Shown in pieces: positions 1 through 64,000 of a stretch of 64,000 nt of DNA. The position numbers and the translations under genes were made by a program. The notes below the pieces were generated by a model. The model was given only the letters and a program-made list of their open reading frames with translations, made no database searches and had not been told where the DNA came from. The DNA is from Polyangium spumosum. GTDB taxonomy: Bacteria > Myxococcota_A > Polyangia > Polyangiales > Polyangiaceae. The DNA lies in assembly GCF_009649845.1 (NCBI RefSeq), contig NZ_WJIE01000005.1, forward strand, positions 620,001 to 684,000. Direction: 5' to 3'. The number at the start of each line of letters is the position of its first letter. Position 1 is the stretch's first letter.

Positions 1-39
1 CTCCGGGCGAGCGAGCCCGAGCAAGCGGCCCAGGGACAT
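1..39 (-). CDS. Possible 5' end of a gene leaving the window
   Basis: An ATG on the minus strand at 39 opens 13 codons that read MSLGRLLGLARPE and run off the left edge. The start of many ABC-transporter permease/ATPase fusions looks similar, but 13 residues cannot establish a family. No clear Shine-Dalgarno sequence precedes it. Bases 40-131, between this start and the end of ku, hold nothing recognisable. Confidence 0.25.
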   Translation of the reverse strand, partial: MSLGRLLGLARPE

Positions 40-131
40 GTTCGTCGGAGGGGCGGGTTTGTCCGGATCGGAGCCCATGATCCGGCGCTTTTACCACGGA
101 GCCCGCCCGCGGACGACGCTGCTCGGCTTCT

Positions 132-1022
132 TTATCCTGCTTTCCGCACGCGCTCGCGCGGCGCGCGCCTCGGCGCGGCCTTCTTCAACGCCGGCCGCGG
201 TCCCTCCTCCTCGGCCGGCGCCTCCTCGGCGGCGGGGGCGGGCTTCTCCTCCTTCTTTCCGGCCAGGCTCTGCTTGAGCGCCTCGAACAGATCGATGATC
301 TGCGCCTGCGGCTCGGCCGGCGGCAGCGAGATCTCCTGCCCTGCCACCTTCTTCTCGATGAGGCCCGTCAGCCGATCTTGATATTGGTCGTGGAAATTCT
401 CCGGGTGGAACGCGTCCGCCGACAGCTCGCCGATGAGCCGGTCCGCGAGATCCTCCTCCTGCGGCCGGAACTCCACCTTCGCCGCCGGCGCGACCTCCTC
501 GAACGGCCGCACCTCGTCCGCGTAATACACCTGGTGCATGATGAGCCCGCCCTTGTATGGCCGCAAAAGGACGAGCTGATCCTTGCCGCGGGCGCCATAC
601 CGGCCCACCGCCATCTTCTTCGTCCGCGCCATCGCGTCGGCGAGCAGCTTGTACGCCCGTCCGCCGCCCTTGTCCGGGCCGAGGTAATTCGTCTTGTCGA
701 CGTAAAGCAGGTCGACGGTCTCTGCCGGGACGAACTCGACGATGTCGATCCGCTCCGTCCGCTCGGCGCGCACCGCGTCGAGGTCCTCGTCCGTCACCTC
801 GACGTATTGCTCCCGCGCGTACTCGAAGCCCCGCATCGTGTCCGATCGCTCGATCACCTCGCGGTCGTACGGACAGTACAGCTGTTGTTTGACGCGGGTC
901 CCGCATTTCTTGTGAAGCATGTGGAAACCGACGCCGTGGGAAGACGTGGCCGTGTACATCTTGACCGGAATGGAAACCAGGCCAAACGAGATGGTCCCCG
1001 TGCCCGTGGATCGCGCAGCCAT
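132..1022 (-). CDS. ku: Ku, non-homologous end-joining DNA-end-binding protein
   Basis: This is the bacterial homodimeric Ku that rings DNA double-strand ends and recruits LigD. The 296-residue product begins MAARSTGTGTISFGLVSIPV, the classic N-terminus of bacterial Ku, and keeps the HKKCG and YVDKTNYL segments of the beta-barrel core. The C-terminal 45 residues are Lys/Glu/Pro/Ala-rich, as expected for the variable bacterial Ku tail. An ATG 18 nt upstream (1040) is possible, but the family start is the one given. It lies head to head with ligD, with 30 nt between the start codons, so the two are probably expressed together. Confidence 0.95.
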   Translation of the reverse strand: MAARSTGTGTISFGLVSIPVKMYTATSSHGVGFHMLHKKCGTRVKQQLYCPYDREVIERSDTMRGFEYAREQYVEVTDEDLDAVRAERTERIDIVEFVPAETVDLLYVDKTNYLGPDKGGGRAYKLLADAMARTKKMAVGRYGARGKDQLVLLRPYKGGLIMHQVYYADEVRPFEEVAPAAKVEFRPQEEDLADRLIGELSADAFHPENFHDQYQDRLTGLIEKKVAGQEISLPPAEPQAQIIDLFEALKQSLAGKKEEKPAPAAEEAPAEEEGPRPALKKAAPRRAPRERVRKAG

Positions 1023-1052
1023 GCGCGTCGATCCTTGCAAAGGTCGTGGACG

Positions 1053-3632
1053 ATGCCGGAGGACCCTGTGGACGGATCAGCGAAGCTCGACGCGTACCGG
1101 AAAAAGCGTGATCCCGGGCAAACGCCCGAGCCCTTCGCCGCCCCCGCCGGCTCGCCCGGCGAGACGACGGAGGGCGCGTACGTCGTGCACCTGCACGACG
1201 CTCGCCGCCGCCATTACGACCTGCGCCTCGAGGTGGGCGGCGCGCTCGAGAGTTTCTCCGTGCCGAAGGGCCCCACGCTCCATCCGGGCGAGCGCCGCCT
1301 CGCCGTCCGCACCGAGCCGCACCCGATCGAATATCTGCATTTCGAGGACGTCATCCCCGAGGGCAATTACGGTGCCGGCCCCATGATCGCCTGGGACACC
1401 GGTAGCGTCCGGTACCTGGGCGAACCTGCCGAAGAACAGTTACGCAAGGGCAAACTCGAGTTCGAGCTCTCGGGCCACAAGCTCCACGGCCGCTTCCTCC
1501 TGGTCCGCCTGAAGGACTCCGAGAAAGACTGGCTCCTCTTCAAGAAACACGACGCCTTCGCGGATCCCGGCCGCGACATCGTCCAGGAAAAACCTCGCTC
1601 CGTCCTCTCCGGCCTCGACGTCGCCGAGCTCGGCCACGCGAAGGACATCGAGGGCGAGCTCCTCTCCCGCGCCGAGGCCCTCGGCGCCCCCACGGGTTCC
1701 ATCGAGACGAACATGGTCCCCATGCGCGCCTGCCCCGCCCCGAAGGGCTCGCTCGGCTCGGACTACGTCTTCGAGCTCAAGCTGGACGGCGTCCGCTGCA
1801 TTGCCCGGAAAAACGGCTCGGACGTCCTCCTCCAGTCGCGCACCCTCCGCGACGTCTCGCGTGTCTATCCCGAGGTCGCGCGCGCCGTGCACAAACTCCC
1901 CGCCGCCCGCCTCGTCCTCGACGGCGAGCTCATCGCCCTCGACCAGGCCGGGCAGCCGAGCTTCCAGCGCCTCGCCCAGCGCATCCACCTCGCGAGGGGC
2001 GCCGACATCCGCCGCGCCGAGGTCCGGCTCCCCGTCCTTTACGTGGTCTTCGACCTGCTCGCCATCGGCGACCGCGACCTGCGCCGCCTCCCCCTCCACG
2101 CCCGCAAAGAGCTCCTCCATCACCTCGTCCGCGCGCCCGGCGAGATTCGCTCCCTCGACATGATCGAGGGCGACCCCACGATGCTCCTCGATTTCTGCCG
2201 CGAGCGCCGGATGGAAGGCCTCGTCGCCAAGCGGCGCGACGCCCCCTATCGCCCCGGCCCCGCGCGTTCGTACGACTGGATCAAGCTCAAGTGCGAGCGC
2301 GACGACGATTTCGTGGTCGTGGGGTATACCCTCGGCGAAGGCGCCCGCGCCCGGCTCGGCGCGCTCGACGTCGCCGCCTTCGAGGCCGGCGAGCTCCGCT
2401 ACCGCGGCAAGGTCGGCAGCGGCCTCGACGCCGATTCCATCGAGGCCCTGCTCGCGCGCCTCGACCCCTCGCGCACGGACAAACCCACCGCCGGGGGCGC
2501 TTACAACGCCGCGCCGCGCGGACGCGTCCACGTCCGGCCCGAGCTCGTCGTCTCCGTGCGTTTTTCCGGGTACACCGACGAGGGCAACCTGCGCTTCCCG
2601 GTTTTTCGCGGGATCCGGGACGACGTCGCGCCCGAGGAGTGCGTGGCCTCGCCGCACGCCGATCGTGAGGAGAGCGAAATCGAGCGCCTCGCGGCCGAGT
2701 CCGCCCACGCGGGCGCCGCCGCGGCCGGGCCGAGCAAGATCCCCGTCAGCAACCCCGACAAGGTCCTCTTCCCCGCGGACGGCATCACGAAGCGCGACAT
2801 CGCCGATTATTACGCCGCCGTTGCGCCCGTCCTCCTGCCGCACCTCCGCGACCGGCCGGTGATGCTCGTGCGTTACCCCGACGGCATCACCGGCAAGTTT
2901 TTTTATCAATGGAACGTCCCCGCCGGCCTGCCCGACTGGGTGCCCACGCTCCGCGTCCGCTTGCCGGGCCGCGAGGAGGAAATGGAGGTCTTCCACATCC
3001 GCGACGAGGCCACCCTCCTCCTTGTCGCGAGCCTCGGCGCGATCCCCATTCACGTGATCGCCTCCCGCGTCCCGCACCTCGAGCAGGCCGATTTCCTCAA
3101 CATCGACCTCGACATCAGCGGCGGGACGTTCTCCCATGTCCTCACCCTCGCGCGCTCGCTGAAGGACCTGCTCGATCGGATCGGCCTCACCGGTTTTCCC
3201 AAGACGAGCGGCCAGTCCGGCCTGCACGTCTTCGTCCCGCTCGGCCCCGATATCTCCTACGAGACGGCGCGCGCCCTCGCCGATCTGCTCGGCCACATGC
3301 TCGTCCGCGAGCACCCGGACATCGCCACCATGGAGCGCTCGAAGGCGCGCCGCGGCCCTCGCGTCTATGTTGATACTGGACAAACCGGCGCATCCCGCAC
3401 CATCGTCGCCCCGTACGCCGTACGCGCCGTCCAGGGTGCGCGCGTCTCCACGCCGCTCGGCTGGGACGAGGTCGACGCGTCGCTCGATCCCCGCGCCTTC
3501 GACATTCGCACGGTCCCCCGCCGCGTGGCGCGCACCTTCGACCCGATGGCAGCGCTGCTCACGGAGACCCCCGCCGTGCTCGCGGCCATCGAGCGGCTCG
3601 GAAAGCTCGCCCTCGGCCGCCACGTCGCTTGA
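1053..3632 (+). CDS. ligD: LigD, multifunctional ATP-dependent DNA ligase of NHEJ
   Basis: This 859-residue repair enzyme processes and seals ends delivered by Ku. Domain order is phosphoesterase, ligase, polymerase (PE-LIG-POL, the Pseudomonas order; mycobacteria have POL first). The PE domain has HLHDARRRHYDLRLE at about residues 46-60. The ligase motif I is ELKLDGVR, with nucleotidyl-lysine K243. The primase-like POL domain starts near residue 564 (PVSNPDKVLFP) and keeps the DLD metal site and the KTSGQSGLHV segment. The frame is open far upstream, but that part is antisense to ku; the ATG at 1053 gives the normal length. It is divergent from ku. Confidence 0.96.
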   Translation: MPEDPVDGSAKLDAYRKKRDPGQTPEPFAAPAGSPGETTEGAYVVHLHDARRRHYDLRLEVGGALESFSVPKGPTLHPGERRLAVRTEPHPIEYLHFEDVIPEGNYGAGPMIAWDTGSVRYLGEPAEEQLRKGKLEFELSGHKLHGRFLLVRLKDSEKDWLLFKKHDAFADPGRDIVQEKPRSVLSGLDVAELGHAKDIEGELLSRAEALGAPTGSIETNMVPMRACPAPKGSLGSDYVFELKLDGVRCIARKNGSDVLLQSRTLRDVSRVYPEVARAVHKLPAARLVLDGELIALDQAGQPSFQRLAQRIHLARGADIRRAEVRLPVLYVVFDLLAIGDRDLRRLPLHARKELLHHLVRAPGEIRSLDMIEGDPTMLLDFCRERRMEGLVAKRRDAPYRPGPARSYDWIKLKCERDDDFVVVGYTLGEGARARLGALDVAAFEAGELRYRGKVGSGLDADSIEALLARLDPSRTDKPTAGGAYNAAPRGRVHVRPELVVSVRFSGYTDEGNLRFPVFRGIRDDVAPEECVASPHADREESEIERLAAESAHAGAAAAGPSKIPVSNPDKVLFPADGITKRDIADYYAAVAPVLLPHLRDRPVMLVRYPDGITGKFFYQWNVPAGLPDWVPTLRVRLPGREEEMEVFHIRDEATLLLVASLGAIPIHVIASRVPHLEQADFLNIDLDISGGTFSHVLTLARSLKDLLDRIGLTGFPKTSGQSGLHVFVPLGPDISYETARALADLLGHMLVREHPDIATMERSKARRGPRVYVDTGQTGASRTIVAPYAVRAVQGARVSTPLGWDEVDASLDPRAFDIRTVPRRVARTFDPMAALLTETPAVLAAIERLGKLALGRHVA

Positions 3633-3733
3633 CCCGCCTCCACGCAAAGAGCGCCACGCCACCCCCTGAACGCCCGCGCCCGGCGCGACAACTCGTGGTA
3701 GGAGGGGGCGAACGCACCACCGAGGAGTTCATC

Positions 3734-3967
3734 ATGCGACGCGCCTTCCAGACCTTCGTGCTCACCTCCTTCCTTGGCCTCGCCCTCGCCGCCTGCGGCG
3801 GTTACTCGGAGGACGAAGCCACCACGAAGTGCGACCTCGAACGCACCGCCAAGGCCGCCTGCATGAACGACGCGGCCTACCAGCAGTGCCTGAGCTGCTT
3901 CCAGGAGTGCGGCGACACCTGCGCCATCGCCGAGTCCTGCCCCCTGCAGTACATCTGCGCCGAGTGA
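3734..3967 (+). CDS. Small Cys-rich lipoprotein
   Basis: A 77-residue predicted lipoprotein. A basic N-terminus (MRRAFQ) and hydrophobic core lead to the lipobox LAAC, with Cys21 as the lipidation site. The mature part has seven or more cysteines, several in CxxC-type spacing (CLSCFQECGDTC), suggesting disulfides after export. A good Shine-Dalgarno (GAGGAG) lies 7 nt before the ATG, which fixes the start. It follows ligD by about 100 nt on the same strand but has no apparent link to repair. Such tiny Cys-rich lipoproteins are common in Polyangiales; the function is unknown. Confidence 0.8.
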   Translation: MRRAFQTFVLTSFLGLALAACGGYSEDEATTKCDLERTAKAACMNDAAYQQCLSCFQECGDTCAIAESCPLQYICAE

Positions 3968-3990
3968 TCCCGCCCACGCATTGACGCCCT

Positions 3991-4007
3991 CGAGCCGATG
4001 TGGCTCG
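3991..4007 (+). terminator. Hairpin after the small lipoprotein gene
   Basis: Inverted repeat CGAGCC / GGCTCG with a 5-nt loop lies 24 nt past the lipoprotein stop. There is no T-run, so termination is only a guess. The rest of 3968-4206 shows no gene. Confidence 0.35.
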
Positions 4008-4206
4008 GAGCACCGGGCCGTGCCGGGGAAAAACATCCGCCCGTGCGCAGCGGCGCCTTTGCCTTACCGCCCCGGTCACGATCGGCGCGGCCGTGCACCT
4101 GGCCAAACCAAAAAAGTGCACGCGCCGGGACGAGATTCGTTGCCTGGAGCGGAAAGGCAGTGAAACCTTCCAGGGGTTTGCCCCGTCCAACTCGCGGTAC
4201 AGCGCC

Positions 4207-5142
4207 ATGACCTTCGACCCCTTCCTCCACGACGATCCGCCCGACACCCGCCACGACGCACCCACGAGGCGCATGATGGAAGGGTTTCTCGAGGACGACG
4301 TCGCGTCGAGCGACGGCCCGAAGACCCGCGCGATGCGCCCGGACGAACGGGAAATGGCGCTGCTCGGGCCCGAGGCGGGCCGATTCGAAGGCGACACGGC
4401 GGCCTGGGACGACGAGCCCGCCGCGCCCGTCTTCCCCCCGTCGTTCGCCGACGCGGAGGACGAAGACGCGGCCCTCGCCGGTCTCGCCGAACTGTCAATA
4501 CGGTGCGATCGGAAGACGTTACCCTCGGCCCGCTTCACCCAGCTCGGGCAGCCCCTCGCCGCCCCGCATTTCGCCGACCTCGGCTGGGAAAACACGCTCG
4601 GCGCGGACGAGACCTCCGGGGACGAAACCCCGATCCCTGGCTCGGACGAGCCGCCGATCTCCTCGCCTTCGATCTGGGGACGGGTGCAGCAGTTCGTGGC
4701 CCGCCTCGCCTCGAAGCGCACGCCGCCGAACCCTTCGGCCTCACACGCGCGGAGCACGGCGCGCGCGCTCGCGGACCTCGTGTGGACGATGGAGGACGCG
4801 GACCTCGAGGTCCTGGCCTCGCACATCGAGCGCGTGGTCTCGCTCCGCCAGCTCGGCCCCGACGCCTACGCGGAGGCGCGGATCCTCGACGCGCTCGGCG
4901 CGCTGGAGTCGGCGGACCGCGCCTCGGGCGGCATCCCGCTCACGGCCCTGCGCGCCCACATGCCGGAGGTGTCGCGCGGCGCGCTCGACGCGGCCCTCCT
5001 GCGCCTCGAAGAGCGCCGCTTCCTCGCGCTCGCCCCCGCCGACGACGTGCCCGAGCAGGACGCGCTGCGCGATCCGAAACGAGGGCTGCTCGGTCGGTGC
5101 GCGCTGCTGGCGGCTTCGACGACGGGACGAACGCGAAGCTAA
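4207..5142 (+). CDS. Hypothetical protein, acidic N-terminus and helical C-terminus
   Basis: I do not recognise this 311-residue protein. Residues 1-170 are acidic and Pro-rich, with low complexity and little predicted structure (many D/E, GDETPIPG-type segments). From about residue 185 it becomes helical (RALADLVWTMEDADLEVLASHIERVV), then a segment that could be a small winged-helix or degenerate HTH (ALRAHMPEVSRGALDAALLRLEERRFLAL). The ATG at 4207 is chosen because the 69 codons between a GTG at 4000 and this point look non-coding. It is convergent with the next gene with only 4 nt between the stops. The function is not inferable. Confidence 0.6.
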   Translation: MTFDPFLHDDPPDTRHDAPTRRMMEGFLEDDVASSDGPKTRAMRPDEREMALLGPEAGRFEGDTAAWDDEPAAPVFPPSFADAEDEDAALAGLAELSIRCDRKTLPSARFTQLGQPLAAPHFADLGWENTLGADETSGDETPIPGSDEPPISSPSIWGRVQQFVARLASKRTPPNPSASHARSTARALADLVWTMEDADLEVLASHIERVVSLRQLGPDAYAEARILDALGALESADRASGGIPLTALRAHMPEVSRGALDAALLRLEERRFLALAPADDVPEQDALRDPKRGLLGRCALLAASTTGRTRS

Positions 5143-5146
5143 AGCG

Positions 5147-5737
5147 TCACTTCACCTTCGCCGCTTCTTCGCCGACACGTTCGAACAGCTCCGGGATCGC
5201 CTTCTTCTGGGCGGCTTCGCGGATCCAGCCGGGCAGGGAGGTGTTCGGCTCGGCGTGCACCGTGTACACGACGAGGCTCTTCTTGCCGCCGTCGTGTGGC
5301 TTGACCTCCCAGCTCCCCTGGTTGAACTTGTAGTCCCCGCGCACGAGCTTCCAGCGCCGCGACATGCCCTTGTCGCTCACCTCGTGCACGGCTTCGGTCA
5401 CGGCCGTCAGGTTCGAGAGCGGGAACGGCATCGCGATCGTCACCTCGCAGGTGTGCTTGTTCCCCTCCTGCTTGACGAGCCGCGAGGCCTCGATACGCGG
5501 CATGCGCTTCTTGTACTTCGCGCACTCCGACACCACCTGCCACACCTTCTCGGGCGGCTGATCGATCACGCCCTTCGCCACGACCTTCGGCGTATCCGTG
5601 CCCTTGACCTCGACCACGCGGACATCGGGCGGCGCCGAGCCACCCGCGGCGGCCTCGGGCCCGGCGAGCATCGCGAAGGCGAGGGCGGCGCCGACGAACA
5701 TGGGGCGGGCGAAGAGGAGCGATCGTTCACGTTCCAT
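5147..5737 (-). CDS. Secreted SRPBCC/START-like protein
   Basis: A 196-residue protein with a signal peptide (basic MERER, hydrophobic FVGAALAFAMLAG, Ala-rich cleavage region near 30) followed by one SRPBCC helix-grip domain. Family-like features are GVIDQPPEKVWQVVSECAKYKKRMPRI near the start of the domain (read as two parts: the V-W-x-V helix and the K-R-M-P-R strand) and a C-terminal amphipathic helix (AAQKKAIPELFERVGEE). SRPBCC proteins bind hydrophobic ligands. An exported, stand-alone copy is likely periplasmic; the ligand is unknown. Confidence 0.75.
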   Translation of the reverse strand: MERERSLLFARPMFVGAALAFAMLAGPEAAAGGSAPPDVRVVEVKGTDTPKVVAKGVIDQPPEKVWQVVSECAKYKKRMPRIEASRLVKQEGNKHTCEVTIAMPFPLSNLTAVTEAVHEVSDKGMSRRWKLVRGDYKFNQGSWEVKPHDGGKKSLVVYTVHAEPNTSLPGWIREAAQKKAIPELFERVGEEAAKVK

Positions 5738-5873
5738 CGTGGTGCGGCCTCCGATCCGTGATGATCGAGAACTATCAGCGGAGCCGCGCGGCGGACAAGC
5801 CCTCTGCGCGAGAATCCTCGCAAAGATCCTCGCCGTTCGTCATGTACGTTTTCGAGGTGGCTGTCCCGAAGAC

Positions 5874-6770
5874 TCAATCCACTTCGAGCGCGCGCCGCGC
5901 GACGGCCTCGAGCGCGTCGACGAACCGCGGCCGGTCACAGACGGCCTTCGCCCGCAAGAACCGACCGATCCCCGCCTTTTCGGCGATCTTCGGCGCCTCG
6001 ATGTCGAGGTCGTAGAGCGTCTCCACGTGCTCGGCGAGAAACCCGATCGGCGCGACGAGCACGGACGTGGCGCCCGTCCGCGCCAGCTCGGCGAACGTCT
6101 CGGCGAGGTCCGGACCGAGCCACGGCTCGGCGCTCGCGCCCTGGCTCTGGAACGCGATACGCGTGGAAAAACCCCGCCCCTCGAGCCGCGCCGCCACGGC
6201 GCCCGCCATTTCGCGGAACTGCGCCTCGTACCGGTCCCCCATCGCGATCACCCGTCGCGGCAGGCTGTGCGCCGAGAGGACGATCGGCACGGCGCGGCGC
6301 TCCGCTTCGGGCACGGCGGCGAGCGCCTCGTCGATCGTCTCGACGAACGCGTCGATGAGCGCGGGCTCCATGCCCCAGGCCGGGACGGCGCGGATCGAGA
6401 GCTCCGGGTGGCTCGCGGCGGCCTCGCGGACGGACCCGTGATACAGGTCGACCGATTGCGGCGCGAGCGGGAGCGAGACGAGCGTACGTACGCCCTTCTC
6501 GACGATCCTCGGCAGGACCTCGCTCGGATACGGATGCCAGAGCCGGCCCGCGACGAACACCGGAATGCCGAGCCGCGCCTCGAGCGCGCGCGCCTGGGCC
6601 TCGGTGATGGCCATGAGCGGCGAGCCGCCGATCACCTCGAACCGGTGCGTGACCTCCTGGACGAGCTCGGGCGGCGTGGGCCGACCCCGGCGGATGTTGT
6701 TCAGGAACGCAGGGATGTCGTCGGAGCGGGAGACGGTCCCGTGGCAGGAGACGAGGACGGCGGTCGACAT
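5874..6770 (-). CDS. hemH: Ferrochelatase
   Basis: HemH inserts iron into the porphyrin at or near the end of haem synthesis. The 298-residue protein has the metal-binding His in LSAHSLPRR (H168) and the C-terminal PIGFLAEHVETLYDLDIE signature with the catalytic Glu (E250). The substrate-binding GDRYEAQ and GPxxW-like (SAEPWLGP) segments are present. It is near the short end of the family and has no C-terminal extension or iron-sulfur cysteine cluster. The start MSTAVLVSCHG is the family start; an upstream start at 6821 would add an unrelated leader. A hairpin separates it from cysNC. Confidence 0.9.
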   Translation of the reverse strand: MSTAVLVSCHGTVSRSDDIPAFLNNIRRGRPTPPELVQEVTHRFEVIGGSPLMAITEAQARALEARLGIPVFVAGRLWHPYPSEVLPRIVEKGVRTLVSLPLAPQSVDLYHGSVREAAASHPELSIRAVPAWGMEPALIDAFVETIDEALAAVPEAERRAVPIVLSAHSLPRRVIAMGDRYEAQFREMAGAVAARLEGRGFSTRIAFQSQGASAEPWLGPDLAETFAELARTGATSVLVAPIGFLAEHVETLYDLDIEAPKIAEKAGIGRFLRAKAVCDRPRFVDALEAVARRALEVD

Positions 6771-6791
6771 GGCGCGGATGTATAAGGCAAG

Positions 6792-6819
6792 GCCGGGGCG
6801 GCGAAAAGCCACCCCCGGC
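6792..6819 (-). terminator. Hairpin between cysNC and hemH
   Basis: Inverted repeat GCCGGGG / CCCCGGC encloses a 14-nt loop, 12 nt after the cysNC stop on the minus strand. It probably ends the cysD-cysNC transcript before hemH. There is no strong T-run. Confidence 0.45.
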
Positions 6820-6831
6820 ACGATGCCGTGA

Positions 6832-8751
6832 TCAGACGATCCGCCCCCGCCGCTCGAGCTCCCGCACGATCCGCTCGGCGCATTCGGCCACGCTCATTTC
6901 GTGGCTCGGCAGCACGAGGTCCGCGTCCTCCGGCGGATCGTACGGGAAATCGATCCCCGGCACGTCCTTGATCTTGCCCGCCGCGACGTCGCGGTAAATC
7001 CCGCTCCGATCGACCTTCCGGCACCATTCGAGCGGCGCGGCGAGGTGCACCAGGAAAAACCGGTCCGGCCCCACGAGATCACGCGCCCGCCTCCGCACCG
7101 CGTCCTCCGGCGCGACCAGCGAGGCCACGCAGATGAGGCCCGCTTCGTTCATGATCCTGGCGACCTCCATCGAGCGGCGCAGATTCTCCGAGCGGTCCTG
7201 CGCGGAGAAGCCGAGGTCCCGGTTCATCCCGTGCCGCATCGCCTGCCCGTCGATCGAGACGACCGCGCGGCCGAGATCGAACAACCTGCGCTCGACCTCC
7301 AGCGCCACGCCCGTCTTCCCGGACCCGGCGAGCCCCGTGATCAGGACCGTCGTCGGCCGCTGCCCATAACGTTTTTCGCGCTCCTCGACCGTGACCGCGC
7401 TCTCCGTCCGCGTCAGCCTCCCTTGCGCCGGATCGTCCCAGTGTCCCTCGCCGCTCTCGACGATCATCCCGGCGCCCACCGTGCCGTTCGTCACGCGGTC
7501 GATCAAAATGAACGCGCCCGTCGCCCGGTTCTTCGTGTACGCGTCGAACAGGAGCGGCCGGCTCGTGCGCAGCTCCACGCGGCCGATCTCGTTCAGCCCG
7601 AGCGCCGGCGCGTCGCTCCTCTCGAGCGTGTTCACGTCCACGCGATGGACGACCCGCGTCACGCTGCCCGGCGTGCGTAACGAGCCGTGCTTCACCCAGT
7701 ATTCGCGCCCCGGCACCATCGGCCGCTCGTCCATCCAGACGAGCATCGCGAGCACCCGCGTCGAGATCTCGGGCCGATTGTCCGGGTGACACAATACATC
7801 ACCGCGGCTCGCGTCGATCTCGTCCTCGAGCGTCAGCGTCACCGACATCGGCGCCGCGGCCTCGGCGATGTCCCCCTCCCACGTGACGATCCGCGAGACC
7901 TTGCTCGTGCGGCCGGACGGCAACGAGACGACCTCGTCGCCGACCCGGACCAACCCCGACGCGATCGTCCCGGCGAACCCGCGGAAATCCTGGCTCGGCC
8001 GGTTCACGTATTGCACGGGGAAACGCAGATCCACCGTGTTCGACGCCTCGTCGATCGGCACCGTGTCGAGCAGCTCGAGCAATGGCTCGCCCTCGAACCA
8101 CGGCATGGCCGCGCTCCTTGCGACCACGTTGTCGCCCGCGAGCGCGCTCATCGGGAGGAACCAGTGATGCCGGTCCGGCAGGAGCGCCGCGAATTCGAGG
8201 TAGGCGCGCCGGATCTCCTCGAAGACCTCCCGCGAATACCCGACGAGGTCCATCTTGTTCACGGCCACCACGACCTTCTGGATCCCGAGCAGGCTCGTGA
8301 GGAACGCGTGCCGCTTCGTCTGCGTCGTCACGCCTTTGCGTGCGTCGATCAAGATCACCGCGAGCTCGGCCGTGCTCGCGCCCGTGGCCATGTTGCGCGT
8401 GTATTGCTCGTGGCCCGGCGTGTCCGCGATGATGTATTTTCGCCGCGCGGTCGAGAAATACCGATACGCGACGTCGATCGTGATCCCCTGCTCGCGCTCG
8501 CTCTTCAGCCCGTCGACGAGCAGGGCGAGGTCGATCGCGCCGCCCTGGGTGCCGAAGACCTTGCTGTCCTTGGCCACCGCGGCGAGCTGGTCCTCGTAGA
8601 TGCCCTTCGTGTCGTGCAGGAGCCTGCCGATCAGCGTGCTCTTGCCGTCGTCGACGTTCCCGCACGTGAGGAGCCGCAGGAGCTCCTTCCGCTCGTTTTG
8701 CGCGAGGTACGCCTCGATGTTGGTCCGGGCGAGGTCCTCTTCGTGGCTCAT
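6832..8751 (-). CDS. cysNC: Bifunctional sulfate adenylyltransferase GTPase subunit / APS kinase
   Basis: This 639-residue CysN-CysC (NodQ-type) fusion works with CysD to make APS from sulfate and ATP, then phosphorylates it to PAPS. The N-terminal GTPase has GNVDDGKST (31-39), DTPGHEQYTRNMATGAS and NKMD. The translation-factor-like barrel follows. The APS-kinase domain starts near 460 with P-loop GLAGSGKT (about 470) and RHGMNRDLGFS. The kinase carries DGQ where many stand-alone CysC have DGDN, a variant also seen in NodQ-type fusions. Its start is 1 nt from the cysD stop, implying translational coupling. Confidence 0.95.
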   Translation of the reverse strand: MSHEEDLARTNIEAYLAQNERKELLRLLTCGNVDDGKSTLIGRLLHDTKGIYEDQLAAVAKDSKVFGTQGGAIDLALLVDGLKSEREQGITIDVAYRYFSTARRKYIIADTPGHEQYTRNMATGASTAELAVILIDARKGVTTQTKRHAFLTSLLGIQKVVVAVNKMDLVGYSREVFEEIRRAYLEFAALLPDRHHWFLPMSALAGDNVVARSAAMPWFEGEPLLELLDTVPIDEASNTVDLRFPVQYVNRPSQDFRGFAGTIASGLVRVGDEVVSLPSGRTSKVSRIVTWEGDIAEAAAPMSVTLTLEDEIDASRGDVLCHPDNRPEISTRVLAMLVWMDERPMVPGREYWVKHGSLRTPGSVTRVVHRVDVNTLERSDAPALGLNEIGRVELRTSRPLLFDAYTKNRATGAFILIDRVTNGTVGAGMIVESGEGHWDDPAQGRLTRTESAVTVEEREKRYGQRPTTVLITGLAGSGKTGVALEVERRLFDLGRAVVSIDGQAMRHGMNRDLGFSAQDRSENLRRSMEVARIMNEAGLICVASLVAPEDAVRRRARDLVGPDRFFLVHLAAPLEWCRKVDRSGIYRDVAAGKIKDVPGIDFPYDPPEDADLVLPSHEMSVAECAERIVRELERRGRIV

Positions 8752-8752
8752 C

Positions 8753-9664
8753 TCAGAAGTACCCCTCGCGCTTCTTCTCTTCCATGCTCCCCGACTGATC
8801 AAAATCGATCAGCCGGCCCTGGCGCTCGCTCTGCCGGGCGAGGAGCATCTCCTGGATGATCTCGGGCAACGTCGCCGCCTCGCTCTCGATCGCCCCCGAG
8901 AGCGGATAACAACCGAGCGTCCGGAACCGGACCTTTTTCATCCGCGGCGCCTCCCCCGGGCGCAGCGGCAGCCGCTCGTCGTCCACCATGAGCAGCACGC
9001 CGTCGCGCTCCACCACGGGGCGCTCTTTCGCGAGATAGAGCGGCACGATCGGCAGTTTTTCCTGGTGGATGTACTGCCAGACGTCGAGCTCGGTCCAGTT
9101 CGAGAGCGGAAACACCCGAATGCTCTCGCCCTTGTGGATCTCCGTGTTGTAGAGGTTCCAGAGCTCCGGGCGCTGGTTCTTCGGGTCCCAGCGGTGGCTC
9201 TTGTCGCGGAACGAAAAGACGCGCTCCTTCGCGCGGGATTTCTCCTCGTCGCGCCGCGCGCCCCCGAACGCCGCGTCGAAGCCGTACCTGTCGAGCGCCT
9301 GCTTGAGCGCCTGCGTCTTCATCACGTCGGTGTGCACCTTGCTCCCGTGCGTGATCGGCGAGACGCCCGCCCGGACGCCCTCCTCGTTCGTGTACACGAG
9401 CAGGTCCACCCCGAGCTCGGCCTTCACGTAGCCGTCGCGATAAGCATACATGTCCCGGAACTTCCACGTCGTGTCCACGTGGAGCAGCGGAAACGGCAGC
9501 TTCGCCGGGTGGAACGCCTTGCGCGCGAGGTGCAAGAGGACCGTGCTGTCCTTGCCGATCGAGTAGAGCATCACGGGCCGCTCGAAGCACGCGACGACCT
9601 CGCGGAAGATGTGGATGCTCTCGGCCTCGAGCATCTTGAGGTGCGTGAGCTTTCCCGGAGACAT
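8753..9664 (-). CDS. cysD: Sulfate adenylyltransferase subunit 2
   Basis: CysD is the ATP pyrophosphatase subunit that adenylylates sulfate, driven by the CysN GTPase. The 303-residue protein has the PP-loop SIGKDST (35-41), [16 protein letters not shown] and the family C-terminus ending in [11 protein letters not shown]. The ATG start and length are normal. It is first in a two-gene operon with cysNC. The 100 nt upstream show no riboswitch or clear operator. Confidence 0.96.
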
Positions 9665-9765
9665 GTTGCCCTTTGACGCGATGAGCCGAAGCTCTCGGCG
9701 TCGCGGCAGAACATCCCGCGAACCGGGCGTCTGTCAAGGGCGACCGGCCCCGCGCGCGATCCGGC

Positions 9766-10884
9766 TCACGCCGCGATCGAGCACAATCGATCACGCAAGG
9801 CGGGCAGCGAGGGCGCGGCGGCCGAGGCGAGGGACAGGGCCACGTTCGCGGCGCGCTCCCGGACGGCGCGGGGCGCGTCGCTCTCGACGACCCGGAGCGC
9901 GAGCTCGGCTTCGAGCGGCGCGTCGCCGAGCAGGCCCGCGAGCTCGAAGGCCCGCACGGCGAACGCGGCAGGGGTCCCGCCGAGCCTCGCGAGCAGGCGA
10001 AGCGCGCGCGCGCCGAGGGCGAGATCGTCGAGGGACGCGGGCGAGACGCGGAAGCGCTCTTCGAGAGCCTCCACGACAAACGTCGAGCGCGCCTCGGCCG
10101 CGGCGAGCTGGCCCGAGGCCGCGAGCGCCTCGGCCCGCTTTTGCTCGAAGATCGGGCGCGTGGGCGAGGGCGCGCGCGGGAGGGCCGAGGCGAGGAAGAC
10201 GAGCGCCTCGCCGAAGAGGCCCATGCGACAGAGCGCGCTCGCCGTCGCCTCGCGCCGGAAGGCGTCGAGCGCGGCGGGATCGTCCTTGCCTTTCACGCGC
10301 GCCACGGCGAGGGCGACGTCGTATCGCCCCGCGGTGATCAGCGCCTCGAGCGCCGCGGCGATCGCGTCGGCCGCGAGCTCCGGCCCGAGCAGCGGCGCGA
10401 AGGCCACGACCTCGGCCCATCGCGCGCTCGTCACGACGAGCGGGCCTGCCTCGAGCGAGCCGCCGAGCGGCAGGGCCGCGAGTTTTTCGAAATGGAACAG
10501 CGCCTCGTCGAATCGCCCGAGCGTGGCCTCGATCTTCCCGAGGCCAAGGACGGCGCGCAGCGCGAGGGCGAGGGCCGCGGGATCCCCCCTTCGATCGGCC
10601 CCCGCGAGCAGCCGGATCGACGTCTCGTAAAGGCGCCGCGCGTCGAGGGGGCGACGGGCGCGCGACGCGATCGACGCGGCCTCCTCGAAGCAGAGGGCGA
10701 GGTGCGCGGCGCGGTCCTCCTTGGCTTCGAGGGCGCGATCGAGGCGCGCCGCGACGTGCGCGCAGGCCGGCTCGAGGGGGCCTCGCGGCGACCTCTTCTG
10801 TGCGGTCATGAATTCGTCGCAGAGAAAGCTCTGCGAGCCGTCGGAATCGGAATCGGCTGGCCAGGCGAGGGCGATGGCGCTCAT
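9766..10884 (-). CDS. Hypothetical helical-repeat (TPR-like) protein
   Basis: An Ala/Leu/Arg-rich, almost wholly helical protein of 372 residues without signal peptide or membrane segment. Repeated helix pairs such as LGKIEATLGRFDEALFHFEKL and RREATASALCRMGLFGEALVFL (each trimmed here) have the A-x-x-x-G-x-x-x-x-A pattern of TPR units, so it is probably a cytosolic protein-binding scaffold. The start chosen is ATG 10884 (MSAIALAWP); an upstream ATG at 10932 would add 16 weak residues. Partners are unknown. The neighbours are cysD and the VWA/MoxR pair, with no clear link. Confidence 0.65.
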   Translation of the reverse strand: MSAIALAWPADSDSDGSQSFLCDEFMTAQKRSPRGPLEPACAHVAARLDRALEAKEDRAAHLALCFEEAASIASRARRPLDARRLYETSIRLLAGADRRGDPAALALALRAVLGLGKIEATLGRFDEALFHFEKLAALPLGGSLEAGPLVVTSARWAEVVAFAPLLGPELAADAIAAALEALITAGRYDVALAVARVKGKDDPAALDAFRREATASALCRMGLFGEALVFLASALPRAPSPTRPIFEQKRAEALAASGQLAAAEARSTFVVEALEERFRVSPASLDDLALGARALRLLARLGGTPAAFAVRAFELAGLLGDAPLEAELALRVVESDAPRAVRERAANVALSLASAAAPSLPALRDRLCSIAA

Positions 10885-11052
10885 GAGGGCCGCCTTTCGT
10901 GGTTCGCGATCGATCGTCCGAGGACCGGACAAAAGCCGGCGAATGCCTCCGAGGAGGCGTGCGCCCCCAAAAGGAGGCGCAATCGGGGCAAGGTCTCCCA
11001 GCCCCGCGGGTACTGCATTGGATTGTGGCCGAGCGCTGCGGACGTCAACGCT

Positions 11053-11082
11053 CGGTGGATTCGATCCTTACGGGATCCACCG
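11053..11082. other. Inverted repeat in the 10885-11180 intergenic region
   Basis: Arms CGGTGGAT and ATCCACCG are separated by 14 nt. It lies downstream of the VWA gene and upstream of the TPR-like gene (both minus strand), so it may be a terminator. The remaining roughly 260 nt of this gap show nothing else. Confidence 0.35.
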
Positions 11083-11180
11083 GGAACAGGCAACGAATTT
11101 GAGCGCGCAGGTAGGACAGGGAATGTCCGTTTCGGGGCCTACGTCATGGGCGCTCGGGCGCCGGCTCTCCGTGTTCGGGC

Positions 11181-13757
11181 CTAACGACGCGGCCCCGCCA
11201 CGGCCGCGTGCACCGCGCGCATCGCCCCGGCGACCGCGCCCGCCTCGTCCCGCATCACCACGAACCACCGCGCCGGCGTGAGCATCGCGTCGGGCAGGAG
11301 CCGCTCCAGCAAATCGATCGCCTCGGCGCGCCGCGACAGATCGGTGCCGCCGAAATCACCCACCACCTCGGCGATCGTCGAGAGCACGACGATCACCGCC
11401 TCGCCATCGGACGACCGAACCGCAGGCGTCTCCCCGCCCTCCGCCGCCGGCGCCGGGAACCACCGCAAGAAGCGCCCCTCGAGCGCGCGCCGGTCCTTCT
11501 CGATCGCCTCGCGCAGCGCCTTCGTCCCCTCCCCCTTTGCCCGAGCGTCCTCCGGGATCCCGAGCGCCGCCTCCGCGCGTGACGCCTCCGCGCTCGCGTC
11601 CGCCTGGGCCACGAGCGCTTCGAGCGCCGCCGCGCTCCGCCTCTCCGCGAGCGCCCCGAGCTCGTCGACGAGCCCGCCGAGCTCCGCGCGTAGCCTCGCC
11701 GCGCGCGCCTCCACGGAGAGGGTCTTCTCATCGGGCGGCGCCTCCACGTGGATCTTCGGCCCCGTGAACAGCTTTCCCTCGCAGATCTCGACGAGCGCGT
11801 CGTCGTCGAGAAAATGATAAAATGCCCGCTCCCCGCGCGCCCGCTGCCGCGCCACGAGCGCCCGCAGCGCCGGGTTCTCCTCCCCGAGCGCCACCACGCT
11901 CACCGCGATCGGCACGTCGCCGACCTTCTCCCGCGCCGCCTGGATCACCTCCTCGCGCACCACCGCGTCGCCGTCGGTGACGAGCACGACCTGCGCCCGC
12001 GCGAGGTCCGGATCCTCGTCTTTTGCCTTCCGGATCTCCTCGAAGCTCGACAGCAGCGCATTCTCGATGTCCGTGCCGCCCTTGCGCACCGTCCCCACCA
12101 CGTCGGCCATCGCCGCGAGCGCCGCCTTGCCGTCTCCGATCCGCGTGATCGGCCCGATCTTCTTCGTGAAATATCGATAATGCAGGGTGAGGCGTATCGA
12201 CCGATCTCCCTCGGCGAACCTGCGCACCAGCATGCCGAGCTCCGCCAGCAAAATGGCGTCCCGCACCCGCGCGCGCGAGCCCTTCTTGCCGTCTTCGAGC
12301 ATCGAGCTCGACCCGTCGAGCACGTAGACACGCGCCTCGCCTACGAGCCGCGTCCGCGTCCTCTTCTTGACCTCCTGCTCGACGTACCGCCGCGCGAGCA
12401 GCCGCCCCTCCGCGAGCGCGAGCAGCACCGTACGAGGGTCCTCGATGATCGCGTGCGGGATGTCGAGCACGTCCCGCGCGGGCATGAGCAAGAGATCCTG
12501 CGTCGGGTGACGGACGAGGCGCACGCGCGCCTCGACCTCGGTCACGCGCACGGGCGCGAGCGGCACGCCGACGTCGACCGTGCCGTCGATCGCGCAGAGC
12601 GCCGCGTGTGTCTCCGCCTCGTTTTCGGCCGCGAGCCATTGCAACGCGAGCAGGCGATACTTCTTGTCCTCCGCGCTCTCGCCCTTCGGCGGCCTCGCCT
12701 GCGATTTGCGCGCCTCGACGTACCCCTCCGCGATCGCCGCCATCGCCGCGCCGCCGAACATCTCCTCGCTCGATCGGCGCAGGCCGCGGAGCATCTCCGT
12801 TTCGGGGTCCTCGCCCTCCCCCTCGCCGAGCCTTTGGCGCGCGCGGCTCGCCGCGGTCGCGAGCGCCTCGTCGCCGGCCGCGAGGGAAGCGCCGTCGAGC
12901 GCGACGAGCGCGGCGTGTAACCTCTGCCGCTCGCCCCGCGCGAGCGCGTCCTTCGCCTGATGCAAGAGCCCGCGGTGCGGCGAGAGCCCCGCGGCTTCGA
13001 GCCGATCGATCCGCGCGATCTCCACGGCCAGGTGACGCCGCCGCACCTCGACGCCCTCCTCGCCGAGCGGCAGCGCCGCGGACGCGTCGAGCAAGAGCTT
13101 GCGCGCGGCCTCGAGCAGCCGCCGCTTGCGCGCGAGGAACTCCGTCTCGCCCCGCGCCGCGTCGAGCAGGTGATCGATCGCGAGCAGCTCCACCTCGACG
13201 AGGCGCTCCTCCTCGGCCGAGAGGGGTTTGTCCAGGAAGGAGTCGGCCGCCTCGGCCGGGTCCGCGGCGGGCTCGTCTTTCCCCGCGCCCTTGGGTTTGT
13301 CCTTCTCGCCCGTCTCTCCCGGCGCGCGGGGCGTGAGGGCGAGCGGCGGCGCGATCCGCACGGGGTCGATCGCGGCGGCGATGCGGCGCGCTGCCTCGTT
13401 TTTCTGGTCACGCGCGGCGCGCTCGGCCCGCACCGTGACCTCGTAGAGGCGCCTCACCCACGCGGCGTGCGCGAGCGGCACCCTCCCGTGCACCACGAGC
13501 GTGCGCTCGAGCGCGACCACATTGCTCTCGAGCTCGCGCGTGGCGCCCTCGACGAGCGCCTCGGGCACGCTCTCGGCCCCGGGCGCGCGCAGGGCGTCGA
13601 GCAGCGCCGTGACACGTGTCGTGCGCAAGGCCGGCCGATACCCGAGGGCCCGGAGCAAGGGACGCGCGAATCGCACGAGCGGCGCGCGCACGTCGTGCGG
13701 ACGCGCCGTCAGCCGCTCGATACGCTCGCCGATCGGGGAGAGCGCGCCGTCCGTCAT
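11181..13757 (-). CDS. VWA-domain protein partnered with a MoxR ATPase (ViaA-like)
   Basis: An 858-residue cytosolic protein. The N-terminal 470 residues are helical and charged. A von Willebrand factor A domain then carries an intact MIDAS: DGSSS at about 481-485, the GGTDIENAL threonine loop and LVTDGD. This matches the CoxE/ViaA-type VWA partners of MoxR ATPases, where the VWA protein binds substrate through a metal ion while the ATPase remodels. Its ATG overlaps the stop of the upstream MoxR gene (ATGA), so the two are translated together. An upstream extension to 13955 is antisense-like and rejected. The substrate is unknown. Confidence 0.85.
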   Translation of the reverse strand: MTDGALSPIGERIERLTARPHDVRAPLVRFARPLLRALGYRPALRTTRVTALLDALRAPGAESVPEALVEGATRELESNVVALERTLVVHGRVPLAHAAWVRRLYEVTVRAERAARDQKNEAARRIAAAIDPVRIAPPLALTPRAPGETGEKDKPKGAGKDEPAADPAEAADSFLDKPLSAEEERLVEVELLAIDHLLDAARGETEFLARKRRLLEAARKLLLDASAALPLGEEGVEVRRRHLAVEIARIDRLEAAGLSPHRGLLHQAKDALARGERQRLHAALVALDGASLAAGDEALATAASRARQRLGEGEGEDPETEMLRGLRRSSEEMFGGAAMAAIAEGYVEARKSQARPPKGESAEDKKYRLLALQWLAAENEAETHAALCAIDGTVDVGVPLAPVRVTEVEARVRLVRHPTQDLLLMPARDVLDIPHAIIEDPRTVLLALAEGRLLARRYVEQEVKKRTRTRLVGEARVYVLDGSSSMLEDGKKGSRARVRDAILLAELGMLVRRFAEGDRSIRLTLHYRYFTKKIGPITRIGDGKAALAAMADVVGTVRKGGTDIENALLSSFEEIRKAKDEDPDLARAQVVLVTDGDAVVREEVIQAAREKVGDVPIAVSVVALGEENPALRALVARQRARGERAFYHFLDDDALVEICEGKLFTGPKIHVEAPPDEKTLSVEARAARLRAELGGLVDELGALAERRSAAALEALVAQADASAEASRAEAALGIPEDARAKGEGTKALREAIEKDRRALEGRFLRWFPAPAAEGGETPAVRSSDGEAVIVVLSTIAEVVGDFGGTDLSRRAEAIDLLERLLPDAMLTPARWFVVMRDEAGAVAGAMRAVHAAVAGPRR

Positions 13758-16384
13758 GCGTCTCCGGCGCGCAAGGCCTTCTCCCATTCGGCGTCCGAGC
13801 GACGGCGGAAGAGCTCGGTCACGGCCACGCGTGTCCTCTCGTCGAGCGCGTCGATGCGCCTCCGCACCACGTCGATCTCGGCCACGTGCGCCGGAAACAC
13901 CTCGGCGACGTTCCGCGCTTCGAGGGAGAACCGCGTCAGCGCCGAGTCGTCCCACAGGACATCGAAGAACCGCGATTGCACGATTTCACGCAGCCGCGCC
14001 TCCGCGCCGCCCGACGCGCCTTCGAGGTCTTGCCAGAATCGCTCCAGGTAATCGAGGGCCCGCCCGATCCGCGCGAGATCCCCGGCGACGACCCGCCCGC
14101 GCAGGGCCTCGGGCAGCTTCGCCGTCGCCGACGCGATCGCCGCGGTCGCCTCCGCGGGCGAGGGCGCCTCCCGCACCGCGTCGGACGCGACCACGAGCGC
14201 GATCTCGGCGAGCGTGTACGCCGACGAGACCCGCTGCTCGGCCGCGCGGAGCTTGCGATACCCGTCGTAATCGTGTTTTTTCCCTTCACGCGCCTGCGGC
14301 GCCACGTCCCCCCGCAGCAGCGCCTCGGCCGCCCAGCCGAGGAACGCCTCGGGCGCGATCGCCCGCGCGAGCCCCGCCTTCACGAGCACGGCGACGAGCC
14401 CCTCGACCTCGCGCACGAGCGCGGGCCTGTCGCGCGCGTCGAAGCCCTTGAACACCGCCTCGATCAGCGCGCCGAGGCGCGGGCCCGTGACCTTCTCTTT
14501 CAGCGTCGAGGGCGCGCCGCGCACCTTCTGGAGCCGCGCCGCCATCACGTCGAGCCGATCGAGCTCGGGCGCGATCGCGGCGAGCACCTCGGCGAGCCGG
14601 CGCGAAGGCGCGCTCTTCAGGGCGCTCGTGACGACGATCCGGAGCGAGATATCGAGCAGGATCGCGATATCGTCCTCGGCCGCGGCGACCGCGCGTTGCC
14701 AGGCCTTCTCCTCGCCCGTCTCGTGCACCGCGCCCTCGGCGAGCAGCTCCCGCCGCAGCTCGTAGAGCGCCTCCAGCGCGTCGATCCGCGCGCGCGCCCT
14801 CTTTTGCGCCTCCGTCCCGTCGTCGAGGATGGACGCGACGAGGTCCGTCGACGAGGCGCCCGCCGCGTGCCCCGCGGCCTCGTCCACCATCACGAGCGCC
14901 CGGCCGCGGAGCCAGCGCGCGAGGGCGCGTGTCCCGGCCGTGCCGTCGTCGACCTCGGCGCCGAGGCGCGACAGCTCCTTCACCACCTCGCCGATCGGCT
15001 TCTGCCCGCCGCCCGCGGCCGCGTCGATCCCGCGACGCACGACGAGCGTCGTCAGCGCCGTCGTCGCCTCCTTCACGAGCGCCCCTGCCCGCTCCGGCTC
15101 GATCGAGCCCGCGCGCGCCTGCGCCCCGAGCTCGCGCATCACCGAGAGCAGCCGCGTCGCGTCCCTCGATGCGACGGCTTGATCGAGCATCCCGCGCGGT
15201 TTGTCCTCGGGCGGGGGCGGCTCCGACTTGCGTTTCTTTTTATTGCCCCCCTCCGCCGGCGCGGCCTTCTTCTCGACGACGGTCGGCCGGGGCTTGACGT
15301 GAATGGGCGGCATCTGGGCGAGGCACGATTCGAAGATCGAGCGCTCCGTGCGCACGATCTCGATCTGCCTCCGCTCGTTCGGGTCGCTCTCGCGGCCGAG
15401 CAGCGCCTCGGTCTGGTCGGGCGTGGGGCCCGAGAGCAGGAGGTGCAGCCGCAGCCATTTGAAATCGGAGGGCAGGACCTCGAGCGAGCGCTTCGGGTTG
15501 TGCAGGATCTTGTCGGCCATCACGGCCGCCCGCAGGACGCGGCCCGAGCGCACGGCCGTGCGCGTGGAGATGTACCTCGTGGGGACGAACGCGGGATCGG
15601 CGCGCACGGCGGCGTTGAGCTCACGATCGAAGCGCTCGAGCAGGGTGGCGAGCCCGTCGCAGACCGGATCGGAGACGTGCACCTCGTCGGCCGCGTGCTG
15701 CAATGCATCGAGGTCCTGGACGCTCAGCATCGATTCGAGCAGCGCCCGCGAAGAACCTCCGACGTGGCGGCGCAGCACGAGGGCGAGCCGGCTCGGATCG
15801 GCGAAGCCCCGGGGCACGAAGGAGACGAACGCGATCCGGTCGACGAACGCGAGCAGCGTCTCGCGCGCGCCCTCGAGCACGTCGGCGATGTACCGGTTCG
15901 TCGTCATCAATGCGCACTCGATGCGCCCTCGCTTCACCGTCCCGCCTTGCTTCACCTCCCGCTCGTGCAGCACGTTCAGCGCGGAGCGCAGCAACATGTC
16001 GCGGCCGTCGAAGATCTCGTCGAGGAAGGCGTGGACCGCGCCGAGCATACCCTCGTCGGTGAAATGCTCGGTGCGCCCCGTCTCCATGAGCGTCTTGAAA
16101 TCGATGGGGCCGATGAGGTCGGTCTGGACCGTGCTCTCGCCGATCTGCCGCGCGTAGAGGCTCGGCTCGCCCGTCTCCTCGTCGAGGATGCGGCCGAGGA
16201 CCGCCGAGGCGAGCTGGCTCTTCGCCGTCCCCGGCGGCCCGGTGACGAGCAAATGCTCCCGCGCGAGCAGCGCGAGCGCGAGCTGGAGGAGGACGTCGTC
16301 GCGCTCGAGGAAGATGTGATGCAGCTCGTCGAAGAAGGCGCGAAAGCGATTGGAAGCGGCCTCGAGGCGGATCGGGTCGACCAT
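13754..16384 (-). CDS. MoxR/RavA-family AAA+ ATPase
   Basis: An 876-residue AAA+ protein. The N-terminal module has Walker A GPPGTAKS (49-56), Walker B LDEIFDG (121-127), the MTTNRY sensor segment and a RavA-like start (FRAFFDELHHIFLERDDV). E. coli RavA is about 500 residues; here some 450 extra, mostly helical residues follow the ATPase. RavA-type proteins act as hexameric chaperones with a VWA partner, and that partner (11181-13757) overlaps by 4 nt downstream. The start MVDPIRLEAA is favoured over 16483. The pair probably matures or remodels an unidentified complex. Confidence 0.88.
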   Translation of the reverse strand: MVDPIRLEAASNRFRAFFDELHHIFLERDDVLLQLALALLAREHLLVTGPPGTAKSQLASAVLGRILDEETGEPSLYARQIGESTVQTDLIGPIDFKTLMETGRTEHFTDEGMLGAVHAFLDEIFDGRDMLLRSALNVLHEREVKQGGTVKRGRIECALMTTNRYIADVLEGARETLLAFVDRIAFVSFVPRGFADPSRLALVLRRHVGGSSRALLESMLSVQDLDALQHAADEVHVSDPVCDGLATLLERFDRELNAAVRADPAFVPTRYISTRTAVRSGRVLRAAVMADKILHNPKRSLEVLPSDFKWLRLHLLLSGPTPDQTEALLGRESDPNERRQIEIVRTERSIFESCLAQMPPIHVKPRPTVVEKKAAPAEGGNKKKRKSEPPPPEDKPRGMLDQAVASRDATRLLSVMRELGAQARAGSIEPERAGALVKEATTALTTLVVRRGIDAAAGGGQKPIGEVVKELSRLGAEVDDGTAGTRALARWLRGRALVMVDEAAGHAAGASSTDLVASILDDGTEAQKRARARIDALEALYELRRELLAEGAVHETGEEKAWQRAVAAAEDDIAILLDISLRIVVTSALKSAPSRRLAEVLAAIAPELDRLDVMAARLQKVRGAPSTLKEKVTGPRLGALIEAVFKGFDARDRPALVREVEGLVAVLVKAGLARAIAPEAFLGWAAEALLRGDVAPQAREGKKHDYDGYRKLRAAEQRVSSAYTLAEIALVVASDAVREAPSPAEATAAIASATAKLPEALRGRVVAGDLARIGRALDYLERFWQDLEGASGGAEARLREIVQSRFFDVLWDDSALTRFSLEARNVAEVFPAHVAEIDVVRRRIDALDERTRVAVTELFRRRSDAEWEKALRAGDA

Positions 16385-16545
16385 CGCGGCCGAGGGTAGC
16401 GGCGAGCGGGGGCCGACGTAAAGCCCCGCGTGGGGCGGGACGTCCCGTCGGCAAGGGATCGGCCGCGGACACTCGCGCCGCATCCGGAAAAATCTCCCGC
16501 CGTTCCAGCACCCGGGAAGTTATCGCGGCATCGGATTGCGGCGAC

Positions 16546-17682
16546 ATGAGACACCTCCTCGTTCTACCCGCCGCGATGTCCGCCTTGGTCTACGGCGCGA
16601 GCGCGTCGGCCGCGCTCACCCTCGGGACGACCGGCGACGCAGACATCCTCGCGAGCCGGATACACGCCGGCGGACAGGCGATCACGATCACGTCCGCGAT
16701 CTACAGCGGCTCGTTGCACGCGGCGGCGACGTACACGGAGGGCCCGCTCGGCATCGCGGACGGCGCCCTGCTGACGACGGGCCAGGCGCATATCGCGCTT
16801 CCGCCGAGCGACAGCGGCGCCGCGGGCGCGGACAACGCCCTGCCCGGCGATCCGCTCTGCGACGCGCTGATCCCCGGCTTCCAGAGCCACGACGCCACCA
16901 AGCTCACGATCACGTTCGACCTCGCGCCCGGCTTCGACGGCATCTCGTTCCAATCGATCTTCGGCTCCGAGGAGTACCAGGAGTACGTCGGCTCGACGTA
17001 CAACGACGTCTATGCCGTGTACCTCAACGGCGCGCAGGTCGTGTTCGACGACGCCGGCAACCCCATCACGGTGAACGGCCCGTTTTTCTCCTCGGAGGCC
17101 GTGATCGTCGCGCCCGAGACCCAGTGTGAATACGACGGCTCGACGAGCCTCCTGACCACGCGCGCCCCGCTCCTCGGCGCGTCCGTGGACAACGTGCTCG
17201 AGATCGTCATCTGCGACGCGGGCGACCACGTCCTCGACAGCGGCGTCTTCCTCGCCAACCTGAACGGGTGCGTCGGCGACGATTGCAGCGGCACGCTCCC
17301 CTGCGGCCTCGTCGACGGCGACGGCGACGGCGCGACCTCGTGCGACGATTGCGACGACACAGACCCCACCGTACACGCGGGCGCCTTCGGCATCTGCTGC
17401 GAGGACGGCGACGGCGACGGCGTATGCGACGACGAGGACGCGTGCCCCGACACCGAGCCGACCGAGCCAAACCCCACGCTCGGCGTGAATCGCTGGTCCA
17501 CCGGGGGCGGCGACGGCGACGCCGATACGACCTCGCCGCCCATTTTCGGGCGGCGGCGGTCTCACACGATCGTCGACACCGACGGCTGTAGCTGCGCGCA
17601 GCTCCTCGAGGAGCTCGGCTTCGGGGAGGAGGACGCGATGCAGGAATGCAGCATCGGCGGGGGCGAGACCTGGGGCGGATGA
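16546..17682 (+). CDS. Secreted choice-of-anchor L protein with Ca-binding repeats
   Basis: A 378-residue exported protein with a signal peptide (MRHLLVLPAAMSALVYGASASA). The choice-of-anchor L domain is marked by FGSEEYQEYVGSTYNDVYAV and a following LNG at about 147-170. From about 255, Cys- and Asp-rich segments (DGDGDGATSCDDCDDTDP, DGDGDGVCDDEDACPDTEP) resemble thrombospondin type-3 calcium repeats. The C-terminus (about 310-378) is Gly/Asp-rich with cysteines and no clear sorting signal. It is probably a surface or matrix protein. It is convergent with the M16 gene, with 1 nt between the stops. Confidence 0.8.
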   Translation: MRHLLVLPAAMSALVYGASASAALTLGTTGDADILASRIHAGGQAITITSAIYSGSLHAAATYTEGPLGIADGALLTTGQAHIALPPSDSGAAGADNALPGDPLCDALIPGFQSHDATKLTITFDLAPGFDGISFQSIFGSEEYQEYVGSTYNDVYAVYLNGAQVVFDDAGNPITVNGPFFSSEAVIVAPETQCEYDGSTSLLTTRAPLLGASVDNVLEIVICDAGDHVLDSGVFLANLNGCVGDDCSGTLPCGLVDGDGDGATSCDDCDDTDPTVHAGAFGICCEDGDGDGVCDDEDACPDTEPTEPNPTLGVNRWSTGGGDGDADTTSPPIFGRRRSHTIVDTDGCSCAQLLEELGFGEEDAMQECSIGGGETWGG

Positions 17683-17683
17683 T

Positions 17684-20479
17684 TCACGGAGCCGCCGCGG
17701 CCTGCTCGCTCTCCTTCGGCGCCTCGGCCTTCGGCTTCTTGCTCGCGGCGATCGCGGCCTTCACCGTGGGCTCGTCGCCCACGATGAGGATCGTCGGCCG
17801 GCCGGCGAAGCAGCTCCCGAAATCCTCCTTCACGGCCTCCGCCGTCACCCGGGCGATGTACTTCGGATGCTCGTCGATGTCGCGCGGGCTGAATCCGGCG
17901 CTCCGCGACGCGACGAGCGCCGACACGATCGCCCCGTGCGTCATGTACCGCGTCGATTCCTCTCTCCCCTCCGCGAGCTTCGCTTCGGCGAGCTCGTGGC
18001 TCGAGACGGGCGTCTCCGCGAGCCGCGCGAGCGTCCCCGAGAGCTCCCCGATCACCTCGGCGAGCTTGGCATTCTCGACCGCGCTCCGGATCTCCAGGCG
18101 CGACACACCTCCGCGCATGACGAACGAGCCCGCGTCCACGCCGTACGTGGCGCCGAGCCGCTGCCGGAGCGCCTTCTCGAGCTGAATACCGACGATACGC
18201 GCCCCCACGTCGTGACGTACGTCCGTGGCCTTGTCCGGCGCGGGGGGCAAGAGACACGCGAAATGCACGTCCGCCTGCGTCGCGCCGGGCCGGTGCGCGG
18301 TCAAGAATCGTGGCTCCTGCCGAACGCGGCCCGGATCGAGGTGCTCCATTTCCTCCACGGCGGCCTTGCTCTCCCAGCCCTCGAACTGGTCCCGCACGAT
18401 CTTCTCGACCGCCACGGGGTCGATCTCGCCGACGACCACGAGCGTCGCGTTTTTCGGCGCGTGCGTGGCGTCGATCCACGCCTGCCCCGCGCTCACGCCC
18501 GAGCCGGCCACGTCCTCGGCCGTCGCGGTCCGCCCGTACACATGGCCCTGGAAGAGCGCTTGGAGCAGGCTCCTCTCGCCGATCACCTCGGGCTTCCGGT
18601 CGACCAGGCGCAAGAAGGGGACCTGCGTCCGCTCGAACTCCGCCCACCTGCCCCGATCGATTTCCATCGAGCGCACCCGCTCGCCCAGGATGCCGATCAT
18701 GATCCCCACGTTCCCCGCCGCGCCCGTGATCCGGTACGAAGACCGATCCTGCGCGTGCGACAGGGACCATCGGCCGCCGAAGGCGGCAGGATCGCCATGC
18801 CACCTATCGCGGGGCTGGGCCAGCATCATGCCGACGCGGGCGCCGGCGATATCGGCCGTCCCCTGCAACCCTCCACGAAAGCCGATGGCGACGGTCACGA
18901 GGGGCAGGCCCTCCCGCCGGCCGAGGAAGACCTCCATGCCATTCGGGAGGGTGAAATTCGAGTACGCGGAGACGCCCGGCGTCGGCGCCATTCCGACGAG
19001 CCGCTGCTCGTCGACGCGCATGGGCACGCGGTCCTCCTCGTCGAAGACGGGCGCGGAGATCGGCGTCGCCTCCACGGGCTTCGCGCCGCTCGCGGGGGGC
19101 GCGAACAGCACGGCGCGGGCCCGCTCGCGGGTGAGATACCGGCGCGCATAGTCGGTCAAGCGCTGCGGCTCGAGCGCGGCGACATTGGCGAGCGCTCGGG
19201 TATAGATCGCCGGATCGCCGGAGAAGTGACCGATCTCGGCCCGCGCGAGCCCACGCGCGCCGATGTGCTCGGCCTGGAGCACCATCTGCACCACGGCCCT
19301 GCGCTTGCTCGCGGCGAACCTGTCCGCGTCGAGCAGGACCCCGGCCGCGCCGCCCTCGACGCCTCCCCACAATCGATGGAGCTGGTTCAGCACGTGCTCC
19401 TTGCTGCGCTCCGGGTGCCCGCCATTCTTCAGGACGACCCGGCAGAGGAGCATGGACGCCTGCGTGCCCTCGATGAGGCGGGTGGAGATGCCCATGATGT
19501 CCCCATCCTCCCGCTCCGCCGCGTCGAGCCGCGCCTCGGCCATGGCCTCGACGAACCCGGCCACATAGGCGGAGGTATCGAAGCTGCGCGGCAAGGACCA
19601 GCCGATCCAGAGCTCGGGCGTCGTCACGTTCGCCTCCTTGCGCGTCAGCGGTCCTTGCGGCGGCGGAGGCGGCGGCTCGGGCGCGACCGCGGGCAATCGA
19701 GGTCCGATCTTCACGGGCGCCGGCGCCTCGAGCAGCGCCTTCGGCAAGCTCTTCTCGACGAGCGCGCCGGCCTGCGCCGGGTCGACGTCGCCGACGATGA
19801 CGAGCGTCATGTTGTCGGGCCGGTACTGCTTCTGCAGGAAGGCGGCGATGTCCTCGGTCTGGATGCTGCCGAGGCTCTCGCGCGTGCCGATGACGGGCCG
19901 CGCATACGGGTGCCCGGGGGGAAACAGCGCCGCCTGCATGGCGCCGAAGACCTCACCGATGAAGCCCGTTTCATTGCGCTGGCGCAGCTCGTTGCGCACG
20001 ACGTCGAGCTCGACCGCGAGCGTCTCCGGCGTGATCTTCGAGACCGGCGCGAGCATCCGCGCGCCTTCGAGCCCGAGCATCTCCCCGAGCGAGGCGGCGG
20101 GACCGATCTCGAAATACACGGTGTCATCGAAGCCGGTATACGCATTCCATTGCCCGACCCCGGCCCGCTCGAGGAGGCGCTTCATGCTCGACTTGCCGAA
20201 CGGCCTCGATCGGAAGGTCAGGTGCTCGATGAAATGCGCGAGCCCCTCCTTGCCCGGCGGATCACTCGACGACCCCGCCCCGACGACGAGGAACGTGCCG
20301 ACGAGCGGCATGCGGTGATCCTCCTCGAGGAGGACCCGGAGCCCCGAGGGGAACTTCAAGTCGTGCAGCGGAAACGAGACGTTCCGCATGGCGAGCCCCT
20401 GGCGCGGTGGCACGAGGGAGGGCGAGCAGCCCGCGAGCGAGAGGAGCAGAGCAGCGAGGAGAGTTTTTGGCGCGCGCAT
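17684..20479 (-). CDS. M16-family zinc metallopeptidase lipoprotein
   Basis: A 931-residue pitrilysin-type protease anchored as a lipoprotein (lipobox LAGC, Cys18). The inverted zinc motif HFIEH is at 82-86 and the third ligand is probably E164 in VVRNE. Two tandem M16 halves are present; the second (from about 480, beginning FTLPNGMEVFLGRR) lacks the zinc motif, as usual for the structural half. It would degrade or process peptides in the periplasm or at the outer membrane. The tail is Lys/Ala-rich. There is no operon partner. Confidence 0.92.
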   Translation of the reverse strand: MRAPKTLLAALLLSLAGCSPSLVPPRQGLAMRNVSFPLHDLKFPSGLRVLLEEDHRMPLVGTFLVVGAGSSSDPPGKEGLAHFIEHLTFRSRPFGKSSMKRLLERAGVGQWNAYTGFDDTVYFEIGPAASLGEMLGLEGARMLAPVSKITPETLAVELDVVRNELRQRNETGFIGEVFGAMQAALFPPGHPYARPVIGTRESLGSIQTEDIAAFLQKQYRPDNMTLVIVGDVDPAQAGALVEKSLPKALLEAPAPVKIGPRLPAVAPEPPPPPPQGPLTRKEANVTTPELWIGWSLPRSFDTSAYVAGFVEAMAEARLDAAEREDGDIMGISTRLIEGTQASMLLCRVVLKNGGHPERSKEHVLNQLHRLWGGVEGGAAGVLLDADRFAASKRRAVVQMVLQAEHIGARGLARAEIGHFSGDPAIYTRALANVAALEPQRLTDYARRYLTRERARAVLFAPPASGAKPVEATPISAPVFDEEDRVPMRVDEQRLVGMAPTPGVSAYSNFTLPNGMEVFLGRREGLPLVTVAIGFRGGLQGTADIAGARVGMMLAQPRDRWHGDPAAFGGRWSLSHAQDRSSYRITGAAGNVGIMIGILGERVRSMEIDRGRWAEFERTQVPFLRLVDRKPEVIGERSLLQALFQGHVYGRTATAEDVAGSGVSAGQAWIDATHAPKNATLVVVGEIDPVAVEKIVRDQFEGWESKAAVEEMEHLDPGRVRQEPRFLTAHRPGATQADVHFACLLPPAPDKATDVRHDVGARIVGIQLEKALRQRLGATYGVDAGSFVMRGGVSRLEIRSAVENAKLAEVIGELSGTLARLAETPVSSHELAEAKLAEGREESTRYMTHGAIVSALVASRSAGFSPRDIDEHPKYIARVTAEAVKEDFGSCFAGRPTILIVGDEPTVKAAIAASKKPKAEAPKESEQAAAAP

Positions 20480-20567
20480 CGGTAGGGGCCGATGCTACGT
20501 ACTTCTGCCCGGGCGTGGAAGTATTCAGCGGGTTATGGGCGGACGAGCGGGCGGGGGTATGCGTCAG

Positions 20568-20581
20568 GGACGGCCCCGTCC
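20568..20581 (-). terminator. Short hairpin after the Uma2 gene
   Basis: GGACGG and CCGTCC flank a 2-nt centre, 8 nt past the Uma2 stop on the minus strand. No T-run is seen. Confidence 0.3.
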
Positions 20582-20588
20582 GTCCGGC

Positions 20589-21203
20589 TCAGCCTTGCGC
20601 CTCGCCCTCGGCCCGCACCGCGGCGACCTCGGCCCACAGGGCATCGATATCGATCACGAGCCCGGCGCACCCCGGGACGGATTCGATCCGTCCGTCCGTC
20701 GACGTGACCTTGTGGATATACTCGTTCTCGGGCCCGAGCTCGAGGACCTCGAACGACTGTAATGCCGGATCGACGATCCAGTACCACTTCACCCCGAAGG
20801 CCGCGTACTCTTTCAATTTCTCCACGCGGTCGCGCCGGGCGTCCCTGGGCGTCGCGGAGACGACCTCGACCGCGATGCTCGGGGGCACGCGGATCGGGCC
20901 TTCGGCGGGCGGGCGCCTGGCGCCGGCGAGGTACACGGTGAGGTCCGGCATGCGCCCCCGCGTGGCCGACACCACGAACTTGCCCGCGGACCCGGCGACC
21001 CGCGCGCCATGCGCGAGGGCCCAGGATCGAAGCAGGTGCGCGAGCCAAACGACGACGACCTCGTGGACGTACCCGGCCATCTCTTCCTCGACGAGCTCGC
21101 CATCGACGAGCTCCCCCGGCTCGTCCTCGGGCAGCGCGGCCCACTCCTCGAGCGTCATGCGCCGAGGGGACGCGCGGTCGGCGTCGTGAGCGACGAAGCT
21201 CAT
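20589..21203 (-). CDS. Uma2-family (DUF820) PD-(D/E)XK nuclease-like protein
   Basis: A 204-residue member of the Uma2/DUF820 family, restriction-endonuclease-fold proteins that are abundant in cyanobacteria and myxobacteria and of unproven role. Typical elements are MTLEEWAALPED near 16, a PDLTVYLAG strand with the acidic active-site residue (about 86-94), IAVEVVSATPRDARRD (E and D) and KLKEYAAFGVKWYWIVDP. All expected acidic/lysine positions seem kept, so it may be an active nuclease. It is monocistronic. Confidence 0.85.
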   Translation of the reverse strand: MSFVAHDADRASPRRMTLEEWAALPEDEPGELVDGELVEEEMAGYVHEVVVVWLAHLLRSWALAHGARVAGSAGKFVVSATRGRMPDLTVYLAGARRPPAEGPIRVPPSIAVEVVSATPRDARRDRVEKLKEYAAFGVKWYWIVDPALQSFEVLELGPENEYIHKVTSTDGRIESVPGCAGLVIDIDALWAEVAAVRAEGEAQG

Positions 21204-21312
21204 GGGCGAACTGTATCGATCCGGGGTGCCGGTGTCGAGCCACGCCTTCGAGGCTCGACACCGGCGCGGGGAGAAACGTCAGGCGGGCGGGACGAACGAG
21301 CTCAGGCGGGGA

Positions 21313-22023
21313 TCAAGCTTCGACGGGCGGGAGCGGGTGCGAGGGGATCGGCTCTTCCGGCGTGTCGTCGTCGCTCGTGGTGGAGGCCTCGGCCTCGTCG
21401 ACGACGGGGAAGATGGCGTTCTGAATGGCGCGGTCGCGCGGGAACGCCGTGCGGACCTGGCCCATGATCCGCTCGACCGTGTCGTGGTGCGCGTCGCGGA
21501 GCGCGAGCTCGACCTTGAAGGCCTCGTCTTGCGCGGAGAGCGCGGAGAGGTGCGCGGCGACGGCCGCCTCGAAGCTCACGAGCGCGTCCGAGAGCTTGAG
21601 GAGCCACGCGGCCCGATAGGCCTCGATGCCGGCGACCTTCGAGTGCTGAAGCCGCTCGACGAGGTCCTTCAACGGCTTGACCTGGCGTTTGCCGACGGGG
21701 CGGAGGATGGGCTTCACGCCCTTCGGAAAGACACTCGCGCAGATCCGGCCGCGCCTGCCGCCGTCCTCGATCTCGGCGGCGCGGAGCGCGGAGCGGATGA
21801 CGCGCTCGACGCTGTATTCGGCGAAGCGGAGCGCGGCGCGGGTCTTGATGACCGGAACGCGGAGCGCGCGGCGCTTTTCGTACTGAGCCCCGAGGGCGTC
21901 GTTGACCGTCTGCATTTCGGCGGCGGCGGGGGCCGTCTCGGGGAACAACGCGAGGCCGGCGATGAGGTCGACGCCATACTCGACACGAACGATCGACGCG
22001 GCATTGTCGCGATACTTGCGCAT
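21313..22023 (-). CDS. Hypothetical protein with structured leader
   Basis: A 236-residue protein I do not recognise. It is soluble, strongly helical and Arg/Ala-rich, with a basic middle (FPKGVKPILRPVGKRQVKP) and an acidic, Thr/Ser-rich tail (DEAEASTTSDDDTPEE). There is no signal peptide. The start is ATG 22023 (MRKYRDNAA), preceded by a good Shine-Dalgarno (AGGGAAGAG in the transcript). The frame remains open upstream through the 43-bp array, but that part is repeat sequence. Its leader carries competing hairpins. Confidence 0.65.
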   Translation of the reverse strand: MRKYRDNAASIVRVEYGVDLIAGLALFPETAPAAAEMQTVNDALGAQYEKRRALRVPVIKTRAALRFAEYSVERVIRSALRAAEIEDGGRRGRICASVFPKGVKPILRPVGKRQVKPLKDLVERLQHSKVAGIEAYRAAWLLKLSDALVSFEAAVAAHLSALSAQDEAFKVELALRDAHHDTVERIMGQVRTAFPRDRAIQNAIFPVVDEAEASTTSDDDTPEEPIPSHPLPPVEA

Positions 22024-22063
22024 GGTCTCTTCCCTGGGCCCATGGCCCGGTGTGGTTGGTTTT

Positions 22064-22097
22064 CGGCAGCCCCTGCCGAGCACGTCGCGTCGGCAGG
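22064..22097 (-). promoter_or_regulatory. Leader with mutually exclusive hairpins
   Basis: On the minus-strand transcript three short segments can pair in two ways. CCTGCCGA (22072-22079) pairs with TCGGCAGG (22090-22097) across 10 nt, or its CTGCCG core (22073-22078) pairs with CGGCAG (22064-22069) across 3 nt. The start codon of the 21313-22023 gene is about 40 nt further on, beyond a GGGCC/GGCCC palindrome. The layout resembles an attenuator or translation switch; no ligand is implied. Confidence 0.35.
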
Positions 22098-22167
22098 TTC
22101 CCGTTGAACGGCGACGGGAAGTTTTCATTCGGGGCAGAGCAGGAGTTCGACGCCGGAGCGACGCGAA

Positions 22168-22446
22168 AGGGTCGCCCCGCGGCGACGGGCACAGGAGGAC
22201 GTGATCCGAGGGGGTCGCCCCGCGGCGAGGGGCAAGCGTCGAGGTTGCTCCTCGGGGTCGCCCCGCGGCGAGGGGCAAGCGCTATCGTGACGCGAAGGGG
22301 TCGCCCCGCGCCGAGGGGCAAGCGTCGACGTTGCTCCTCGGGGTGGCCGCGGGGCGAGGGGCGCGTGTCCTCGTTGCTTCTGGGGGTCACCCCGCGGCGA
22401 GGGAAGCGCGCCTTCGTGCCCGCGAGGGTCGCCCCGCGCCGAGGGC
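22168..22446. repeat. Tandem array with 43-bp period (about 6.5 units)
   Basis: Units start at 22168, 22211, 22254, 22297, 22340, 22383 and 22426, exactly 43 bp apart. Each has a conserved GC-rich half beginning GGGTCGCCCCGCGGCGAGGG and a more variable 15-16 nt second half. The conserved half can fold (GCCCC / GGGGC around 7 nt). The array fills most of the 22024-22468 gap. The period is not a multiple of three, so it is not a repeated peptide. Spacers are too short, and no cas gene is near, for CRISPR. Confidence 0.85.
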
Positions 22447-22468
22447 GAAGGAAACGAACGCGCGCCCC

Positions 22469-22693
22469 TCACGCCGCGACCTGGTACTCGATCTCCGCCG
22501 CGCTGAGCGTGGTCGGCTGCAGGTCGACGACGATCGTGCTGCCTGGGTGCTTCCGCGCGAGCCCCTCCGCGACCTCGATGGCCTCCTCGCTCGTGCCATA
22601 AGGCAGCGAGTGCACGTGATAGCCCTCAGCGGCGACGACCCAGCCCCAGCCGTCGGGGTCCGGCGCGACGTGGTAGACGAATGCCCGTGCCAT
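22469..22693 (-). CDS. Small DUF2188-like protein
   Basis: A 74-residue protein starting MARAFVYHVAPDPDGWGWVV. The strand-turn-strand HV-P-DDGW pattern followed by an EAIEVAEGLARKHPGSTIVV helix-strand resembles the small DUF2188 family, whose role is unknown. The ATG at 22693 is preferred; an ATG at 22777 would add 28 unrelated residues overlapping the next gene. It lies immediately beside the 43-bp array. Confidence 0.6.
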   Translation of the reverse strand: MARAFVYHVAPDPDGWGWVVAAEGYHVHSLPYGTSEEAIEVAEGLARKHPGSTIVVDLQPTTLSAAEIEYQVAA

Positions 22694-22770
22694 GCAGGGT
22701 CCCTGGGGCCGGCGCGCCCGGTCCGGGAGGGGGTGCCGGCGGACGAGCGGGGAGAGCCGCAGAGCGCCGG

Positions 22771-23595
22771 CTACCACGATCCATGGTCGCCGTGGAACTT
22801 CATCTCCCCCGCCCGATTCACATACACCACCACGTCATCCTCCATTCCCCACCGCAATCGCAAGAACGGCCACGCGTACGCCCGGATCACGTGCCGCACC
22901 ACGGTCGACCCGGCGCCGATGCCCGCGAGACCCGCGAGCGCCTTGTCGATCGCGTCTCCGAAATCGTGGCCGTGGAATTCGGGGCGCACCTTGCGCTCGC
23001 CGCCGCGATACGCCGAGCCGGCGACGCGGCCCGTGAGGTCGTGGCAACGGAGCTCCTCCGGAAGCGCGTGCTGGAACTGGATGTCCTGCTCCATGCGGCT
23101 CTCGAGGCCGAACAACGACGGCACCGCCGTGATGTGCGTCGGCATGTAGGCCTCGTTCAGGAAGGCCGGCGTGTCCGTGTAATAACGGAGCCGCACCCGG
23201 TTCGCCTGCGTCGTGCCGCCACACGTCGGGCACTTGATGAAGCCCTCGTCGCACGAGCAACGCGTGCCCCCCCCGAAGAGCACGCCCGCCCCGCCGCAGA
23301 CCCGGCAGCGCCGCTTGCCCGGGCTCGCCGTGCACGCCGCGCACGCGCCGCCCCCGAGGTTCGCGTCGATACGCACGTGATGGTGCACCTCGAGGTCGTC
23401 CGGCGGCGGCGGCTCGCCACGCGAGAGCGTCGCAGGCGCGCTCTCCACGTCCTCCACCCAGCTCGTGCGGCGGATCAGCGCCGCGTGAACCACCAGCATC
23501 ACGAGCCGCTCCGCCGCGGTCGGCTCCCCCGGAGGCAACGGCAGCCATGTGCGGGCAGCTTCGAGCGTCGGGAAATACGAGACCTGCGAGGCCAT
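22771..23595 (-). CDS. Zinc-finger protein with DnaJ-like Cys cluster
   Basis: A 274-residue cytosolic protein I cannot name. The middle (about 95-145) carries a cysteine cluster CAAC, CRVCGGAGV, CSCDEGFIKCPTCGG, with spacing like the CxxCxGxG zinc-binding modules of DnaJ. The flanks are unlike DnaJ: no J domain, and a C-terminal half ending in VVVYVNRAGEMKFHGDHG. It may bind zinc and protein. The start is ATG 23595 (MASQVSYFPTLE); the frame is open further upstream, but that part overlaps the divergent gene region. Confidence 0.65.
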   Translation of the reverse strand: MASQVSYFPTLEAARTWLPLPPGEPTAAERLVMLVVHAALIRRTSWVEDVESAPATLSRGEPPPPDDLEVHHHVRIDANLGGGACAACTASPGKRRCRVCGGAGVLFGGGTRCSCDEGFIKCPTCGGTTQANRVRLRYYTDTPAFLNEAYMPTHITAVPSLFGLESRMEQDIQFQHALPEELRCHDLTGRVAGSAYRGGERKVRPEFHGHDFGDAIDKALAGLAGIGAGSTVVRHVIRAYAWPFLRLRWGMEDDVVVYVNRAGEMKFHGDHGSW

Positions 23596-23696
23596 GCACA
23601 GCAGAAAGCCAGCCTCCGCGCGCGCCGTCAAGGGAAGAGCCTCCCACCTCCCCCGAGCTCTGTTACCATGCGCAGCGAAAGGGCTTTTCGGGTGTG

Positions 23697-25922
23697 ATGA
23701 TGGCAACGTTCGGTCTCGGCAAGATCGTCCTCTACGCAGGGAACCCCGAAGCCGTGAGCGCTTTTTATACACGCGCCGCGGGGCTCTCGTTCGATCGCGT
23801 GGAGGGGACGCGGCGCTACGAGTCGGTCAGCACGGGCGGGACCTCGCTCGTCGTCGACCTCGCGCTCGAGCCGCTCCCGCGAAGCCGAAGGGAGTGCGCG
23901 CTCTCGCTGCGCGTGCCGAACCTGGAGGCCGCCGCGATGAGCCTGCGCGAGGACGGCATCGACGTGGGCCCCATCCTCGAGAGGCCCTCGGGCCTGTTCG
24001 CTTCGCTCAAGGACCCGGACGGGCGCGACGTGGAGCTCTGGGAGCCACGCGCCAAGCCGGTCAGCGTGGCGCCGCCCGCGAGCGTCGCGCCACCCGCGCT
24101 CGTCGCGCCCCCGCCGCCGCCGGCGCCCGCGCCGCTGCCGCCGGAGCCGCCGGCCGTCATCGACAAACCCGCGAGCGTCGCGCCACCCGCCATCGTCGAC
24201 AAGCCACCCGTGCGGCTCGAGATGCATTCGGCGCTCGATCTGGAGAAGGAGCGCGACGAAAGCGCGAAGGAAGAGCCCGCGCCCGAAAAGCCCGAAAAGA
24301 AGGAGCGCGGGACCGATCCACCTCCGCCCCCGCCGATGATGGGCGCGCCGGGGCCGATCCTCACGGCGGTGCGGCCGGCGAAGGTCTCGGCCGAGGGCGG
24401 CGTGAAGGTCTCGCTCTACGGCGCGAACTTCGCCGAGGGCTGCCGCGTGCTCGTCGACGGCGACGATTGCACGAAGCCGAAACGAATCGACGATTTCACG
24501 CTGGAGATCGAGGCGCCCGCCCACGCGCCGGGGCAGGCCGAGATCGCCGTCGAGAACCCCGACGGGCAGCGCGCGGCCGTCTCGATGCTCTACGCCGAAG
24601 GCCCCTCGATCGAGCGCTTCTCGCCGCAGGAGGGCTCGCCGCGCGGCGGCATCGAGGTCGTGGTGGAGGGGCGCGATTTCGAGGAGGGCTGCCGCGTCAC
24701 GTTCTTCGGCAACCGCGCGCCGGAGGTCGTCTTCGAGAGCCCGACGCGTATCCGCTTCGTCACGCCGCCGCAGGAGCAGCTCTTCCACGGCGAGCTGCGC
24801 GTGACGAACCCCGACGGCCTCTCCGCCCTCGCCGCCGAACTCTTCACGTATCGGCTCGCGACGCCCCACGTGCGCGAGGTCTCGCCGAACACGGGCCTCG
24901 TCGGCGGCTCGAAGCGGATCACCGTGACGGGCGTCGACTTCCATCCCCAATGCGTGGCGCGCCTCGGCGGCAGACAGGCGAGCTTCACGTTCCGCTCGGC
25001 CGAGTCGCTGGAGCTCGTGACCCCGCGCGCGAGCGGCCCCGGCGCCGTGGACCTCGAAATCGAGAACCCCGACGGGCAAATCGCGAAGCTCGAAGGCGCA
25101 TTCACCTACGAGGCCGAGCCCACGCCGCCGCTGCTCGTCGAGGTGCGCCCCGACCGCGGATACTGCGCGGGCGGGCAGACGATCCGCCTCGCGGGTGACA
25201 ATTTCGAGGCGGATACGATCGTGCGGATCGGCGAGGTGCGCGCCGTCGCGCGGACGAAGTCGCGCCACGAGATCGAGGTGGAGCTGCCGCAGCGGGCGCA
25301 GCCGGGCCTCGTCGCGATCGAGCTCGTCGATCGGCACGGCGTGGTCGTGCGCCGCGAGGAGGCGTTCACCTACGAGTCGCGGCCGGCGCCGCGCGTCGAC
25401 AGCGTCAGCCCGCGCAATGGCCCGATGGTCGGAGGGACGCGCCTCGTCGTCGAAGGCGACCATTTCGACGAGCACGTGTTCGTGCGGATCGGCGGCCAGG
25501 CGCCGAAGAAGGCCGTCGTCCGCTCGGCGACGCTGATCGAGCTCGTGGCGCCGCCGTCCCGCGCGTCCGGGTTCGTCGACGTCGAGGTCGGCCGCGGAGA
25601 CGCGGGCACGACCGTCGTGAAAAATGCCTTCCGGTACGACCCCTCGCCCGCCCCCGGGATCGAATCCGTCGCGCCGAACAAAGGCTCGGTCGAGGGGGGC
25701 ACCGAGGTCAGCATCGAAGGCAAGAACTTCATCGCCGACTCGACCGTGCTCTTCGGCGGCAAGCCTGCGCAACGCGTCAAATTCGTCTCGGCGACGACGC
25801 TCGAGGTCAAGACGCCCCCGGGCAAAAATGGCGAGATGGTCGACGTCGTCGTGAAGAATCCCGACGGCAAGGAGGCCGTGACGAAACGCGCGTTCCTCTA
25901 CGACGCGCGTTACCGTTCCTGA
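23697..25922 (+). CDS. VOC (glyoxalase-like) domain fused to six IPT/TIG domains
   Basis: A 741-residue protein. Residues 4-116 form a vicinal-oxygen-chelate domain (FGLGKIVLYAGNPEAVSAFY, ending SLKDPDGRDVELWEP). Residues 117-220 are a Pro/Ala-rich then charged linker. Residues 221-741 are six consecutive Ig-like IPT/TIG domains of about 86 residues, recognisable by repeated V-x-P-x-x-G-x-x-x-G-G and IENPDGQ segments. No signal peptide, lipobox or membrane segment is visible, although IPT arrays are usually extracellular. There are two adjacent ATGs (23697, 23700), with GAAAGGG upstream. Substrate and location are unknown. Confidence 0.85.
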   Translation: MMATFGLGKIVLYAGNPEAVSAFYTRAAGLSFDRVEGTRRYESVSTGGTSLVVDLALEPLPRSRRECALSLRVPNLEAAAMSLREDGIDVGPILERPSGLFASLKDPDGRDVELWEPRAKPVSVAPPASVAPPALVAPPPPPAPAPLPPEPPAVIDKPASVAPPAIVDKPPVRLEMHSALDLEKERDESAKEEPAPEKPEKKERGTDPPPPPPMMGAPGPILTAVRPAKVSAEGGVKVSLYGANFAEGCRVLVDGDDCTKPKRIDDFTLEIEAPAHAPGQAEIAVENPDGQRAAVSMLYAEGPSIERFSPQEGSPRGGIEVVVEGRDFEEGCRVTFFGNRAPEVVFESPTRIRFVTPPQEQLFHGELRVTNPDGLSALAAELFTYRLATPHVREVSPNTGLVGGSKRITVTGVDFHPQCVARLGGRQASFTFRSAESLELVTPRASGPGAVDLEIENPDGQIAKLEGAFTYEAEPTPPLLVEVRPDRGYCAGGQTIRLAGDNFEADTIVRIGEVRAVARTKSRHEIEVELPQRAQPGLVAIELVDRHGVVVRREEAFTYESRPAPRVDSVSPRNGPMVGGTRLVVEGDHFDEHVFVRIGGQAPKKAVVRSATLIELVAPPSRASGFVDVEVGRGDAGTTVVKNAFRYDPSPAPGIESVAPNKGSVEGGTEVSIEGKNFIADSTVLFGGKPAQRVKFVSATTLEVKTPPGKNGEMVDVVVKNPDGKEAVTKRAFLYDARYRS

Positions 25923-25958
25923 CTTCTCAGCCAACCGCGCCTGGGATAACGTGCGGGG

Positions 25959-28160
25959 ATGCGCACGATCCACCGCACTTTCTTCCTCCTCGCGATCCTC
26001 TCTTCGGCGGCCGCCCTCTCCCAGGGCTGCTCCTCGGACACGAATACGACGGGAGGCGCCGGCGCCGGCACCGGCGCGTCCGGCGGGCTCGGAGGAATGG
26101 GCGGCGAGGGCGGCGACATCTTCGTCGGCCCGTCGTCGAGCGGGAGCGGCGGCGCGGGCGGCGACGGCGGTGACGGCGGCGACGGCGGCGCGGGCGGCGG
26201 CAACGAGGCGTGTGTCTTCGTGCCGCAGGCCGGCGTCTTCAGCCCGGAGCTCGAGTGCGCCTGGAACGGGTCGCCGAATGGACCTTACACGGCCCGCGAC
26301 GACGTCGTGATGACGCCGGTCGTCGTGAACCTGACGGACGACGACGGCGACGGGCTGGTCACGACCGACGACATCCCGGACATCGCGTTCGTCGCGTATC
26401 GATTGCAGGAGGACGGCTGCTGCAATACGCAGGGCGCGCTCCGGGTCCTCTCGGGCGCGTGCAACCCCGACGGCACGATGACCGAACATTTTGCGGTCGG
26501 CGGGACGGAGATCCAGGCGGACATCGGGGCGAGCGGCGTCTGGCTCGACAACTCGGGCGGGCTCGCGGCGGGCGACATCGACGGGGACGGGTCGGTGGAG
26601 CTCGTGGCGACGACGAACAACGGCGGGACGATCGCGTTCGATCGGACGGGGAAGGTGAAATGGTACCAGCCCGCGCACCCCGGGAAGGCGTCGCGCGACC
26701 ACCTCGCGGGCACGACGCCGTCGATCGCGGACCTCGATCACGACGGCAAGCCGGAGATCATCCAGGGCCGCGTGGTCCTGAACGGCGCGGACGGCACGCT
26801 GAAATGGCAAGGCGCCGCGGGCACGGGGATCAACGCGTTCATGGGGCCGGTGAGCGCCGTCGGCGACCCGGACCTCGACGGGACGATGAACGTGCTCGCC
26901 GGCAATACGATGTACTCGATCACCGGCGAGGTGATGTGGACCTACACGTTCCCGGAGGCCGCGAATGCTGCGAACTGCGCGGCGCCGAACGGCTACACGT
27001 GCGACGGCTACACGGCGACGGGCAACTTCGACGGGGATGATTTCGGCGAGATCGTCGTGGTGCGGGCGGGCAAGATTTACCTCCTGAACCACGACGGGAC
27101 GGAGCTCGACGTGAACGGCGCGCCGGGGATCGTGACGATCCCGAAGGGCGGCTGCGCGCTGAACGAGGGCGGCCCCCCCACGGTGGCCGATTTCGACGGC
27201 GATGGGCAGGCCGAGATCGGCGTCGCGGCGGCGAACTATTACATCGTGGCCGACCTCGAATGTTTGGCGACCCCGCTGCCCGCGCAATGCTCGGACCCGG
27301 GCATTCGATGGAAGGTGGCGAACCAGGATTGCTCGTCGCGCGTGACGGGCTCGTCGGTGTTCGACTTCGACGGCGACGGCCGCGCCGAGGTCGTCTACAA
27401 CGACGAGCAGAACTTCCGGGTGATGAGCGGCACGGACGGCGCGATCCTCCTGCAGAAGACGAACCGCTCGCATACACGCCTGGAGATGCCGATCGTGGCC
27501 GACGTGGACAACGACGGCAATGCGGAGATCGTGTTCATCGAGAACGCGCACGGCGGCAGCACGACCCAGGGCATCCGGATCTGGGGCGACGCGAACGACT
27601 CCTGGGTGCCGACGCGGCGCATCTGGAACCAGCACGCCTATCACGTGACGAACGTGCTCGAGAACGGGGCGATCCCGGTGAACGAGCCGCCGAACTGGCT
27701 CGAGCCGACGAAGGCGACGCCCGCCGGGAAGATGAACAATTTCCGGCAGAACCTGCCCGATTTCGACGTCTTCGCCGCGCCCGACCTCACGCTGACGCTC
27801 GCCCTCGACAAGGGATATTGCCCGACCGGGCTCGGGCTCGCCGCGACCGTGTGTAATGACGGCGCGGTCGTCGTGGGCGCGGGGATCCCGGTGACGTACT
27901 TCGACAACACGACACAATTGCCCGTCACGTGCGTGAACGGGGCGACCGCGACGACGAAGCCGCTCGCCCCGGGCAAGTGCCAGACCGTCACCTGCGAATG
28001 GGCGGGCGCCCCGTACGATCCGCAGCCCGTCGACGTGCGCGCGTGCGTCGACAACGAGGGCTACACCTGCACGAAGGGCGCCTCGGGCGGCAACAACGAG
28101 TGCAAAGAGGACAACAACCAGGGCGACAGCGCCGGGACCGGCTGCAAGCAGCCCACCTGA
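25959..28160 (+). CDS. FG-GAP/VCBS-repeat surface lipoprotein
   Basis: A 733-residue lipoprotein (lipobox SQGC, Cys24). A Gly/Ala/Ser-rich linker (about 30-82) is followed by a beta-propeller of FG-GAP-type repeats with calcium loops (DDDGDGLVTTDD, DIDGDGS, DLDHDGKPE, DFDGDGQAE, DFDGDGRAE, DVDNDGNAE). The C-terminal part (about 605-733) has a CARDB-like beta-sandwich beginning APDLTLTLAL with several cysteines. The linker style is typical of Polyangiaceae lipoproteins. It is probably displayed on the outer membrane. It lies 36 nt after the VOC-IPT gene on the same strand and is followed by a strong terminator. Confidence 0.85.
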   Translation: MRTIHRTFFLLAILSSAAALSQGCSSDTNTTGGAGAGTGASGGLGGMGGEGGDIFVGPSSSGSGGAGGDGGDGGDGGAGGGNEACVFVPQAGVFSPELECAWNGSPNGPYTARDDVVMTPVVVNLTDDDGDGLVTTDDIPDIAFVAYRLQEDGCCNTQGALRVLSGACNPDGTMTEHFAVGGTEIQADIGASGVWLDNSGGLAAGDIDGDGSVELVATTNNGGTIAFDRTGKVKWYQPAHPGKASRDHLAGTTPSIADLDHDGKPEIIQGRVVLNGADGTLKWQGAAGTGINAFMGPVSAVGDPDLDGTMNVLAGNTMYSITGEVMWTYTFPEAANAANCAAPNGYTCDGYTATGNFDGDDFGEIVVVRAGKIYLLNHDGTELDVNGAPGIVTIPKGGCALNEGGPPTVADFDGDGQAEIGVAAANYYIVADLECLATPLPAQCSDPGIRWKVANQDCSSRVTGSSVFDFDGDGRAEVVYNDEQNFRVMSGTDGAILLQKTNRSHTRLEMPIVADVDNDGNAEIVFIENAHGGSTTQGIRIWGDANDSWVPTRRIWNQHAYHVTNVLENGAIPVNEPPNWLEPTKATPAGKMNNFRQNLPDFDVFAAPDLTLTLALDKGYCPTGLGLAATVCNDGAVVVGAGIPVTYFDNTTQLPVTCVNGATATTKPLAPGKCQTVTCEWAGAPYDPQPVDVRACVDNEGYTCTKGASGGNNECKEDNNQGDSAGTGCKQPT

Positions 28161-28180
28161 GCGCGGTCCTGCGCCACGCG

Positions 28181-28210
28181 CGCCCCGCAGGAGAGCTCTC
28201 CTGCGGGGCG
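28181..28210. terminator. Perfect 30-bp palindromic bidirectional terminator
   Basis: CGCCCCGCAGGAGAG is followed directly by its exact reverse complement. It lies between two convergent stops (28160 and 28239), so it can end both transcripts. Beside it, on the minus strand, TGAAG/GTGAA is repeated several times after the stop of the VWA lipoprotein. Confidence 0.75.
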
Positions 28211-28238
28211 GCGCGCCGTCGATTCACTTCACGTCACT

Positions 28239-29486
28239 TCACTTCACGATGGTCGCGCAGCCGACGAGGACGTCGATCTCGGCCTTCGTGTCCGCCTTCA
28301 CCTGCGAGCACGACGCGTCGCAGAGGATGATCTGCTTCGGCGCGCCGGGGACGTCGTAATGCCAGGCGAGGCCGGCCGCGGGGCAGTCGGCCGCGGTGGG
28401 CACCTGCGGGACGATGACCGAGATGCCCGACTCCGGCGTGTATTCGACGTTGATCGCGTTGTAATCGATGTCGTCACCCGGCGGCGGCTGCGGGATGAGG
28501 TACGAGCACGAGAGCGCGGCGCCACGAATCTCGTTCATCGCCTGGAGGAACTGCTCGGTCGCATTCTGGCTCCCGTCGACGATGATCGCGGACCCCGTCC
28601 CGCCGGACGCGGCGACGCTGTTCAGGCTCGCGATGTTCCCGACGCCGATGACGAAGGTCTTGATGCTGGGGACGCCGCCGAATGCAGCCGCCGCGACGTC
28701 GACGGAGGAGGTGCTGCCCGAGCAGCCGGTCGGCTCCCCGTCCGTCGCGAGCACGACGACGGTCGTGTGCGTGGGGTTCGAGATCGCCCATTGCTTGGCA
28801 TAATCGACCGCGCCCTGGAGCGCCGGCCCGGTCGGCGTGCTGTTCCCGGATGGGGAATGGGAGTTGATCGAGTTGATGATCGTCGTCCCGACCGCCGGCA
28901 GCGGGGCGATCGGCACGTCGGGCTTCGCGTAATCCTCGGGTTTGCACGAATCGCCGCTGATCCCGTTGCAGACGCCGGGGAAGCCGGGGAGGGGCGCCGC
29001 GCACGGGCCACACGCGGCGGGCCCGCAATCGGCGTCCGTCGCGCAAAACCCGAGGTTGGGGCATACGACGCCGGTGCTCTGCGGGAAATACTGGATACCG
29101 ACGCCGATCCCCGCGGCGGCGGGCTGCTGGACGAACGCCTTGAGGGCCGCCGTCGTCGAGGTCCACTTCGCGTTGTCCTGCATCGAGGAGGACTGATCGA
29201 ACATGATGTACATGTCGAGCGGCACCTGCTCGGCCTTGTTCTTCGTGGCCGCGCAGCTATCGTTGCCGCCCTGGCCGGCCATGCTCCCTCCGGCGCCGGC
29301 CGGGATGAAGCCGCCCGCGTCGCCGCCGTTGCCGCCATTGCCGCCGGGTCTCCCCGCGCCGGCGCCATTCGTATCGCCGAAATCCGTGCTCCCGCCCGAT
29401 GCCGAGCAAGCCGCGATCAACGCGCCGGACAGCGCCGTCGCGCAAACGACCCTCGAGAGACCCGAAGAAAAGAACCCGTCACGCAT
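28239..29486 (-). CDS. VWA-domain lipoprotein
   Basis: A 415-residue lipoprotein (lipobox IAAC, Cys27) with a Gly-rich linker (about 40-75) and a von Willebrand A domain. The MIDAS sequence is DQSSSM near 98 (x replacing the usual Gly/Thr), with a later TDGEP loop. An insertion with many cysteines (CPNLGFCATDADCGPAACGPC) interrupts the VWA fold. It probably mediates metal-dependent adhesion at the cell surface. It is divergent from the next gene across 366 nt. Confidence 0.85.
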   Translation of the reverse strand: MRDGFFSSGLSRVVCATALSGALIAACSASGGSTDFGDTNGAGAGRPGGNGGNGGDAGGFIPAGAGGSMAGQGGNDSCAATKNKAEQVPLDMYIMFDQSSSMQDNAKWTSTTAALKAFVQQPAAAGIGVGIQYFPQSTGVVCPNLGFCATDADCGPAACGPCAAPLPGFPGVCNGISGDSCKPEDYAKPDVPIAPLPAVGTTIINSINSHSPSGNSTPTGPALQGAVDYAKQWAISNPTHTTVVVLATDGEPTGCSGSTSSVDVAAAAFGGVPSIKTFVIGVGNIASLNSVAASGGTGSAIIVDGSQNATEQFLQAMNEIRGAALSCSYLIPQPPPGDDIDYNAINVEYTPESGISVIVPQVPTAADCPAAGLAWHYDVPGAPKQIILCDASCSQVKADTKAEIDVLVGCATIVK

Positions 29487-29699
29487 GCCGTTGCCCTCCG
29501 GCCGCGGATCGGAGCAGCCGAGCGGCCTTCACGTCAAGCCCGGATCACCTGGACCGACCACAAAACGAGCCCGGTTCCGGGCCCCTTCGTCACCACGATC
29601 GGAAATGTCCGCGGCGAGCACCCTCGCCGCCCCCGCCGCCCCGTCGCCGCGGCGCGGCGCGCCGGACGTCGCCTCTTCCAGAAAGTAACCTCGCCCGGC

Positions 29700-29769
29700 C
29701 TTTCCAGGTTCACCCGTCCCGCGGAACAACCCCGGACACGAAACCTCTCTATCGGCACTTTCCAGGTTC
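29700..29769. promoter_or_regulatory. Paired 12-bp direct repeats in a divergent intergenic region
   Basis: CTTTCCAGGTTC occurs at 29700-29711 and 29758-29769, 58 bp apart, within the 366-nt gap (29487-29852) between two divergent genes. It could be a regulator site; no recognisable -35/-10 pair was seen. The rest of the gap shows no gene. Confidence 0.35.
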
Positions 29770-29852
29770 CCGCGCGGGCAGCGCCGGCTCCCGCGGGGCC
29801 TGCTCGCCTCGAATGGCGTGACCGTTGCCCTGCCGCGCTCGTCGTGGGGACC

Positions 29853-30329
29853 ATGGCTACTCGGAGCACGGGAACGAGCCGGAGCGGACGCTTTAGCCTC
29901 GTCGGGAATACCCTCGTCACCGTGGGCGCGCTGGCGAGCGCGTTCGGGGCGGTCGGTTGGCTCTCCGCCCTGCGTTCTCCGTCGATCCTGGCGGTCGCGC
30001 TCGGGTTTGTCCTGTATGGCCTGGTCCCGCTCGTGGTGGGGGTCGGCCTCGTGTGGCGCGGGCTCGGCCTGATCGAAGAGGCCGAGTCCGCGCGGCGCGT
30101 GGACGCCGTGAGCCGGGCGGCGCTGCTCGACGCCCTGCGCGGCGACGGCCTGACGGCCCGCGAGGTCGCCGTGAAGCTCTGCCTGCCGAACGCACACGAG
30201 GCCGAGCGCGTGCTCGACGGCCTCGTGCGCGAGGACCTCGCGAAGCTCGAGGTGACGGACGACGGCGAGCTCGTCTACCGGCGCGCGGGCGCCGGGACGT
30301 TCGTTTTCATGAACCGCGACATCAACTGA
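29853..30329 (+). CDS. Small membrane protein with a winged-helix-like C-terminus
   Basis: A 158-residue protein with two membrane helices (about 19-40 and 46-68) followed by a cytosolic domain reading LLDALRGDGLTAREVAVKLCL, then a helix and an LxVxDDGELVYR wing. This pattern (helix, turn, helix, beta-hairpin) resembles a winged HTH, so it may be a membrane-tethered regulator, but the family is not recognised. TGGGGA precedes the ATG. Its 3' end overlaps the next, convergent gene by 8 nt. Confidence 0.65.
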   Translation: MATRSTGTSRSGRFSLVGNTLVTVGALASAFGAVGWLSALRSPSILAVALGFVLYGLVPLVVGVGLVWRGLGLIEEAESARRVDAVSRAALLDALRGDGLTAREVAVKLCLPNAHEAERVLDGLVREDLAKLEVTDDGELVYRRAGAGTFVFMNRDIN

Positions 30330-31602
30330 CCGTTCCATCGAGCACGCGCCGGAACGCCCGCTCGCCGAGCTCGCCCGCCGCCGCCTCCTCGAGCGCCTGC
30401 TGCATCGCCTCGTCGGCGCAGGCCTCCGCGGCCACGCGGATACGCGCGGGCGCCTCGGGGTGCTGCGCGCTCCGGAGCGCCACCGCCGCCCCGAGCCGCT
30501 GCCCCGGCGGCAGATCGGGATCGTCGACCACGGAGAGGAGCGCCTCCGGCGTCACCGCGGTTTTTCGGTATTCCGGGCGCAACAGGAGGGACTGGAGCTT
30601 GTCCTTCCATTCCGTGAACGACTTGCCCGCCGGATCGAGCTCCGCCCCGACCGGCGGCCCCTCCGCGCCGTTCGACCCGAGCGCAATCGCGATCCGGATG
30701 CGGCCGGCCAGGGCCTGGATGACGCTCGGCTCGCCCGTCGCGACCTCGATCCGCCGAGCTCGTTCGCCCTCCTCGGCCATCTCGAGGGAGAGCACGCGTG
30801 GCTTCGTATCGACCGAGCGCACGTGTGCATATCGGATCCATCGATCCTCGAAGCCGCCGCGAATACGCAGCCCGTCGCTGCCCACGATGACCTCGCGCGG
30901 CCGCGTGAGCTGCACGAGGACGAACATCGTGAGCACGACGGCCCAGGCGAAGAGCCCGATCGGCCAATCGGCGCTCGGGTCCTCGGTGACCCAATACCCG
31001 ACCGGGATCAAGAAGAGGATACAGACGATCGGCAGGGTCACGCAGCCCGTGGCGAGCGGCCGGTACGGCGAGCCGATCGAGACGGCCACGCGCCGCCGCG
31101 CCGCGTCGATGCCGAGCCGATCGAGGAGCCGATGCGACGTCATGCCGTCGGGGACCTCGGCCGTGAGCACGCCGCCTCTGCGAAGATGAAACGCGACCCG
31201 CGGGCGCTCTGCGTCGAGCAGCGCGCCCGGGAGCACGAGCCCGCCCTCGATATCGGCGCGCGCGAGGCGCCGCTCCCTTCCGCCGCGGACGATCACGAGG
31301 CCCCCGTCCTCGGCGCGTAAAAAGCCGGAGCTCGGCCGCGGAAAGGACACCGACGTGAGAACGGCGCCGATGATCACCATGCACGGGGCGACGAGCAAGC
31401 CGAGAAACGCGGCGAGGAAGAGGAGCGCGGAGAGGACGGGCGAGGCATCGACGCGGTCGGGCCCCACGATCGACATGAACATCAAGATGAGCCCGGGGAA
31501 GCCGACGAAGGCGATGAACCCCGCGCGCATGAGCCCTCCCCCGAGCCGTGGGCGGCGCTGTTCGATGGAGGGGCTCGGGACGACGAGGGGCTCGGTGCTC
31601 AT
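30322..31602 (-). CDS. Hypothetical four-helix membrane protein
   Basis: A 426-residue integral membrane protein. Two hydrophobic helices lie at about 25-50 and 57-82 and two more at about 190-210 and 215-240. The loops read like PH-like beta domains (GFLRAEDGGLVIVRGGRERRL and EVIVGSDGLRIRGGFEDRW segments, trimmed). The C-terminal 120 residues form helical repeats (LPPGQRLGAAVALRSAQHPE), resembling HEAT units. The start is ATG 31602; upstream codons to 31644 are doubtful. The function is unknown; related proteins seem common in Polyangiales. Confidence 0.65.
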   Translation of the reverse strand: MSTEPLVVPSPSIEQRRPRLGGGLMRAGFIAFVGFPGLILMFMSIVGPDRVDASPVLSALLFLAAFLGLLVAPCMVIIGAVLTSVSFPRPSSGFLRAEDGGLVIVRGGRERRLARADIEGGLVLPGALLDAERPRVAFHLRRGGVLTAEVPDGMTSHRLLDRLGIDAARRRVAVSIGSPYRPLATGCVTLPIVCILFLIPVGYWVTEDPSADWPIGLFAWAVVLTMFVLVQLTRPREVIVGSDGLRIRGGFEDRWIRYAHVRSVDTKPRVLSLEMAEEGERARRIEVATGEPSVIQALAGRIRIAIALGSNGAEGPPVGAELDPAGKSFTEWKDKLQSLLLRPEYRKTAVTPEALLSVVDDPDLPPGQRLGAAVALRSAQHPEAPARIRVAAEACADEAMQQALEEAAAGELGERAFRRVLDGTVS

Positions 31603-31664
31603 GAGGGCCGAGGGGCGGAGCCTATCATAACGACACCGGCGCATGAATTGTGTAGATTGCCTCC

Positions 31665-32816
31665 ATGGCTGACCTCGGACGTTCTTTTTGGGGCAAGCGC
31701 CGCCTCCTGGTCTCGTCTCTCGTCGTGTCCTCTTTTGGCCCGCTCGTGATCACGAGCTGCGGCTCGGGGGAGTCCACGAACACCACCACCACGTCTTCGC
31801 TCGCGGGCGGCACCGCCACGACCGGCGCAGGGGCCTCGGGCGGCGGCGGCGCGGGAAATGGCAGCGGCGGCGCGGGGGCCGCGGGGGGCTCCGGCGGCGC
31901 GGGCGGAGCGTCGACGTCGAGCTCGGGCACCGGCGCGGGCGGCGGCAGCGCGGCGAAGGTGGTCAAGCTGCTCGCGATCGGCGACACCGGCGAGGGCAAC
32001 GAGGCCCAGCACGCGGTCGCCGATCGAATGAGCGAGAAATGCCAGGAGGTGGGCGGCTGCGACGCGGTGCTCGTGAACGGCGACAACTTCTACGACCACG
32101 GCGTGCAGAGCGTGGACGACCCGCAGTGGGGCGAGAAGTTCGAGGCGCCGTACGATCGGCCGAACCTCGATGGTTTGCCTTTCTACGCGGTGCTCGGCAA
32201 CCATGATCACGGCCCCACGTCGAGCGGGAACAAACAAGCGCAGATCGACTACTCGTCCCTGCCGCTCGGGAGCGGCCCCGGGATGCGGCCGAGCGACAAA
32301 TGGCGCATGCCCTCGGCCTATTACGACGTGAAGATCGGCCACGTGCACCTCTTCGGGATCGACACGGTCGATTTCCTGAACGGGTCCCAGAAGAACGAGA
32401 TGAGCGCGAAGGTCTCCGCGTCCACGGCGACGTGGAAGATCGTCTTCGGCCACCACCCGCGGTTCACCTCGGGCGAGCATTACTGGGACAACAACCTGCT
32501 CGGCATCGCGGGGCTGTTCTCGTTCCAGAAGGCCATCTATTGCGGCGCGGACATGTTCATGGCCGGGCACGACCACGACCTGGAGTTCATCGACAAGGGC
32601 CGCGACGGCGACTGCCCGGACACGCATTTCGTGATCAGCGGCGCGGGCGCGAAGACGCGAGACACCTTCGAGTTCGTCCCCACGGACGAGAAGCAGCTCT
32701 ACTTCACCGACAGGGTCGAAGGCTTCGCGTACCTGGAGTTCGACGGGCCGAAGCTCACGTTCGAGTTCATCGACCGAAACGGCGCCGTGGTCTTCACGAA
32801 GACGATGACGAAATGA
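31665..32816 (+). CDS. Metallophosphoesterase lipoprotein (acid-phosphatase-like)
   Basis: A 383-residue calcineurin-like phosphoesterase anchored by a lipobox (ITSC, Cys32) and a Gly/Ala/Ser linker (about 50-97). All five signature blocks are visible: GDTGEG, GDNFYDHG, GNHDHG, GHHP and GHDHD. The order and the GDNFY block resemble tartrate-resistant (purple) acid phosphatases, so an Fe/metal dinuclear phosphomonoesterase at the cell surface is likely, perhaps for phosphate scavenging. No Pho-box was identified. Confidence 0.88.
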   Translation: MADLGRSFWGKRRLLVSSLVVSSFGPLVITSCGSGESTNTTTTSSLAGGTATTGAGASGGGGAGNGSGGAGAAGGSGGAGGASTSSSGTGAGGGSAAKVVKLLAIGDTGEGNEAQHAVADRMSEKCQEVGGCDAVLVNGDNFYDHGVQSVDDPQWGEKFEAPYDRPNLDGLPFYAVLGNHDHGPTSSGNKQAQIDYSSLPLGSGPGMRPSDKWRMPSAYYDVKIGHVHLFGIDTVDFLNGSQKNEMSAKVSASTATWKIVFGHHPRFTSGEHYWDNNLLGIAGLFSFQKAIYCGADMFMAGHDHDLEFIDKGRDGDCPDTHFVISGAGAKTRDTFEFVPTDEKQLYFTDRVEGFAYLEFDGPKLTFEFIDRNGAVVFTKTMTK

Positions 32817-32831
32817 GGATCCCGGCCGGGA

Positions 32832-34751
32832 TCACTCGCCCTTCCACTCCGTCCGCTGCACCACCGGGAGCTGGAGCGCGCGCTCGCGATCGAGGTCGAG
32901 CGAGCCGAGGTGGATCGCCAGCGGCGATTGCACCCACTTGAAGATCGATTGCGTGAACAGGCGCGCGAACTTGTCCGCCCACGCGGCGAGCGCCGCCGGA
33001 TCCCGCTCGGGGAAGACGCTCGTCAAGGCGCGCGCCACCTCGTTCGGCGCGAGCTTCTCCGCGCCGTAGAGGTAGAGGCAAGCGTCGAGCACCTCGAAGG
33101 GCATGAGCTCGGCCTCGCCCGATTGGTTCGCCGCGAGCTCGGGGCCCGCCGTGGTGTCCAGCGTGGCGCGGATGCCCGGATGGCCGAACCGCTTCTCCAG
33201 CCGCTCGAGCAGCGCGATGACCACGGTCTTCGGCAGGTTCGCGATCACGCTGAAGGCGCCCTCCAGGTCCCCGCCGACGGTCGTGTAGCCGAGCGCCTTT
33301 TCGCTCATGTTGCCGGTCTGCAAGAAGAGCGCGCCGCTCGTGTTCGACCAGTTCCACATGCGCTGGCCACGAATACGCGCCTGCACGTTCTGCTTCGTGA
33401 GCTCGGTCGGCTCGGGCCCGTCCGGACCGAGCAGCGTGCGCGTGGCGTCGAGCTCGCGCACGAACGCGTCCTCGATCGGCACGACCATGAACGAGACGCC
33501 GAGGTCGGCGCAGATCCGCGCGGCCGCGTTCTGCGTGGCGTCGCTCGAGTATCGTGACGGCATGTAAAACGCGCTGATCATCGAGCCCGCCTTCTCGCGC
33601 AGGGCCGCGCCCTCGAGCTCGGGGTGGAGCAGCTCCGCGGCGCGATGCGCGACGAGCAGGGTGAGCAGCGAGTCACGCCCGCCCGAGAGCGCGAGGCCAA
33701 TACGACGGAACGCGCCCGTCTTGCGATAATAGTCGGCGACGCCGAGCGCGAGCGCGTCGTGGAAATCGTCGAGCAGCTCGTCGCGGGGCGTCTTCGCCGG
33801 CAAGCTCGCCGCGGGCAAGAAGAACGAGGTCCCCGGCGGAGGCGCGGGATATCGGAGCTTCGAGCGATCGGCCGTCTTCTCGGGCAACACGTACACGTGC
33901 ACGGGCTCCTGCTCGCGCCGGAAGGCCTCGAGGTCGCTCCGCCAGGTGCTCGCCTCGCGCCGGCATCGAATGGTGCGATCGAGGTCGACGACCGTCGCCG
34001 CGTAGCCCTCGCGGAACCGCGGCGCCTCCAGCATCGGGCGGCCATTCTGGTTGACGAACCCGCCGCCGTCGAAGACGAGCCCGTCGTTGGCGCCGACGAG
34101 GTTCGCATAAGCGATCGTGCACTGGTTGTCCGAGGCGCGCGTGGCGATCATCTCGCGCCGCGTGCCCACGACGCCCGCGCGGAACGGCGAGGCCGAGAGG
34201 TTGCAGACGATCTCCGCGCCCGAATAACAGCGCCGCCGCATCGGGCCGTCGGGCGACCAGATGTCCTCGCAGACCTCGATCGCGAGCGTGCCGAAATCGA
34301 ACTGGAAGATCCGATCGCCGCAGAACACGCCACGCGTCTCGAGCTCCATGCCCGGCACGCCGCGGGAGAAGACACGCGACTCGTAGAAGACGTTGTACGT
34401 CGGCAGCTTCTCCTTCGGCACGAACGCGATGATCTCGCCGCGGTGCACGAGGGCGCCGACGTTGAAGAGGTCGCCTTCGACGCCCACGGTCAGGCCGAGG
34501 ACGAAGACCGTGGGCAGGCGCGTGGTCTCCGCGGCGAAGCGCTCGAGCTCGCGCCGCTGGCTGTCGACGAAGGCCTGCCACTGCACGAGGTCCTCCGCCG
34601 CGTACCCGCCGACGACCTGCTCGGGGAACACCGCGAGCGTGACGTCGTCCTCGGCCATCGCGGATGCCAGGCGAATGCACCGATCCACGTTCGAGCGGAC
34701 GGCGCCGACCGTCGCGTTCACACTGGCCACCCCGATCTTGACGAGCCTCAT
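32832..34751 (-). CDS. nadE: Glutamine-dependent NAD+ synthetase
   Basis: A 639-residue enzyme that makes NAD+ from deamido-NAD+, ATP and glutamine. The N-terminal nitrilase-type glutaminase keeps the Glu-Lys-Cys triad (E44 in FPEQ, K113 before the LPTYN segment, C161 in EVCEDIW). The synthetase domain has the PP-loop LSGGRDSLLT and GNMSEKALGYTTVGGDLEGA. Both half-reactions therefore look active, with ammonia tunnelled internally. The start is the family start MRLVKIGVASVN. It is a single gene. Confidence 0.95.
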   Translation of the reverse strand: MRLVKIGVASVNATVGAVRSNVDRCIRLASAMAEDDVTLAVFPEQVVGGYAAEDLVQWQAFVDSQRRELERFAAETTRLPTVFVLGLTVGVEGDLFNVGALVHRGEIIAFVPKEKLPTYNVFYESRVFSRGVPGMELETRGVFCGDRIFQFDFGTLAIEVCEDIWSPDGPMRRRCYSGAEIVCNLSASPFRAGVVGTRREMIATRASDNQCTIAYANLVGANDGLVFDGGGFVNQNGRPMLEAPRFREGYAATVVDLDRTIRCRREASTWRSDLEAFRREQEPVHVYVLPEKTADRSKLRYPAPPPGTSFFLPAASLPAKTPRDELLDDFHDALALGVADYYRKTGAFRRIGLALSGGRDSLLTLLVAHRAAELLHPELEGAALREKAGSMISAFYMPSRYSSDATQNAAARICADLGVSFMVVPIEDAFVRELDATRTLLGPDGPEPTELTKQNVQARIRGQRMWNWSNTSGALFLQTGNMSEKALGYTTVGGDLEGAFSVIANLPKTVVIALLERLEKRFGHPGIRATLDTTAGPELAANQSGEAELMPFEVLDACLYLYGAEKLAPNEVARALTSVFPERDPAALAAWADKFARLFTQSIFKWVQSPLAIHLGSLDLDRERALQLPVVQRTEWKGE

Positions 34752-34855
34752 GGCGCCGAGCGTAGCAGCGGGAGGGCGTGAGCGTCAGCCAGAGAAGTCC
34801 AGGGCGGGCTCAGCCAGCGAACAGGTACGAAGGCCGGCAGCAGGACGTGAGCGCG

Positions 34856-35323
34856 TCACTCCGTCCGCGGCTTCGCCCGCGCCTTGCGGCGGGCCTTTCG
34901 ACGCTCGATGAGCTCGCGGAAGAGACGGGCGCGCTCCTCGATCTCCGCTTCAATCATTCTTTCAAGGTGTTGTTGAAAACCGAGACCATGTGCGAAGGGT
35001 ACATCCATTTGAAATCCAGTAATATTTTCCTCGAATCCTTCCCACCGAAGCGGAACACCACTCTGCACGAGTGTGCAGCGAATGCCTGTCAGGGCGTTCT
35101 GGAGCGCCGCCATCGAATCGATGCTGTAAGCAAATTGAATCGAGTCGTCCCCCAACCCCAGGACGACGAAGGGGCATCTCCAATCTTGGGCCCCGGGGGG
35201 CAACTCAGGAGAACCGACGCGGACCACGACGATGCCCCCAACAGCATCACGTCGCTCGAGGCGGCGCTCGGCCATCCAGCGTATTCGTTTGGTTTTTGAT
35301 GTGGTCTTTTGGGGCTTGGACAT
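34856..35323 (-). CDS. DUF6968-like protein, coupled to an upstream lipoprotein
   Basis: A 155-residue cytosolic protein. The segment AERRLERRD, then GSPELPPGAQDWRCPFVVLG and SIDSMAALQNALTGIR, resembles the DUF6968 family (role unknown). The C-terminus is a charged helix ending in Arg/Lys repeats. Its ATG overlaps the stop of the lipoprotein gene (TAATG), so the two are translationally coupled. A small soluble protein fixed to an exported Cys-rich one is the usual layout of effector-immunity pairs, but this is inference only. Confidence 0.55.
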   Translation of the reverse strand: MSKPQKTTSKTKRIRWMAERRLERRDAVGGIVVVRVGSPELPPGAQDWRCPFVVLGLGDDSIQFAYSIDSMAALQNALTGIRCTLVQSGVPLRWEGFEENITGFQMDVPFAHGLGFQQHLERMIEAEIEERARLFRELIERRKARRKARAKPRTE

Positions 35324-36030
35324 TACCAGTATCCGAATTTCTCGTTGCACCAACCGCGCTTCTCTTGTTCGCTCTTCTTCGTTTTGCTCCAGCACTCCGC
35401 ACGGTCCTCGCGCCTGGGAATCGAATTGCACAAGTTCTCCCAAAGCGCACCCCCCGCCGCAGCCGCATCGAGGCAACGCCTCAAGTTCCGGTTGGGCCTC
35501 CTCCGAGCCACCTCCGCAATCTCCCCCGTGGCCTCCACCGCCGCGGCAATCGCGACGGCGACGGGGGCCGCTTCGATGACGATCTCGGCGAGGGCGACCA
35601 CCACCAGCACGAACGCCGCGGCGTTCCCGACGAGCGCACGCTCCGCCGCCGTTTGCCCGTTCGCAGGCGTGGGCGACGCGGACACGCGCAGCTTGCCGAG
35701 AAGATCCTCCGACACCGTCATGCCTCGCAGCGCGATCCGCATGCAGATCGCGAGCTCCGGATGCGGCACGCCTCTTCCCTCGACCTCCACGACGCGGCCC
35801 TCTTCGTCGACCTTCACCGTCGCGTCGAACGTGTAGTAGCCGCCTGCGAGCTCGCCACCGAGCTCATCGACACACGCGCGCAATCGCTCCGCGGTGGCGG
35901 CGGGGAGGCGCGGGCGATCGTCCGGGTGGTGGCGGATCGTGGCCGAGGAGCAGCCGAGCGGGACGAGCGCCACCGTCGCGAGGCCGAGCAGCCCGAAGGA
36001 AACGAAGGGTCGCATCCGCTGAAGCCGCAT
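35323..36030 (-). CDS. Lipoprotein with hydrophobic centre and Cys-rich C-terminus
   Basis: A 235-residue lipoprotein (lipobox PLGC, Cys27). Residues 40-120 include a TonB-C-like stretch (FDATVKVDEEGRVVEVEG, with ICMRIALRGM). A long hydrophobic segment (about 131-165, AAAFVLVVVALAEIVIEAAP) follows, then a compact basic tail with four cysteines (CLDAAAAGG, LCNSIPRREDRAECW, RGWCNEKFGYW). The tail could be a small toxin-like or binding domain. ATG 36030 is preferred over 36066, which would add 12 residues before the signal peptide. It is coupled to the DUF6968-like gene. Confidence 0.6.
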   Translation of the reverse strand: MRLQRMRPFVSFGLLGLATVALVPLGCSSATIRHHPDDRPRLPAATAERLRACVDELGGELAGGYYTFDATVKVDEEGRVVEVEGRGVPHPELAICMRIALRGMTVSEDLLGKLRVSASPTPANGQTAAERALVGNAAAFVLVVVALAEIVIEAAPVAVAIAAAVEATGEIAEVARRRPNRNLRRCLDAAAAGGALWENLCNSIPRREDRAECWSKTKKSEQEKRGWCNEKFGYW

Positions 36031-36137
36031 GACCCAGATGCGACCAGACGTCTCGAGCTCCGTCAACCCGACCAGTACGCATCATCACCAAACGACGCGT
36101 CTCGAAGTCTCGCGCGGCCGTCTCGAAGTCTCGTGCG

Positions 36138-36267
36138 CGAACCCCGAAGGTCTCGCCCACGCGTCTCCAGGTCTCGCCCACGCGTCTCAAAGTCTCGTGC
36201 GACCGCCTCGAAGGTGAGCGAACGAACCCCGAAGGTCTCGCCCACGCGTCTCCAGGTCTCGCCCACG
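36138..36267. repeat. 45-bp exact direct repeat in an 85-bp duplication
   Basis: The 45 bp at 36138-36182 recur without change at 36223-36267, 85 bp apart. Each copy contains GTCTCGCCCACGCGTCTCCA. More diverged GTCTCGAAGTCTCG units precede them (36098-36137). They fill the 36031-36417 gap between the lipoprotein and the island genes; no gene is seen there. Confidence 0.8.
36175..36211. repeat. Left 37-bp direct repeat of the island
   Basis: It begins CGCCCACGCGTCTC and ends GTGCGACCGCCTCGA. It matches 40938-40974 in the same orientation at 36 of 37 positions (A/G at position 15). It overlaps the first 45-bp repeat. Confidence 0.7.
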
Positions 36268-36272
36268 GGTCC

Positions 36273-36288
36273 TGATCAAACTTGATCA
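36273..36288. promoter_or_regulatory. TGATCAA palindrome near the left island end
   Basis: TGATCAA and TTGATCA flank 2 nt. The related CTTGATCAG occurs twice (40905-40913, 40925-40933) just inside the right repeat, suggesting a shared protein-binding site. Confidence 0.4.
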
Positions 36289-36417
36289 GCCGGTTCGGCG
36301 CGACGAACGCGCGAGCCTCCCGTCGAGCCCCCTCCGATGTCCGGCGAGGTGGGCGTGTGTCCTTCCTGAACATGCGCCGCGGACTCCGGGGTGGCGGACA
36401 TCCTACTCCTCGCATAC

Positions 36418-36696
36418 ATGTCCGACACCTACCTCATCCACCTCGACGACAAGGGCAACGCCGTCAGGACCCCCATCACGCCGGAGCAGATCCCGACCGA
36501 GGACGAACAACGTCGCCTGATCGAGGTGTACAAGGCGCGCGGTCTCTTGCTTTGGTGGTCCGTTTGCGCGGACGGGCGCGGGGTCCGCGTCACGGTTGAG
36601 GACGAGCATGCCGCGGTCATGGTTCCCATCTTCCGCGATGGGCGCGTCGCCGCGTACGTCAACGAATCCCGAGTCGCCACTCTTCCATGTGTTTGA
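36418..36696 (+). CDS. Small orphan protein at the island left side
   Basis: A 92-residue soluble protein starting MSDTYLIHLDDKGNAVRTPI, with mixed strands and one helix (EDEQRRLIEVYKARGLLLWW). I recognise no family. Its last 38 nt overlap the 3' end of the opposite-strand gene 36659-37039. The same tail-to-tail pattern recurs at 38438-38653 / 38601-39119 on the other side of the transposase. Confidence 0.5.
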   Translation: MSDTYLIHLDDKGNAVRTPITPEQIPTEDEQRRLIEVYKARGLLLWWSVCADGRGVRVTVEDEHAAVMVPIFRDGRVAAYVNESRVATLPCV

Positions 36697-37039
36697 ACAC
36701 CGCTTGCGACGCCTTCAGGACGAACGCGTCTTTATCGCCGTTCGGGAGCAGCACGGCACCAAGGCACTCGAATTGGAATGCATTGCCGTCCATGCGGGTC
36801 GCAAGCACCTCGACGTGTACGGCAAGCGTGAACTTGTCCGGCTTACAACGCAAGCAAACCCGATACGCGTTATCGCTGAACAAAACACAATTCTTCGCCA
36901 ACAACCGACCGTCGCCGACTTCGCCGTTGTAGCCCGAAACCCGAATGTCGTGCTCTGCGTGAGGGTCGCGAATAGCATACGCGATACGGTAGGCGATGTT
37001 GAGAAGGTCCGAACAGAGGTGGTCTTCATCTGTGGGCAT
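36659..37039 (-). CDS. Orphan protein, A+T-richer than its surroundings
   Basis: A 126-residue soluble protein (start MPTDEDHLCSDLLNIAYRI): an N-terminal helix, then a beta-rich stretch (CVLFSDNAYRVCLRC, TLAVHVEVLATRM) and a final helix (ASQAVFKHMEEW). No family is recognised. Codon use is more relaxed than in neighbouring genes, consistent with transfer. The start ATG 37039 is preferred over 37096. Its overall layout (helix, antiparallel strands, helix) is similar to 38601-39119, though I cannot show homology. Confidence 0.5.
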   Translation of the reverse strand: MPTDEDHLCSDLLNIAYRIAYAIRDPHAEHDIRVSGYNGEVGDGRLLAKNCVLFSDNAYRVCLRCKPDKFTLAVHVEVLATRMDGNAFQFECLGAVLLPNGDKDAFVLKASQAVFKHMEEWRLGIR

Positions 37040-37114
37040 GATCGCCGTCCTACCGACGCACGAAACGCGAGGCCAACTTCTCGCCCCGAACCCCATCGTC
37101 CGACGACGTTCTTA

Positions 37115-37137
37115 CCTAGGACAATTCATGTCCTAGG
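37115..37137. promoter_or_regulatory. Perfect 9-bp inverted repeat before the transposase
   Basis: CCTAGGACA and TGTCCTAGG flank ATTCA. It lies 76 nt upstream of the start of 36659-37039 and 138 nt upstream of the chosen transposase start, in the divergent control region. It is an operator or recombination-site candidate. Confidence 0.5.
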
Positions 37138-37275
37138 CCATTGCCGAATATCCACGAATTCCCGACGAATCGTGATAGATTCATCCCATCGAGTGAGCCG
37201 CTGAAACGGTCGAGCCGACGACGCGCATGGGGCGCGACGCGGCGCCCGTGGCGGCCCTTCGTCGGGATCCACGTC

Positions 37276-38406
37276 GTGGCGAACGTCCTGCCCATCGAGA
37301 AGCGCACCGACGTGGTGAAGCACCTCGTAGAGGGTGCCAGCGTTCGCGCAACGTCGCGGCTCACGGACGTGTCCCTTCCGACGGTCCTGTCCACGCTCGT
37401 CCGCGTCGGCGCGGGGTGCGACAACCTCCACAACCTGCTCGTGAGGGACCTCGACATCCGCGAGATCCAGCTCGATGAAATCTGGTCGTACGTGCAGAAA
37501 AAGCAGGCGCGCGTGACCGCGGAGGATCCCGCCGAGTTCGGCGACGCGTACGCCTACCTCGCCATGGCGCGGACGAAGAAGCTCCTGATCGCCTACCGCG
37601 TGGGGAAGCGGGACGAGGCGAACACGCGGGCGTTCGTGGCCGACCTCCGCGCCCGGCTCGTGACGATCCCGGAGCTGTCCACGGACGGCTGGCAGAGCTA
37701 CCCCGTCGCCGTCGGGCAGAGCTTCGGCGGCGCGGTGGACCACGCCGTGATCCACAAGGACTACTCGAAGAAGGGGCGGCGCGAGGGGCCGGCGGACCAT
37801 CGCTACGAGCCCCCGCGCGATCCGTTCATCACGAAGAAGACCGCGCACGGTGCGCCGAACCTCGACCGCGCGAGCACGTCTCACGTCGAGCGGGCGAACC
37901 TCACGGTCCGGATGCACGTCCGCCGGTTCACCCGGCTTTGCAACGGCTTCTCGAAGAAGATCGAGAACCACCGCGCCGCCGTGAGCCTGCACGTCGCCTG
38001 GTATAACTTCTGCCGCGTCCACGAGAGCTTGCGCGTGACGCCGGCCATGGAGGCGGGGATCACGGATCACGTCTGGTCCGTGCAGGAGCTTGTCGAGCGC
38101 GCCCTTGCGGCGGAGCCGTGCGCGCCTCCGGAGCCGAAGAAGCTCGCGCCGCCCGCACCGGCCCCGGGCGAGAAGCAGGGCGGCGCCCGCGAGCTGCCGA
38201 ACGGCAAGGGATGGCTCCGCGCCCTGCCCGGCGGGAAGGGCAAGCCGAGCGAGGCTCCGCGGGCACCTACGCCGCCCGCCGCGCCACCGGCGAGGGCCGG
38301 GACGGAGGAGTCGCCGCCCCAGCCACTTCCGCCACCGGGGACGCAGCTTGACCTGTTCGCGTGGCGGCCGCGGGAGAGGCAGTTGAGCCTGTTTCCGGAC
38401 GGGTGA
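37276..38406 (+). CDS. IS1-family-type DDE transposase with C-terminal clamp motifs
   Basis: A 376-residue transposase starting (GTG) at the usual family N-terminus, VANVLPIEKRTDVVKHLVEG. An HTH (ASVRATSRLTDVSLPTVLST) is followed by the DDE core: D67 in QLDEIW, D137 in STDGWQSY, E205 in SHVERANLT, and the family-typical RRFTRLCNGFSKKIENH and YNFCRVHESLRVTPAM. Residues 278-355 are a Pro/Ala/Gly-rich tail, then QLDLF (357-361) and QLSLF (369-373), both matching the beta-clamp-binding consensus. A TTG at 37141 in frame could extend it by 45 residues. No terminal inverted repeats were found. Confidence 0.85.
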   Translation: MANVLPIEKRTDVVKHLVEGASVRATSRLTDVSLPTVLSTLVRVGAGCDNLHNLLVRDLDIREIQLDEIWSYVQKKQARVTAEDPAEFGDAYAYLAMARTKKLLIAYRVGKRDEANTRAFVADLRARLVTIPELSTDGWQSYPVAVGQSFGGAVDHAVIHKDYSKKGRREGPADHRYEPPRDPFITKKTAHGAPNLDRASTSHVERANLTVRMHVRRFTRLCNGFSKKIENHRAAVSLHVAWYNFCRVHESLRVTPAMEAGITDHVWSVQELVERALAAEPCAPPEPKKLAPPAPAPGEKQGGARELPNGKGWLRALPGGKGKPSEAPRAPTPPAAPPARAGTEESPPQPLPPPGTQLDLFAWRPRERQLSLFPDG

Positions 38407-38409
38407 ATG

Positions 38410-38425
38410 TGGCACGGCGCGTGCT
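38410..38425 (+). promoter_or_regulatory. Weak sigma-54-like promoter match
   Basis: TGGCACGGCGCGTGCT has GG and GC with the 10-nt spacing of -24/-12 promoters, one mismatch in the -12 element. It is 13 nt before the ATG of 38438-38653, so the transcript would be nearly leaderless; this lowers confidence. Confidence 0.25.
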
Positions 38426-38437
38426 AAGTTACCGTGT

Positions 38438-38653
38438 ATGCACACTCCGCGCTTGCCGATGCTGCCCGCCGACCACGAACAGCCGGATAGGGACAACGCG
38501 CTGCCGATATACAACGAACACAAACGCATTATCGGCTATTCACCGCACCACAACCCGAGCGAGTGTTATCCGCTCGTCATAAACGGGCTCGTTATGGGGT
38601 TCATCTATCCTTCCACGCGTCATCCCGAGCCTTGCGCGCAAAGTATTCAATAA
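38438..38653 (+). CDS. Small orphan protein after the transposase
   Basis: A 71-residue protein (MHTPRLPMLPADHEQPDRDN) with a hydrophobic stretch (YPLVINGLVMGFIYP) that is too short and polar for a confident membrane helix. It is A+T-richer than the window average. Its last 53 nt overlap the 3' end of 38601-39119 on the other strand. No family is recognised; it could be non-coding. Confidence 0.4.
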   Translation: MHTPRLPMLPADHEQPDRDNALPIYNEHKRIIGYSPHHNPSECYPLVINGLVMGFIYPSTRHPEPCAQSIQ

Positions 38654-39119
38654 TTCTCTTGGCCGTGTCTTTTGCAGCAACATCCATTGCGGCAGGAGCA
38701 TGGATGTCAAACTCCTCATTGTGCGGTCCACTCGCGGTAGACGTGACCCACAACAGTTTCCATTTGTAACTGCCATCTCCGACTGCGGTGGCGCGCATTC
38801 GCAAGTCAATTTTCGCGGTGCATGCACGTTCGCGGTCATAGCGATCCATCAAAAACTCTGCTTCAATGCAGAAGCGAGCTACGCCCTCATACGAGACCGC
38901 AATTTCGCCATTCTTTGCATACGCTTCGTCGTTCGCTCGCTCTATACGTGCAAGACGCCAACTGCCGGGCACACCGAGACGAGTGCAAAGCTCACTTGCC
39001 ACATGATTAGCGGCATCTAGCGCTGAACCGCGCAGCCGATTCCACTGCTGAAACGCGGTATTGTATGATGTTACGATTTGGGAATGTAGTTCCGACACGC
39101 GTCTATACCTCCAAAGCAA
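38601..39119 (-). CDS. Orphan protein with A+T-rich codon use
   Basis: A protein of up to 172 residues, soluble, with an N-terminal helical part (SYNTAFQQWNRLRGSALDAA), a beta-rich centre (ARFCIEAEFLMDRYD, KIDLRMRATAVGDGSYKWKL) and a C-terminal charged helix (DTAKRIIEYFARKAR). No family is recognised. There is no ATG start: the frame opens with TTG at 39119 or GTG at 39098. Palindromes (39121-39177) lie directly upstream. Codon bias differs from the host, suggesting acquisition. Confidence 0.5.
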   Translation of the reverse strand: MLWRYRRVSELHSQIVTSYNTAFQQWNRLRGSALDAANHVASELCTRLGVPGSWRLARIERANDEAYAKNGEIAVSYEGVARFCIEAEFLMDRYDRERACTAKIDLRMRATAVGDGSYKWKLLWVTSTASGPHNEEFDIHAPAAMDVAAKDTAKRIIEYFARKARDDAWKDR

Positions 39120-39120
39120 A

Positions 39121-39177
39121 CGCTACCGATGTAGCGCGCTATGCCGCAACCCGGAGCGTATGCGCCGGGCGCATACG
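39121..39177. promoter_or_regulatory. Cluster of three nested inverted repeats
   Basis: CGCTAC/GTAGCG around CGAT (39121-39136), the palindrome TAGCGCGCTA (39132-39141), and CGTATGCGCC / GGCGCATACG around one G (39157-39177). They lie just upstream of the 38601-39119 start and downstream of the sigma-like gene, so they may be operators or a terminator. The rest of 39120-39290 is empty. Confidence 0.5.
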
Positions 39178-39290
39178 AGCACGCGTGACGGGCTTTCAGA
39201 TGTGCAATGCGCCGTGAAAGGCGCTGGGGGCGGGACGGTCCTGGACGGAAGAGCAGGCGAGCGCCACCGGAGTAGGCGGCGCTCGTCCGT

Positions 39291-39869
39291 TCAGCGGCGG
39301 CGCTTCCTGGGGCGGTCGTAGCGCTTAGCGAGCGCGTTGCGGGCCCGCGCGACGTGGCTGTAAACGGTCGCGACGTCGAGCCCCAGCTCGCGGGCGATGT
39401 CTTCCGCGCTCTCCCCTTGCAGGACGAGCAGAAGGACGCGCACCGGCCGGGCCGTCGAGCGCGCGATGCTTCGCAGGAGGTGCCGGGCCTCTGCGATGTC
39501 CTCCGGACGCGCCGCGAGATCGGGCAGGTCGCGATCGTGCTCCTCGCCGATCGGCACGTGGCGAGCGTCCTTCCGGCGCAGCCGAGCGGCTTGGTTGCCC
39601 GCGACGCGCCACGCGATGTTCACGAGGAGCGAGCGGATCACGACGTCGGGCGGGTCGGTGTACGCGCCGCGTACGCGCCCCTCGTCCACCATGCGCCAAA
39701 GGACGTAGAGCGCGTCCTGCGTCACCTCGTCCACGTCCGCCTCGCCGAGCACGGGCCACTTCGCGCGGAGGTATGCGCGGGCGAAACCGCGGTACGTGTT
39801 CAGGTCACGCGGCGTGGCTTCGATGATCGGCTCGCCCGGACGATCGGGATCGTCGCGGTAGCGGATCAC
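39291..39869 (-). CDS. Sigma-70-like (ECF-type) factor
   Basis: A 192-residue protein starting with GTG. It has a sigma-2-like region (YLRAKWPVLGEADVDEVTQD, DALYVLWRM, VIRSLLVNIAWRVAGNQ) and a sigma-4 HTH (LVLQGESAEDIARELGLD, VATVYSHVARARNALAKRY). The tail is Arg/Lys-rich. It is last in an operon; its GTG overlaps the stop of the HTH gene before it by 4 nt. It probably directs RNA polymerase to island promoters, or is a DNA-binding regulator derived from an ECF factor. No anti-sigma gene is adjacent. Confidence 0.8.
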   Translation of the reverse strand: MIRYRDDPDRPGEPIIEATPRDLNTYRGFARAYLRAKWPVLGEADVDEVTQDALYVLWRMVDEGRVRGAYTDPPDVVIRSLLVNIAWRVAGNQAARLRRKDARHVPIGEEHDRDLPDLAARPEDIAEARHLLRSIARSTARPVRVLLLVLQGESAEDIARELGLDVATVYSHVARARNALAKRYDRPRKRRR

Positions 39870-40135
39870 GGCCCACCTCCGCGGACCAGGGCGTCGAGAT
39901 CGACGTCGAGCGCGTGCGCGACGCACGTGGCGAAGTGCAGCGTGCAGGCGAGCTGCCCGCGGAGGAACGCCTGCACGTACATCGGCGCGTAGCCGATCGC
40001 GTCGGCCATCTGCCACAAGCCGCGCGAGGCGACGACGGGCGCGAGGGCTCGACGCACGCGATCGGCCTGCTCGGTCGAGAGCACCGGGGGGAGGCTGTCG
40101 GGGGTTTTGTCGTGGTCCTGGTCGTGCTCGCTCAC
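39866..40135 (-). CDS. Small HTH protein, third of three paralogues
   Basis: An 89-residue protein starting with GTG (VSEHDQDHDKT). The segment QADRVRRALAPVVASRGLWQ, then MADAIGYAPMYVQAFLRGQL and AHALDVDLDALVRG, has the XRE/Cro-like layout also seen in the two genes upstream. It overlaps both neighbours by 4 nt (GTGA). It is probably a DNA-binding regulator. Confidence 0.65.
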   Translation of the reverse strand: MSEHDQDHDKTPDSLPPVLSTEQADRVRRALAPVVASRGLWQMADAIGYAPMYVQAFLRGQLACTLHFATCVAHALDVDLDALVRGGGP

Positions 40136-40437
40136 GAGGCGCCTCCCTTCCGCTTCGGGGGCGTCACGAGGACCAGGGCGGGCGCCTTGCGGGGCGACGC
40201 CTTGCCCGTGAGGGCGTCGTCGAGCGACAAGCCCACGGTGCGCGCGATGCTCCGCGCGAGGGCCATGTGCCCGGGCTCGATCCCGTCCATGAATGCGAGC
40301 ACGACCGAGCGCCGGAAGCTCACGGCGTGAGCCACGGCGATCCACGTGCCCTTCTCGCGGAAGAGGTGACGCAGGAGGGCGCGGAGGTTCGCCCGCTGGA
40401 TCTCGATCAAGCCGCCGGGGTAGAGGGGAGCGGCCAT
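40132..40437 (-). CDS. Small HTH protein, second of three paralogues
   Basis: A 101-residue protein. The core NLRALLRHLFREKGTWIAVA, HAVSFRRSVVLAFMDGIEPG, ARSIARTVGLSLDDALTG aligns by eye with the other two small proteins, and ends in the same L-x-x-x-L-T-G box as the first. The tail is basic (PPKRKGG). It starts at ATG 40437 or the adjacent GTG 40440; the latter would repeat the GTGA overlap used elsewhere in the operon. XRE-like regulator. Confidence 0.65.
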   Translation of the reverse strand: MAAPLYPGGLIEIQRANLRALLRHLFREKGTWIAVAHAVSFRRSVVLAFMDGIEPGHMALARSIARTVGLSLDDALTGKASPRKAPALVLVTPPKRKGGAS

Positions 40438-40769
40438 CACAACGCGCCTCCCTTCCGCCCGCAGAGCGCGCACGCGCCGGCCACGTGGGGACGCCCGGTG
40501 AGGACCTGTTCGACGGGGATGCCCGCGGCGCGGGCGAGAAGCACGGCCACGGCGTAGGACGTCCGCTGCCCGGCTTGGATGAGCGTGGTTCGGTGGACGC
40601 CCACGACCGCGGCCAGGACGTCGAGCCCGCCGTAGGCGCGGGCGACGTTGCGGATCGTGGCGCGGATCCGCTTGCGTTCTTCGGACGTGGGGAGGAGGTT
40701 CGGGCTCTTCCGGCCCTTGGGCGGACGAGTCCCTTGGCCCCGCGGGGCAGGGTGGACTAAACGAAGCAT
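40437..40769 (-). CDS. Small HTH protein, first of three paralogues
   Basis: A 110-residue protein (MLRLVHPAPRGQG). A basic N-terminus precedes the XRE-like core IRATIRNVARAYGGLDVLAA, VVGVHRTTLIQAGQRTSYAV, LLARAAGIPVEQVLTG, and a C-terminal CALCG that could bind metal. It leads the HTH-HTH-HTH-sigma operon, with GGAG 9 nt before the ATG and a strong hairpin in the leader. It is a likely DNA-binding regulator; paralogy to the next two genes is by eye. Confidence 0.65.
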   Translation of the reverse strand: MLRLVHPAPRGQGTRPPKGRKSPNLLPTSEERKRIRATIRNVARAYGGLDVLAAVVGVHRTTLIQAGQRTSYAVAVLLARAAGIPVEQVLTGRPHVAGACALCGRKGGAL

Positions 40770-40807
40770 GGGTTGCGACTCCGGCTGATACGGGGTTGCG
40801 GCCAAGT

Positions 40808-40839
40808 CGCCCCGCTGGGTTTCCAGACCCTTCGGGGCG
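40808..40839 (-). promoter_or_regulatory. Hairpin in the leader of the HTH-sigma operon
   Basis: CGCCCCG, CT mismatch, GGGT, loop TTCCAG, ACCC, TT mismatch, CGGGGCG: a near-perfect 32-nt stem-loop 39 nt upstream of the first HTH gene. It may be an operator or a transcript structure. Confidence 0.45.
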
Positions 40840-40904
40840 GCGCCTTGTTCAGGCCCGCCGAACCTACGCGCCGAAATCGCGCATTGCTACGGCCGATCGC
40901 GAAC

Positions 40905-40974
40905 CTTGATCAGTCGGGCCCGATCTTGATCAGCACCCGCCCACGCGTCTCGAAGTCTCGTGCGACCGCCTCGA
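40905..40974. repeat. Right island repeat and paired CTTGATCAG motifs
   Basis: CTTGATCAG occurs at 40905-40913 and 40925-40933, 20 bp apart. The 37-bp direct repeat at 40938-40974 matches 36175-36211 with one mismatch. Together they mark the right end of the candidate island, 25 nt before the stop of the next lipoprotein gene. Confidence 0.7.
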
Positions 40975-40998
40975 CGTCACGCGCAGGCGCCTCCCACC

Positions 40999-41949
40999 TC
41001 AACGAGGCATGAAGGTCTCGGCGAGCGTGAGCAGCCGATCGATCTCGGCCTGCGTCAGGTGCAGGTCGCTCTTCACCTGCGAACCCTCGGCGCGGAACAC
41101 GACGGGCGCGAAGAGGCGCACCTTCACGATGCCGAGGTTCAGCGAGGTGGCCCGGTCGATCGACGAGGTGAGCGCCGCCGCGTCCACGCTCGCCTGCGCC
41201 GGATCGGCGCTCTCGCCCGTGGCCGAGACGTCGACGCCGCCATCCGCGGCGAGGCGCAAGCGCGCGACCGACGAGCGGATCGTCGGCGGCACGGGCGGCG
41301 CTTGCGAGCCCGCGAGGCTACGCGAAGGATCGAGGGCCGTGGCGACGACAGCCTCCGGGCCCTCAGGGTCGGGGAACCCCCCCGTGCCCTCGAAGCGACC
41401 AGCCTGCGAGGCGAGCGACTCCGGCAGGATCGCGAGGAAGCCGTCCTCGACGATGGAGACGACGCGGGTTTGTCCCTTCACCGTGACACGCGCCGAGGGC
41501 ACGCTCGCCGCCTCGATCCACGCGCCGGGCGGCTGGCTGCGCGCGATCATCGCGTGCAGGCCCTGGCGCGTCTGCTGCTCGTCGAGCTTGTGTTGCACGA
41601 TCGCGACCGCGAGGTCGTCACGCGTCGCGCCGGTCGAGGCGACGTAAGCCGCGACGACGTCGCCGGTCGCGTCGATGCCCGTGCCTTCGAGCATGGCGCG
41701 GAGCGGGTTCATCGCGCGGACGCGGACCTCGAGCGGGTGGCCCCGGAGCCGCTCGGCCCAGACCATCACGCCGATACGCGCGTTCACGATCGAGCGCGCG
41801 ATCTCGGCGGCGTTTTTGGGCCGGGGCGCAGGGGGCGCGGCCGCTTCGAGGGGCTGCTCTTGCGACGCGCAACCTGCGAGCGCAAATGACGCGAGGGGCG
41901 ACGCGACGAGCGCCAAAAGCAGGACGGCCGAACGGGAGCGCCTCGTCAC
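40999..41949 (-). CDS. Hypothetical lipoprotein
   Basis: A 316-residue lipoprotein (lipobox LAGC, Cys27) starting with GTG. The mature part after a short Pro/Ala linker is a mixed alpha/beta fold of unknown family, with segments such as VNARIGVMVWAERLRGHPLE and ATRDDLAVAIVQHKLDEQQT, suggesting an outer-membrane or periplasmic binding role. No repeats or catalytic motif are seen. It is divergent from the phosphofructokinase gene (47 nt). Confidence 0.7.
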   Translation of the reverse strand: MTRRSRSAVLLLALVASPLASFALAGCASQEQPLEAAAPPAPRPKNAAEIARSIVNARIGVMVWAERLRGHPLEVRVRAMNPLRAMLEGTGIDATGDVVAAYVASTGATRDDLAVAIVQHKLDEQQTRQGLHAMIARSQPPGAWIEAASVPSARVTVKGQTRVVSIVEDGFLAILPESLASQAGRFEGTGGFPDPEGPEAVVATALDPSRSLAGSQAPPVPPTIRSSVARLRLAADGGVDVSATGESADPAQASVDAAALTSSIDRATSLNLGIVKVRLFAPVVFRAEGSQVKSDLHLTQAEIDRLLTLAETFMPR

Positions 41950-41996
41950 GAATCCAGGTTAGCGAAAGCCCGAAGGGGAAGCTAGGGTCCGGAGTC

Positions 41997-43319
41997 ATGA
42001 GCCACGTTCCGAAGAAGGTCGGTATCCTCGTCGGCGGCGGGCCCGCGCCGGGCATCAACGCCGTCATCGGCGCGGCCACGATCCGCGCGGTCCTCTCCGG
42101 CTTCGACGTGGTCGGGATCCAGGACGGATTCTCGTGGATCATGAAGGGCGACCTCGAGCACGCCCGGCCGCTCTCGATCGAGGACGTGAGCCGCATCCAT
42201 TTCCGCGGCGGCTCGTACCTCGGCATCGCGCGCGCGAACCCGACGAAATCACAGGAGCTGCTCGAGGAGACGGTGCTCTCGCTGCTGCGGCTCGAGATCG
42301 ACAAGCTCATCACGATCGGCGGCGACGACACGGCCTACTCGGCGTCGCAGGTCGCGCTCCAGTCGAAGGGGCGCCTGCGCGTGGTGCACGTGCCGAAGAC
42401 GATCGACAACGACCTCGATCTGCCAGGGTACGCAGATACGTTCGGCTTCCAGACGGCGCGCCACATCGGCGTCGAGCTCGTCGAGAACCTGATGGTGGAC
42501 GCGAAGACCACGCACCGCTGGTACTTCGTGGTGGCGATGGGGCGGAAGGCCGGGCACCTCGCGCTCGGGATCGGAAAGGCCGCGGGCGCGACGCTGACGA
42601 TGATCCCCGAGGAGTTCCCGGCCGAGGGGCACGTGCCGCTGAAGACGGTCGTGGACGTGCTCGCGGCGGCGATCGTGAAGCGCCTCGCGGCAGGCAGGTC
42701 CGACGGCGTGGCGATGATCGCCGAGGGCATCGTCGAGCGCATGGAGGAGCACGACCTCGAGGGGCTCGCGGGCGTGGAGCGCGACGCGCACGGGCACGTG
42801 CGGATCGCGGAGATCGCGTTCGCCGACATCCTGAAGGCCGAGGTGCAGAAGCGGCTGAAGCAGTTCGGGGTCAAGGCGACGATCATCCCGAAGAACATCG
42901 GCTACGAGCTGCGATGCGCCGACCCGATCCCGTACGACATGGAGTACGCGCGGGACCTCGGGTATTGCGCGTCGAAGTACCTCGCGGAGGGCGGCACGGG
43001 CGCGCTCGTGGCGATGGTGCAGGGCTCGTTCCAGGCCGTGCCGTTCGACACGATCATGGACCCGAAGACGGGCCGCATGCGGGTGCGGATGGTGGACATC
43101 ACGAGCGATCGGTACATGATCGCGCGGCGATACATGCTCCGGCTGCGCAAGGACGACTTCGAGGATTCGAGCCAGCTCGCCCGGTTCGCGAACGTGCTCG
43201 ACATCTCGATCGAGGACTTCCAGCGGGAGTTCGGGTACCTCGTGGAGCACGAGCCGATCCCACGCACGTTCTACCCCGACGAACGGCAGAAGCCGTCGAT
43301 CGCGCCGCCGAACAGGTGA
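41997..43319 (+). CDS. pfp: 6-phosphofructokinase, predicted PPi-dependent
   Basis: A 440-residue PfkA-superfamily enzyme phosphorylating fructose-6-phosphate. The phosphoryl-donor site reads GGDDT (108-112) with Asp111 where ATP enzymes have Gly, and PKTIDND (133-139) with Lys where ATP enzymes have Gly. Both changes are the accepted marks of pyrophosphate-dependent PFKs, so a reversible PPi-PFK is predicted. The start MSHVPKKVGILVGGG is preceded by GGAG. It is followed after 11 nt by a GNAT gene. Confidence 0.9.
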   Translation: MSHVPKKVGILVGGGPAPGINAVIGAATIRAVLSGFDVVGIQDGFSWIMKGDLEHARPLSIEDVSRIHFRGGSYLGIARANPTKSQELLEETVLSLLRLEIDKLITIGGDDTAYSASQVALQSKGRLRVVHVPKTIDNDLDLPGYADTFGFQTARHIGVELVENLMVDAKTTHRWYFVVAMGRKAGHLALGIGKAAGATLTMIPEEFPAEGHVPLKTVVDVLAAAIVKRLAAGRSDGVAMIAEGIVERMEEHDLEGLAGVERDAHGHVRIAEIAFADILKAEVQKRLKQFGVKATIIPKNIGYELRCADPIPYDMEYARDLGYCASKYLAEGGTGALVAMVQGSFQAVPFDTIMDPKTGRMRVRMVDITSDRYMIARRYMLRLRKDDFEDSSQLARFANVLDISIEDFQREFGYLVEHEPIPRTFYPDERQKPSIAPPNR

Positions 43320-43330
43320 AGAAGGACCCG

Positions 43331-43795
43331 ATGGAGCAGCTCTCGATTCGCCTCGCGCACGCGGGGGACGTGGACACGCTCGCGCGAAACCACCGCGCGA
43401 TGGCCCTGGAGACGGAAGGAAAGGCGCTCGATCCGGAGACGACGATCCGGGGCACGCGCGCGGTGATCGAGGACCCGAGCAAGGGGTTTTACCTCGTGGC
43501 CGAGCGCGGCGGAGAGACGGTGGGGCAGCTCCTCGTGACGTTCGAATGGAGCGACTGGCGAGACGGGACGTTCTGGTGGATCCAGTCGGTCCACGTGGCC
43601 GAAGAGGCGCGGCGCACGGGCGTCTACCGCGCGCTGCACGATCACGTGGTCGGCAAGGCGCGCGCGGAGAAGGACGTCTGCGGCGTGCGGCTCTACGTGG
43701 ACAAGGAGAACCACCGCGCGCAGAAGACGTACGCGGCGCTCGGGATGCGGCCCGCGCATTACGATGTGTTCGAGATCGATTTCGTGCTCGGTTAG
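43331..43795 (+). CDS. GNAT-family N-acetyltransferase
   Basis: A 154-residue acetyltransferase. Motif A is visible as IQSVHVAEEARRTGVYRALH (strand 4, R-x-x-G-V-x-x-x-L acetyl-CoA loop), and motif B as LYVDKENHRAQKTYAALGM. The substrate is unknown. It is 11 nt from the pfp stop with GAAGGA upstream, so it is probably in the same operon. Its stop overlaps the stop of the convergent DUF4139 gene. Confidence 0.85.
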   Translation: MEQLSIRLAHAGDVDTLARNHRAMALETEGKALDPETTIRGTRAVIEDPSKGFYLVAERGGETVGQLLVTFEWSDWRDGTFWWIQSVHVAEEARRTGVYRALHDHVVGKARAEKDVCGVRLYVDKENHRAQKTYAALGMRPAHYDVFEIDFVLG

Positions 43796-45408
43796 AAGGC
43801 CGGGAGCGTGACGCGCGCGCCCGCGCGCACCTCGAAGGTGTACGAGAGCGTGCGCGTCGCGTGCGCGCCCACGTCGACCGTGGCGCGGAGAAAGCCGTCC
43901 TTGTCGAGGGAAATCCCTCCCGCCTCGGCGAGGTGGATCTCGACGTCCTCGATCTCGCTGACCGGGATACGCTCGGTGACGAGCACCTTCCTCGCCCTGC
44001 TCGAGAGGTTCGAGAGGTAAAGCGTGACCTTGCGTTCGAGGCGCTGCGCGCCGGTGATCGCTTGTGTGTCGCGCTTCTCGTCCTCGCTGCGGCGCACGCG
44101 GATCGCGTCGTCCGGGCCAAAGCCGAGCTCGAAGGGCTCACCCTTGCCCACGAAATCGAGGCGCGCGCGGCCGACGAGGCTCGCGCCACGCGCGAGGCGC
44201 ACCGGGCCCGCGAGCAAGGGACCCGCGCCCTCGAGCGTGGCCGTGGCGCGAAGATGCGCGGCCGGCGAACGAACGGCGACGACGAGGCGCGCGAGCTCGG
44301 CCTTCACAGCGGCGCGGCCGATCTCCACGCGGCAAGGGCGCCCGTTCGAAGGGAGCGAGGCGCGCTCCTTGCCGGTGTAGGTGACAGGCTCGCCGCCGTC
44401 ATCGACGCCGGGCATCTCGGCGGTGGCGCGGTCGCCGCGGTCGAGGCCCGCGAGCTCGATCGACTGCTCACGCGCCGCGACGACGATGTTCCTGCGCTCC
44501 TCTTCGGTCTTCCGGCGCGTGGAGAGCACGTCGTCGGAGAGCAGCGGCGGCGATGCGGCGCGGGTGGGGCGCGCCGTGGAGAAGCGCAGCTCGACGTCGT
44601 CCCAGGCCTCACCCGTGCGTTGCCACGCGGCGGCGTACGTGACGATCTCGACCGAGCCCGCGGTCGCGTCGGGCCCGTCGGAGGTGAGGCGCGCGAGGTG
44701 CTCGGGGCGCCAGAGCGCGCAGGGGAGGCGGTAGGTCAGCTCGACCTCGACGTCACCCTCCTCGTGGGCCTCGATCTCGAGCTCGATGACCGCGTCGTAA
44801 CGAGGTGTCTCCGCGCGACCTTCGGCGAGGCGCGCCTCGGCGCGGCGCCGGTCGACCTCGGTCTGCGCGCGCTCGGCGCGGACACGAGCCATCTCGTCGA
44901 GCGTGGCCTTCGCGGAGACGTCGATCGCGCGCCACCCCTCCCGATACGAGCCCATCACGCCCGGATCCGAGGCCTTGCGCGGGCCGAGCGAGGCGGACTT
45001 GACCCATTGCGTGGCGAGCTCGTCATGTTGCCCGAGGGCCCGCTGGAGGCGATCGACCGCCTGATCCGCCGCGACCACACGATCACGCGCGGCGCGGACC
45101 TCGCGTTCGAGGGCCTCGATCTCCTCGCGCCCGAGCGCGCGCTCCTCGTGGGCGCGACGAAGGACCCGCGCGGAGAGGACACGCGCCTCGCCTCGCGTGA
45201 TCCTGGCCTGCACGGTGCCGTCGTCGACGAGGAGCGAGACGCCGGCGATGGCCTCCCAGCGCGTGCCTTTGGCGGCGCGGAAGGAGGCGCGACGCACGAC
45301 CTCGGCGCGGTCCTCGAAGAGCGTGACGCGCGCGGCGCGGCTCGAGTGATGCGCGCGATCCTGCGACGGTTCCTCCGAACGAACGGCCTCCACCACGGGC
45401 TCACTCAC
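43792..45408 (-). CDS. DUF4139 (mucoidy-inhibitor-like) protein, second of a pair
   Basis: A 538-residue cytosolic protein of the MuiA/DUF4139 type. A long coiled coil (about 75-175, ERALGREEIEALEREVRAAR) is followed by a beta-rich DUF4139 domain ending LVTERIPVSEIEDVEIHLAE and a final YTFEVRAGARVTLP. It starts with GTG at 45408; the 8-nt overlap with the preceding gene (GTGAGTGA) couples it to its paralogue. The family role is unclear (named from a mucoidy phenotype). Confidence 0.8.
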   Translation of the reverse strand: MSEPVVEAVRSEEPSQDRAHHSSRAARVTLFEDRAEVVRRASFRAAKGTRWEAIAGVSLLVDDGTVQARITRGEARVLSARVLRRAHEERALGREEIEALEREVRAARDRVVAADQAVDRLQRALGQHDELATQWVKSASLGPRKASDPGVMGSYREGWRAIDVSAKATLDEMARVRAERAQTEVDRRRAEARLAEGRAETPRYDAVIELEIEAHEEGDVEVELTYRLPCALWRPEHLARLTSDGPDATAGSVEIVTYAAAWQRTGEAWDDVELRFSTARPTRAASPPLLSDDVLSTRRKTEEERRNIVVAAREQSIELAGLDRGDRATAEMPGVDDGGEPVTYTGKERASLPSNGRPCRVEIGRAAVKAELARLVVAVRSPAAHLRATATLEGAGPLLAGPVRLARGASLVGRARLDFVGKGEPFELGFGPDDAIRVRRSEDEKRDTQAITGAQRLERKVTLYLSNLSSRARKVLVTERIPVSEIEDVEIHLAEAGGISLDKDGFLRATVDVGAHATRTLSYTFEVRAGARVTLPAF

Positions 45409-47485
45409 GGCGGTTTCCTCCGACGATCTCGCTCTTGGCCGGCAGCTTGATCCGATAGGCGTAGGTGATCTTCGACTTGCCGCCCGCGGGGACCTCGACG
45501 CGGAAGCGGCGGCCGCCGCGCACGGGCGCGCCGACGATCGATTGATCGTAGACCTCGGGCTCGGGCTCGGCGGAGGTGAGCTTGACCGTGACGTCCTTGT
45601 CGTCGGTGACGGGGATTCGTTCGAGGATCTCGACCTGGATCGGGACGCCGAGCGAGGAGGTGAGGTCGACGGTGACGTGGTGATCGACGACGGTGGATCC
45701 GCCGAGCAAGCCGGCCGAGCTCTCCTCGACGCGGGCATTACGCGCGATACGAACGCGGTCCTCGACGCCGAGGCCGACCTGCACGTAGCCGCCACGATCG
45801 ACGGCCGCGATCTCGGCCGCGGTGACGAGGGCGCCTTCGAGGAAGACGTCGACGGGGCCGGCGCAGAGCGGCGCGCCGAGGGGGTTTTCGATGCGGGCCT
45901 CGCGGTAGACCTCGCTCGACTCGCGCGGGACGGCGCGGAACTGCGCGCTCGAAGGGCCCTCGCCGGCCTTCACGTGCACGCGATGCGGCCGGCCGTTCGA
46001 GGGGACGTCGGCGCGACCTTCGGCGTCGTAGCGGTGATCGAAGCGGCCACGCGAGGCGAGCGGGTCCTGGGTGCGCGCGGGGTTCGGCAGGGCCTCGATG
46101 CGCTCTTTGGCGCGGCTCGCCTCGCGGCGGGAGGTGTCGCTCTCGGCTTTGCCGAGGCGGCCACGGCGCTGTTTTTCGTCGGCGGGGGCGAGGACGAGGG
46201 CGTCGAATTCGAGCCAGCTATCGTCGGGCTCGAGCGAAGGCGGCGGCGGCGCAGGTTCGTCGTGGGCGCCGCCCGCCTTTCCTTCGAGGGCGAACTCGTC
46301 GCCGCCGCCGCCCCCGTCATCCCTCATCGCCGACGCGCGGGATTGCACGGCCGCCATCTCCGGCGCCGGTTTGGCCGCTTTTTTGAAGGGCGGCGGCGCG
46401 GACCTCGCCGGCATGGGCGCGGAGGGCATCGGCGGGCCGTACCCCGGCGGCGGGGGCGGCGCGCCGAGGGATTGCGGCGCTGCCATCGGCGGCGGCGGGG
46501 GGGCCGCGGGCTGCGCGGGTGGCCGGGGCGCCGCGGGCTTGCCGAGCGGCGCGGGCGCGGGGCGCACGAGCCGCACCATCGCCGCGTCGTACGCCTCGAA
46601 CATCGCGTCGAGCCCGGGCGGCGGAGGCCGATACCCACGCTTCGCCGGCGGTTGCGCCCGGCCAAACCGGAGCGACGGGAGCTCGGGCAAACGCGCGTCG
46701 TGCACGAGGTCGGCGGTGGAGAGCGAGAGCTCGGCGTCCTTCCAGTCCTCGCCCGAGTCCTGCGCGACGAGCGCGTCGAGCTCGAGCCGCACGCGCGTCG
46801 CGTTTTTCGTGAGCCACGCCTTGTACGTGGGCCACCAGCGCGCCGCGAGCACCACGTACTCGATCTCGAGCGCCTCGATCGCGCCCTGCCCCGCGCCGAG
46901 GCGCACGTGGCAAGCGAGGGACGGCCTCGACGAACCGGCGCGCTCCTCGGTGCTCGCCTGCGCCTCGGCGAGCTGCGCCGCCTCGATGGCGCGATGGACC
47001 CGCTCGAGGGAGGCCCCGATCTCGGCGAGGCGGGTATCGAGCGCGACGAGCTCCTCCTGCGCGAGGCGCGAGGTCGCGAGGGCGTCCTCGATCCGCGCGC
47101 GAGGATTCCCCTGCCGGAGGCGGCGATCCATGCCGAGGTCGAAGGACAAACCGGCGAGCAGGTTGCGGCGGCCCGTGAGGTGACGACGCTCCTCGCCGAG
47201 GGCGTCGCGCTCGGCTTCGAGGGCGCGGACCCGCTCACGCGCCGAGCCCGCCTTCGCGGGCCCTTCGGGCAGGACGAGGCGCGCGGCGACGGAGACGACC
47301 TCGCGGCCGCCCGTGGCGAGCGCGCGAAAGCTCGACGGCTCGGAGAGCGTGGTGACGCCGGGGACGACGAGCTCGCACGGCTCGCTCGGGAGCACGGGCG
47401 GGAGCATGACCGTCCGGGTGACGAGGGCGCCACGCGCATGGACGACGACGCGGCGGATACGGCTGCCTGTGGCGAGCGAGGTCAT
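45401..47485 (-). CDS. DUF4139/DUF4140 protein, first of a pair
   Basis: A 694-residue protein. The N-terminus (VVVHARGALVTRTVMLP) resembles DUF4140; a coiled coil (about 80-170) follows, then beta-rich DUF4139 modules interrupted by a long Pro/Ala/Gly stretch (about 305-400, PPPPPGYGPPMPSAPMPA). The C-terminal EILERIPVTDDKDVTVKL block matches the same block in the downstream gene. No signal peptide is seen. It is coupled by overlap to 43792-45408, so they may form a heteromer. Confidence 0.8.
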   Translation of the reverse strand: MTSLATGSRIRRVVVHARGALVTRTVMLPPVLPSEPCELVVPGVTTLSEPSSFRALATGGREVVSVAARLVLPEGPAKAGSARERVRALEAERDALGEERRHLTGRRNLLAGLSFDLGMDRRLRQGNPRARIEDALATSRLAQEELVALDTRLAEIGASLERVHRAIEAAQLAEAQASTEERAGSSRPSLACHVRLGAGQGAIEALEIEYVVLAARWWPTYKAWLTKNATRVRLELDALVAQDSGEDWKDAELSLSTADLVHDARLPELPSLRFGRAQPPAKRGYRPPPPGLDAMFEAYDAAMVRLVRPAPAPLGKPAAPRPPAQPAAPPPPPMAAPQSLGAPPPPPGYGPPMPSAPMPARSAPPPFKKAAKPAPEMAAVQSRASAMRDDGGGGGDEFALEGKAGGAHDEPAPPPPSLEPDDSWLEFDALVLAPADEKQRRGRLGKAESDTSRREASRAKERIEALPNPARTQDPLASRGRFDHRYDAEGRADVPSNGRPHRVHVKAGEGPSSAQFRAVPRESSEVYREARIENPLGAPLCAGPVDVFLEGALVTAAEIAAVDRGGYVQVGLGVEDRVRIARNARVEESSAGLLGGSTVVDHHVTVDLTSSLGVPIQVEILERIPVTDDKDVTVKLTSAEPEPEVYDQSIVGAPVRGGRRFRVEVPAGGKSKITYAYRIKLPAKSEIVGGNRRE

Positions 47486-47554
47486 GGGCAGGCGCGAGGA
47501 TACGCGAATCGAAGGGCCGATCGCCGGGAAATCCGGATCCGCGAGGAAGAGGCG

Positions 47555-49360
47555 TCAGGGCGAAAAACGCGTCACGAAGACGTCGAGCGCGCCCTTGCTC
47601 ACGAGCGGCGAGAGGGGCGGGCCAAAATCGAGCGTCCCGGCAAAAGCGCCCGTCACGAGCGCGCGAGAATCGGGCAAAACCACGACACCGAAGCCGCGCT
47701 GCGCCTCGGCGTCGCCGTCGGTCCTCGCCCAGAGGAGGGCGCCGTCCGCGCCGGCGTATTTCGCGATGAACACGTCGGCGGATCCGGCGGAGACGACGGG
47801 GCCGGCGCCGAGATCGATGGAGCCGTCGAAGCCGCCGGTCACGATCACGTTGCCCGCCGCGTCGAAGGCGACGCCCATGCCAATCTGATCACCACCCGTC
47901 GTGTCGCCGAGGCTCTTGCCGAACCGGAGCGCGCCGTCCGGCTCGAAGACGAGGAGGAATGCGTCGAGCGAGGTCGCGCTGGTGAGCGTCACGCCGGAGA
48001 GCACGATCGAGCCGGAGAACGCCCCCGTCACCGCGACCTCGCCCGAGGGGCCAACCGCGACGGCGTAGGCGTGCTGCGATTGCGCGTCGCCGATGCCGAC
48101 GCCCCATTTCGCATTCGTGTCCACGCCCGAGAGCCGCGCCACGAAGGCGTCGCCGCCGCCGCCCGCGGGGAGGACGACGCCACCGCCGAGATCGAGCTGC
48201 CCGTCGAAATCACCCGCCACGACGACGTCGCCGCCGTCCACGAACGCGACGCCGTGGGCCCGCTGCGCGGCGGCGTCGCCATAGAGGCGGCTCCAGATAC
48301 GTTCGCCCGCCGGATCGAGCACGGCCACGAAAAGATCGGCGTCGCCGGTCGATGTCTGCGCGCCGCCGCCAAAATCGACGGTGCCCGCAACCTCGCCCGC
48401 GACGGCGATCCGGTCGTGGGGCCCGGCAGCGACGGCGTTCGCGGCCTGGACATCTCCGTCCCCGAACGCCTTCGCCCACCGCACGCCGCCCGCCGCGTCC
48501 ACCGCGACGACGAGGGCGTCGACGCCATTGGCAGCACTCGTGAGGACCTTGCCATTGCCAAAATCCATCGACCCCTGGAAATCACCCGCGACGATGACGT
48601 CCGCCGAGTCTCCGGCGACGGCGACGCCACGCGCCGCGGCGCGGCCGCCCTCGGCAGCGAACTCCCGGCTCCACGTCATGGCGAGGCTCGCGACGCGCCG
48701 GTCGACGTAGAGCTTTCCGGAGTTCACGGTCCGGAATTGCACGTCGCCGTCGAGCACGCCCGCCGTCGCGTGGACGAGGCCGTTCGTCGCGACCCCGAAG
48801 GCCACGTCCGAGAGGTCGCCGCCGCGCGACGCTCCGAGCTCGACGTCGCCCGCGCACCCGGGGGCCACGCCGTCACAATCCTCGTCGCCCTCGGTCGCGC
48901 AATCCTCCGCCGAGGGCGAGGCCTCGGGGACACAAGCGCCAAACGAGAGGCCGTCGGGCTCGCAGGTGCGCACGCCCGCGGCGCACGCGCCGAGCTTGCC
49001 CGTCTCGCAGGGCAGGGTCGCGCCGGGATCGCAGAGGCACTCGTCGTCGCCGCGGCCTTCGCCGTCGCAATCCTCGTCCTCGGGCGTGAAGCAGTTTTCT
49101 TCCTGGGGCACGACCTCGCCGACACACGCGCCGAACGTCTGATCGATGCGACAAACAGCCGCGCCGGGGACGCAGAGGCCAACGCCGGCCGTCGCGGCAG
49201 GGCCCGTGTAGCAACGCGCGGACACGCCGACGATACACGGCGCGTCAGGATCGAACGAACCATACACGTCGAGCGCGCAGGCGGAGGGGAGCGCGGAGGC
49301 GAAGAGCGAGACGAGGCCCACGGCGGCGAGGCGCAGGTAGGTTCGTCTTCGGCGGACCAT
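47555..49360 (-). CDS. SBBP-repeat lipoprotein with MopE-like Cys region
   Basis: A 601-residue lipoprotein (lipobox PSAC, Cys28). Residues 40-160 carry MopE-like Cys/Asp repeats (ENCFTPEDEDCDGEG, GKLGACAAGVRTCEPDGLSF). From about 220, a beta-propeller of SBBP-type repeats is visible as recurrent GDFDGQLDLGGG, GGFDGSIDLGAG, VAFDAAGNVIVTG. Myxobacteria carry many such surface proteins. The chosen start MVRRRRTYLRL gives a proper signal peptide; the frame continues upstream as antisense to the MutS-like gene. Confidence 0.8.
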   Translation of the reverse strand: MVRRRRTYLRLAAVGLVSLFASALPSACALDVYGSFDPDAPCIVGVSARCYTGPAATAGVGLCVPGAAVCRIDQTFGACVGEVVPQEENCFTPEDEDCDGEGRGDDECLCDPGATLPCETGKLGACAAGVRTCEPDGLSFGACVPEASPSAEDCATEGDEDCDGVAPGCAGDVELGASRGGDLSDVAFGVATNGLVHATAGVLDGDVQFRTVNSGKLYVDRRVASLAMTWSREFAAEGGRAAARGVAVAGDSADVIVAGDFQGSMDFGNGKVLTSAANGVDALVVAVDAAGGVRWAKAFGDGDVQAANAVAAGPHDRIAVAGEVAGTVDFGGGAQTSTGDADLFVAVLDPAGERIWSRLYGDAAAQRAHGVAFVDGGDVVVAGDFDGQLDLGGGVVLPAGGGGDAFVARLSGVDTNAKWGVGIGDAQSQHAYAVAVGPSGEVAVTGAFSGSIVLSGVTLTSATSLDAFLLVFEPDGALRFGKSLGDTTGGDQIGMGVAFDAAGNVIVTGGFDGSIDLGAGPVVSAGSADVFIAKYAGADGALLWARTDGDAEAQRGFGVVVLPDSRALVTGAFAGTLDFGPPLSPLVSKGALDVFVTRFSP

Positions 49361-49464
49361 GAAGGAAGCTCCTCGGGGAAAGGCCCCAGAGACCGAGCAG
49401 GAAAAAGCGAACGTGTATCCTACGAAATTCGGGGCCCGCAGATCAACTCCGCGGGCAGCGCGGC

Positions 49465-51333
49465 TCAAGCCTCGGGCAGCGCGACCTTGATCCCCACGAG
49501 GCGCATGAGCCGGAGCGCGTTCGTGGTCGAGACGACGCCGGGCCGGAGCACGTAATCGAAGGTCATCTTCCCCTCCTCGACGTGCTCCTGGAAATGCACG
49601 TTCGTGACCCGGCCGCCCGTCTGCGCTTCGAGGTCCGCGAGCGCGAGGTCGTGCGAGGTGACGGCGCCGATCGCGCCCTTGTCGAGGAGGTGGACGACGA
49701 CGGCGCGCGCGCCGATGTGACGCTCGCGCGAGTTCGTGCCGTGCAGGACCTCGTCGAGGAGGAAAAAGACGGGCTCGCCCCGGTCCGCCGCGTCGACGAC
49801 GGACTTGAGCTTCTCGAGCTCGGCATAAAAATGGGACACGCCCTGCTCGAGCGAGTCGCTGATCCGCATGCTCGTGCGCACCGAGAGCGGCGTCATCTGG
49901 AGCTTGCGCGCGCAGACGGGCGCCCCCGCCTGCGCGAGCACGGCCGCGAGGCCCATCGAGCGCAACCACGTGCTCTTGCCGCTCATGTTCGAACCGGTCA
50001 CGAGGATCCCGGAGCCGGGGCCGTCGATCACGAGGTCGTTCACGCGCCGCGTCTTGCCAGGGATCAGCGGGTGCCCGAGCCGCTCGGCCACGAACCGCGG
50101 CGGGCCCTCCTCCACCACGGGGAAGGCAAAATCCGGGTGCTCGTAGGCGAAGGCGCCGAGGCTCGCGAGGGCCTCGAGGTCGCCGAGCGCGGAGAACCAG
50201 CCGCGCACGTGGCGCCCGGCGCGCAGGCGGAACCGCTCGAGCGCGGCCATGCAGAAGACGTCCCAGAGCAGGAGGACGTTCGCGAGCAGGTGCACGAGCC
50301 CCGAGTGCCGGAGCTCGACGAAGCCGAGCACGCGCTCGAACGAGGCGAGCTCACGCGAGGCCGAGGGGCCGTCGCTTCCGCCGAGCAAGGCCGCGCGGAG
50401 CTCGACGAGGCGCGGGGCGCGGAGCTCCTCGGCCTCGATACGCGCGAAGAGGTCGCGGTACCTCCCGAACGGAGCCTCCTTCGACGCGGCCTGCGCGAGC
50501 GCGGGCTGGATCTTCGCGCTGAGGAGGAAGAGGACCACGATCTGAAGGGCAAACGGCGCGAGGTAGGCCCGGCCGAGGAGCGGCGGGAGCGCATTTCCAA
50601 GCCCGTGCGAGAGCGCAAAGAGGCCCACGGTGAGCGGCACGAGGACAAACGCCGCCCGCACGAGCGTACGAGACAACCCGTCGCGGAGCACGGGCTCGGC
50701 CTCGGCCCACGCGACGAGCGGCGCGGTGGCGCGGCCCCGCGTGCCCGCGGCGGCGCCGATCGTGGCGAGGTCTTCACGGAAGGCCGTGAGGCCGGCGAGC
50801 TCGCGGACGGCGCCTTGTCGCGCGGCGATCTCGGCGGGCGAGGCGCGCTCGGCGAGCCAGCGCGCGAGGGCCTCGGTGCCAGGCGCGGTGCGGGTCTCGT
50901 CGAGCAGGCGGAAGACCGAGGCAGAGCCGAAGACGTCGAGGTCGATCGCGTAGGGATGACGCGGATCCGTCGCGGGGCCGCTCGGGAGCGCGTCGGGCAA
51001 GGTGCCGGCGAGGCGCGCGAGCGCGCGGTCCACGATCCCGAGCCGCGCCTGGACCTCGGTCTCGCGGTTGACGAGCGATCCGTGCACGGCGACGACGGCG
51101 ATGAAGACAGCCCAGCCGAGGGCGACGAGCACCCAGCCGATCATGGGCAACGACCGAAAAAACCCGTACCCGAGGGAGCCGAGGGCCACGAGGAAGAGCA
51201 GGCCCCGCAAGCCCGAGAGGCGCGCGGAGCGACGGGCGAGCTCGTCCGCCTCGGCCGCGAGCGTGTCCCTGCGCGCGCGCACGACGACGTTCGGATCAGC
51301 GGAACTCAACGTAGTTTCGGGCGCGTCGGGCAC
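49465..51333 (-). CDS. Membrane-anchored MutS-family ATPase
   Basis: A 622-residue protein with the C-terminal MutS ATPase: Walker A TGSNMSGKST (about 441-450), Walker B VFFLLDEVLHGTNS and TSHDLALADL. The mismatch-recognition domains of MutS1 are absent. Instead there are two N-terminal membrane helices (about 45-85, GLLFLVALGSLGYGFF and IGWVLVALGWAVFIAV) and two more near 225-270. It is likely a membrane-bound MutS-like protein of unknown role rather than mismatch repair. It starts with GTG and is divergent from coaBC (26 nt). Confidence 0.85.
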   Translation of the reverse strand: MPDAPETTLSSADPNVVVRARRDTLAAEADELARRSARLSGLRGLLFLVALGSLGYGFFRSLPMIGWVLVALGWAVFIAVVAVHGSLVNRETEVQARLGIVDRALARLAGTLPDALPSGPATDPRHPYAIDLDVFGSASVFRLLDETRTAPGTEALARWLAERASPAEIAARQGAVRELAGLTAFREDLATIGAAAGTRGRATAPLVAWAEAEPVLRDGLSRTLVRAAFVLVPLTVGLFALSHGLGNALPPLLGRAYLAPFALQIVVLFLLSAKIQPALAQAASKEAPFGRYRDLFARIEAEELRAPRLVELRAALLGGSDGPSASRELASFERVLGFVELRHSGLVHLLANVLLLWDVFCMAALERFRLRAGRHVRGWFSALGDLEALASLGAFAYEHPDFAFPVVEEGPPRFVAERLGHPLIPGKTRRVNDLVIDGPGSGILVTGSNMSGKSTWLRSMGLAAVLAQAGAPVCARKLQMTPLSVRTSMRISDSLEQGVSHFYAELEKLKSVVDAADRGEPVFFLLDEVLHGTNSRERHIGARAVVVHLLDKGAIGAVTSHDLALADLEAQTGGRVTNVHFQEHVEEGKMTFDYVLRPGVVSTTNALRLMRLVGIKVALPEA

Positions 51334-51359
51334 GGCCGGAGCCTACCGCGGCGGGGGGC

Positions 51360-52622
51360 ATGTACGCTCGCCCCATTTCGTGCAACCTTTCCGGCCCCGT
51401 GTCTGCCTCCTCGCCCACGTCCGTCCCCCCCACGATCGTGCTCGCCGTGAGCGGGAGCATCGCCGCCTACAAGGCCGTGGAGGTCGCGCGGCTGCTCAAG
51501 AAAGCGGGGGCGCGGGTGATCCCGCTCATGACCCGATCGGCGCGCGCGTTCGTGGGAGCTCAGACGCTCTCCGGCATCACGGGCGAGCCGGTGCACGAGG
51601 AGATGTTCGACCCGTCTTACCCCGGGGAAAAACACGTCGATCTCGCGCGCGCCGCGGACCTCGTGCTCATCGTGCCGGCGACGGCGGACCTCATCGCGCG
51701 GCTCGCCGCGGGCCGCGCGGACGATCTCCTGACCGCGCTCGTGCTCTGCGCGCGAGGGCCCGTGCTCGCGGCGCCCGCGATGCATCCGCGCATGTGGGAG
51801 CACCCGGCGACGGCGCGTAACGTGGCGACACTCGCGGCGGACGGTCGCGTGTCGCTCGTGGGGCCAGTCTTCGGCGAGGTGGCCTCGGGGGAACACGGCA
51901 TGGGGCGGATGGCCGATCCCGCGGAGATCACGCGAGCAGCACGCGCGGCGATCGGGCCGCGGGATCTCGCGGGGATCCGGGTCGTGGTGACGGCGGGGCC
52001 GACGGTCGAGGACCTCGATCCGGTGCGGTTCCTCGGCAACCGCTCGACGGGAAAGATGGGCTTCGCGATCGCGGAGCGCGCGGCTTCGCGGGGCGCGTCG
52101 GTGACGCTCGTGTCGGGGCCGGTCTCGCTCGCGACGCCGAGGGGCGTGACGCGGGTGGACGTGCGGAGCGCGCTCGACATGCAGGCCGCGCTGAGGGAGG
52201 TGATGGGCGCGGATCTCGAGCACGCGGACGCGCTGATCATGACGGCGGCGGTCGCCGATTACCGGCCCGCGGAGCAGAGCGCGACGAAGCGGAAACGTTC
52301 GGCCGAGCCGCTCCGGCTCGAGCTCGTGCCGAACCCGGATCTGCTCGCCGAGGTCGGCGCGGCGCGCAAGGGCGCGCGGCCCGTGCTCGTGGGTTTCGCC
52401 GTGGAGACCGCGGACGACGCGGGGATCGAAGCCTACGCGCGCAGAAAACTCGCGGCGAAGTGCGTGGACATGGTGGTGGCGAACCACGCGAAGGACTCGT
52501 TCGGCCGCGAGGACAACCGGGCGACGATCGTGACCGCGGGCGGCGCGGAGGCGCTCGGGGTCCTGTCGAAACATTCGCTCGCGGATCGGATCCTCGATCG
52601 TGTGGCGGAGCGATGTCGGTGA
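51360..52622 (+). CDS. coaBC: Phosphopantothenoylcysteine decarboxylase/synthase
   Basis: A 420-residue Dfp enzyme making 4'-phosphopantetheine for CoA. The N-terminal flavin decarboxylase (CoaC) has GSIAAYKAVE, the catalytic His in EKHVDLA (H92), and PAMHPRMW where E. coli has PAMN; His here is also found in other phyla. The CoaB synthetase has TAGPTVEDLDPVRF and NRSTGKMG (227-234). A GTG at 51402 would remove 14 uncertain N-terminal residues. It overlaps the CPBP gene by 10 nt. Confidence 0.93.
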   Translation: MYARPISCNLSGPVSASSPTSVPPTIVLAVSGSIAAYKAVEVARLLKKAGARVIPLMTRSARAFVGAQTLSGITGEPVHEEMFDPSYPGEKHVDLARAADLVLIVPATADLIARLAAGRADDLLTALVLCARGPVLAAPAMHPRMWEHPATARNVATLAADGRVSLVGPVFGEVASGEHGMGRMADPAEITRAARAAIGPRDLAGIRVVVTAGPTVEDLDPVRFLGNRSTGKMGFAIAERAASRGASVTLVSGPVSLATPRGVTRVDVRSALDMQAALREVMGADLEHADALIMTAAVADYRPAEQSATKRKRSAEPLRLELVPNPDLLAEVGAARKGARPVLVGFAVETADDAGIEAYARRKLAAKCVDMVVANHAKDSFGREDNRATIVTAGGAEALGVLSKHSLADRILDRVAERCR

Positions 52623-53362
52623 GCGAGGCAGACGACGACGAGCTTTCGGACGAAGACGAAGAGGACACGTCCAGCGAGCCGACGTCGAAGCGAGAGGCGC
52701 TTTTCATCGCGGGCGGCGTGACGATCACGAGCGCGCTCGCCGTGGGGTTCGCGTTCTCGGACGAAGCCGCGGGCACGCCCTTCATGCTCGGCGCGCTCGT
52801 GCTCGTGTACGGGGCGCTCGCGGCCTTCACGGTGTGGCGCCTGCGCGCGCGAGGCGAGCTCGACGAGCAGCTCCGGCCACGCGGCGGGGATCTGACGGTG
52901 GGCGCGGTCGTGGCGGCGGTCCTGTACGGCGTGGCGACGGGCGTGCACCTGCTCGTGACCTCGCCGCCTTCGCCGCGGGCCGCGTGGATCATGCAGGTGT
53001 ACGCGACGCTCGGTGATCCGGCGGCGGAGGGGCGGCACCTCGTCGGCGGCGTGGTCTTCGTGGTGGCGGCGCTGGAGGAGCTCGTCTGGCGCGGCCTCGT
53101 GCAGCGCGTGTTGCTCTCGCCCTTCGGGTGGTTGCGCGCGTGGCTCCTGCAGGCGGCGCTGTTTGGCGTGGCGCACCTGCCGACGATGTTCCTGCTCGGT
53201 GATCCGCGCGTGGGGCCGAACCCGCTGCTCGTCGCGGCGGGCGTGGCCTATTCGCTCGTGTGGGGCCGGCTCGCGATGCGTATGGATCGCCTGCCGCCGG
53301 CGATGTTCGCGCACGCGCTCTTCACGTGGGGCGTGTTCGAGTTCCCGATCTGGAGGCCTTGA
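52613..53362 (+). CDS. CPBP-family intramembrane protease
   Basis: A 249-residue membrane protein of the CAAX-protease/bacteriocin-processing (Abi) family. The catalytic EExxxR is EELVWR (E155, E156, R160), the FxxxH motif is FGVAH (H188), and a C-terminal HALFTWG supplies the last His. An acidic Ser/Glu N-terminus (1-27) precedes the first membrane helix. It is translated with coaBC (10-nt overlap). The substrate is unknown. Confidence 0.85.
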   Translation: MSVSEADDDELSDEDEEDTSSEPTSKREALFIAGGVTITSALAVGFAFSDEAAGTPFMLGALVLVYGALAAFTVWRLRARGELDEQLRPRGGDLTVGAVVAAVLYGVATGVHLLVTSPPSPRAAWIMQVYATLGDPAAEGRHLVGGVVFVVAALEELVWRGLVQRVLLSPFGWLRAWLLQAALFGVAHLPTMFLLGDPRVGPNPLLVAAGVAYSLVWGRLAMRMDRLPPAMFAHALFTWGVFEFPIWRP

Positions 53363-53376
53363 GCGTTCGAAAAACA

Positions 53377-53406
53377 GAGGCGCCCGCGGAGCACCACGAG
53401 CGCCTC
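53377..53406 (-). terminator. Terminator after the Cys-rich MYXO-CTERM-like gene
   Basis: GAGGCGC and GCGCCTC flank a 16-nt loop. On the minus strand a T5 run follows at once (AAAAA at 53370-53374), so it ends the 53428-54270 transcript and may stop the CPBP transcript from the other side. Confidence 0.65.
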
Positions 53407-53427
53407 TCGATCCTCTCGCGAGGGTGA

Positions 53428-54270
53428 TCAGCCGTTCTTGCGGTTGCGACGCCGCGCGGCCGAGATGCCCATCGCCGCGAGCCCGAGCGCGATGCCCGTG
53501 ACGGCGAACGGCGACTCGGTCTGGTTCGGCGAGGCCGAGCAGCCGAACCCGCTGGCCTCGCCCGAGCCCGCGCAGTCCGCGCCGCCGAGCGTGATCGTGC
53601 ACTCGCCCTGCGCCTGCGCCGAGACGTCGACCTGGAGGCCCTGCGCGATGAGGGCGTTGATGCACGACTTCACGTCGCTCGCGCCCACGTACTGATCGTT
53701 GCAGAAGAGCGCGCCCGTGGGCTCCTGGCACTGCACTTTGCAGCCGCCTTCGAGCTTCGCGTAGCAGGCGAGGTCGCAGTCCATGTTGATGTTCGCGGTG
53801 CACGCGCCGGTGCAGCAGGTGTCGCAGTGGTCGATGCAGTTGCTCGGCTGCACCTGGCACTGGGAGCGGCAACGGCTGGTGCAGCTCGCCTTCGCGTCGG
53901 TCACGCAATCGCGGTCCGGGTAGTTCGCCTGGCAATCGGCGATGAACGGCTGCTCGCATTCGTCGTGGCAGCCCTGGATGCAATCGAGCTTCGACGGATC
54001 ACACTCGGCGATGCAGGCCTCGCCGCAGTTATTGGTGCACATCGAGCTCGCCGTCGCGGTGCAGCCGCCCTCGCAGCCGGCGGTGAACCGGAGCGACGTG
54101 CAGTCGGCTTCGCAGCCGCCCTCGACGCGGACCTCGCAGCCGAGGCCGTTCTTGTTGAAATCGAATTTGCCGCACGCGGCAGGCGTCTCGACGGCGAGCG
54201 CCTGGGAAGAGGCGAGGAGCAAGGCAGGGAACGCGAGGACCGAAAGCACGAGCTTGCTGAAGTTGGCCAT
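53428..54270 (-). CDS. Secreted Cys-rich protein with MYXO-CTERM-like end
   Basis: A 280-residue exported protein. A signal peptide (MANFSKLVLSVLAFPALLLA) is followed by about 30 cysteines in CxxxC-type pairs (CIAECD, CHDEC, CTSRCRSQC, CDTCCTGAC), implying many disulfides. The C-terminus GFGCSASPNQ, a hydrophobic helix and ARRRNRKNG fit a MYXO-CTERM-type sorting signal. It is probably a surface protein. The start is ATG 54270. Confidence 0.75.
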   Translation of the reverse strand: MANFSKLVLSVLAFPALLLASSQALAVETPAACGKFDFNKNGLGCEVRVEGGCEADCTSLRFTAGCEGGCTATASSMCTNNCGEACIAECDPSKLDCIQGCHDECEQPFIADCQANYPDRDCVTDAKASCTSRCRSQCQVQPSNCIDHCDTCCTGACTANINMDCDLACYAKLEGGCKVQCQEPTGALFCNDQYVGASDVKSCINALIAQGLQVDVSAQAQGECTITLGGADCAGSGEASGFGCSASPNQTESPFAVTGIALGLAAMGISAARRRNRKNG

Positions 54271-54410
54271 GGGGTCTCCTTCCGATGCGAAGGCAGAGGG
54301 TATCAGGAACCGTTCGATCGAGGCCTGCGCGATCACGCAGGCGTTCGTCGTAAGACGGTCCTTCCCCAGGCTCGTTCCAGAGCTCGTTCGAGTCCGGATG
54401 TCGCTCGCGC

Positions 54411-54446
54411 AAAAAACGAGGGGACCTTCCGCTGCGGAAGGCCCCC
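54411..54446 (-). terminator. Intrinsic terminator of yebC
   Basis: A stem with arms CCTTCCGC / GCGGAAGG, extended by GGGG and CCCC, lies 16 nt past the yebC stop. The minus strand reads T6 directly after it (AAAAAA at 54411-54416). Confidence 0.75.
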
Positions 54447-54461
54447 GAAGGCCACGCGCGC

Positions 54462-55211
54462 CTAGCCCGCGATGCGAGCGAGCTCGTCTTCGGAGACGTC
54501 GAAGTCAGCGTAGACGTTCTGCACGTCGTCGTGATCGTCGAGCGCGTCGAAGAGGTTCAGGCAGACCTCGGCGTCACGGCCCTCGACCTGCTTCTTGTTC
54601 TTGGGGACGTACGCAGGTCCGCTCGACTTGACCGCGATCTTCGCGTCCTCGAGCGCCTTCACGACGGGATCCGTGAGCTCGACGCTGCACGTCACCTGCC
54701 ACTCCTCGCCCTGGTCGGTGTAGTCGTCGGCGCCCGCGCCCACGGCGATCTCCATGAGCTGGTCCTCGGTCGCGGCTTCCTTCGCCAGCGTGATGAGGCC
54801 CTTGCGATCGAAGGCCCACGCCGCCGAGCCCGACGAGCTCATGACGCCGTTGTTCTTCTCGAAGATCTTGCGGACCTCGGCGACGGTGCGGTTCTTGTTG
54901 TCCGTCATCACGTCGACGATGAAGAGCGTGCCGCCGGGGCCCGTGCCCTCGTAGACGATCTCCTCGTAGTTGACGCCCTCGATCTCGCCGGTGCCGCGCT
55001 GGATCGCCCGCTTGATCGTGTCGGCGGGCATCGCCTGGCTGCGCGCGTCCGTGACCGCCTTGCGCAGGCGCGGGTTGCCGTCGACGTTGCCCCCGCCCAT
55101 GCGGGCCGCGACGGTGATCTCCTTGATCAACTTCGTGAAGAGCTTGCCACGCTTCGCGTCGAGCGCGCCCTTCTTCCGCTTGATCGTGGCCCATTTGGAG
55201 TGGCCGCTCAT
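54462..55211 (-). CDS. yebC: YebC/PmpR-family regulator
   Basis: A 249-residue member of the YebC/TACO1 family, now linked to translation of difficult sequences and formerly regarded as a transcription regulator. The hallmark N-terminus MSGHSKWATIKRKKGALD is intact, and IYEGTGPGGTLFIV-like (IVYEGTGPGGTLFIVDVMTD) and the C-terminal LNLFDALDDHDDVQNVY segment are present. The start is ATG 55211. It is divergent from thrS across a 258-nt structured region. Confidence 0.93.
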   Translation of the reverse strand: MSGHSKWATIKRKKGALDAKRGKLFTKLIKEITVAARMGGGNVDGNPRLRKAVTDARSQAMPADTIKRAIQRGTGEIEGVNYEEIVYEGTGPGGTLFIVDVMTDNKNRTVAEVRKIFEKNNGVMSSSGSAAWAFDRKGLITLAKEAATEDQLMEIAVGAGADDYTDQGEEWQVTCSVELTDPVVKALEDAKIAVKSSGPAYVPKNKKQVEGRDAEVCLNLFDALDDHDDVQNVYADFDVSEDELARIAG

Positions 55212-55233
55212 GCCTTCACTGCTCCTCGAAAAT

Positions 55234-55327
55234 GTGCGCCCGGGGCGCACCGCGCCGTAAAGCGCGCGGAAGGTAGCGAGGCGGACTCCCGGAGGCAACC
55301 TCGCGTTGCGCTCCCCCGGGCGTTTTT
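55234..55327 (+). promoter_or_regulatory. Two hairpins before thrS, the second terminator-like
   Basis: Hairpin 1: GTGCGCC / GGCGCAC at 55234-55250. Hairpin 2: CCCGGAGGCAAC pairs with GTTGCGCTCCCCCGGG (55288-55320), followed by T5 at 55323-55327. No other plus-strand gene precedes it, so a transcript reaching thrS from upstream would pass a terminator about 140 nt before the ATG. The rest of 55212-55469 has no gene. Confidence 0.5.
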
Positions 55328-55469
55328 CCGATCCGCCACGTCACGCTGCCAGGCGACCTCGCTTGCTTTCAGGGCGACGGTGTCGCACGTTTCGCCCCTC
55401 GCCAGGCCCGCCCGAGGCGGCAAAGGCCGGCGAACGAACCGCTCTGCACACGACCGAGAGAACCGAGCC

Positions 55470-57299
55470 ATGCCCGTCATCGAAGAAAAACCCCAGGACG
55501 AGAAGCTGTTTCGCATCCGCCACTCGCTCGCTCACGTCATGGCGCAAGCGGTCCAGACGCTCTACCCGGGGACGAAGCTCGGGTTCGGCCCGGCGATCGA
55601 CGACGGCTTCTACTACGACTTCATCCTGCCGAAGCCGGTGAGCGACGCGGAGCTCGCCGCCATCGAAGGGAAGATGCGCGAGATCATCGCGGCGGCGCAG
55701 AGCTTCTCGCACGAGGATCTCCCGCTCGACGCGGCCCTCGCGCGGATCGAGGGCCAGATGGGCGAGCCCTTCAAGGCCGAGTACGCGCGGGAGCTCGCGG
55801 CGAAGAAGGGCCACAAGGAGATCAGCTTCTACGCGAACGGCGGCTTCGTCGACATGTGCGAAGGTCCGCACGTCTCGAACACGAAGGACATCCCGGCCGA
55901 CGCCTTCAAGCTGCACTCGCTCGCGGGCGCGTACTGGCGCGGCGACGAGCGCAACGCGATGATGACGCGCATCTACGGCTACGCCTTCAACACGAAGGCG
56001 GAGCTCGACGAGTACGTCGCGGCCGTGGAGCAGGCCAAGCAGCGTGATCACCGCAAGCTCGGCCAGGAGCTGCGCATCTACGCGATCCGCGACGAGATCG
56101 GCAAGGGCCTGCCGCTCTGGCTGCCGAACGGCGCGGCGATCCGGCACGAGATCGAGAAGCTCGCGCACGAGATGGAGTTCCGCGCGGGCTACAAGAAGAT
56201 CGCCACGCCGCACATCACGAAGCGTGGCCTCTTCGAGACCTCGGGCCACATCCCGCTCTACGAGGACGGCATGTACCCGCCGATGGTCCTCGACGAGGAG
56301 GGGCGCGGCGCGGGCGGGCCGGAGGAGTCGTACTACCTCAAGCCGATGAACTGCCCGCACCACCACATGGTGTTCGCCTCGGAGAAGCACTCGTACCGCG
56401 ATCTGCCGCTGCGCTACACCGAGTACGGCTCGGTCTACCGCTTCGAGCGCGCGGGCGCGCTCCAGGGCCTCACGCGCGTGCGTGGCATGACCATGAACGA
56501 CGCGCACATCTACGTGACGCCGGAGCAGCTCAAGGAAGAGTTCCAGGCGGTCATGAAGCTCCACGAGCGCTACTACGCGCTGTTTGGACTGACGAACTAC
56601 TTCATGCGCCTGTCGCTCTGGGATCCGGCGGATCCGAAGCGCGGCTCCAAGTACGTCGACGATCCGGAGAACTGGGCGCTCTCGGAGCGGCTCGTGACCG
56701 AGGCGCTCGAGGAGATGGGCGCGAACTACAAGGTCTCGCCCGGCGAGGCGGCGTTCTACGGGCCGAAGGTGGACTTCCAGTTCGTCACGGTGACGGGGCG
56801 CGAGTTCACGCTCTCCACGAACCAGCTCGATTTCGCGGTCCCGCCGCGCTTCGGCCTCGCCTACACGGACAAGGACGGCAAGGAGAAGACGCCGTACTGC
56901 ATCCACCGCGCGCCGATGGGCACGCACGAGCGCTTCATCGCGTTCTTGATCGAGCACTTCGGCGGCGCGTTCCCGACGTGGCTCGCGCCCGTGCAGGTCG
57001 TGGTCGTGCCCGTGAGCGACAAGTTCCTCGCGTACGGCAAGAAGATCGAGGCGCTCCTGCGCGAGGACCTCGTGCGCGTGGAGCTCGACACGAGCTCGGC
57101 CACGATGGGCAAGAAGATCCAGGAGGGCGCGACGCGGAAGATCCCGATCCTGCTCGTCGTGGGCGGCAAGGAAGAGGCGGAGCAGACGGTGACCGTGCGC
57201 AGGTACGGCATCAAGGAGCAGAAGGCGATGCCGCTCGCGAGCTTCGTCGAGATGCTCGCGCAGGAGATCAAGGAGCGGCGCCACGTGAAGTCGTGGTAG
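55470..57299 (+). CDS. thrS: Threonyl-tRNA synthetase lacking the TGS domain
   Basis: A 609-residue class II synthetase charging tRNA-Thr. The protein begins directly with the editing domain (HSLAH, H18 and H22, and FVDMCEGPHV), followed by the catalytic core (motif 2 GSVYRFERAGALQG, the MNCPHHH zinc Cys, HRAPMGTHERF motif 3) and the anticodon-binding domain (VVVPVSDKF onwards). The usual 60-residue TGS domain is absent, and the upstream in-frame sequence is not coding-like. Many ThrRS lack it; effect unknown. Confidence 0.93.
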   Translation: MPVIEEKPQDEKLFRIRHSLAHVMAQAVQTLYPGTKLGFGPAIDDGFYYDFILPKPVSDAELAAIEGKMREIIAAAQSFSHEDLPLDAALARIEGQMGEPFKAEYARELAAKKGHKEISFYANGGFVDMCEGPHVSNTKDIPADAFKLHSLAGAYWRGDERNAMMTRIYGYAFNTKAELDEYVAAVEQAKQRDHRKLGQELRIYAIRDEIGKGLPLWLPNGAAIRHEIEKLAHEMEFRAGYKKIATPHITKRGLFETSGHIPLYEDGMYPPMVLDEEGRGAGGPEESYYLKPMNCPHHHMVFASEKHSYRDLPLRYTEYGSVYRFERAGALQGLTRVRGMTMNDAHIYVTPEQLKEEFQAVMKLHERYYALFGLTNYFMRLSLWDPADPKRGSKYVDDPENWALSERLVTEALEEMGANYKVSPGEAAFYGPKVDFQFVTVTGREFTLSTNQLDFAVPPRFGLAYTDKDGKEKTPYCIHRAPMGTHERFIAFLIEHFGGAFPTWLAPVQVVVVPVSDKFLAYGKKIEALLREDLVRVELDTSSATMGKKIQEGATRKIPILLVVGGKEEAEQTVTVRRYGIKEQKAMPLASFVEMLAQEIKERRHVKSW

Positions 57300-57313
57300 T
57301 TTCGGGGGGATCG

Positions 57314-58630
57314 ATGATCCCCCCGGGCCGCCTCGTTTCGTTCGTTCGAGAGGCGCAAAAGCTCGCGCCCGTGCTCCTCGCGCCCCTCGCGGCCTGCGTC
57401 CTCATCACCGACATCGACGAGAGAAAGATCCACGAGGGCGAGGCGTCGTCCGCTTCGTCGTCGGCCTCGTCCGGGGTCGGGGGCGCGGGCGGCGAAGGCG
57501 GCGCCGCCCCCTGCACGAGCGACGCGGATTGCCCGGGGGTCCTCTCGGCGTGCGGCGAGCCGCGCTGCTTTCCGGACGGGCGCTGCGGCTTCGACAACCA
57601 GCCGATCGGCGCGCCCTGCGACGAGGGCGCGGGGGCCGCGTGTGACGGGAAAGGTCATTGCGTGGAATGCACGGCGAACGTGCATTGCGCGAGCAGGAAA
57701 TGCGGGCCGGATCGAACGTGCGTCCCGGCGACGTGCGGCGACGCGATCGAGAACGGCGACGAGACGGACGTCGATTGCGGCGGCTCGTGCGTGGCGGACT
57801 GCGGACCGGGCGCGGGCTGCGGCGGGGACGGCGATTGCGTGGGCGGGCTCTGCGTCGGCGGCCTGTGCGCGGCGACGTGCACGGACGGGGTGAAAAACGG
57901 CGAGGAGACGGGCAACGATTGCGGCGGGCCGGACTGCGAGACGTGCCCGCTCGGCGCGGGTTGCGAGGTCGACGGGGATTGCGAGTCGTCGTTTTGCGCG
58001 GACGGCCTCTGCGCGGCGGCGCCCACCTGCGCGGACGGCGAAAAGAACGGCGAGGAGACGGACGTCGATTGTGGAGGAGCGGCCTGCCCGAAATGCGGGC
58101 TGGGCGGCGCTTGCGTGGACGGGATCGATTGCGAGAGCGCGTCCTGCGTGCAGGGAGCGTGCGCGGCGCCCACCTGCGCGGACGGCGTGAAAAACGGCGC
58201 GGAGGCGGGCGTCGACTGCGGCGCGGTTTGTCCGGAGGGGTGCCCGCCGGGCGAGCCTTGCGAGGGCGCCGAGGATTGCGCGAGCCAGGTCTGCGAGGGC
58301 CCTTCGGGCAGCGCCGTCTGCGCCGCGCCGTCCTGCTTCGACGGCCAGCACAACGGCGACGAGGCGTTTTACGACTGCGGCGGCTCCTGCGACGTGAAAT
58401 GCCCGCCGCTCTCCCCGTGCCTCGTCGACGCCGATTGCAAGGGTGGCCTCTGCGACCCGCAGAAGCTCACGTGCTCGCCCACCTGCACCGACGGCTACCA
58501 GAACGGGGGCGAGACCGACCCGGATTGCGGCGGCCCGTGCGCCACGAAATGCCCCGAGGGCGGGCATTGCCTCACGCACCTCGATTGCGTGCCCGACACC
58601 TACTGCGAGCAGGGACATTGCTTGCCATGA
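57314..58630 (+). CDS. Cys-rich repeat lipoprotein
   Basis: A 438-residue lipoprotein (lipobox LAAC, Cys28), then a short Ser/Gly linker. The body has six Cys-rich repeats of about 45 residues, each starting C-x-D-x-x-x-NG-x-E-x-x-x-DCGG (for example CTDGVKNGEETGNDCGGPDC) and including C-x(5)-GxxC-x-x-x-x-DC pairs. Calcium or disulfide-stabilised surface adhesion is likely. It follows thrS by 14 nt and overlaps the next gene by 4 nt (ATGA). Confidence 0.8.
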   Translation: MIPPGRLVSFVREAQKLAPVLLAPLAACVLITDIDERKIHEGEASSASSSASSGVGGAGGEGGAAPCTSDADCPGVLSACGEPRCFPDGRCGFDNQPIGAPCDEGAGAACDGKGHCVECTANVHCASRKCGPDRTCVPATCGDAIENGDETDVDCGGSCVADCGPGAGCGGDGDCVGGLCVGGLCAATCTDGVKNGEETGNDCGGPDCETCPLGAGCEVDGDCESSFCADGLCAAAPTCADGEKNGEETDVDCGGAACPKCGLGGACVDGIDCESASCVQGACAAPTCADGVKNGAEAGVDCGAVCPEGCPPGEPCEGAEDCASQVCEGPSGSAVCAAPSCFDGQHNGDEAFYDCGGSCDVKCPPLSPCLVDADCKGGLCDPQKLTCSPTCTDGYQNGGETDPDCGGPCATKCPEGGHCLTHLDCVPDTYCEQGHCLP

Positions 58631-59946
58631 GGCGCCTCGGAGCCCTCGCGATCGCCCTCGTCACGGCCCTCGCCCTCGCGTCGGGGACGGCGCAGGCAAA
58701 TGGCCGATTCCCTTCGGCCGGGCACGTCGAGGTCGATCCGGCGGATCCGGCGCACGTGGTCCTGCGGGCGACGTACGGGCTCGTCGTGAGCACGGACGCG
58801 GGCGAGCGCTGGTCGTGGGTCTGCGAGGAGGCCATGTCGTTCGCGGGGATCTGGGACCCGCCGATCGGCATTGCCGCGGGCGGCGCGCTCCTCGTGGGTT
58901 TGCCCGACGGGCTCTCGGTCTCGACGCCCGACGGCTGTGGCTTCTCGCGCGCAGGCGCCCTCGAAGGCCGGCTCGTCGCCGACCTCGCGGTGGACAAGAA
59001 AAACCCGGCCCGCGCGGTGGTGCTCACCTCCTCGCCCGTCGGCGCGGGCTTCGATACGCGGCTCTTCTGGACCGAGGACGGCGGCCTGTCGTTCACGGAC
59101 GCCGAGGCCGTTTTCCCGGACAACCTGCGCGGGCTCACGGTGGATCTCACGCCGGATCCGGCGATCGTGTACGTGAGCGGCGTCCTCGGCGGGCCTTTGC
59201 CGAGGGGCGTCGTGTTGCGCTCGGCGGACGGCGGGAAGACGCACGCCATCACGGCCGTACCCGGCGGCGACGAGGCGCACGCGCCATACATCGGCGCGGC
59301 GGATCCTTCAAACCCGGACAAACTTTACGTGCGTCTCGACGGGGCACCGGGGCGGCTCCTGCATTCGGCGGACGGCGCGACCACGTGGGAGGAGCTCTTC
59401 GTCGGGGAGGGGGCCCTGCTCGGGTTTTCGCTCTCGCCCGATGGAAGCGCGCTCGTCGTGGGCGGCGAGAAGGACGGGATCTGGCGCTCGCCTGCGCCGG
59501 AATGGGCCTTCGAGCAGGTCTCTCGATTGCATACGCGGTGCCTGCGCTGGGCGGACGCGGGCGTGTATGCGTGCACCGAGGAGGCGCTCGACGGGTTCTC
59601 CGTAGGTTTGTCCGTGACCGCGGGCTCGACGTTCGGCGTGGCCTCGCGCCTCGCGGACCTCTGCGGCCCGCTCCCCTGCCCCGCGGGCAGCGCGACGCGT
59701 ACACAATGCGAGCCGCGCTGGCCCCTCTTGCGGACGACGCTCAATATCGTCTCCTGCGACGGCGCGGGCGGCGCGGGCCCGGGGGACGGCGGCGCGCCGC
59801 CCGGGGGCGACCCGGGGACCGAGCCCTCGGGGGATTGTGCTTGTGGCCTCGCCCGAGGGGTCGGGGGCGGCGAGGTGGGCGCTCTTTTCGTGGCCCTGGC
59901 CGCCATCGGCTTCAAAGCGGCGCGCCGGAGAGGAAGGCAATCGTGA
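58627..59946 (+). CDS. Secreted beta-propeller protein with MYXO-CTERM
   Basis: A 439-residue exported protein (signal peptide MRRLGALAIALVTALALA). Repeated STDAGERW, TEDGGLSF, SADGGKTH, SADGATTW segments are the Asp-box-like turns of BNR/sialidase-type propellers. The C-terminus (GDCACGLARG, hydrophobic VGALFVALAAIGF, ARRRGRQS) is a good MYXO-CTERM sorting signal. It overlaps the lipoprotein gene before it and the zinc-ribbon gene after it, each by 4 nt. Confidence 0.82.
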   Translation: MRRLGALAIALVTALALASGTAQANGRFPSAGHVEVDPADPAHVVLRATYGLVVSTDAGERWSWVCEEAMSFAGIWDPPIGIAAGGALLVGLPDGLSVSTPDGCGFSRAGALEGRLVADLAVDKKNPARAVVLTSSPVGAGFDTRLFWTEDGGLSFTDAEAVFPDNLRGLTVDLTPDPAIVYVSGVLGGPLPRGVVLRSADGGKTHAITAVPGGDEAHAPYIGAADPSNPDKLYVRLDGAPGRLLHSADGATTWEELFVGEGALLGFSLSPDGSALVVGGEKDGIWRSPAPEWAFEQVSRLHTRCLRWADAGVYACTEEALDGFSVGLSVTAGSTFGVASRLADLCGPLPCPAGSATRTQCEPRWPLLRTTLNIVSCDGAGGAGPGDGGAPPGGDPGTEPSGDCACGLARGVGGGEVGALFVALAAIGFKAARRRGRQS

Positions 59947-60317
59947 ACTGTCCCAAATGCCGAGCAACGATGGAGATCGTGTTGTTCGAGGACGTCGAGG
60001 TCGATCGTTGCACGGCCTGCAAGGGCCTCTGGTTCGACAGCCGCGAGAACGAGCGGCTCAAGTCGAAGCGGGGCTCGGAGATCATCGACTCGGGCGACCC
60101 GAAGACCGGGCGGAAGAACAACACGATCCCGTACGTGCGTTGCCCGCGCGACGGCAATCCGATGGTGCGCATGGTCGATCCGGCGCAGCCGCACCTCTGG
60201 TACGAGACCTGCTCGACCTGCGGCGGCGCCTATTTCGACGCGGGCGAGTTCCGGGATTACAAGAACCTCACGATGCTCGATTTCATCCGCGATCTGTTCG
60301 CGAAGCCGCGGGCCTGA
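59943..60317 (+). CDS. Zf-TFIIB-type double zinc-ribbon protein
   Basis: A 124-residue cytosolic protein starting with GTG (VNCPKCRATMEIVLFEDVEV). The first ribbon is complete (C3, C6, C23, C26; CxxC...CTACKGLWFD). The second (CPRDGNPM...CSTCGGAYFD) has Asp at the second Cys position, so it may bind zinc poorly. Such zf-TFIIB proteins are common and of unknown role. It overlaps the propeller gene (GTGA), an unexpected partner. Confidence 0.8.
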   Translation: MNCPKCRATMEIVLFEDVEVDRCTACKGLWFDSRENERLKSKRGSEIIDSGDPKTGRKNNTIPYVRCPRDGNPMVRMVDPAQPHLWYETCSTCGGAYFDAGEFRDYKNLTMLDFIRDLFAKPRA

Positions 60318-60324
60318 GCCGCGG

Positions 60325-60933
60325 TCAAACCTGCAGGATGTCGCAGGCTTCGTCGGGAAAAACGCAGCCGTAGGGCGGACAAACCATCTGCCCGTTCGAA
60401 TTGCGGACGCATTGGCGATGCGGCTTCCAGCCCTTGGGATCGTCGTCGAGGGGCGGCGGAGGCGGAGGCGGCGGAGGCGGCTTTCGAACGATGGTTTTTC
60501 CTGCGTCCGCGACGCCGGCGTCCACGGGGGCGGCGTCCACGCGCTCGGGGAGCTCTGGCAAGGGCGGGTCGCTCGGAGGGGCCCCGACGAGGAAGGGGCT
60601 CGGGGGCGGCGGGGCGTCGCGCGCCAGGTCCTCGGGCGGTGAAGGCCTCTTCGGGGGTTCGGGCGGAGCCGGGGGAGCGGCGCTCGCCGTGGCATTTTCG
60701 GCGGATTCGGGCTCGACCGGAGGCGCCTCCTCCGTCTTGCAGGCCGTCCCCGCGAACGTGAGGGCCATCGCGGCGCCGAGCGCATAACGCTGCGCGCGCG
60801 ACATCTCGGGGCGGGCCGAGGGCGGAGACGGCTCACGCGCCGCGGCGGAGAAGACGAGCCCGCAGAAGGGACACGCGGGCTCGGACGAAAAGACGTGCCG
60901 CCGGCAAGCCGAGCAGAGGATCATCGTTCGCAT
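60325..60933 (-). CDS. Zinc-ribbon, Pro-rich membrane protein
   Basis: A 202-residue protein. Four cysteines (C7, C10, C21, C24) form an N-terminal zinc ribbon; a hydrophobic helix (AQRYALGAAMALTFAGTAC) follows at about 46-64, and the cysteine at its end could also be a lipobox (GTAC). Then comes a long Pro/Ala/Glu-rich region with a poly-Pro run and a C-terminal Cys module (RQCVRNSNGQMVCPPYGCVF). The topology (cytosolic ribbon, exported tail) is plausible. The function is unknown. Confidence 0.65.
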   Translation of the reverse strand: MRTMILCSACRRHVFSSEPACPFCGLVFSAAAREPSPPSARPEMSRAQRYALGAAMALTFAGTACKTEEAPPVEPESAENATASAAPPAPPEPPKRPSPPEDLARDAPPPPSPFLVGAPPSDPPLPELPERVDAAPVDAGVADAGKTIVRKPPPPPPPPPPLDDDPKGWKPHRQCVRNSNGQMVCPPYGCVFPDEACDILQV

Positions 60934-60949
60934 GGCAAGCGCCCCGGGC

Positions 60950-61780
60950 TCAGGATTTGCGGGCTCGATAAGCGTCGAGCTCGGCCTTCCGCTGTTTGCC
61001 GACCTGGTCGAGTTTGTCCTGCCAGATCTTCTTGTAGGGCCGGAGCGTCTGCACGAGCTCGCGGGCGATGACGAGGTTCCGGTACCATTTCGCGTCCGCG
61101 GGCACGATCGTCCACGGCGCGCGCTTCGTCGCGGTGCGCGAGATGGCGTCCTCGTACGCATCGGTGTATTCGCCCCATTTCTCGCGCTCCTCCCAGTCGC
61201 CCGGGTTGAGCTTCCACGCCGTGCGCGGGTCCTCCTCGCGCTCGAGGAGGCGCTTCTTCTGCTCGTCTTTGCTGATGTGCAGGAAAAACTTCAGCACGAT
61301 GGTGCCGTGCTCCGAGAGCAGCTCCTCGAAGTCGCGGATGTGGCCGAACCGCTCGCCCCAGATCTCGCGGGGGACGAGGTCGTGGATACGCACGACGAGA
61401 ACGTCCTCGTAATGGGAGCGGTTGAAGATCGCGAACTCGCCCTTCCGCGGCGCGTGGCGGTGGACGCGCCAGAGGAAATCGTGCTCGCGCTCCTCCTCGG
61501 TGGGCACGCCGAACGAGGTGACGTGCACGCCGCGGGGATTCAAGTGGCCCACGACGTGCTTGATCGCGCCGTCCTTGCCCGCCGCGTCCCGCCCCTGCAG
61601 CACGACGAGCACCGAATGCGTGCGCGCGCCCCACAGGAGATCCTGCAGCGCGAAGAGCTCCTCGCCGAGCGACTCGAGCTCCCGCGCCGCCTCGTCGCGC
61701 GTCACCCCGCCGGGCGGTGACGCGCCGATCGCGCCGAGATTCACCTTCTCCCCGTTCCTGTCGAACGTCACGACGCCCAC
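60950..61780 (-). CDS. ppk2: Polyphosphate kinase 2 (PPK2) family protein
   Basis: A 276-residue PPK2 that transfers phosphate between polyphosphate and nucleotides. It has the Walker A LQGRDAAGKDG (61-71), Walker B/lid segments IFNRSHYEDVLVVRIH, and the lid EREEDPRTAWKLNPGDWEER. It is the single-domain length typical of class I/III PPK2, and the direction of reaction cannot be told. It starts with GTG 61780, preceded by a strong Shine-Dalgarno (AAGGAGAG). Divergent from the next gene. Confidence 0.92.
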   Translation of the reverse strand: MGVVTFDRNGEKVNLGAIGASPPGGVTRDEAARELESLGEELFALQDLLWGARTHSVLVVLQGRDAAGKDGAIKHVVGHLNPRGVHVTSFGVPTEEEREHDFLWRVHRHAPRKGEFAIFNRSHYEDVLVVRIHDLVPREIWGERFGHIRDFEELLSEHGTIVLKFFLHISKDEQKKRLLEREEDPRTAWKLNPGDWEEREKWGEYTDAYEDAISRTATKRAPWTIVPADAKWYRNLVIARELVQTLRPYKKIWQDKLDQVGKQRKAELDAYRARKS

Positions 61781-61864
61781 GCGGTCTCTCCTTTCGAGGT
61801 CGGATGAGCAAACGCAAAGATCCGCCGCACGTCAAGGGCCAATTCGTGTATCGTCGCGGATCGC

Positions 61865-63040
61865 ATGGTCAGCGCGAGCGGGACGGAGCCGGCGGCCCGA
61901 GCAGAGACGAAAACGCCGATCCTCGAGCGGCTCGGCGTGCTGTATTTCCGCCGCCTCTCGGCCACGGCGCCGCGCGTCGCCGCCGAGGACGCCATCACCG
62001 TGCTCAACGCCGAGGAGCGGCGGCAGCTCTCGGCCGTGGTGCGCGGCGCCGTGATCCGCGCGAGCCTCGCGGGCGCCGTGAGCGCGGCGCTCGCGGCCGG
62101 CGCGGAGGTGCTCGCCGAGCGGCTCTTCGGCGCCGAGCACCAGAGCGCAGGCGCGGCGGCGCGATACTGGGCGCTCGTCGGCGGCGTGACGATCGCCTCG
62201 GCCGTGGCCGAGATCCTGTTTCTTTACTGGGATTCCTTGCGCGCCGTGCACCGGCTCTCCCGCGCCGCGGGGCTCGATCCCTTCGCGACCGAGGCGAGCG
62301 GGGACGGCGCGGCCGTGGCGCTCGCGCTCGCGCGCGCGGCGCTCGAATTGCCGAACCCGACGGACCGCGTGTTCGGGGTCGATCCGCGGCGCGAGGCGTC
62401 GAAGCTCAAATTGGCGATCGCGTCCTTGCTCTACAAGGTGAAGGTGAGCGTCACCAATTTCGCGGTGAAGGTGCTCGTCCGGCGCCTCGCGGGCCGCGCG
62501 CTCGTGCGCACGTGGTTGCCTTTCGTCGCGGTGCCCGGCACGGCGGCGTGGAATGGGTTCGTTTGCTGGATCGTGCTGCGGGAGGCGAAGATCCGCGTCA
62601 TGGGGCCCTCGGCCGCGCGGGAGCTCGTGCGCGCGATCTTCGATCAGGGTGTAGCGCCCTCGCCCGAGGGGCGCCTCGCGCTCGTGCGCGCCGTGGCGAG
62701 CTCGATCGTGCGCACGGAGGACCTGCACCCGAACCTCCACGCGGTGCTCGTCGAGGTCGTGCGGCGCGTCCCCGATCCGCTGCCCGAGGGGATCGACGAT
62801 TCGCGAGTTTTCCTCGAGGCCTTGCCGCGCCTCCCGCCCGAGGAGCAACGAATGGCGCTGCAGGTCCTGCTCTCGGCGGCGATCATCGACGGCCGGTTCA
62901 CGACCGCCGAGAAGCGGCTGCTCGTCGAGGCCCAGGTCGCCTGCGGGAGGACACCGGACGTGAAGCCGGCGGAGCGGCTCCGGCGCGCGTTCGTGGCCGG
63001 CAAAGGCTCGCTCGACGAGCTGATTCGAACGCTCCTCTGA
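61865..63040 (+). CDS. LBF_2804-like membrane protein
   Basis: A 391-residue protein. A hydrophobic pair of helices (about 65-88 and 97-120; VGGVTIASAVAEILFLYWDSLRAVHRL) and later hydrophobic parts (about 200-230) suggest a membrane location. The AYWA-type VGG...FLYWDSLRAVHRL block resembles the LBF_2804 family, of unknown function. The C-terminus (VLLSAAIIDGRFTTAEKRLL) is TerB-like, with an acidic metal-type loop. Confidence in the family is moderate. Confidence 0.6.
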   Translation: MVSASGTEPAARAETKTPILERLGVLYFRRLSATAPRVAAEDAITVLNAEERRQLSAVVRGAVIRASLAGAVSAALAAGAEVLAERLFGAEHQSAGAAARYWALVGGVTIASAVAEILFLYWDSLRAVHRLSRAAGLDPFATEASGDGAAVALALARAALELPNPTDRVFGVDPRREASKLKLAIASLLYKVKVSVTNFAVKVLVRRLAGRALVRTWLPFVAVPGTAAWNGFVCWIVLREAKIRVMGPSAARELVRAIFDQGVAPSPEGRLALVRAVASSIVRTEDLHPNLHAVLVEVVRRVPDPLPEGIDDSRVFLEALPRLPPEEQRMALQVLLSAAIIDGRFTTAEKRLLVEAQVACGRTPDVKPAERLRRAFVAGKGSLDELIRTLL

Positions 63041-63098
63041 TCCGACACCCGAGCGCCGTCGCAACCATCTGCCCTGACAAACCGTGTACCTGCCGATT

Positions 63099-64000
63099 TC
63101 AACGCGGAGGCGCCGGGAGCTTCCCGTTGACGACGCCGAGATCCACGAACGCCCGGTCGGTCATGACCACGAAGGGCCGCTCCTCCATCCGGAGCTCGCC
63201 ATTGCCGTCGTGCTCGACGATCTGCAGCTTGCCCATGCCGTACCCCATCGGGCCCTTCGAGTAATAATGTGCCTGCAGCTTGTACGGGTAGGCCGCGGCG
63301 CGGCCGTCGATGGCGAAGCACTCGGGGCCGTATCCCGTCGTGACGTCGGCGAAGAGCTCGCCGCCGGAGCGGAGCTTCCTCCTGCTGTAATAGGCGTGCC
63401 CGCGGCGACCGTCGCGGATGTGGAAATCGACGTCGTTCGCGTCCGTCTCCCACGTGAGGACGAACCGGAGCGAGGCGCGCGTCGCGAGGGGGACGCCGAG
63501 CTCGCGCAGGGTCTTTTCCACCGCGGCGCGGCGCTCGGGTTTGGCGCGGATGAGCGCGGCCGCGAGGATGCCGACGTCGTCGGCGAGGACGCGGCGGACG
63601 CCGGCGAATCGGCCGCTCGGATAGCGACGCAGGAAGGCCTCGGTGATCACCTCGAACGCCTCGACAAACTGGCCGGCGCGCGCCAGGGCAAACGCGAGGA
63701 GCCTGTGCCCCGAGGGGTGATCGGGCCGCGACGCGACGGCCTTTTCGTAGTTGTCGACGACGAGGAAGGGGACGCCGCCTTCGCGATTGCCGATCCGCTC
63801 GAGCCGCGCGCCGGCGAACCTGCGCAGGTCGGCGCGGGACGGGAAGAGGTCGATGATCGAGCCATACGCGCGCGCGGCCTGCCCGAGGTCGCCGAGCCCC
63901 TCGAAGGCCTCACCGAGCGCGACGAGCGCGAGCGCGTCTCCCGGCTCGTCCTTATGCCACGCGGCGGCCATGGCCAGCGCTTCGGTGTGTTTTTTCGCCT
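63099..64000 (-). CDS. TPR / YfaP-like (DUF2135) protein, 5' end outside the window
   Basis: At least 300 residues; the frame is still open at the right edge, so the N-terminus is missing. The visible N-terminal part has TPR units (ALGEAFEGLGDLGQAARAYG, HRLLAFALARAGQFVEAFEV). The C-terminus (LTWETDANDVDFHIRDGRRGH, YYSRRKLRSGGE, YGPECFAI, YKLQAHYYSKGPMGYGMGKL) is a YfaP/DUF2135-type beta domain. Related myxobacterial proteins also have VIT/VWA domains. Likely exported; unknown role. Confidence 0.7.
   Translation of the reverse strand, partial: AKKHTEALAMAAAWHKDEPGDALALVALGEAFEGLGDLGQAARAYGSIIDLFPSRADLRRFAGARLERIGNREGGVPFLVVDNYEKAVASRPDHPSGHRLLAFALARAGQFVEAFEVITEAFLRRYPSGRFAGVRRVLADDVGILAAALIRAKPERRAAVEKTLRELGVPLATRASLRFVLTWETDANDVDFHIRDGRRGHAYYSRRKLRSGGELFADVTTGYGPECFAIDGRAAAYPYKLQAHYYSKGPMGYGMGKLQIVEHDGNGELRMEERPFVVMTDRAFVDLGVVNGKLPAPPR

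Follow-up and report, generated by a model that had tools for sequence, protein, structure and literature searches.

Control of small DDE transposons is usually ascribed to weak promoters, to frameshifts or to antisense RNA. IS1 elements have ends that begin with GGT and duplicate 8-9 bp, and classical IS1 encodes two overlapping frames, insA and insB', with a frameshift. The conjugative element Tn916 is moved by a tyrosine recombinase. The gene coordinates given in PMC9137128 place a 4-nt overlap between its orf7 (2367-2789) and its orf8 (2786-3016).

Here, we describe a locus of Polyangium spumosum in which three small HTH genes (HTH1, HTH2 and HTH3) precede an ECF-type sigma-factor-like gene. 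The window is the whole stretch of DNA that was analyzed, 64,000 nucleotides in length. A preliminary description had reported this operon at 39291-40769, and its gene coordinates, protein sizes of 89-110 residues and overlaps of 1-4 nt are correct. Based on comparison of copies, the operon is nearly certainly the left part of a larger unit, a transposon (Table 1). The "island" proposed in the preliminary description is real: it is a transposon, recognizable by its ends and target duplications, which had been missed around the operon. Our search of the open-access literature found no description of this transposon with its HTH-sigma operon.

Table 1. Features of the transposon and its flanks, in window coordinates
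Feature	Position	Strand	Remarks
8-bp target-site duplication CGCCCACG, left flank	40938-40945	.	exact match of right-flank copy
Whole transposon	36268-40937	-	4,670 bp; HTH-sigma operon at left end; inverted ends and 8-bp duplication
Left terminal repeat	40904-40937	-	TGATCA core, second copy 20 bp further in
Leader hairpin	40806-40843	-	compensatory changes among 18 elements
HTH1	40437-40769	-	110 aa
HTH2	40132-40437 or 40440	-	101 aa from ATG; 102 aa if GTG at 40440
HTH3	39866-40135	-	89 aa
ECF-type sigma-factor-like gene	39291-39869	-	192 aa; Sigma70_r4_2 above cut-off
Block 3' of sigma stop	39121-39290	-	89% identical in L054 and L060
Palindrome GTATGCGCCCGGCGCATAC	39158-39176	-	within post-sigma block; right half only shared
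Variable cargo ORF	38601-39098	-	~165 aa; 3' of sigma; no Pfam match
Small ORF	38438-38653	+	71 aa; just 3' of transposase
IS1-like DDE transposase	37276-38406	+	376 aa from GTG start; convergent to operon
Dyad CCTAGGACAATTCATGTCCTAGG	37115-37137	.	upstream of transposase start; core GACA-N5-TGTC
Variable cargo ORF (MPTDEDH...)	36659-37039	-	no Pfam match (36662-37030 scanned)
Variable cargo ORF	36391-36696	+	101 aa; no Pfam match
Right terminal repeat	36268-36297	-	two TGATCA copies; CTGATCAAGTTTGATCAGGACC on element strand
8-bp target-site duplication CGCCCACG, right flank	36260-36267	.	exact match of left-flank copy

Transposon boundaries and transposase

The left edge of homology between copies is sharp, which supports the boundary of the 4,670-bp unit, and the last 118 bp of its right end share 93% identity with copy L040. 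The inverted ends of the window transposon are GGTnCTGATCAA. Both ends have the form GG[TC]NN[CT]G in all 33 complete elements, which were drawn from loci selected by sigma or transposase matches, versus 0/410 random centers (pair <6 kb). Chance end pairs occurred in 1/114 shuffled loci, under a tighter rule than the main ends search, and at 12/200 and 20/410 random centers in real DNA. An Rfam search over 36200-41100 yielded no match.

The transposase contains a DDE_Tnp_IS1 domain (PF03400; 36.2 bits vs a cut-off of 24.1) and matches the NCBIfam IS1 equivalog NF033558 at E 1.1e-17, with 64.7 bits, below the cut-off of 100. Among 15 plasmid relatives of the transposase, four carry an IS1 family annotation. 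A Pfam scan of eight proteins of the window element (all but the product of the 71-aa ORF) identified the DDE transposase, with nothing matching a recombinase or a transfer protein. The transposase lies convergently downstream of sigma in 22 of 23 sigma loci. By eye, several other copies also have small ORFs in the same place 3' of the transposase.

HTH and sigma genes

The HTH1/HTH2 junction, GTGATG, gives a 4-nt overlap with the GTG start and a 1-nt overlap with the ATG, and the other two junctions (CGTGAG and CGTGAT) are 4-nt overlaps. An RBS-like stretch, GAAGGGAGGCG, precedes HTH2 and HTH3 inside the end of the preceding gene, where it encodes a C-terminal RKGGA. As the preliminary description held, the three HTH proteins are paralogues: family profiles built from 17 three-HTH loci are homologous over ~70 residues (hhalign probability 94.9-97.2%). 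In the window, HTH1 and HTH2 have the L-T-G box noted earlier, yet this is not a family trait, as relatives mostly have L-S-G, L-A-G or none.

None of the HTH proteins matched the XRE (Cro/CI) family models above cut-off; the best XRE-type sequence match was HTH3 to CYNS_N (20 bits vs a cut-off of 27.1). The predicted model of HTH2 (mean pLDDT 69) has five helices in a Cro/CI-like arrangement, and its top Foldseek matches are XRE-type proteins (probability up to 1.00, best E 0.08). In HTH1, the recognition-helix segment has a pN of 0.463 vs 0.096 in the rest of the gene (~5x) with similar pS; this compares 10 copies of the MLRLVHP class, L038 excluded, which are related, so that it does not amount to a formal test of selection.

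The sigma protein of the window matches region 4 (PF08281, 34.5 bits vs a cut-off of 25.7), with no Pfam match to region 2, and TIGR02937 spans residues 27-183 at 30.5 bits, below its cut-off of 42.9. The family profile aligns with CnrH (profile positions 29-177, CnrH residues 33-184, E 3.2e-10). Structure prediction for sigma was of poor quality (mean pLDDT 58), and many sigma copies have a basic C-terminal tail. No match to sigma was found in the phage records searched at E 1e-3.

Recurrence and variation among copies

Recurrence of the gene order had been set beforehand as the test of the preliminary description. The order HTH1-HTH2-HTH3-sigma was found at 18/23 sigma loci and in 6/6 Polyangium genomes searched, and both transposon ends were found at 17 of these 23 loci. 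The 23 exclude two weaker own-genome sigma matches (L009 and L010); L055 is counted as three-HTH though unparsed by the gene-chain script, and L059, cut by a contig end, is also unparsed. As a single query against genome contigs, the window sigma found three loci, all in Polyangium. Each genome has several element copies, with copy numbers that are lower bounds from up to 56 candidates per genome scored in one scan and up to 17 in another.

Elements with three HTH genes are 3.7-5.8 kb long (14 elements). Relatives form a series, from HTH alone to one, two or three HTH genes plus sigma, which fits the earlier term "graded". Five further transposase loci (L086, L092, L094, L100 and L101) had neither an HTH match nor ends; L092, L094 and L101 are near contig ends, and L086 and L100 are not. 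Among 20 cargo proteins, three matched Pfam above cut-off, as XRE (L060), DUF4747 (L084) and PIN (L090), three matched only below it (L052, L087 and L130), and 14 had no match at E 0.01.

Leader, palindromes and candidate control sites

The leader hairpin in the preliminary description is real, as reflected in compensatory changes. Six pairs are altered on both sides, compared to 0/500 shuffles, for a structure hand-drawn from these same sequences; RNAalifold gave the hairpin no covariation bonus (+0.06) and showed two-sided changes in 3/9 pairs. Elements with GGTnCTGATCAA ends have a nearly constant leader, whereas their HTH1 varies. By eye, a 5-nt variable stretch of the leader seemed to track HTH3 class in these elements (AATA/AATCA-type, 0/6 vs 5/6); this comparison is post hoc, tiny and not evidence.

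Palindromes, placed by the preliminary description beyond the far end of the operon, are present after sigma and before the transposase. The first is complete only in the window among five aligned copies. It lies in a post-sigma block that is alike in L054 and L060 despite their different sigma genes, and by eye this block includes a terminator-like hairpin. The core of the second, GACA-N5-TGTC, occurs near the transposase 5' end in 25/33 elements and is absent in 8/33, based on a search with a fixed core in which only the outer arm letters and the spacer could vary. The preliminary description had proposed that the HTH proteins bind operators of the island. Since this second palindrome also occurs in HTH1-only elements, without HTH2, HTH3 and sigma, and does not follow the HTH1 variable segment, it is probably not an operator of these HTH proteins, and we do not take this as the leading reading. 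The TGATCA end repeats were likewise set aside as HTH operators, because, by eye, each end group has an inner repeat that duplicates its own terminal repeat, which fits transposase binding better. Neither an operator for the HTH proteins nor a promoter dependent on sigma was identified in the elements.

The sigma factor had also been proposed to drive island promoters. Upstream of the transposase, sigma-bearing and sigma-less elements have short stretches in common (56-65 bp, 79-85%), so sigma is probably unneeded for the transposase promoter, and we set aside sigma driving the transposase. Its own operon or the cargo may still be served.

Proposed control and alternative explanations

We read the locus as a copy of a passenger-carrying IS1-like transposon family of Polyangium and its operon as an element-borne control operon; in the latter our confidence is about even. 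The HTH proteins would act as repressors by which the element keeps itself quiet, and copies would differ in DNA specificity through the diversified recognition segment of their HTH1, which would insulate them from one another. The gene overlaps suggest that the HTH genes and sigma share an mRNA; sigma, as the last gene, would be made only when the operon is open. It would then guide RNA polymerase to promoters of the element, the likeliest being those of its own operon, of the cargo or of both. Expression of the operon may also be tuned at the RNA level by the leader hairpin. Together, these parts would form a self-contained on/off control that the transposon carries along. A nearly constant leader alongside a varying HTH1 is awkward for this model if HTH1 binds the leader.

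A stronger version, in which each copy has a "private" circuit made of duplicated CI-like repressors, one with a diversifying recognition helix, plus its own sigma, is rather doubtful. If true, many related copies could coexist without cross-repression, in what would be the transposon equivalent of phage immunity groups, and the repressor set would have grown from one to three genes inside one bacterial family.

Alternatively, the operon may itself be cargo. In that case, a chromosomal ECF-sigma regulatory unit that stood free and had a leader of its own was captured by an IS1-like transposon, and it regulates host or cargo genes, not transposition. In another genus (g19) of the bacterial family, 19 of 20 fetched loci with related sigma genes have no transposase nearby, and 9 of these 19 have leader sequence in common with the element operons. 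Sigma is missing from 13/33 elements, and its classes differ between elements otherwise alike in HTH and transposase DNA, both of which suit capture. So do element-type loci elsewhere in the phylum: none of eight complete-element loci from other Myxococcota families has an HTH1-type match, and thus the element type does not need HTH1. However, within the taxonomic order of the window, an HTH1-type gene is present at the left end of 33/33 complete elements parsed, although their cargos are many and different; this has the look of an element function. We consider capture somewhat unlikely.

The element could also have lost mobility, leaving the transposase, HTH and sigma genes as a domesticated regulatory cassette spread by homologous recombination. 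Cargo and sigma segments do vary between copies with common flanking segments, and among 18 own-genome transposase matches, four have an inner stop and one is a fragment. However, D67, D137 and E205, which we take by motif to be the catalytic triad, are invariant in 14/14 aligned transposases. Exact 8-bp duplications that differ from site to site, with intact ends, also argue for transposition, as does the same flanking gene in five other genomes, which has no HTH1 within 1.5 kb, i.e., the element is absent there. Target sites of the family often fall within short tandem-repeat tracts; the 32 sites include same-locus neighbors (three in L041, two in L044) and so are not all independent. A domesticated cassette is improbable.

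That the HTH proteins are antitoxins, in a module of toxin-antitoxin-like or anti-phage type, is very improbable: HTH1 weakly matches the Xre-MbcA-ParS middle domain (E 0.031) and HTH3 an HI1420-type antidote (E 0.011), but both matches are under curated cut-offs, and no conserved partner gene was seen besides sigma and the transposase, with cargo varying per copy.

Comparison with known systems

In contrast to the usual control of small DDE transposons, this transposon of about 4-6 kb pairs a dedicated sigma with an expanding set of paralogous repressor-like proteins. Its regulators and cargo vary per copy like exchangeable parts. It also accounts for the multicopy "sigma plus HTH" loci of Polyangium, which would otherwise pass for host regulators. 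If the circuit works as we infer, the family offers a natural set of sigma/repressor variants with diversified specificities, as well as a route to studying how multi-copy mobile elements avoid cross-talk.

The Polyangium element resembles the IS1 family in its DDE_Tnp_IS1 domain, ends beginning with GGT and 8-bp duplications, but carries a regulatory operon and variable cargo. Unlike classical IS1, its transposase is a single open frame, both in the window and in 13 of the 18 own-genome matches, with a long C-terminal part, and scores below the NCBIfam IS1 equivalog cut-off. The sigma family profile matches CnrH, an ECF sigma factor like SigE and SigL; unlike these, the Polyangium sigma sits on a transposon behind HTH genes. 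The predicted HTH2 structure is nearest to restriction-modification controller proteins and CI-type repressors in the PDB (ClgR, C.BclI, DdrO and P22 C2), though with a best Foldseek E of 0.08 and identities of 17-28% among the top 15 matches. By gene content, the locus is like Tn916 (orf9 HTH, orf7 sigma-70-like, orf8 HTH), also a mobile element with HTH and sigma-70-family genes; it differs in being moved by a DDE transposase and in having three paralogous HTH genes ahead of sigma. By analogy, our best reading is that the operon may work like the Tn916 sigma/HTH genes, on unrelated machinery.

The operon is carried by an IS1-like transposon

The preliminary description took the HTH-sigma operon as its unit. 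The operon stands, but the unit is larger, almost certainly a transposon with defined ends and a flanking 8-bp duplication. Among copies, DNA similarity starts sharply about 1,650 bp ahead of the sigma stop, ends at that stop (or at the sigma start in copies with a different sigma class), and returns over the transposase gene. An inverted end match with a flanking 8-bp direct repeat was first found in three copies. A scan for GGTnCTGATCAA ends gave exact 8-bp duplications at 10 of 23 sigma loci; that of locus L057 fits when shifted by one base. A motif-free search, based on an exact 8-bp direct repeat and inverted ends starting GG and matching at 11 or more of 13 positions, added elements with other end types, and the two scans combined place both ends at 17 of the 23 loci, counting L057. 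Of 410 random centres placed in these loci, 20 yield a chance pair under the motif-free rule, while ends of the form GG[TC]NN[CT]G less than 6 kb apart occur at 0/410 random centres versus 33/33 elements.

Features of the window element and its flanking genes
Feature	Position	Strand	Remark
Element	36268-40937		duplication CGCCCACG on both sides
IS1-like transposase gene	37276-38406	+	window copy
Sigma-like gene	39291-39869	-	last gene of the chain
HTH3	39866-40135	-	third gene
HTH2	40132-40437	-	second gene
HTH1	40437-40769	-	first of four chained genes
Gene adjoining the element	40999-41949
Gene across the element	32832-34751		presumably NAD-synthase-like

The window element splits a tandem repeat, and its rejoined flanks rebuild a repeat unit found nearby. 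The adjoining gene is present in all six Polyangium genomes; of these, the host alone has HTH1 within 1.5 kb of that gene. In Polyangium sp. y55x31, its counterpart directly adjoins that of the gene across the element. In the other four genomes, the latter gene was not found within 1.5 kb of the former, so these genomes demonstrate absence of the element only, not an unchanged site. For 20 of the 32 insertion sites, the surrounding tract exceeds the 95th percentile of 1,106 background windows in repetitiveness (Mann-Whitney p = 2e-14, the sites not all being independent). As read from its ends and flanks, the element has moved in the past.

At locus L041 (2723-12031), three family elements lie in a row (HTH-only, two HTH genes plus sigma, HTH-only). 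All three are flanked by the identical 8-bp duplication CTACGACG, so copies of one short repeat have probably served as the target more than once.

Gene products and leader of the operon

HTH1, HTH2, HTH3, and sigma overlap by 1-4 nt at every junction, and HTH2 and HTH3 each have a ribosome-binding-site-like stretch within the preceding gene (C-terminal RKGGA = CGG AAG GGA GGC). Family profiles of the three HTH proteins, each built from 17 loci, align with one another over ~70 residues (hhalign probability 94.9-97.2%, E 4.3e-8 to 3.9e-11); by this profile evidence they are therefore paralogues. Both the overlapping chain and the paralogous trio of the preliminary description are thus borne out. 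HTH1-3 matched no Pfam or NCBIfam model above cut-off; among PHROGs families, no match was better than E 0.09. Predicted from an alignment of four sequences, the HTH2 structure contains five helices (mean pLDDT 69) and has its best PDB matches among Cro/CI-type regulators (ClgR, C.BclI, DdrO), at E 0.08 or worse. The sigma protein has Sigma70 region 4 above cut-off, and a profile built from 21 relatives hits CnrH (E 3.2e-10 over profile positions 29-177) as well as other ECF sigma factors; since its structure model is poor (mean pLDDT 58), its identity is taken from sequence.

Across 10 copies of one class, the most variable 13-residue window of HTH1 has pN 0.463 and pS 0.391, versus 0.096 and 0.356 in the rest of the protein. 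In the alignment, this segment falls on helix 3 (43-50) of the HTH2 model; in Cro/CI proteins, the third helix is the recognition helix. By these substitution measures, the segment has diversified.

The hairpin upstream of HTH1, already noted in the preliminary description, holds up across copies. Over 18 elements, 13 pairs were counted in a structure drawn from the same sequences that were scored; 86.7% of cells are paired, and both sides have changed in six pairs. The covariation score is 0.154, versus 0.041 in shuffles (0/500 reach it); with the structure slid, it does not exceed 0.065. Further pair types are less clear-cut (17/500 shuffles as high), and two pairs are unpaired in 11/18 and 7/18 rows. 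An independent RNAalifold fold recovers nine of the pairs, without a covariation bonus (+0.06), and Rfam gave no match. On this alignment, the leader structure is conserved.

A family of elements with a growing regulator set

The host genome holds 10 sigma matches at E <= 1e-3. Among the host genome and 58 related ones (59 in all, up to 56 candidates scored in each), matches at E <= 1e-8 fall in six, all six of genus Polyangium, including Polyangium fumosum DSM 14668 and Polyangium sp. y55x31, at no fewer than 23 loci. Three HTH genes precede sigma at 18 of the 23 (17 parsed by chain analysis, plus L055), with all six genomes represented, so that the gene order recurs, the test proposed for it at the outset. 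Two HTH genes precede sigma at L041, L043, and L038, the second being longer at L038, and none at L051; L059 is interrupted by a contig end. The IS1-like transposase gene is convergent downstream of sigma at every locus except L051 (22/23). Transposase matches at E <= 1e-30 number at least 17, 1, 7, 2, 6, and 5 in the six genomes (up to 30 candidates scored in each). A sigma profile matched 29 of 183 genomes of the order at E <= 1e-12, with the best match outside Polyangium not better than 4e-26.

Using ends from both scans, we parsed 33 complete elements, all with an HTH1-type gene: 14 carry three HTH genes and sigma; three carry two and sigma (L038, L041, L043); three, from other genera of the family, carry one and sigma (L085 in genome G036; L087 and L088 in G023); and 13 carry HTH without sigma. 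Judged by gene content, this is an element family with a growing regulator set. Five transposase loci (L086, L092, L094, L100, L101) have neither HTH nor ends, three of them near contig ends.

The transposase query matched 14 of the 59 related genomes at E <= 1e-30, and a 14-row alignment query matched 14 of 188 phylum genomes at E <= 1e-50. Inverted ends and an 8-bp duplication surround the transposase at 8 of 13 further phylum loci; an HTH1-type match was seen at 0/13. Related transposases occur in 15 plasmid records; the three examined, from alphaproteobacteria, all have such ends, with an HTH-annotated gene inside them in two. This survey indicates a wide transposon type, within which the HTH1-type gene was observed in the order to which the window belongs, and the form with three HTH genes and sigma in Polyangium only. 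One of the 13 phylum loci, L130 (6871-9746; another Myxococcota family), has a weak sigma-like ORF within the ends of the same transposon type and no HTH1-type match, possibly an independent capture.

HTH-only element L044a has, at 518-769, a conserved 82-85-aa ORF (MKRSRVRERERLRAPVETTDPAALA...) that overlaps the HTH stop by 4 nt, as do L096, L097, and L098 at the same place; it is perhaps a counterpart of HTH2/HTH3/sigma. HTH3-like genes without transposase (L042, L045, L046; host genome) and the transposase-less sigma relative at L051 (genome G001) are perhaps remnants or recruited copies.

Modular make-up and cargo

Both the stretch between sigma and transposase and the one from transposase to right end vary in content among copies. 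Loci L054 and L060 share the first 154 bp after sigma (88%) and 1,143 bp of cargo (91% identity), and differ in the DNA between. The window sigma shares 81% identity with that of L037 and 78% with that of L050, two loci with other ends, whereas the window HTH genes, transposase, and ends group with GGTnCTGATCAA elements. By these alignments, copies are of mixed make-up. A Pfam scan of 20 cargo proteins gave three with a match above cut-off: one canonical XRE protein, one with DUF4747, and one with a PIN domain. A 269-aa cargo ORF at L043 (6819-7625, minus strand), whose start (MTIVICGVVPDGVVLGADSR) by eye resembles an Ntn-hydrolase or proteasome-type protein, has no Pfam match.

Proposed working of the operon

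We propose that the HTH proteins act as repressors at element promoters, with targets specific to each copy; that sigma, last on the same mRNA, would open element promoters (of its own operon and/or the cargo) once repression fails; and that the leader hairpin may set the expression level. Regulation of the element or its cargo by the operon is moderately probable; for the full repressor/sigma circuit, with its putative operators and sigma promoters, we see the chances as evenly balanced.

Of the 33 elements, 25 have the dyad GACA-N5-TGTC close to the 5' end of the transposase gene, and 26 of the dyad's 40 occurrences in 657 kb of loci fall within 136 kb of elements. Since HTH1-only elements also have it, the transposase, a host factor, or an RNA hairpin is a likelier partner than the HTH proteins. 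Upstream of the transposase, sigma-bearing and sigma-less elements have 56-65 bp stretches that are 79-85% alike, which counts against sigma being needed there.

Alternatively, the operon could be a captured free-standing ECF-sigma unit, unconnected with transposition control. Its main support comes from g19, another genus of the family, where 19 of 20 fetched sigma loci lack a nearby transposase (L119 is an element) and the leader of 9 of these 19 aligns with the element operon leader. Such free-standing loci with aligning leaders suggest that leader and sigma are an older regulatory unit later acquired by the transposon. Four g19 loci (L105, L106, L108, L113) have, by eye, a phage-type integrase-like ORF upstream of free-standing sigma relatives; at several there is also an HTH gene in divergent orientation, together with a downstream partner that recurs.

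Comparison with known systems

The preliminary description knew of no module of this form, and literature searches among open-access papers likewise gave, by title, no described transposon that matches. Transposase domain, ends, and duplication length place the element on the IS1 side among DDE elements, although the window transposase falls short of one curated cut-off for the IS1 family. By analogy, the HTH-sigma operon would work most like the regulatory segment of Tn916. The likeness lies in sigma-70-like and HTH genes standing together, as orf7 does with orf9 and orf8 in Tn916 (PMC9137128).
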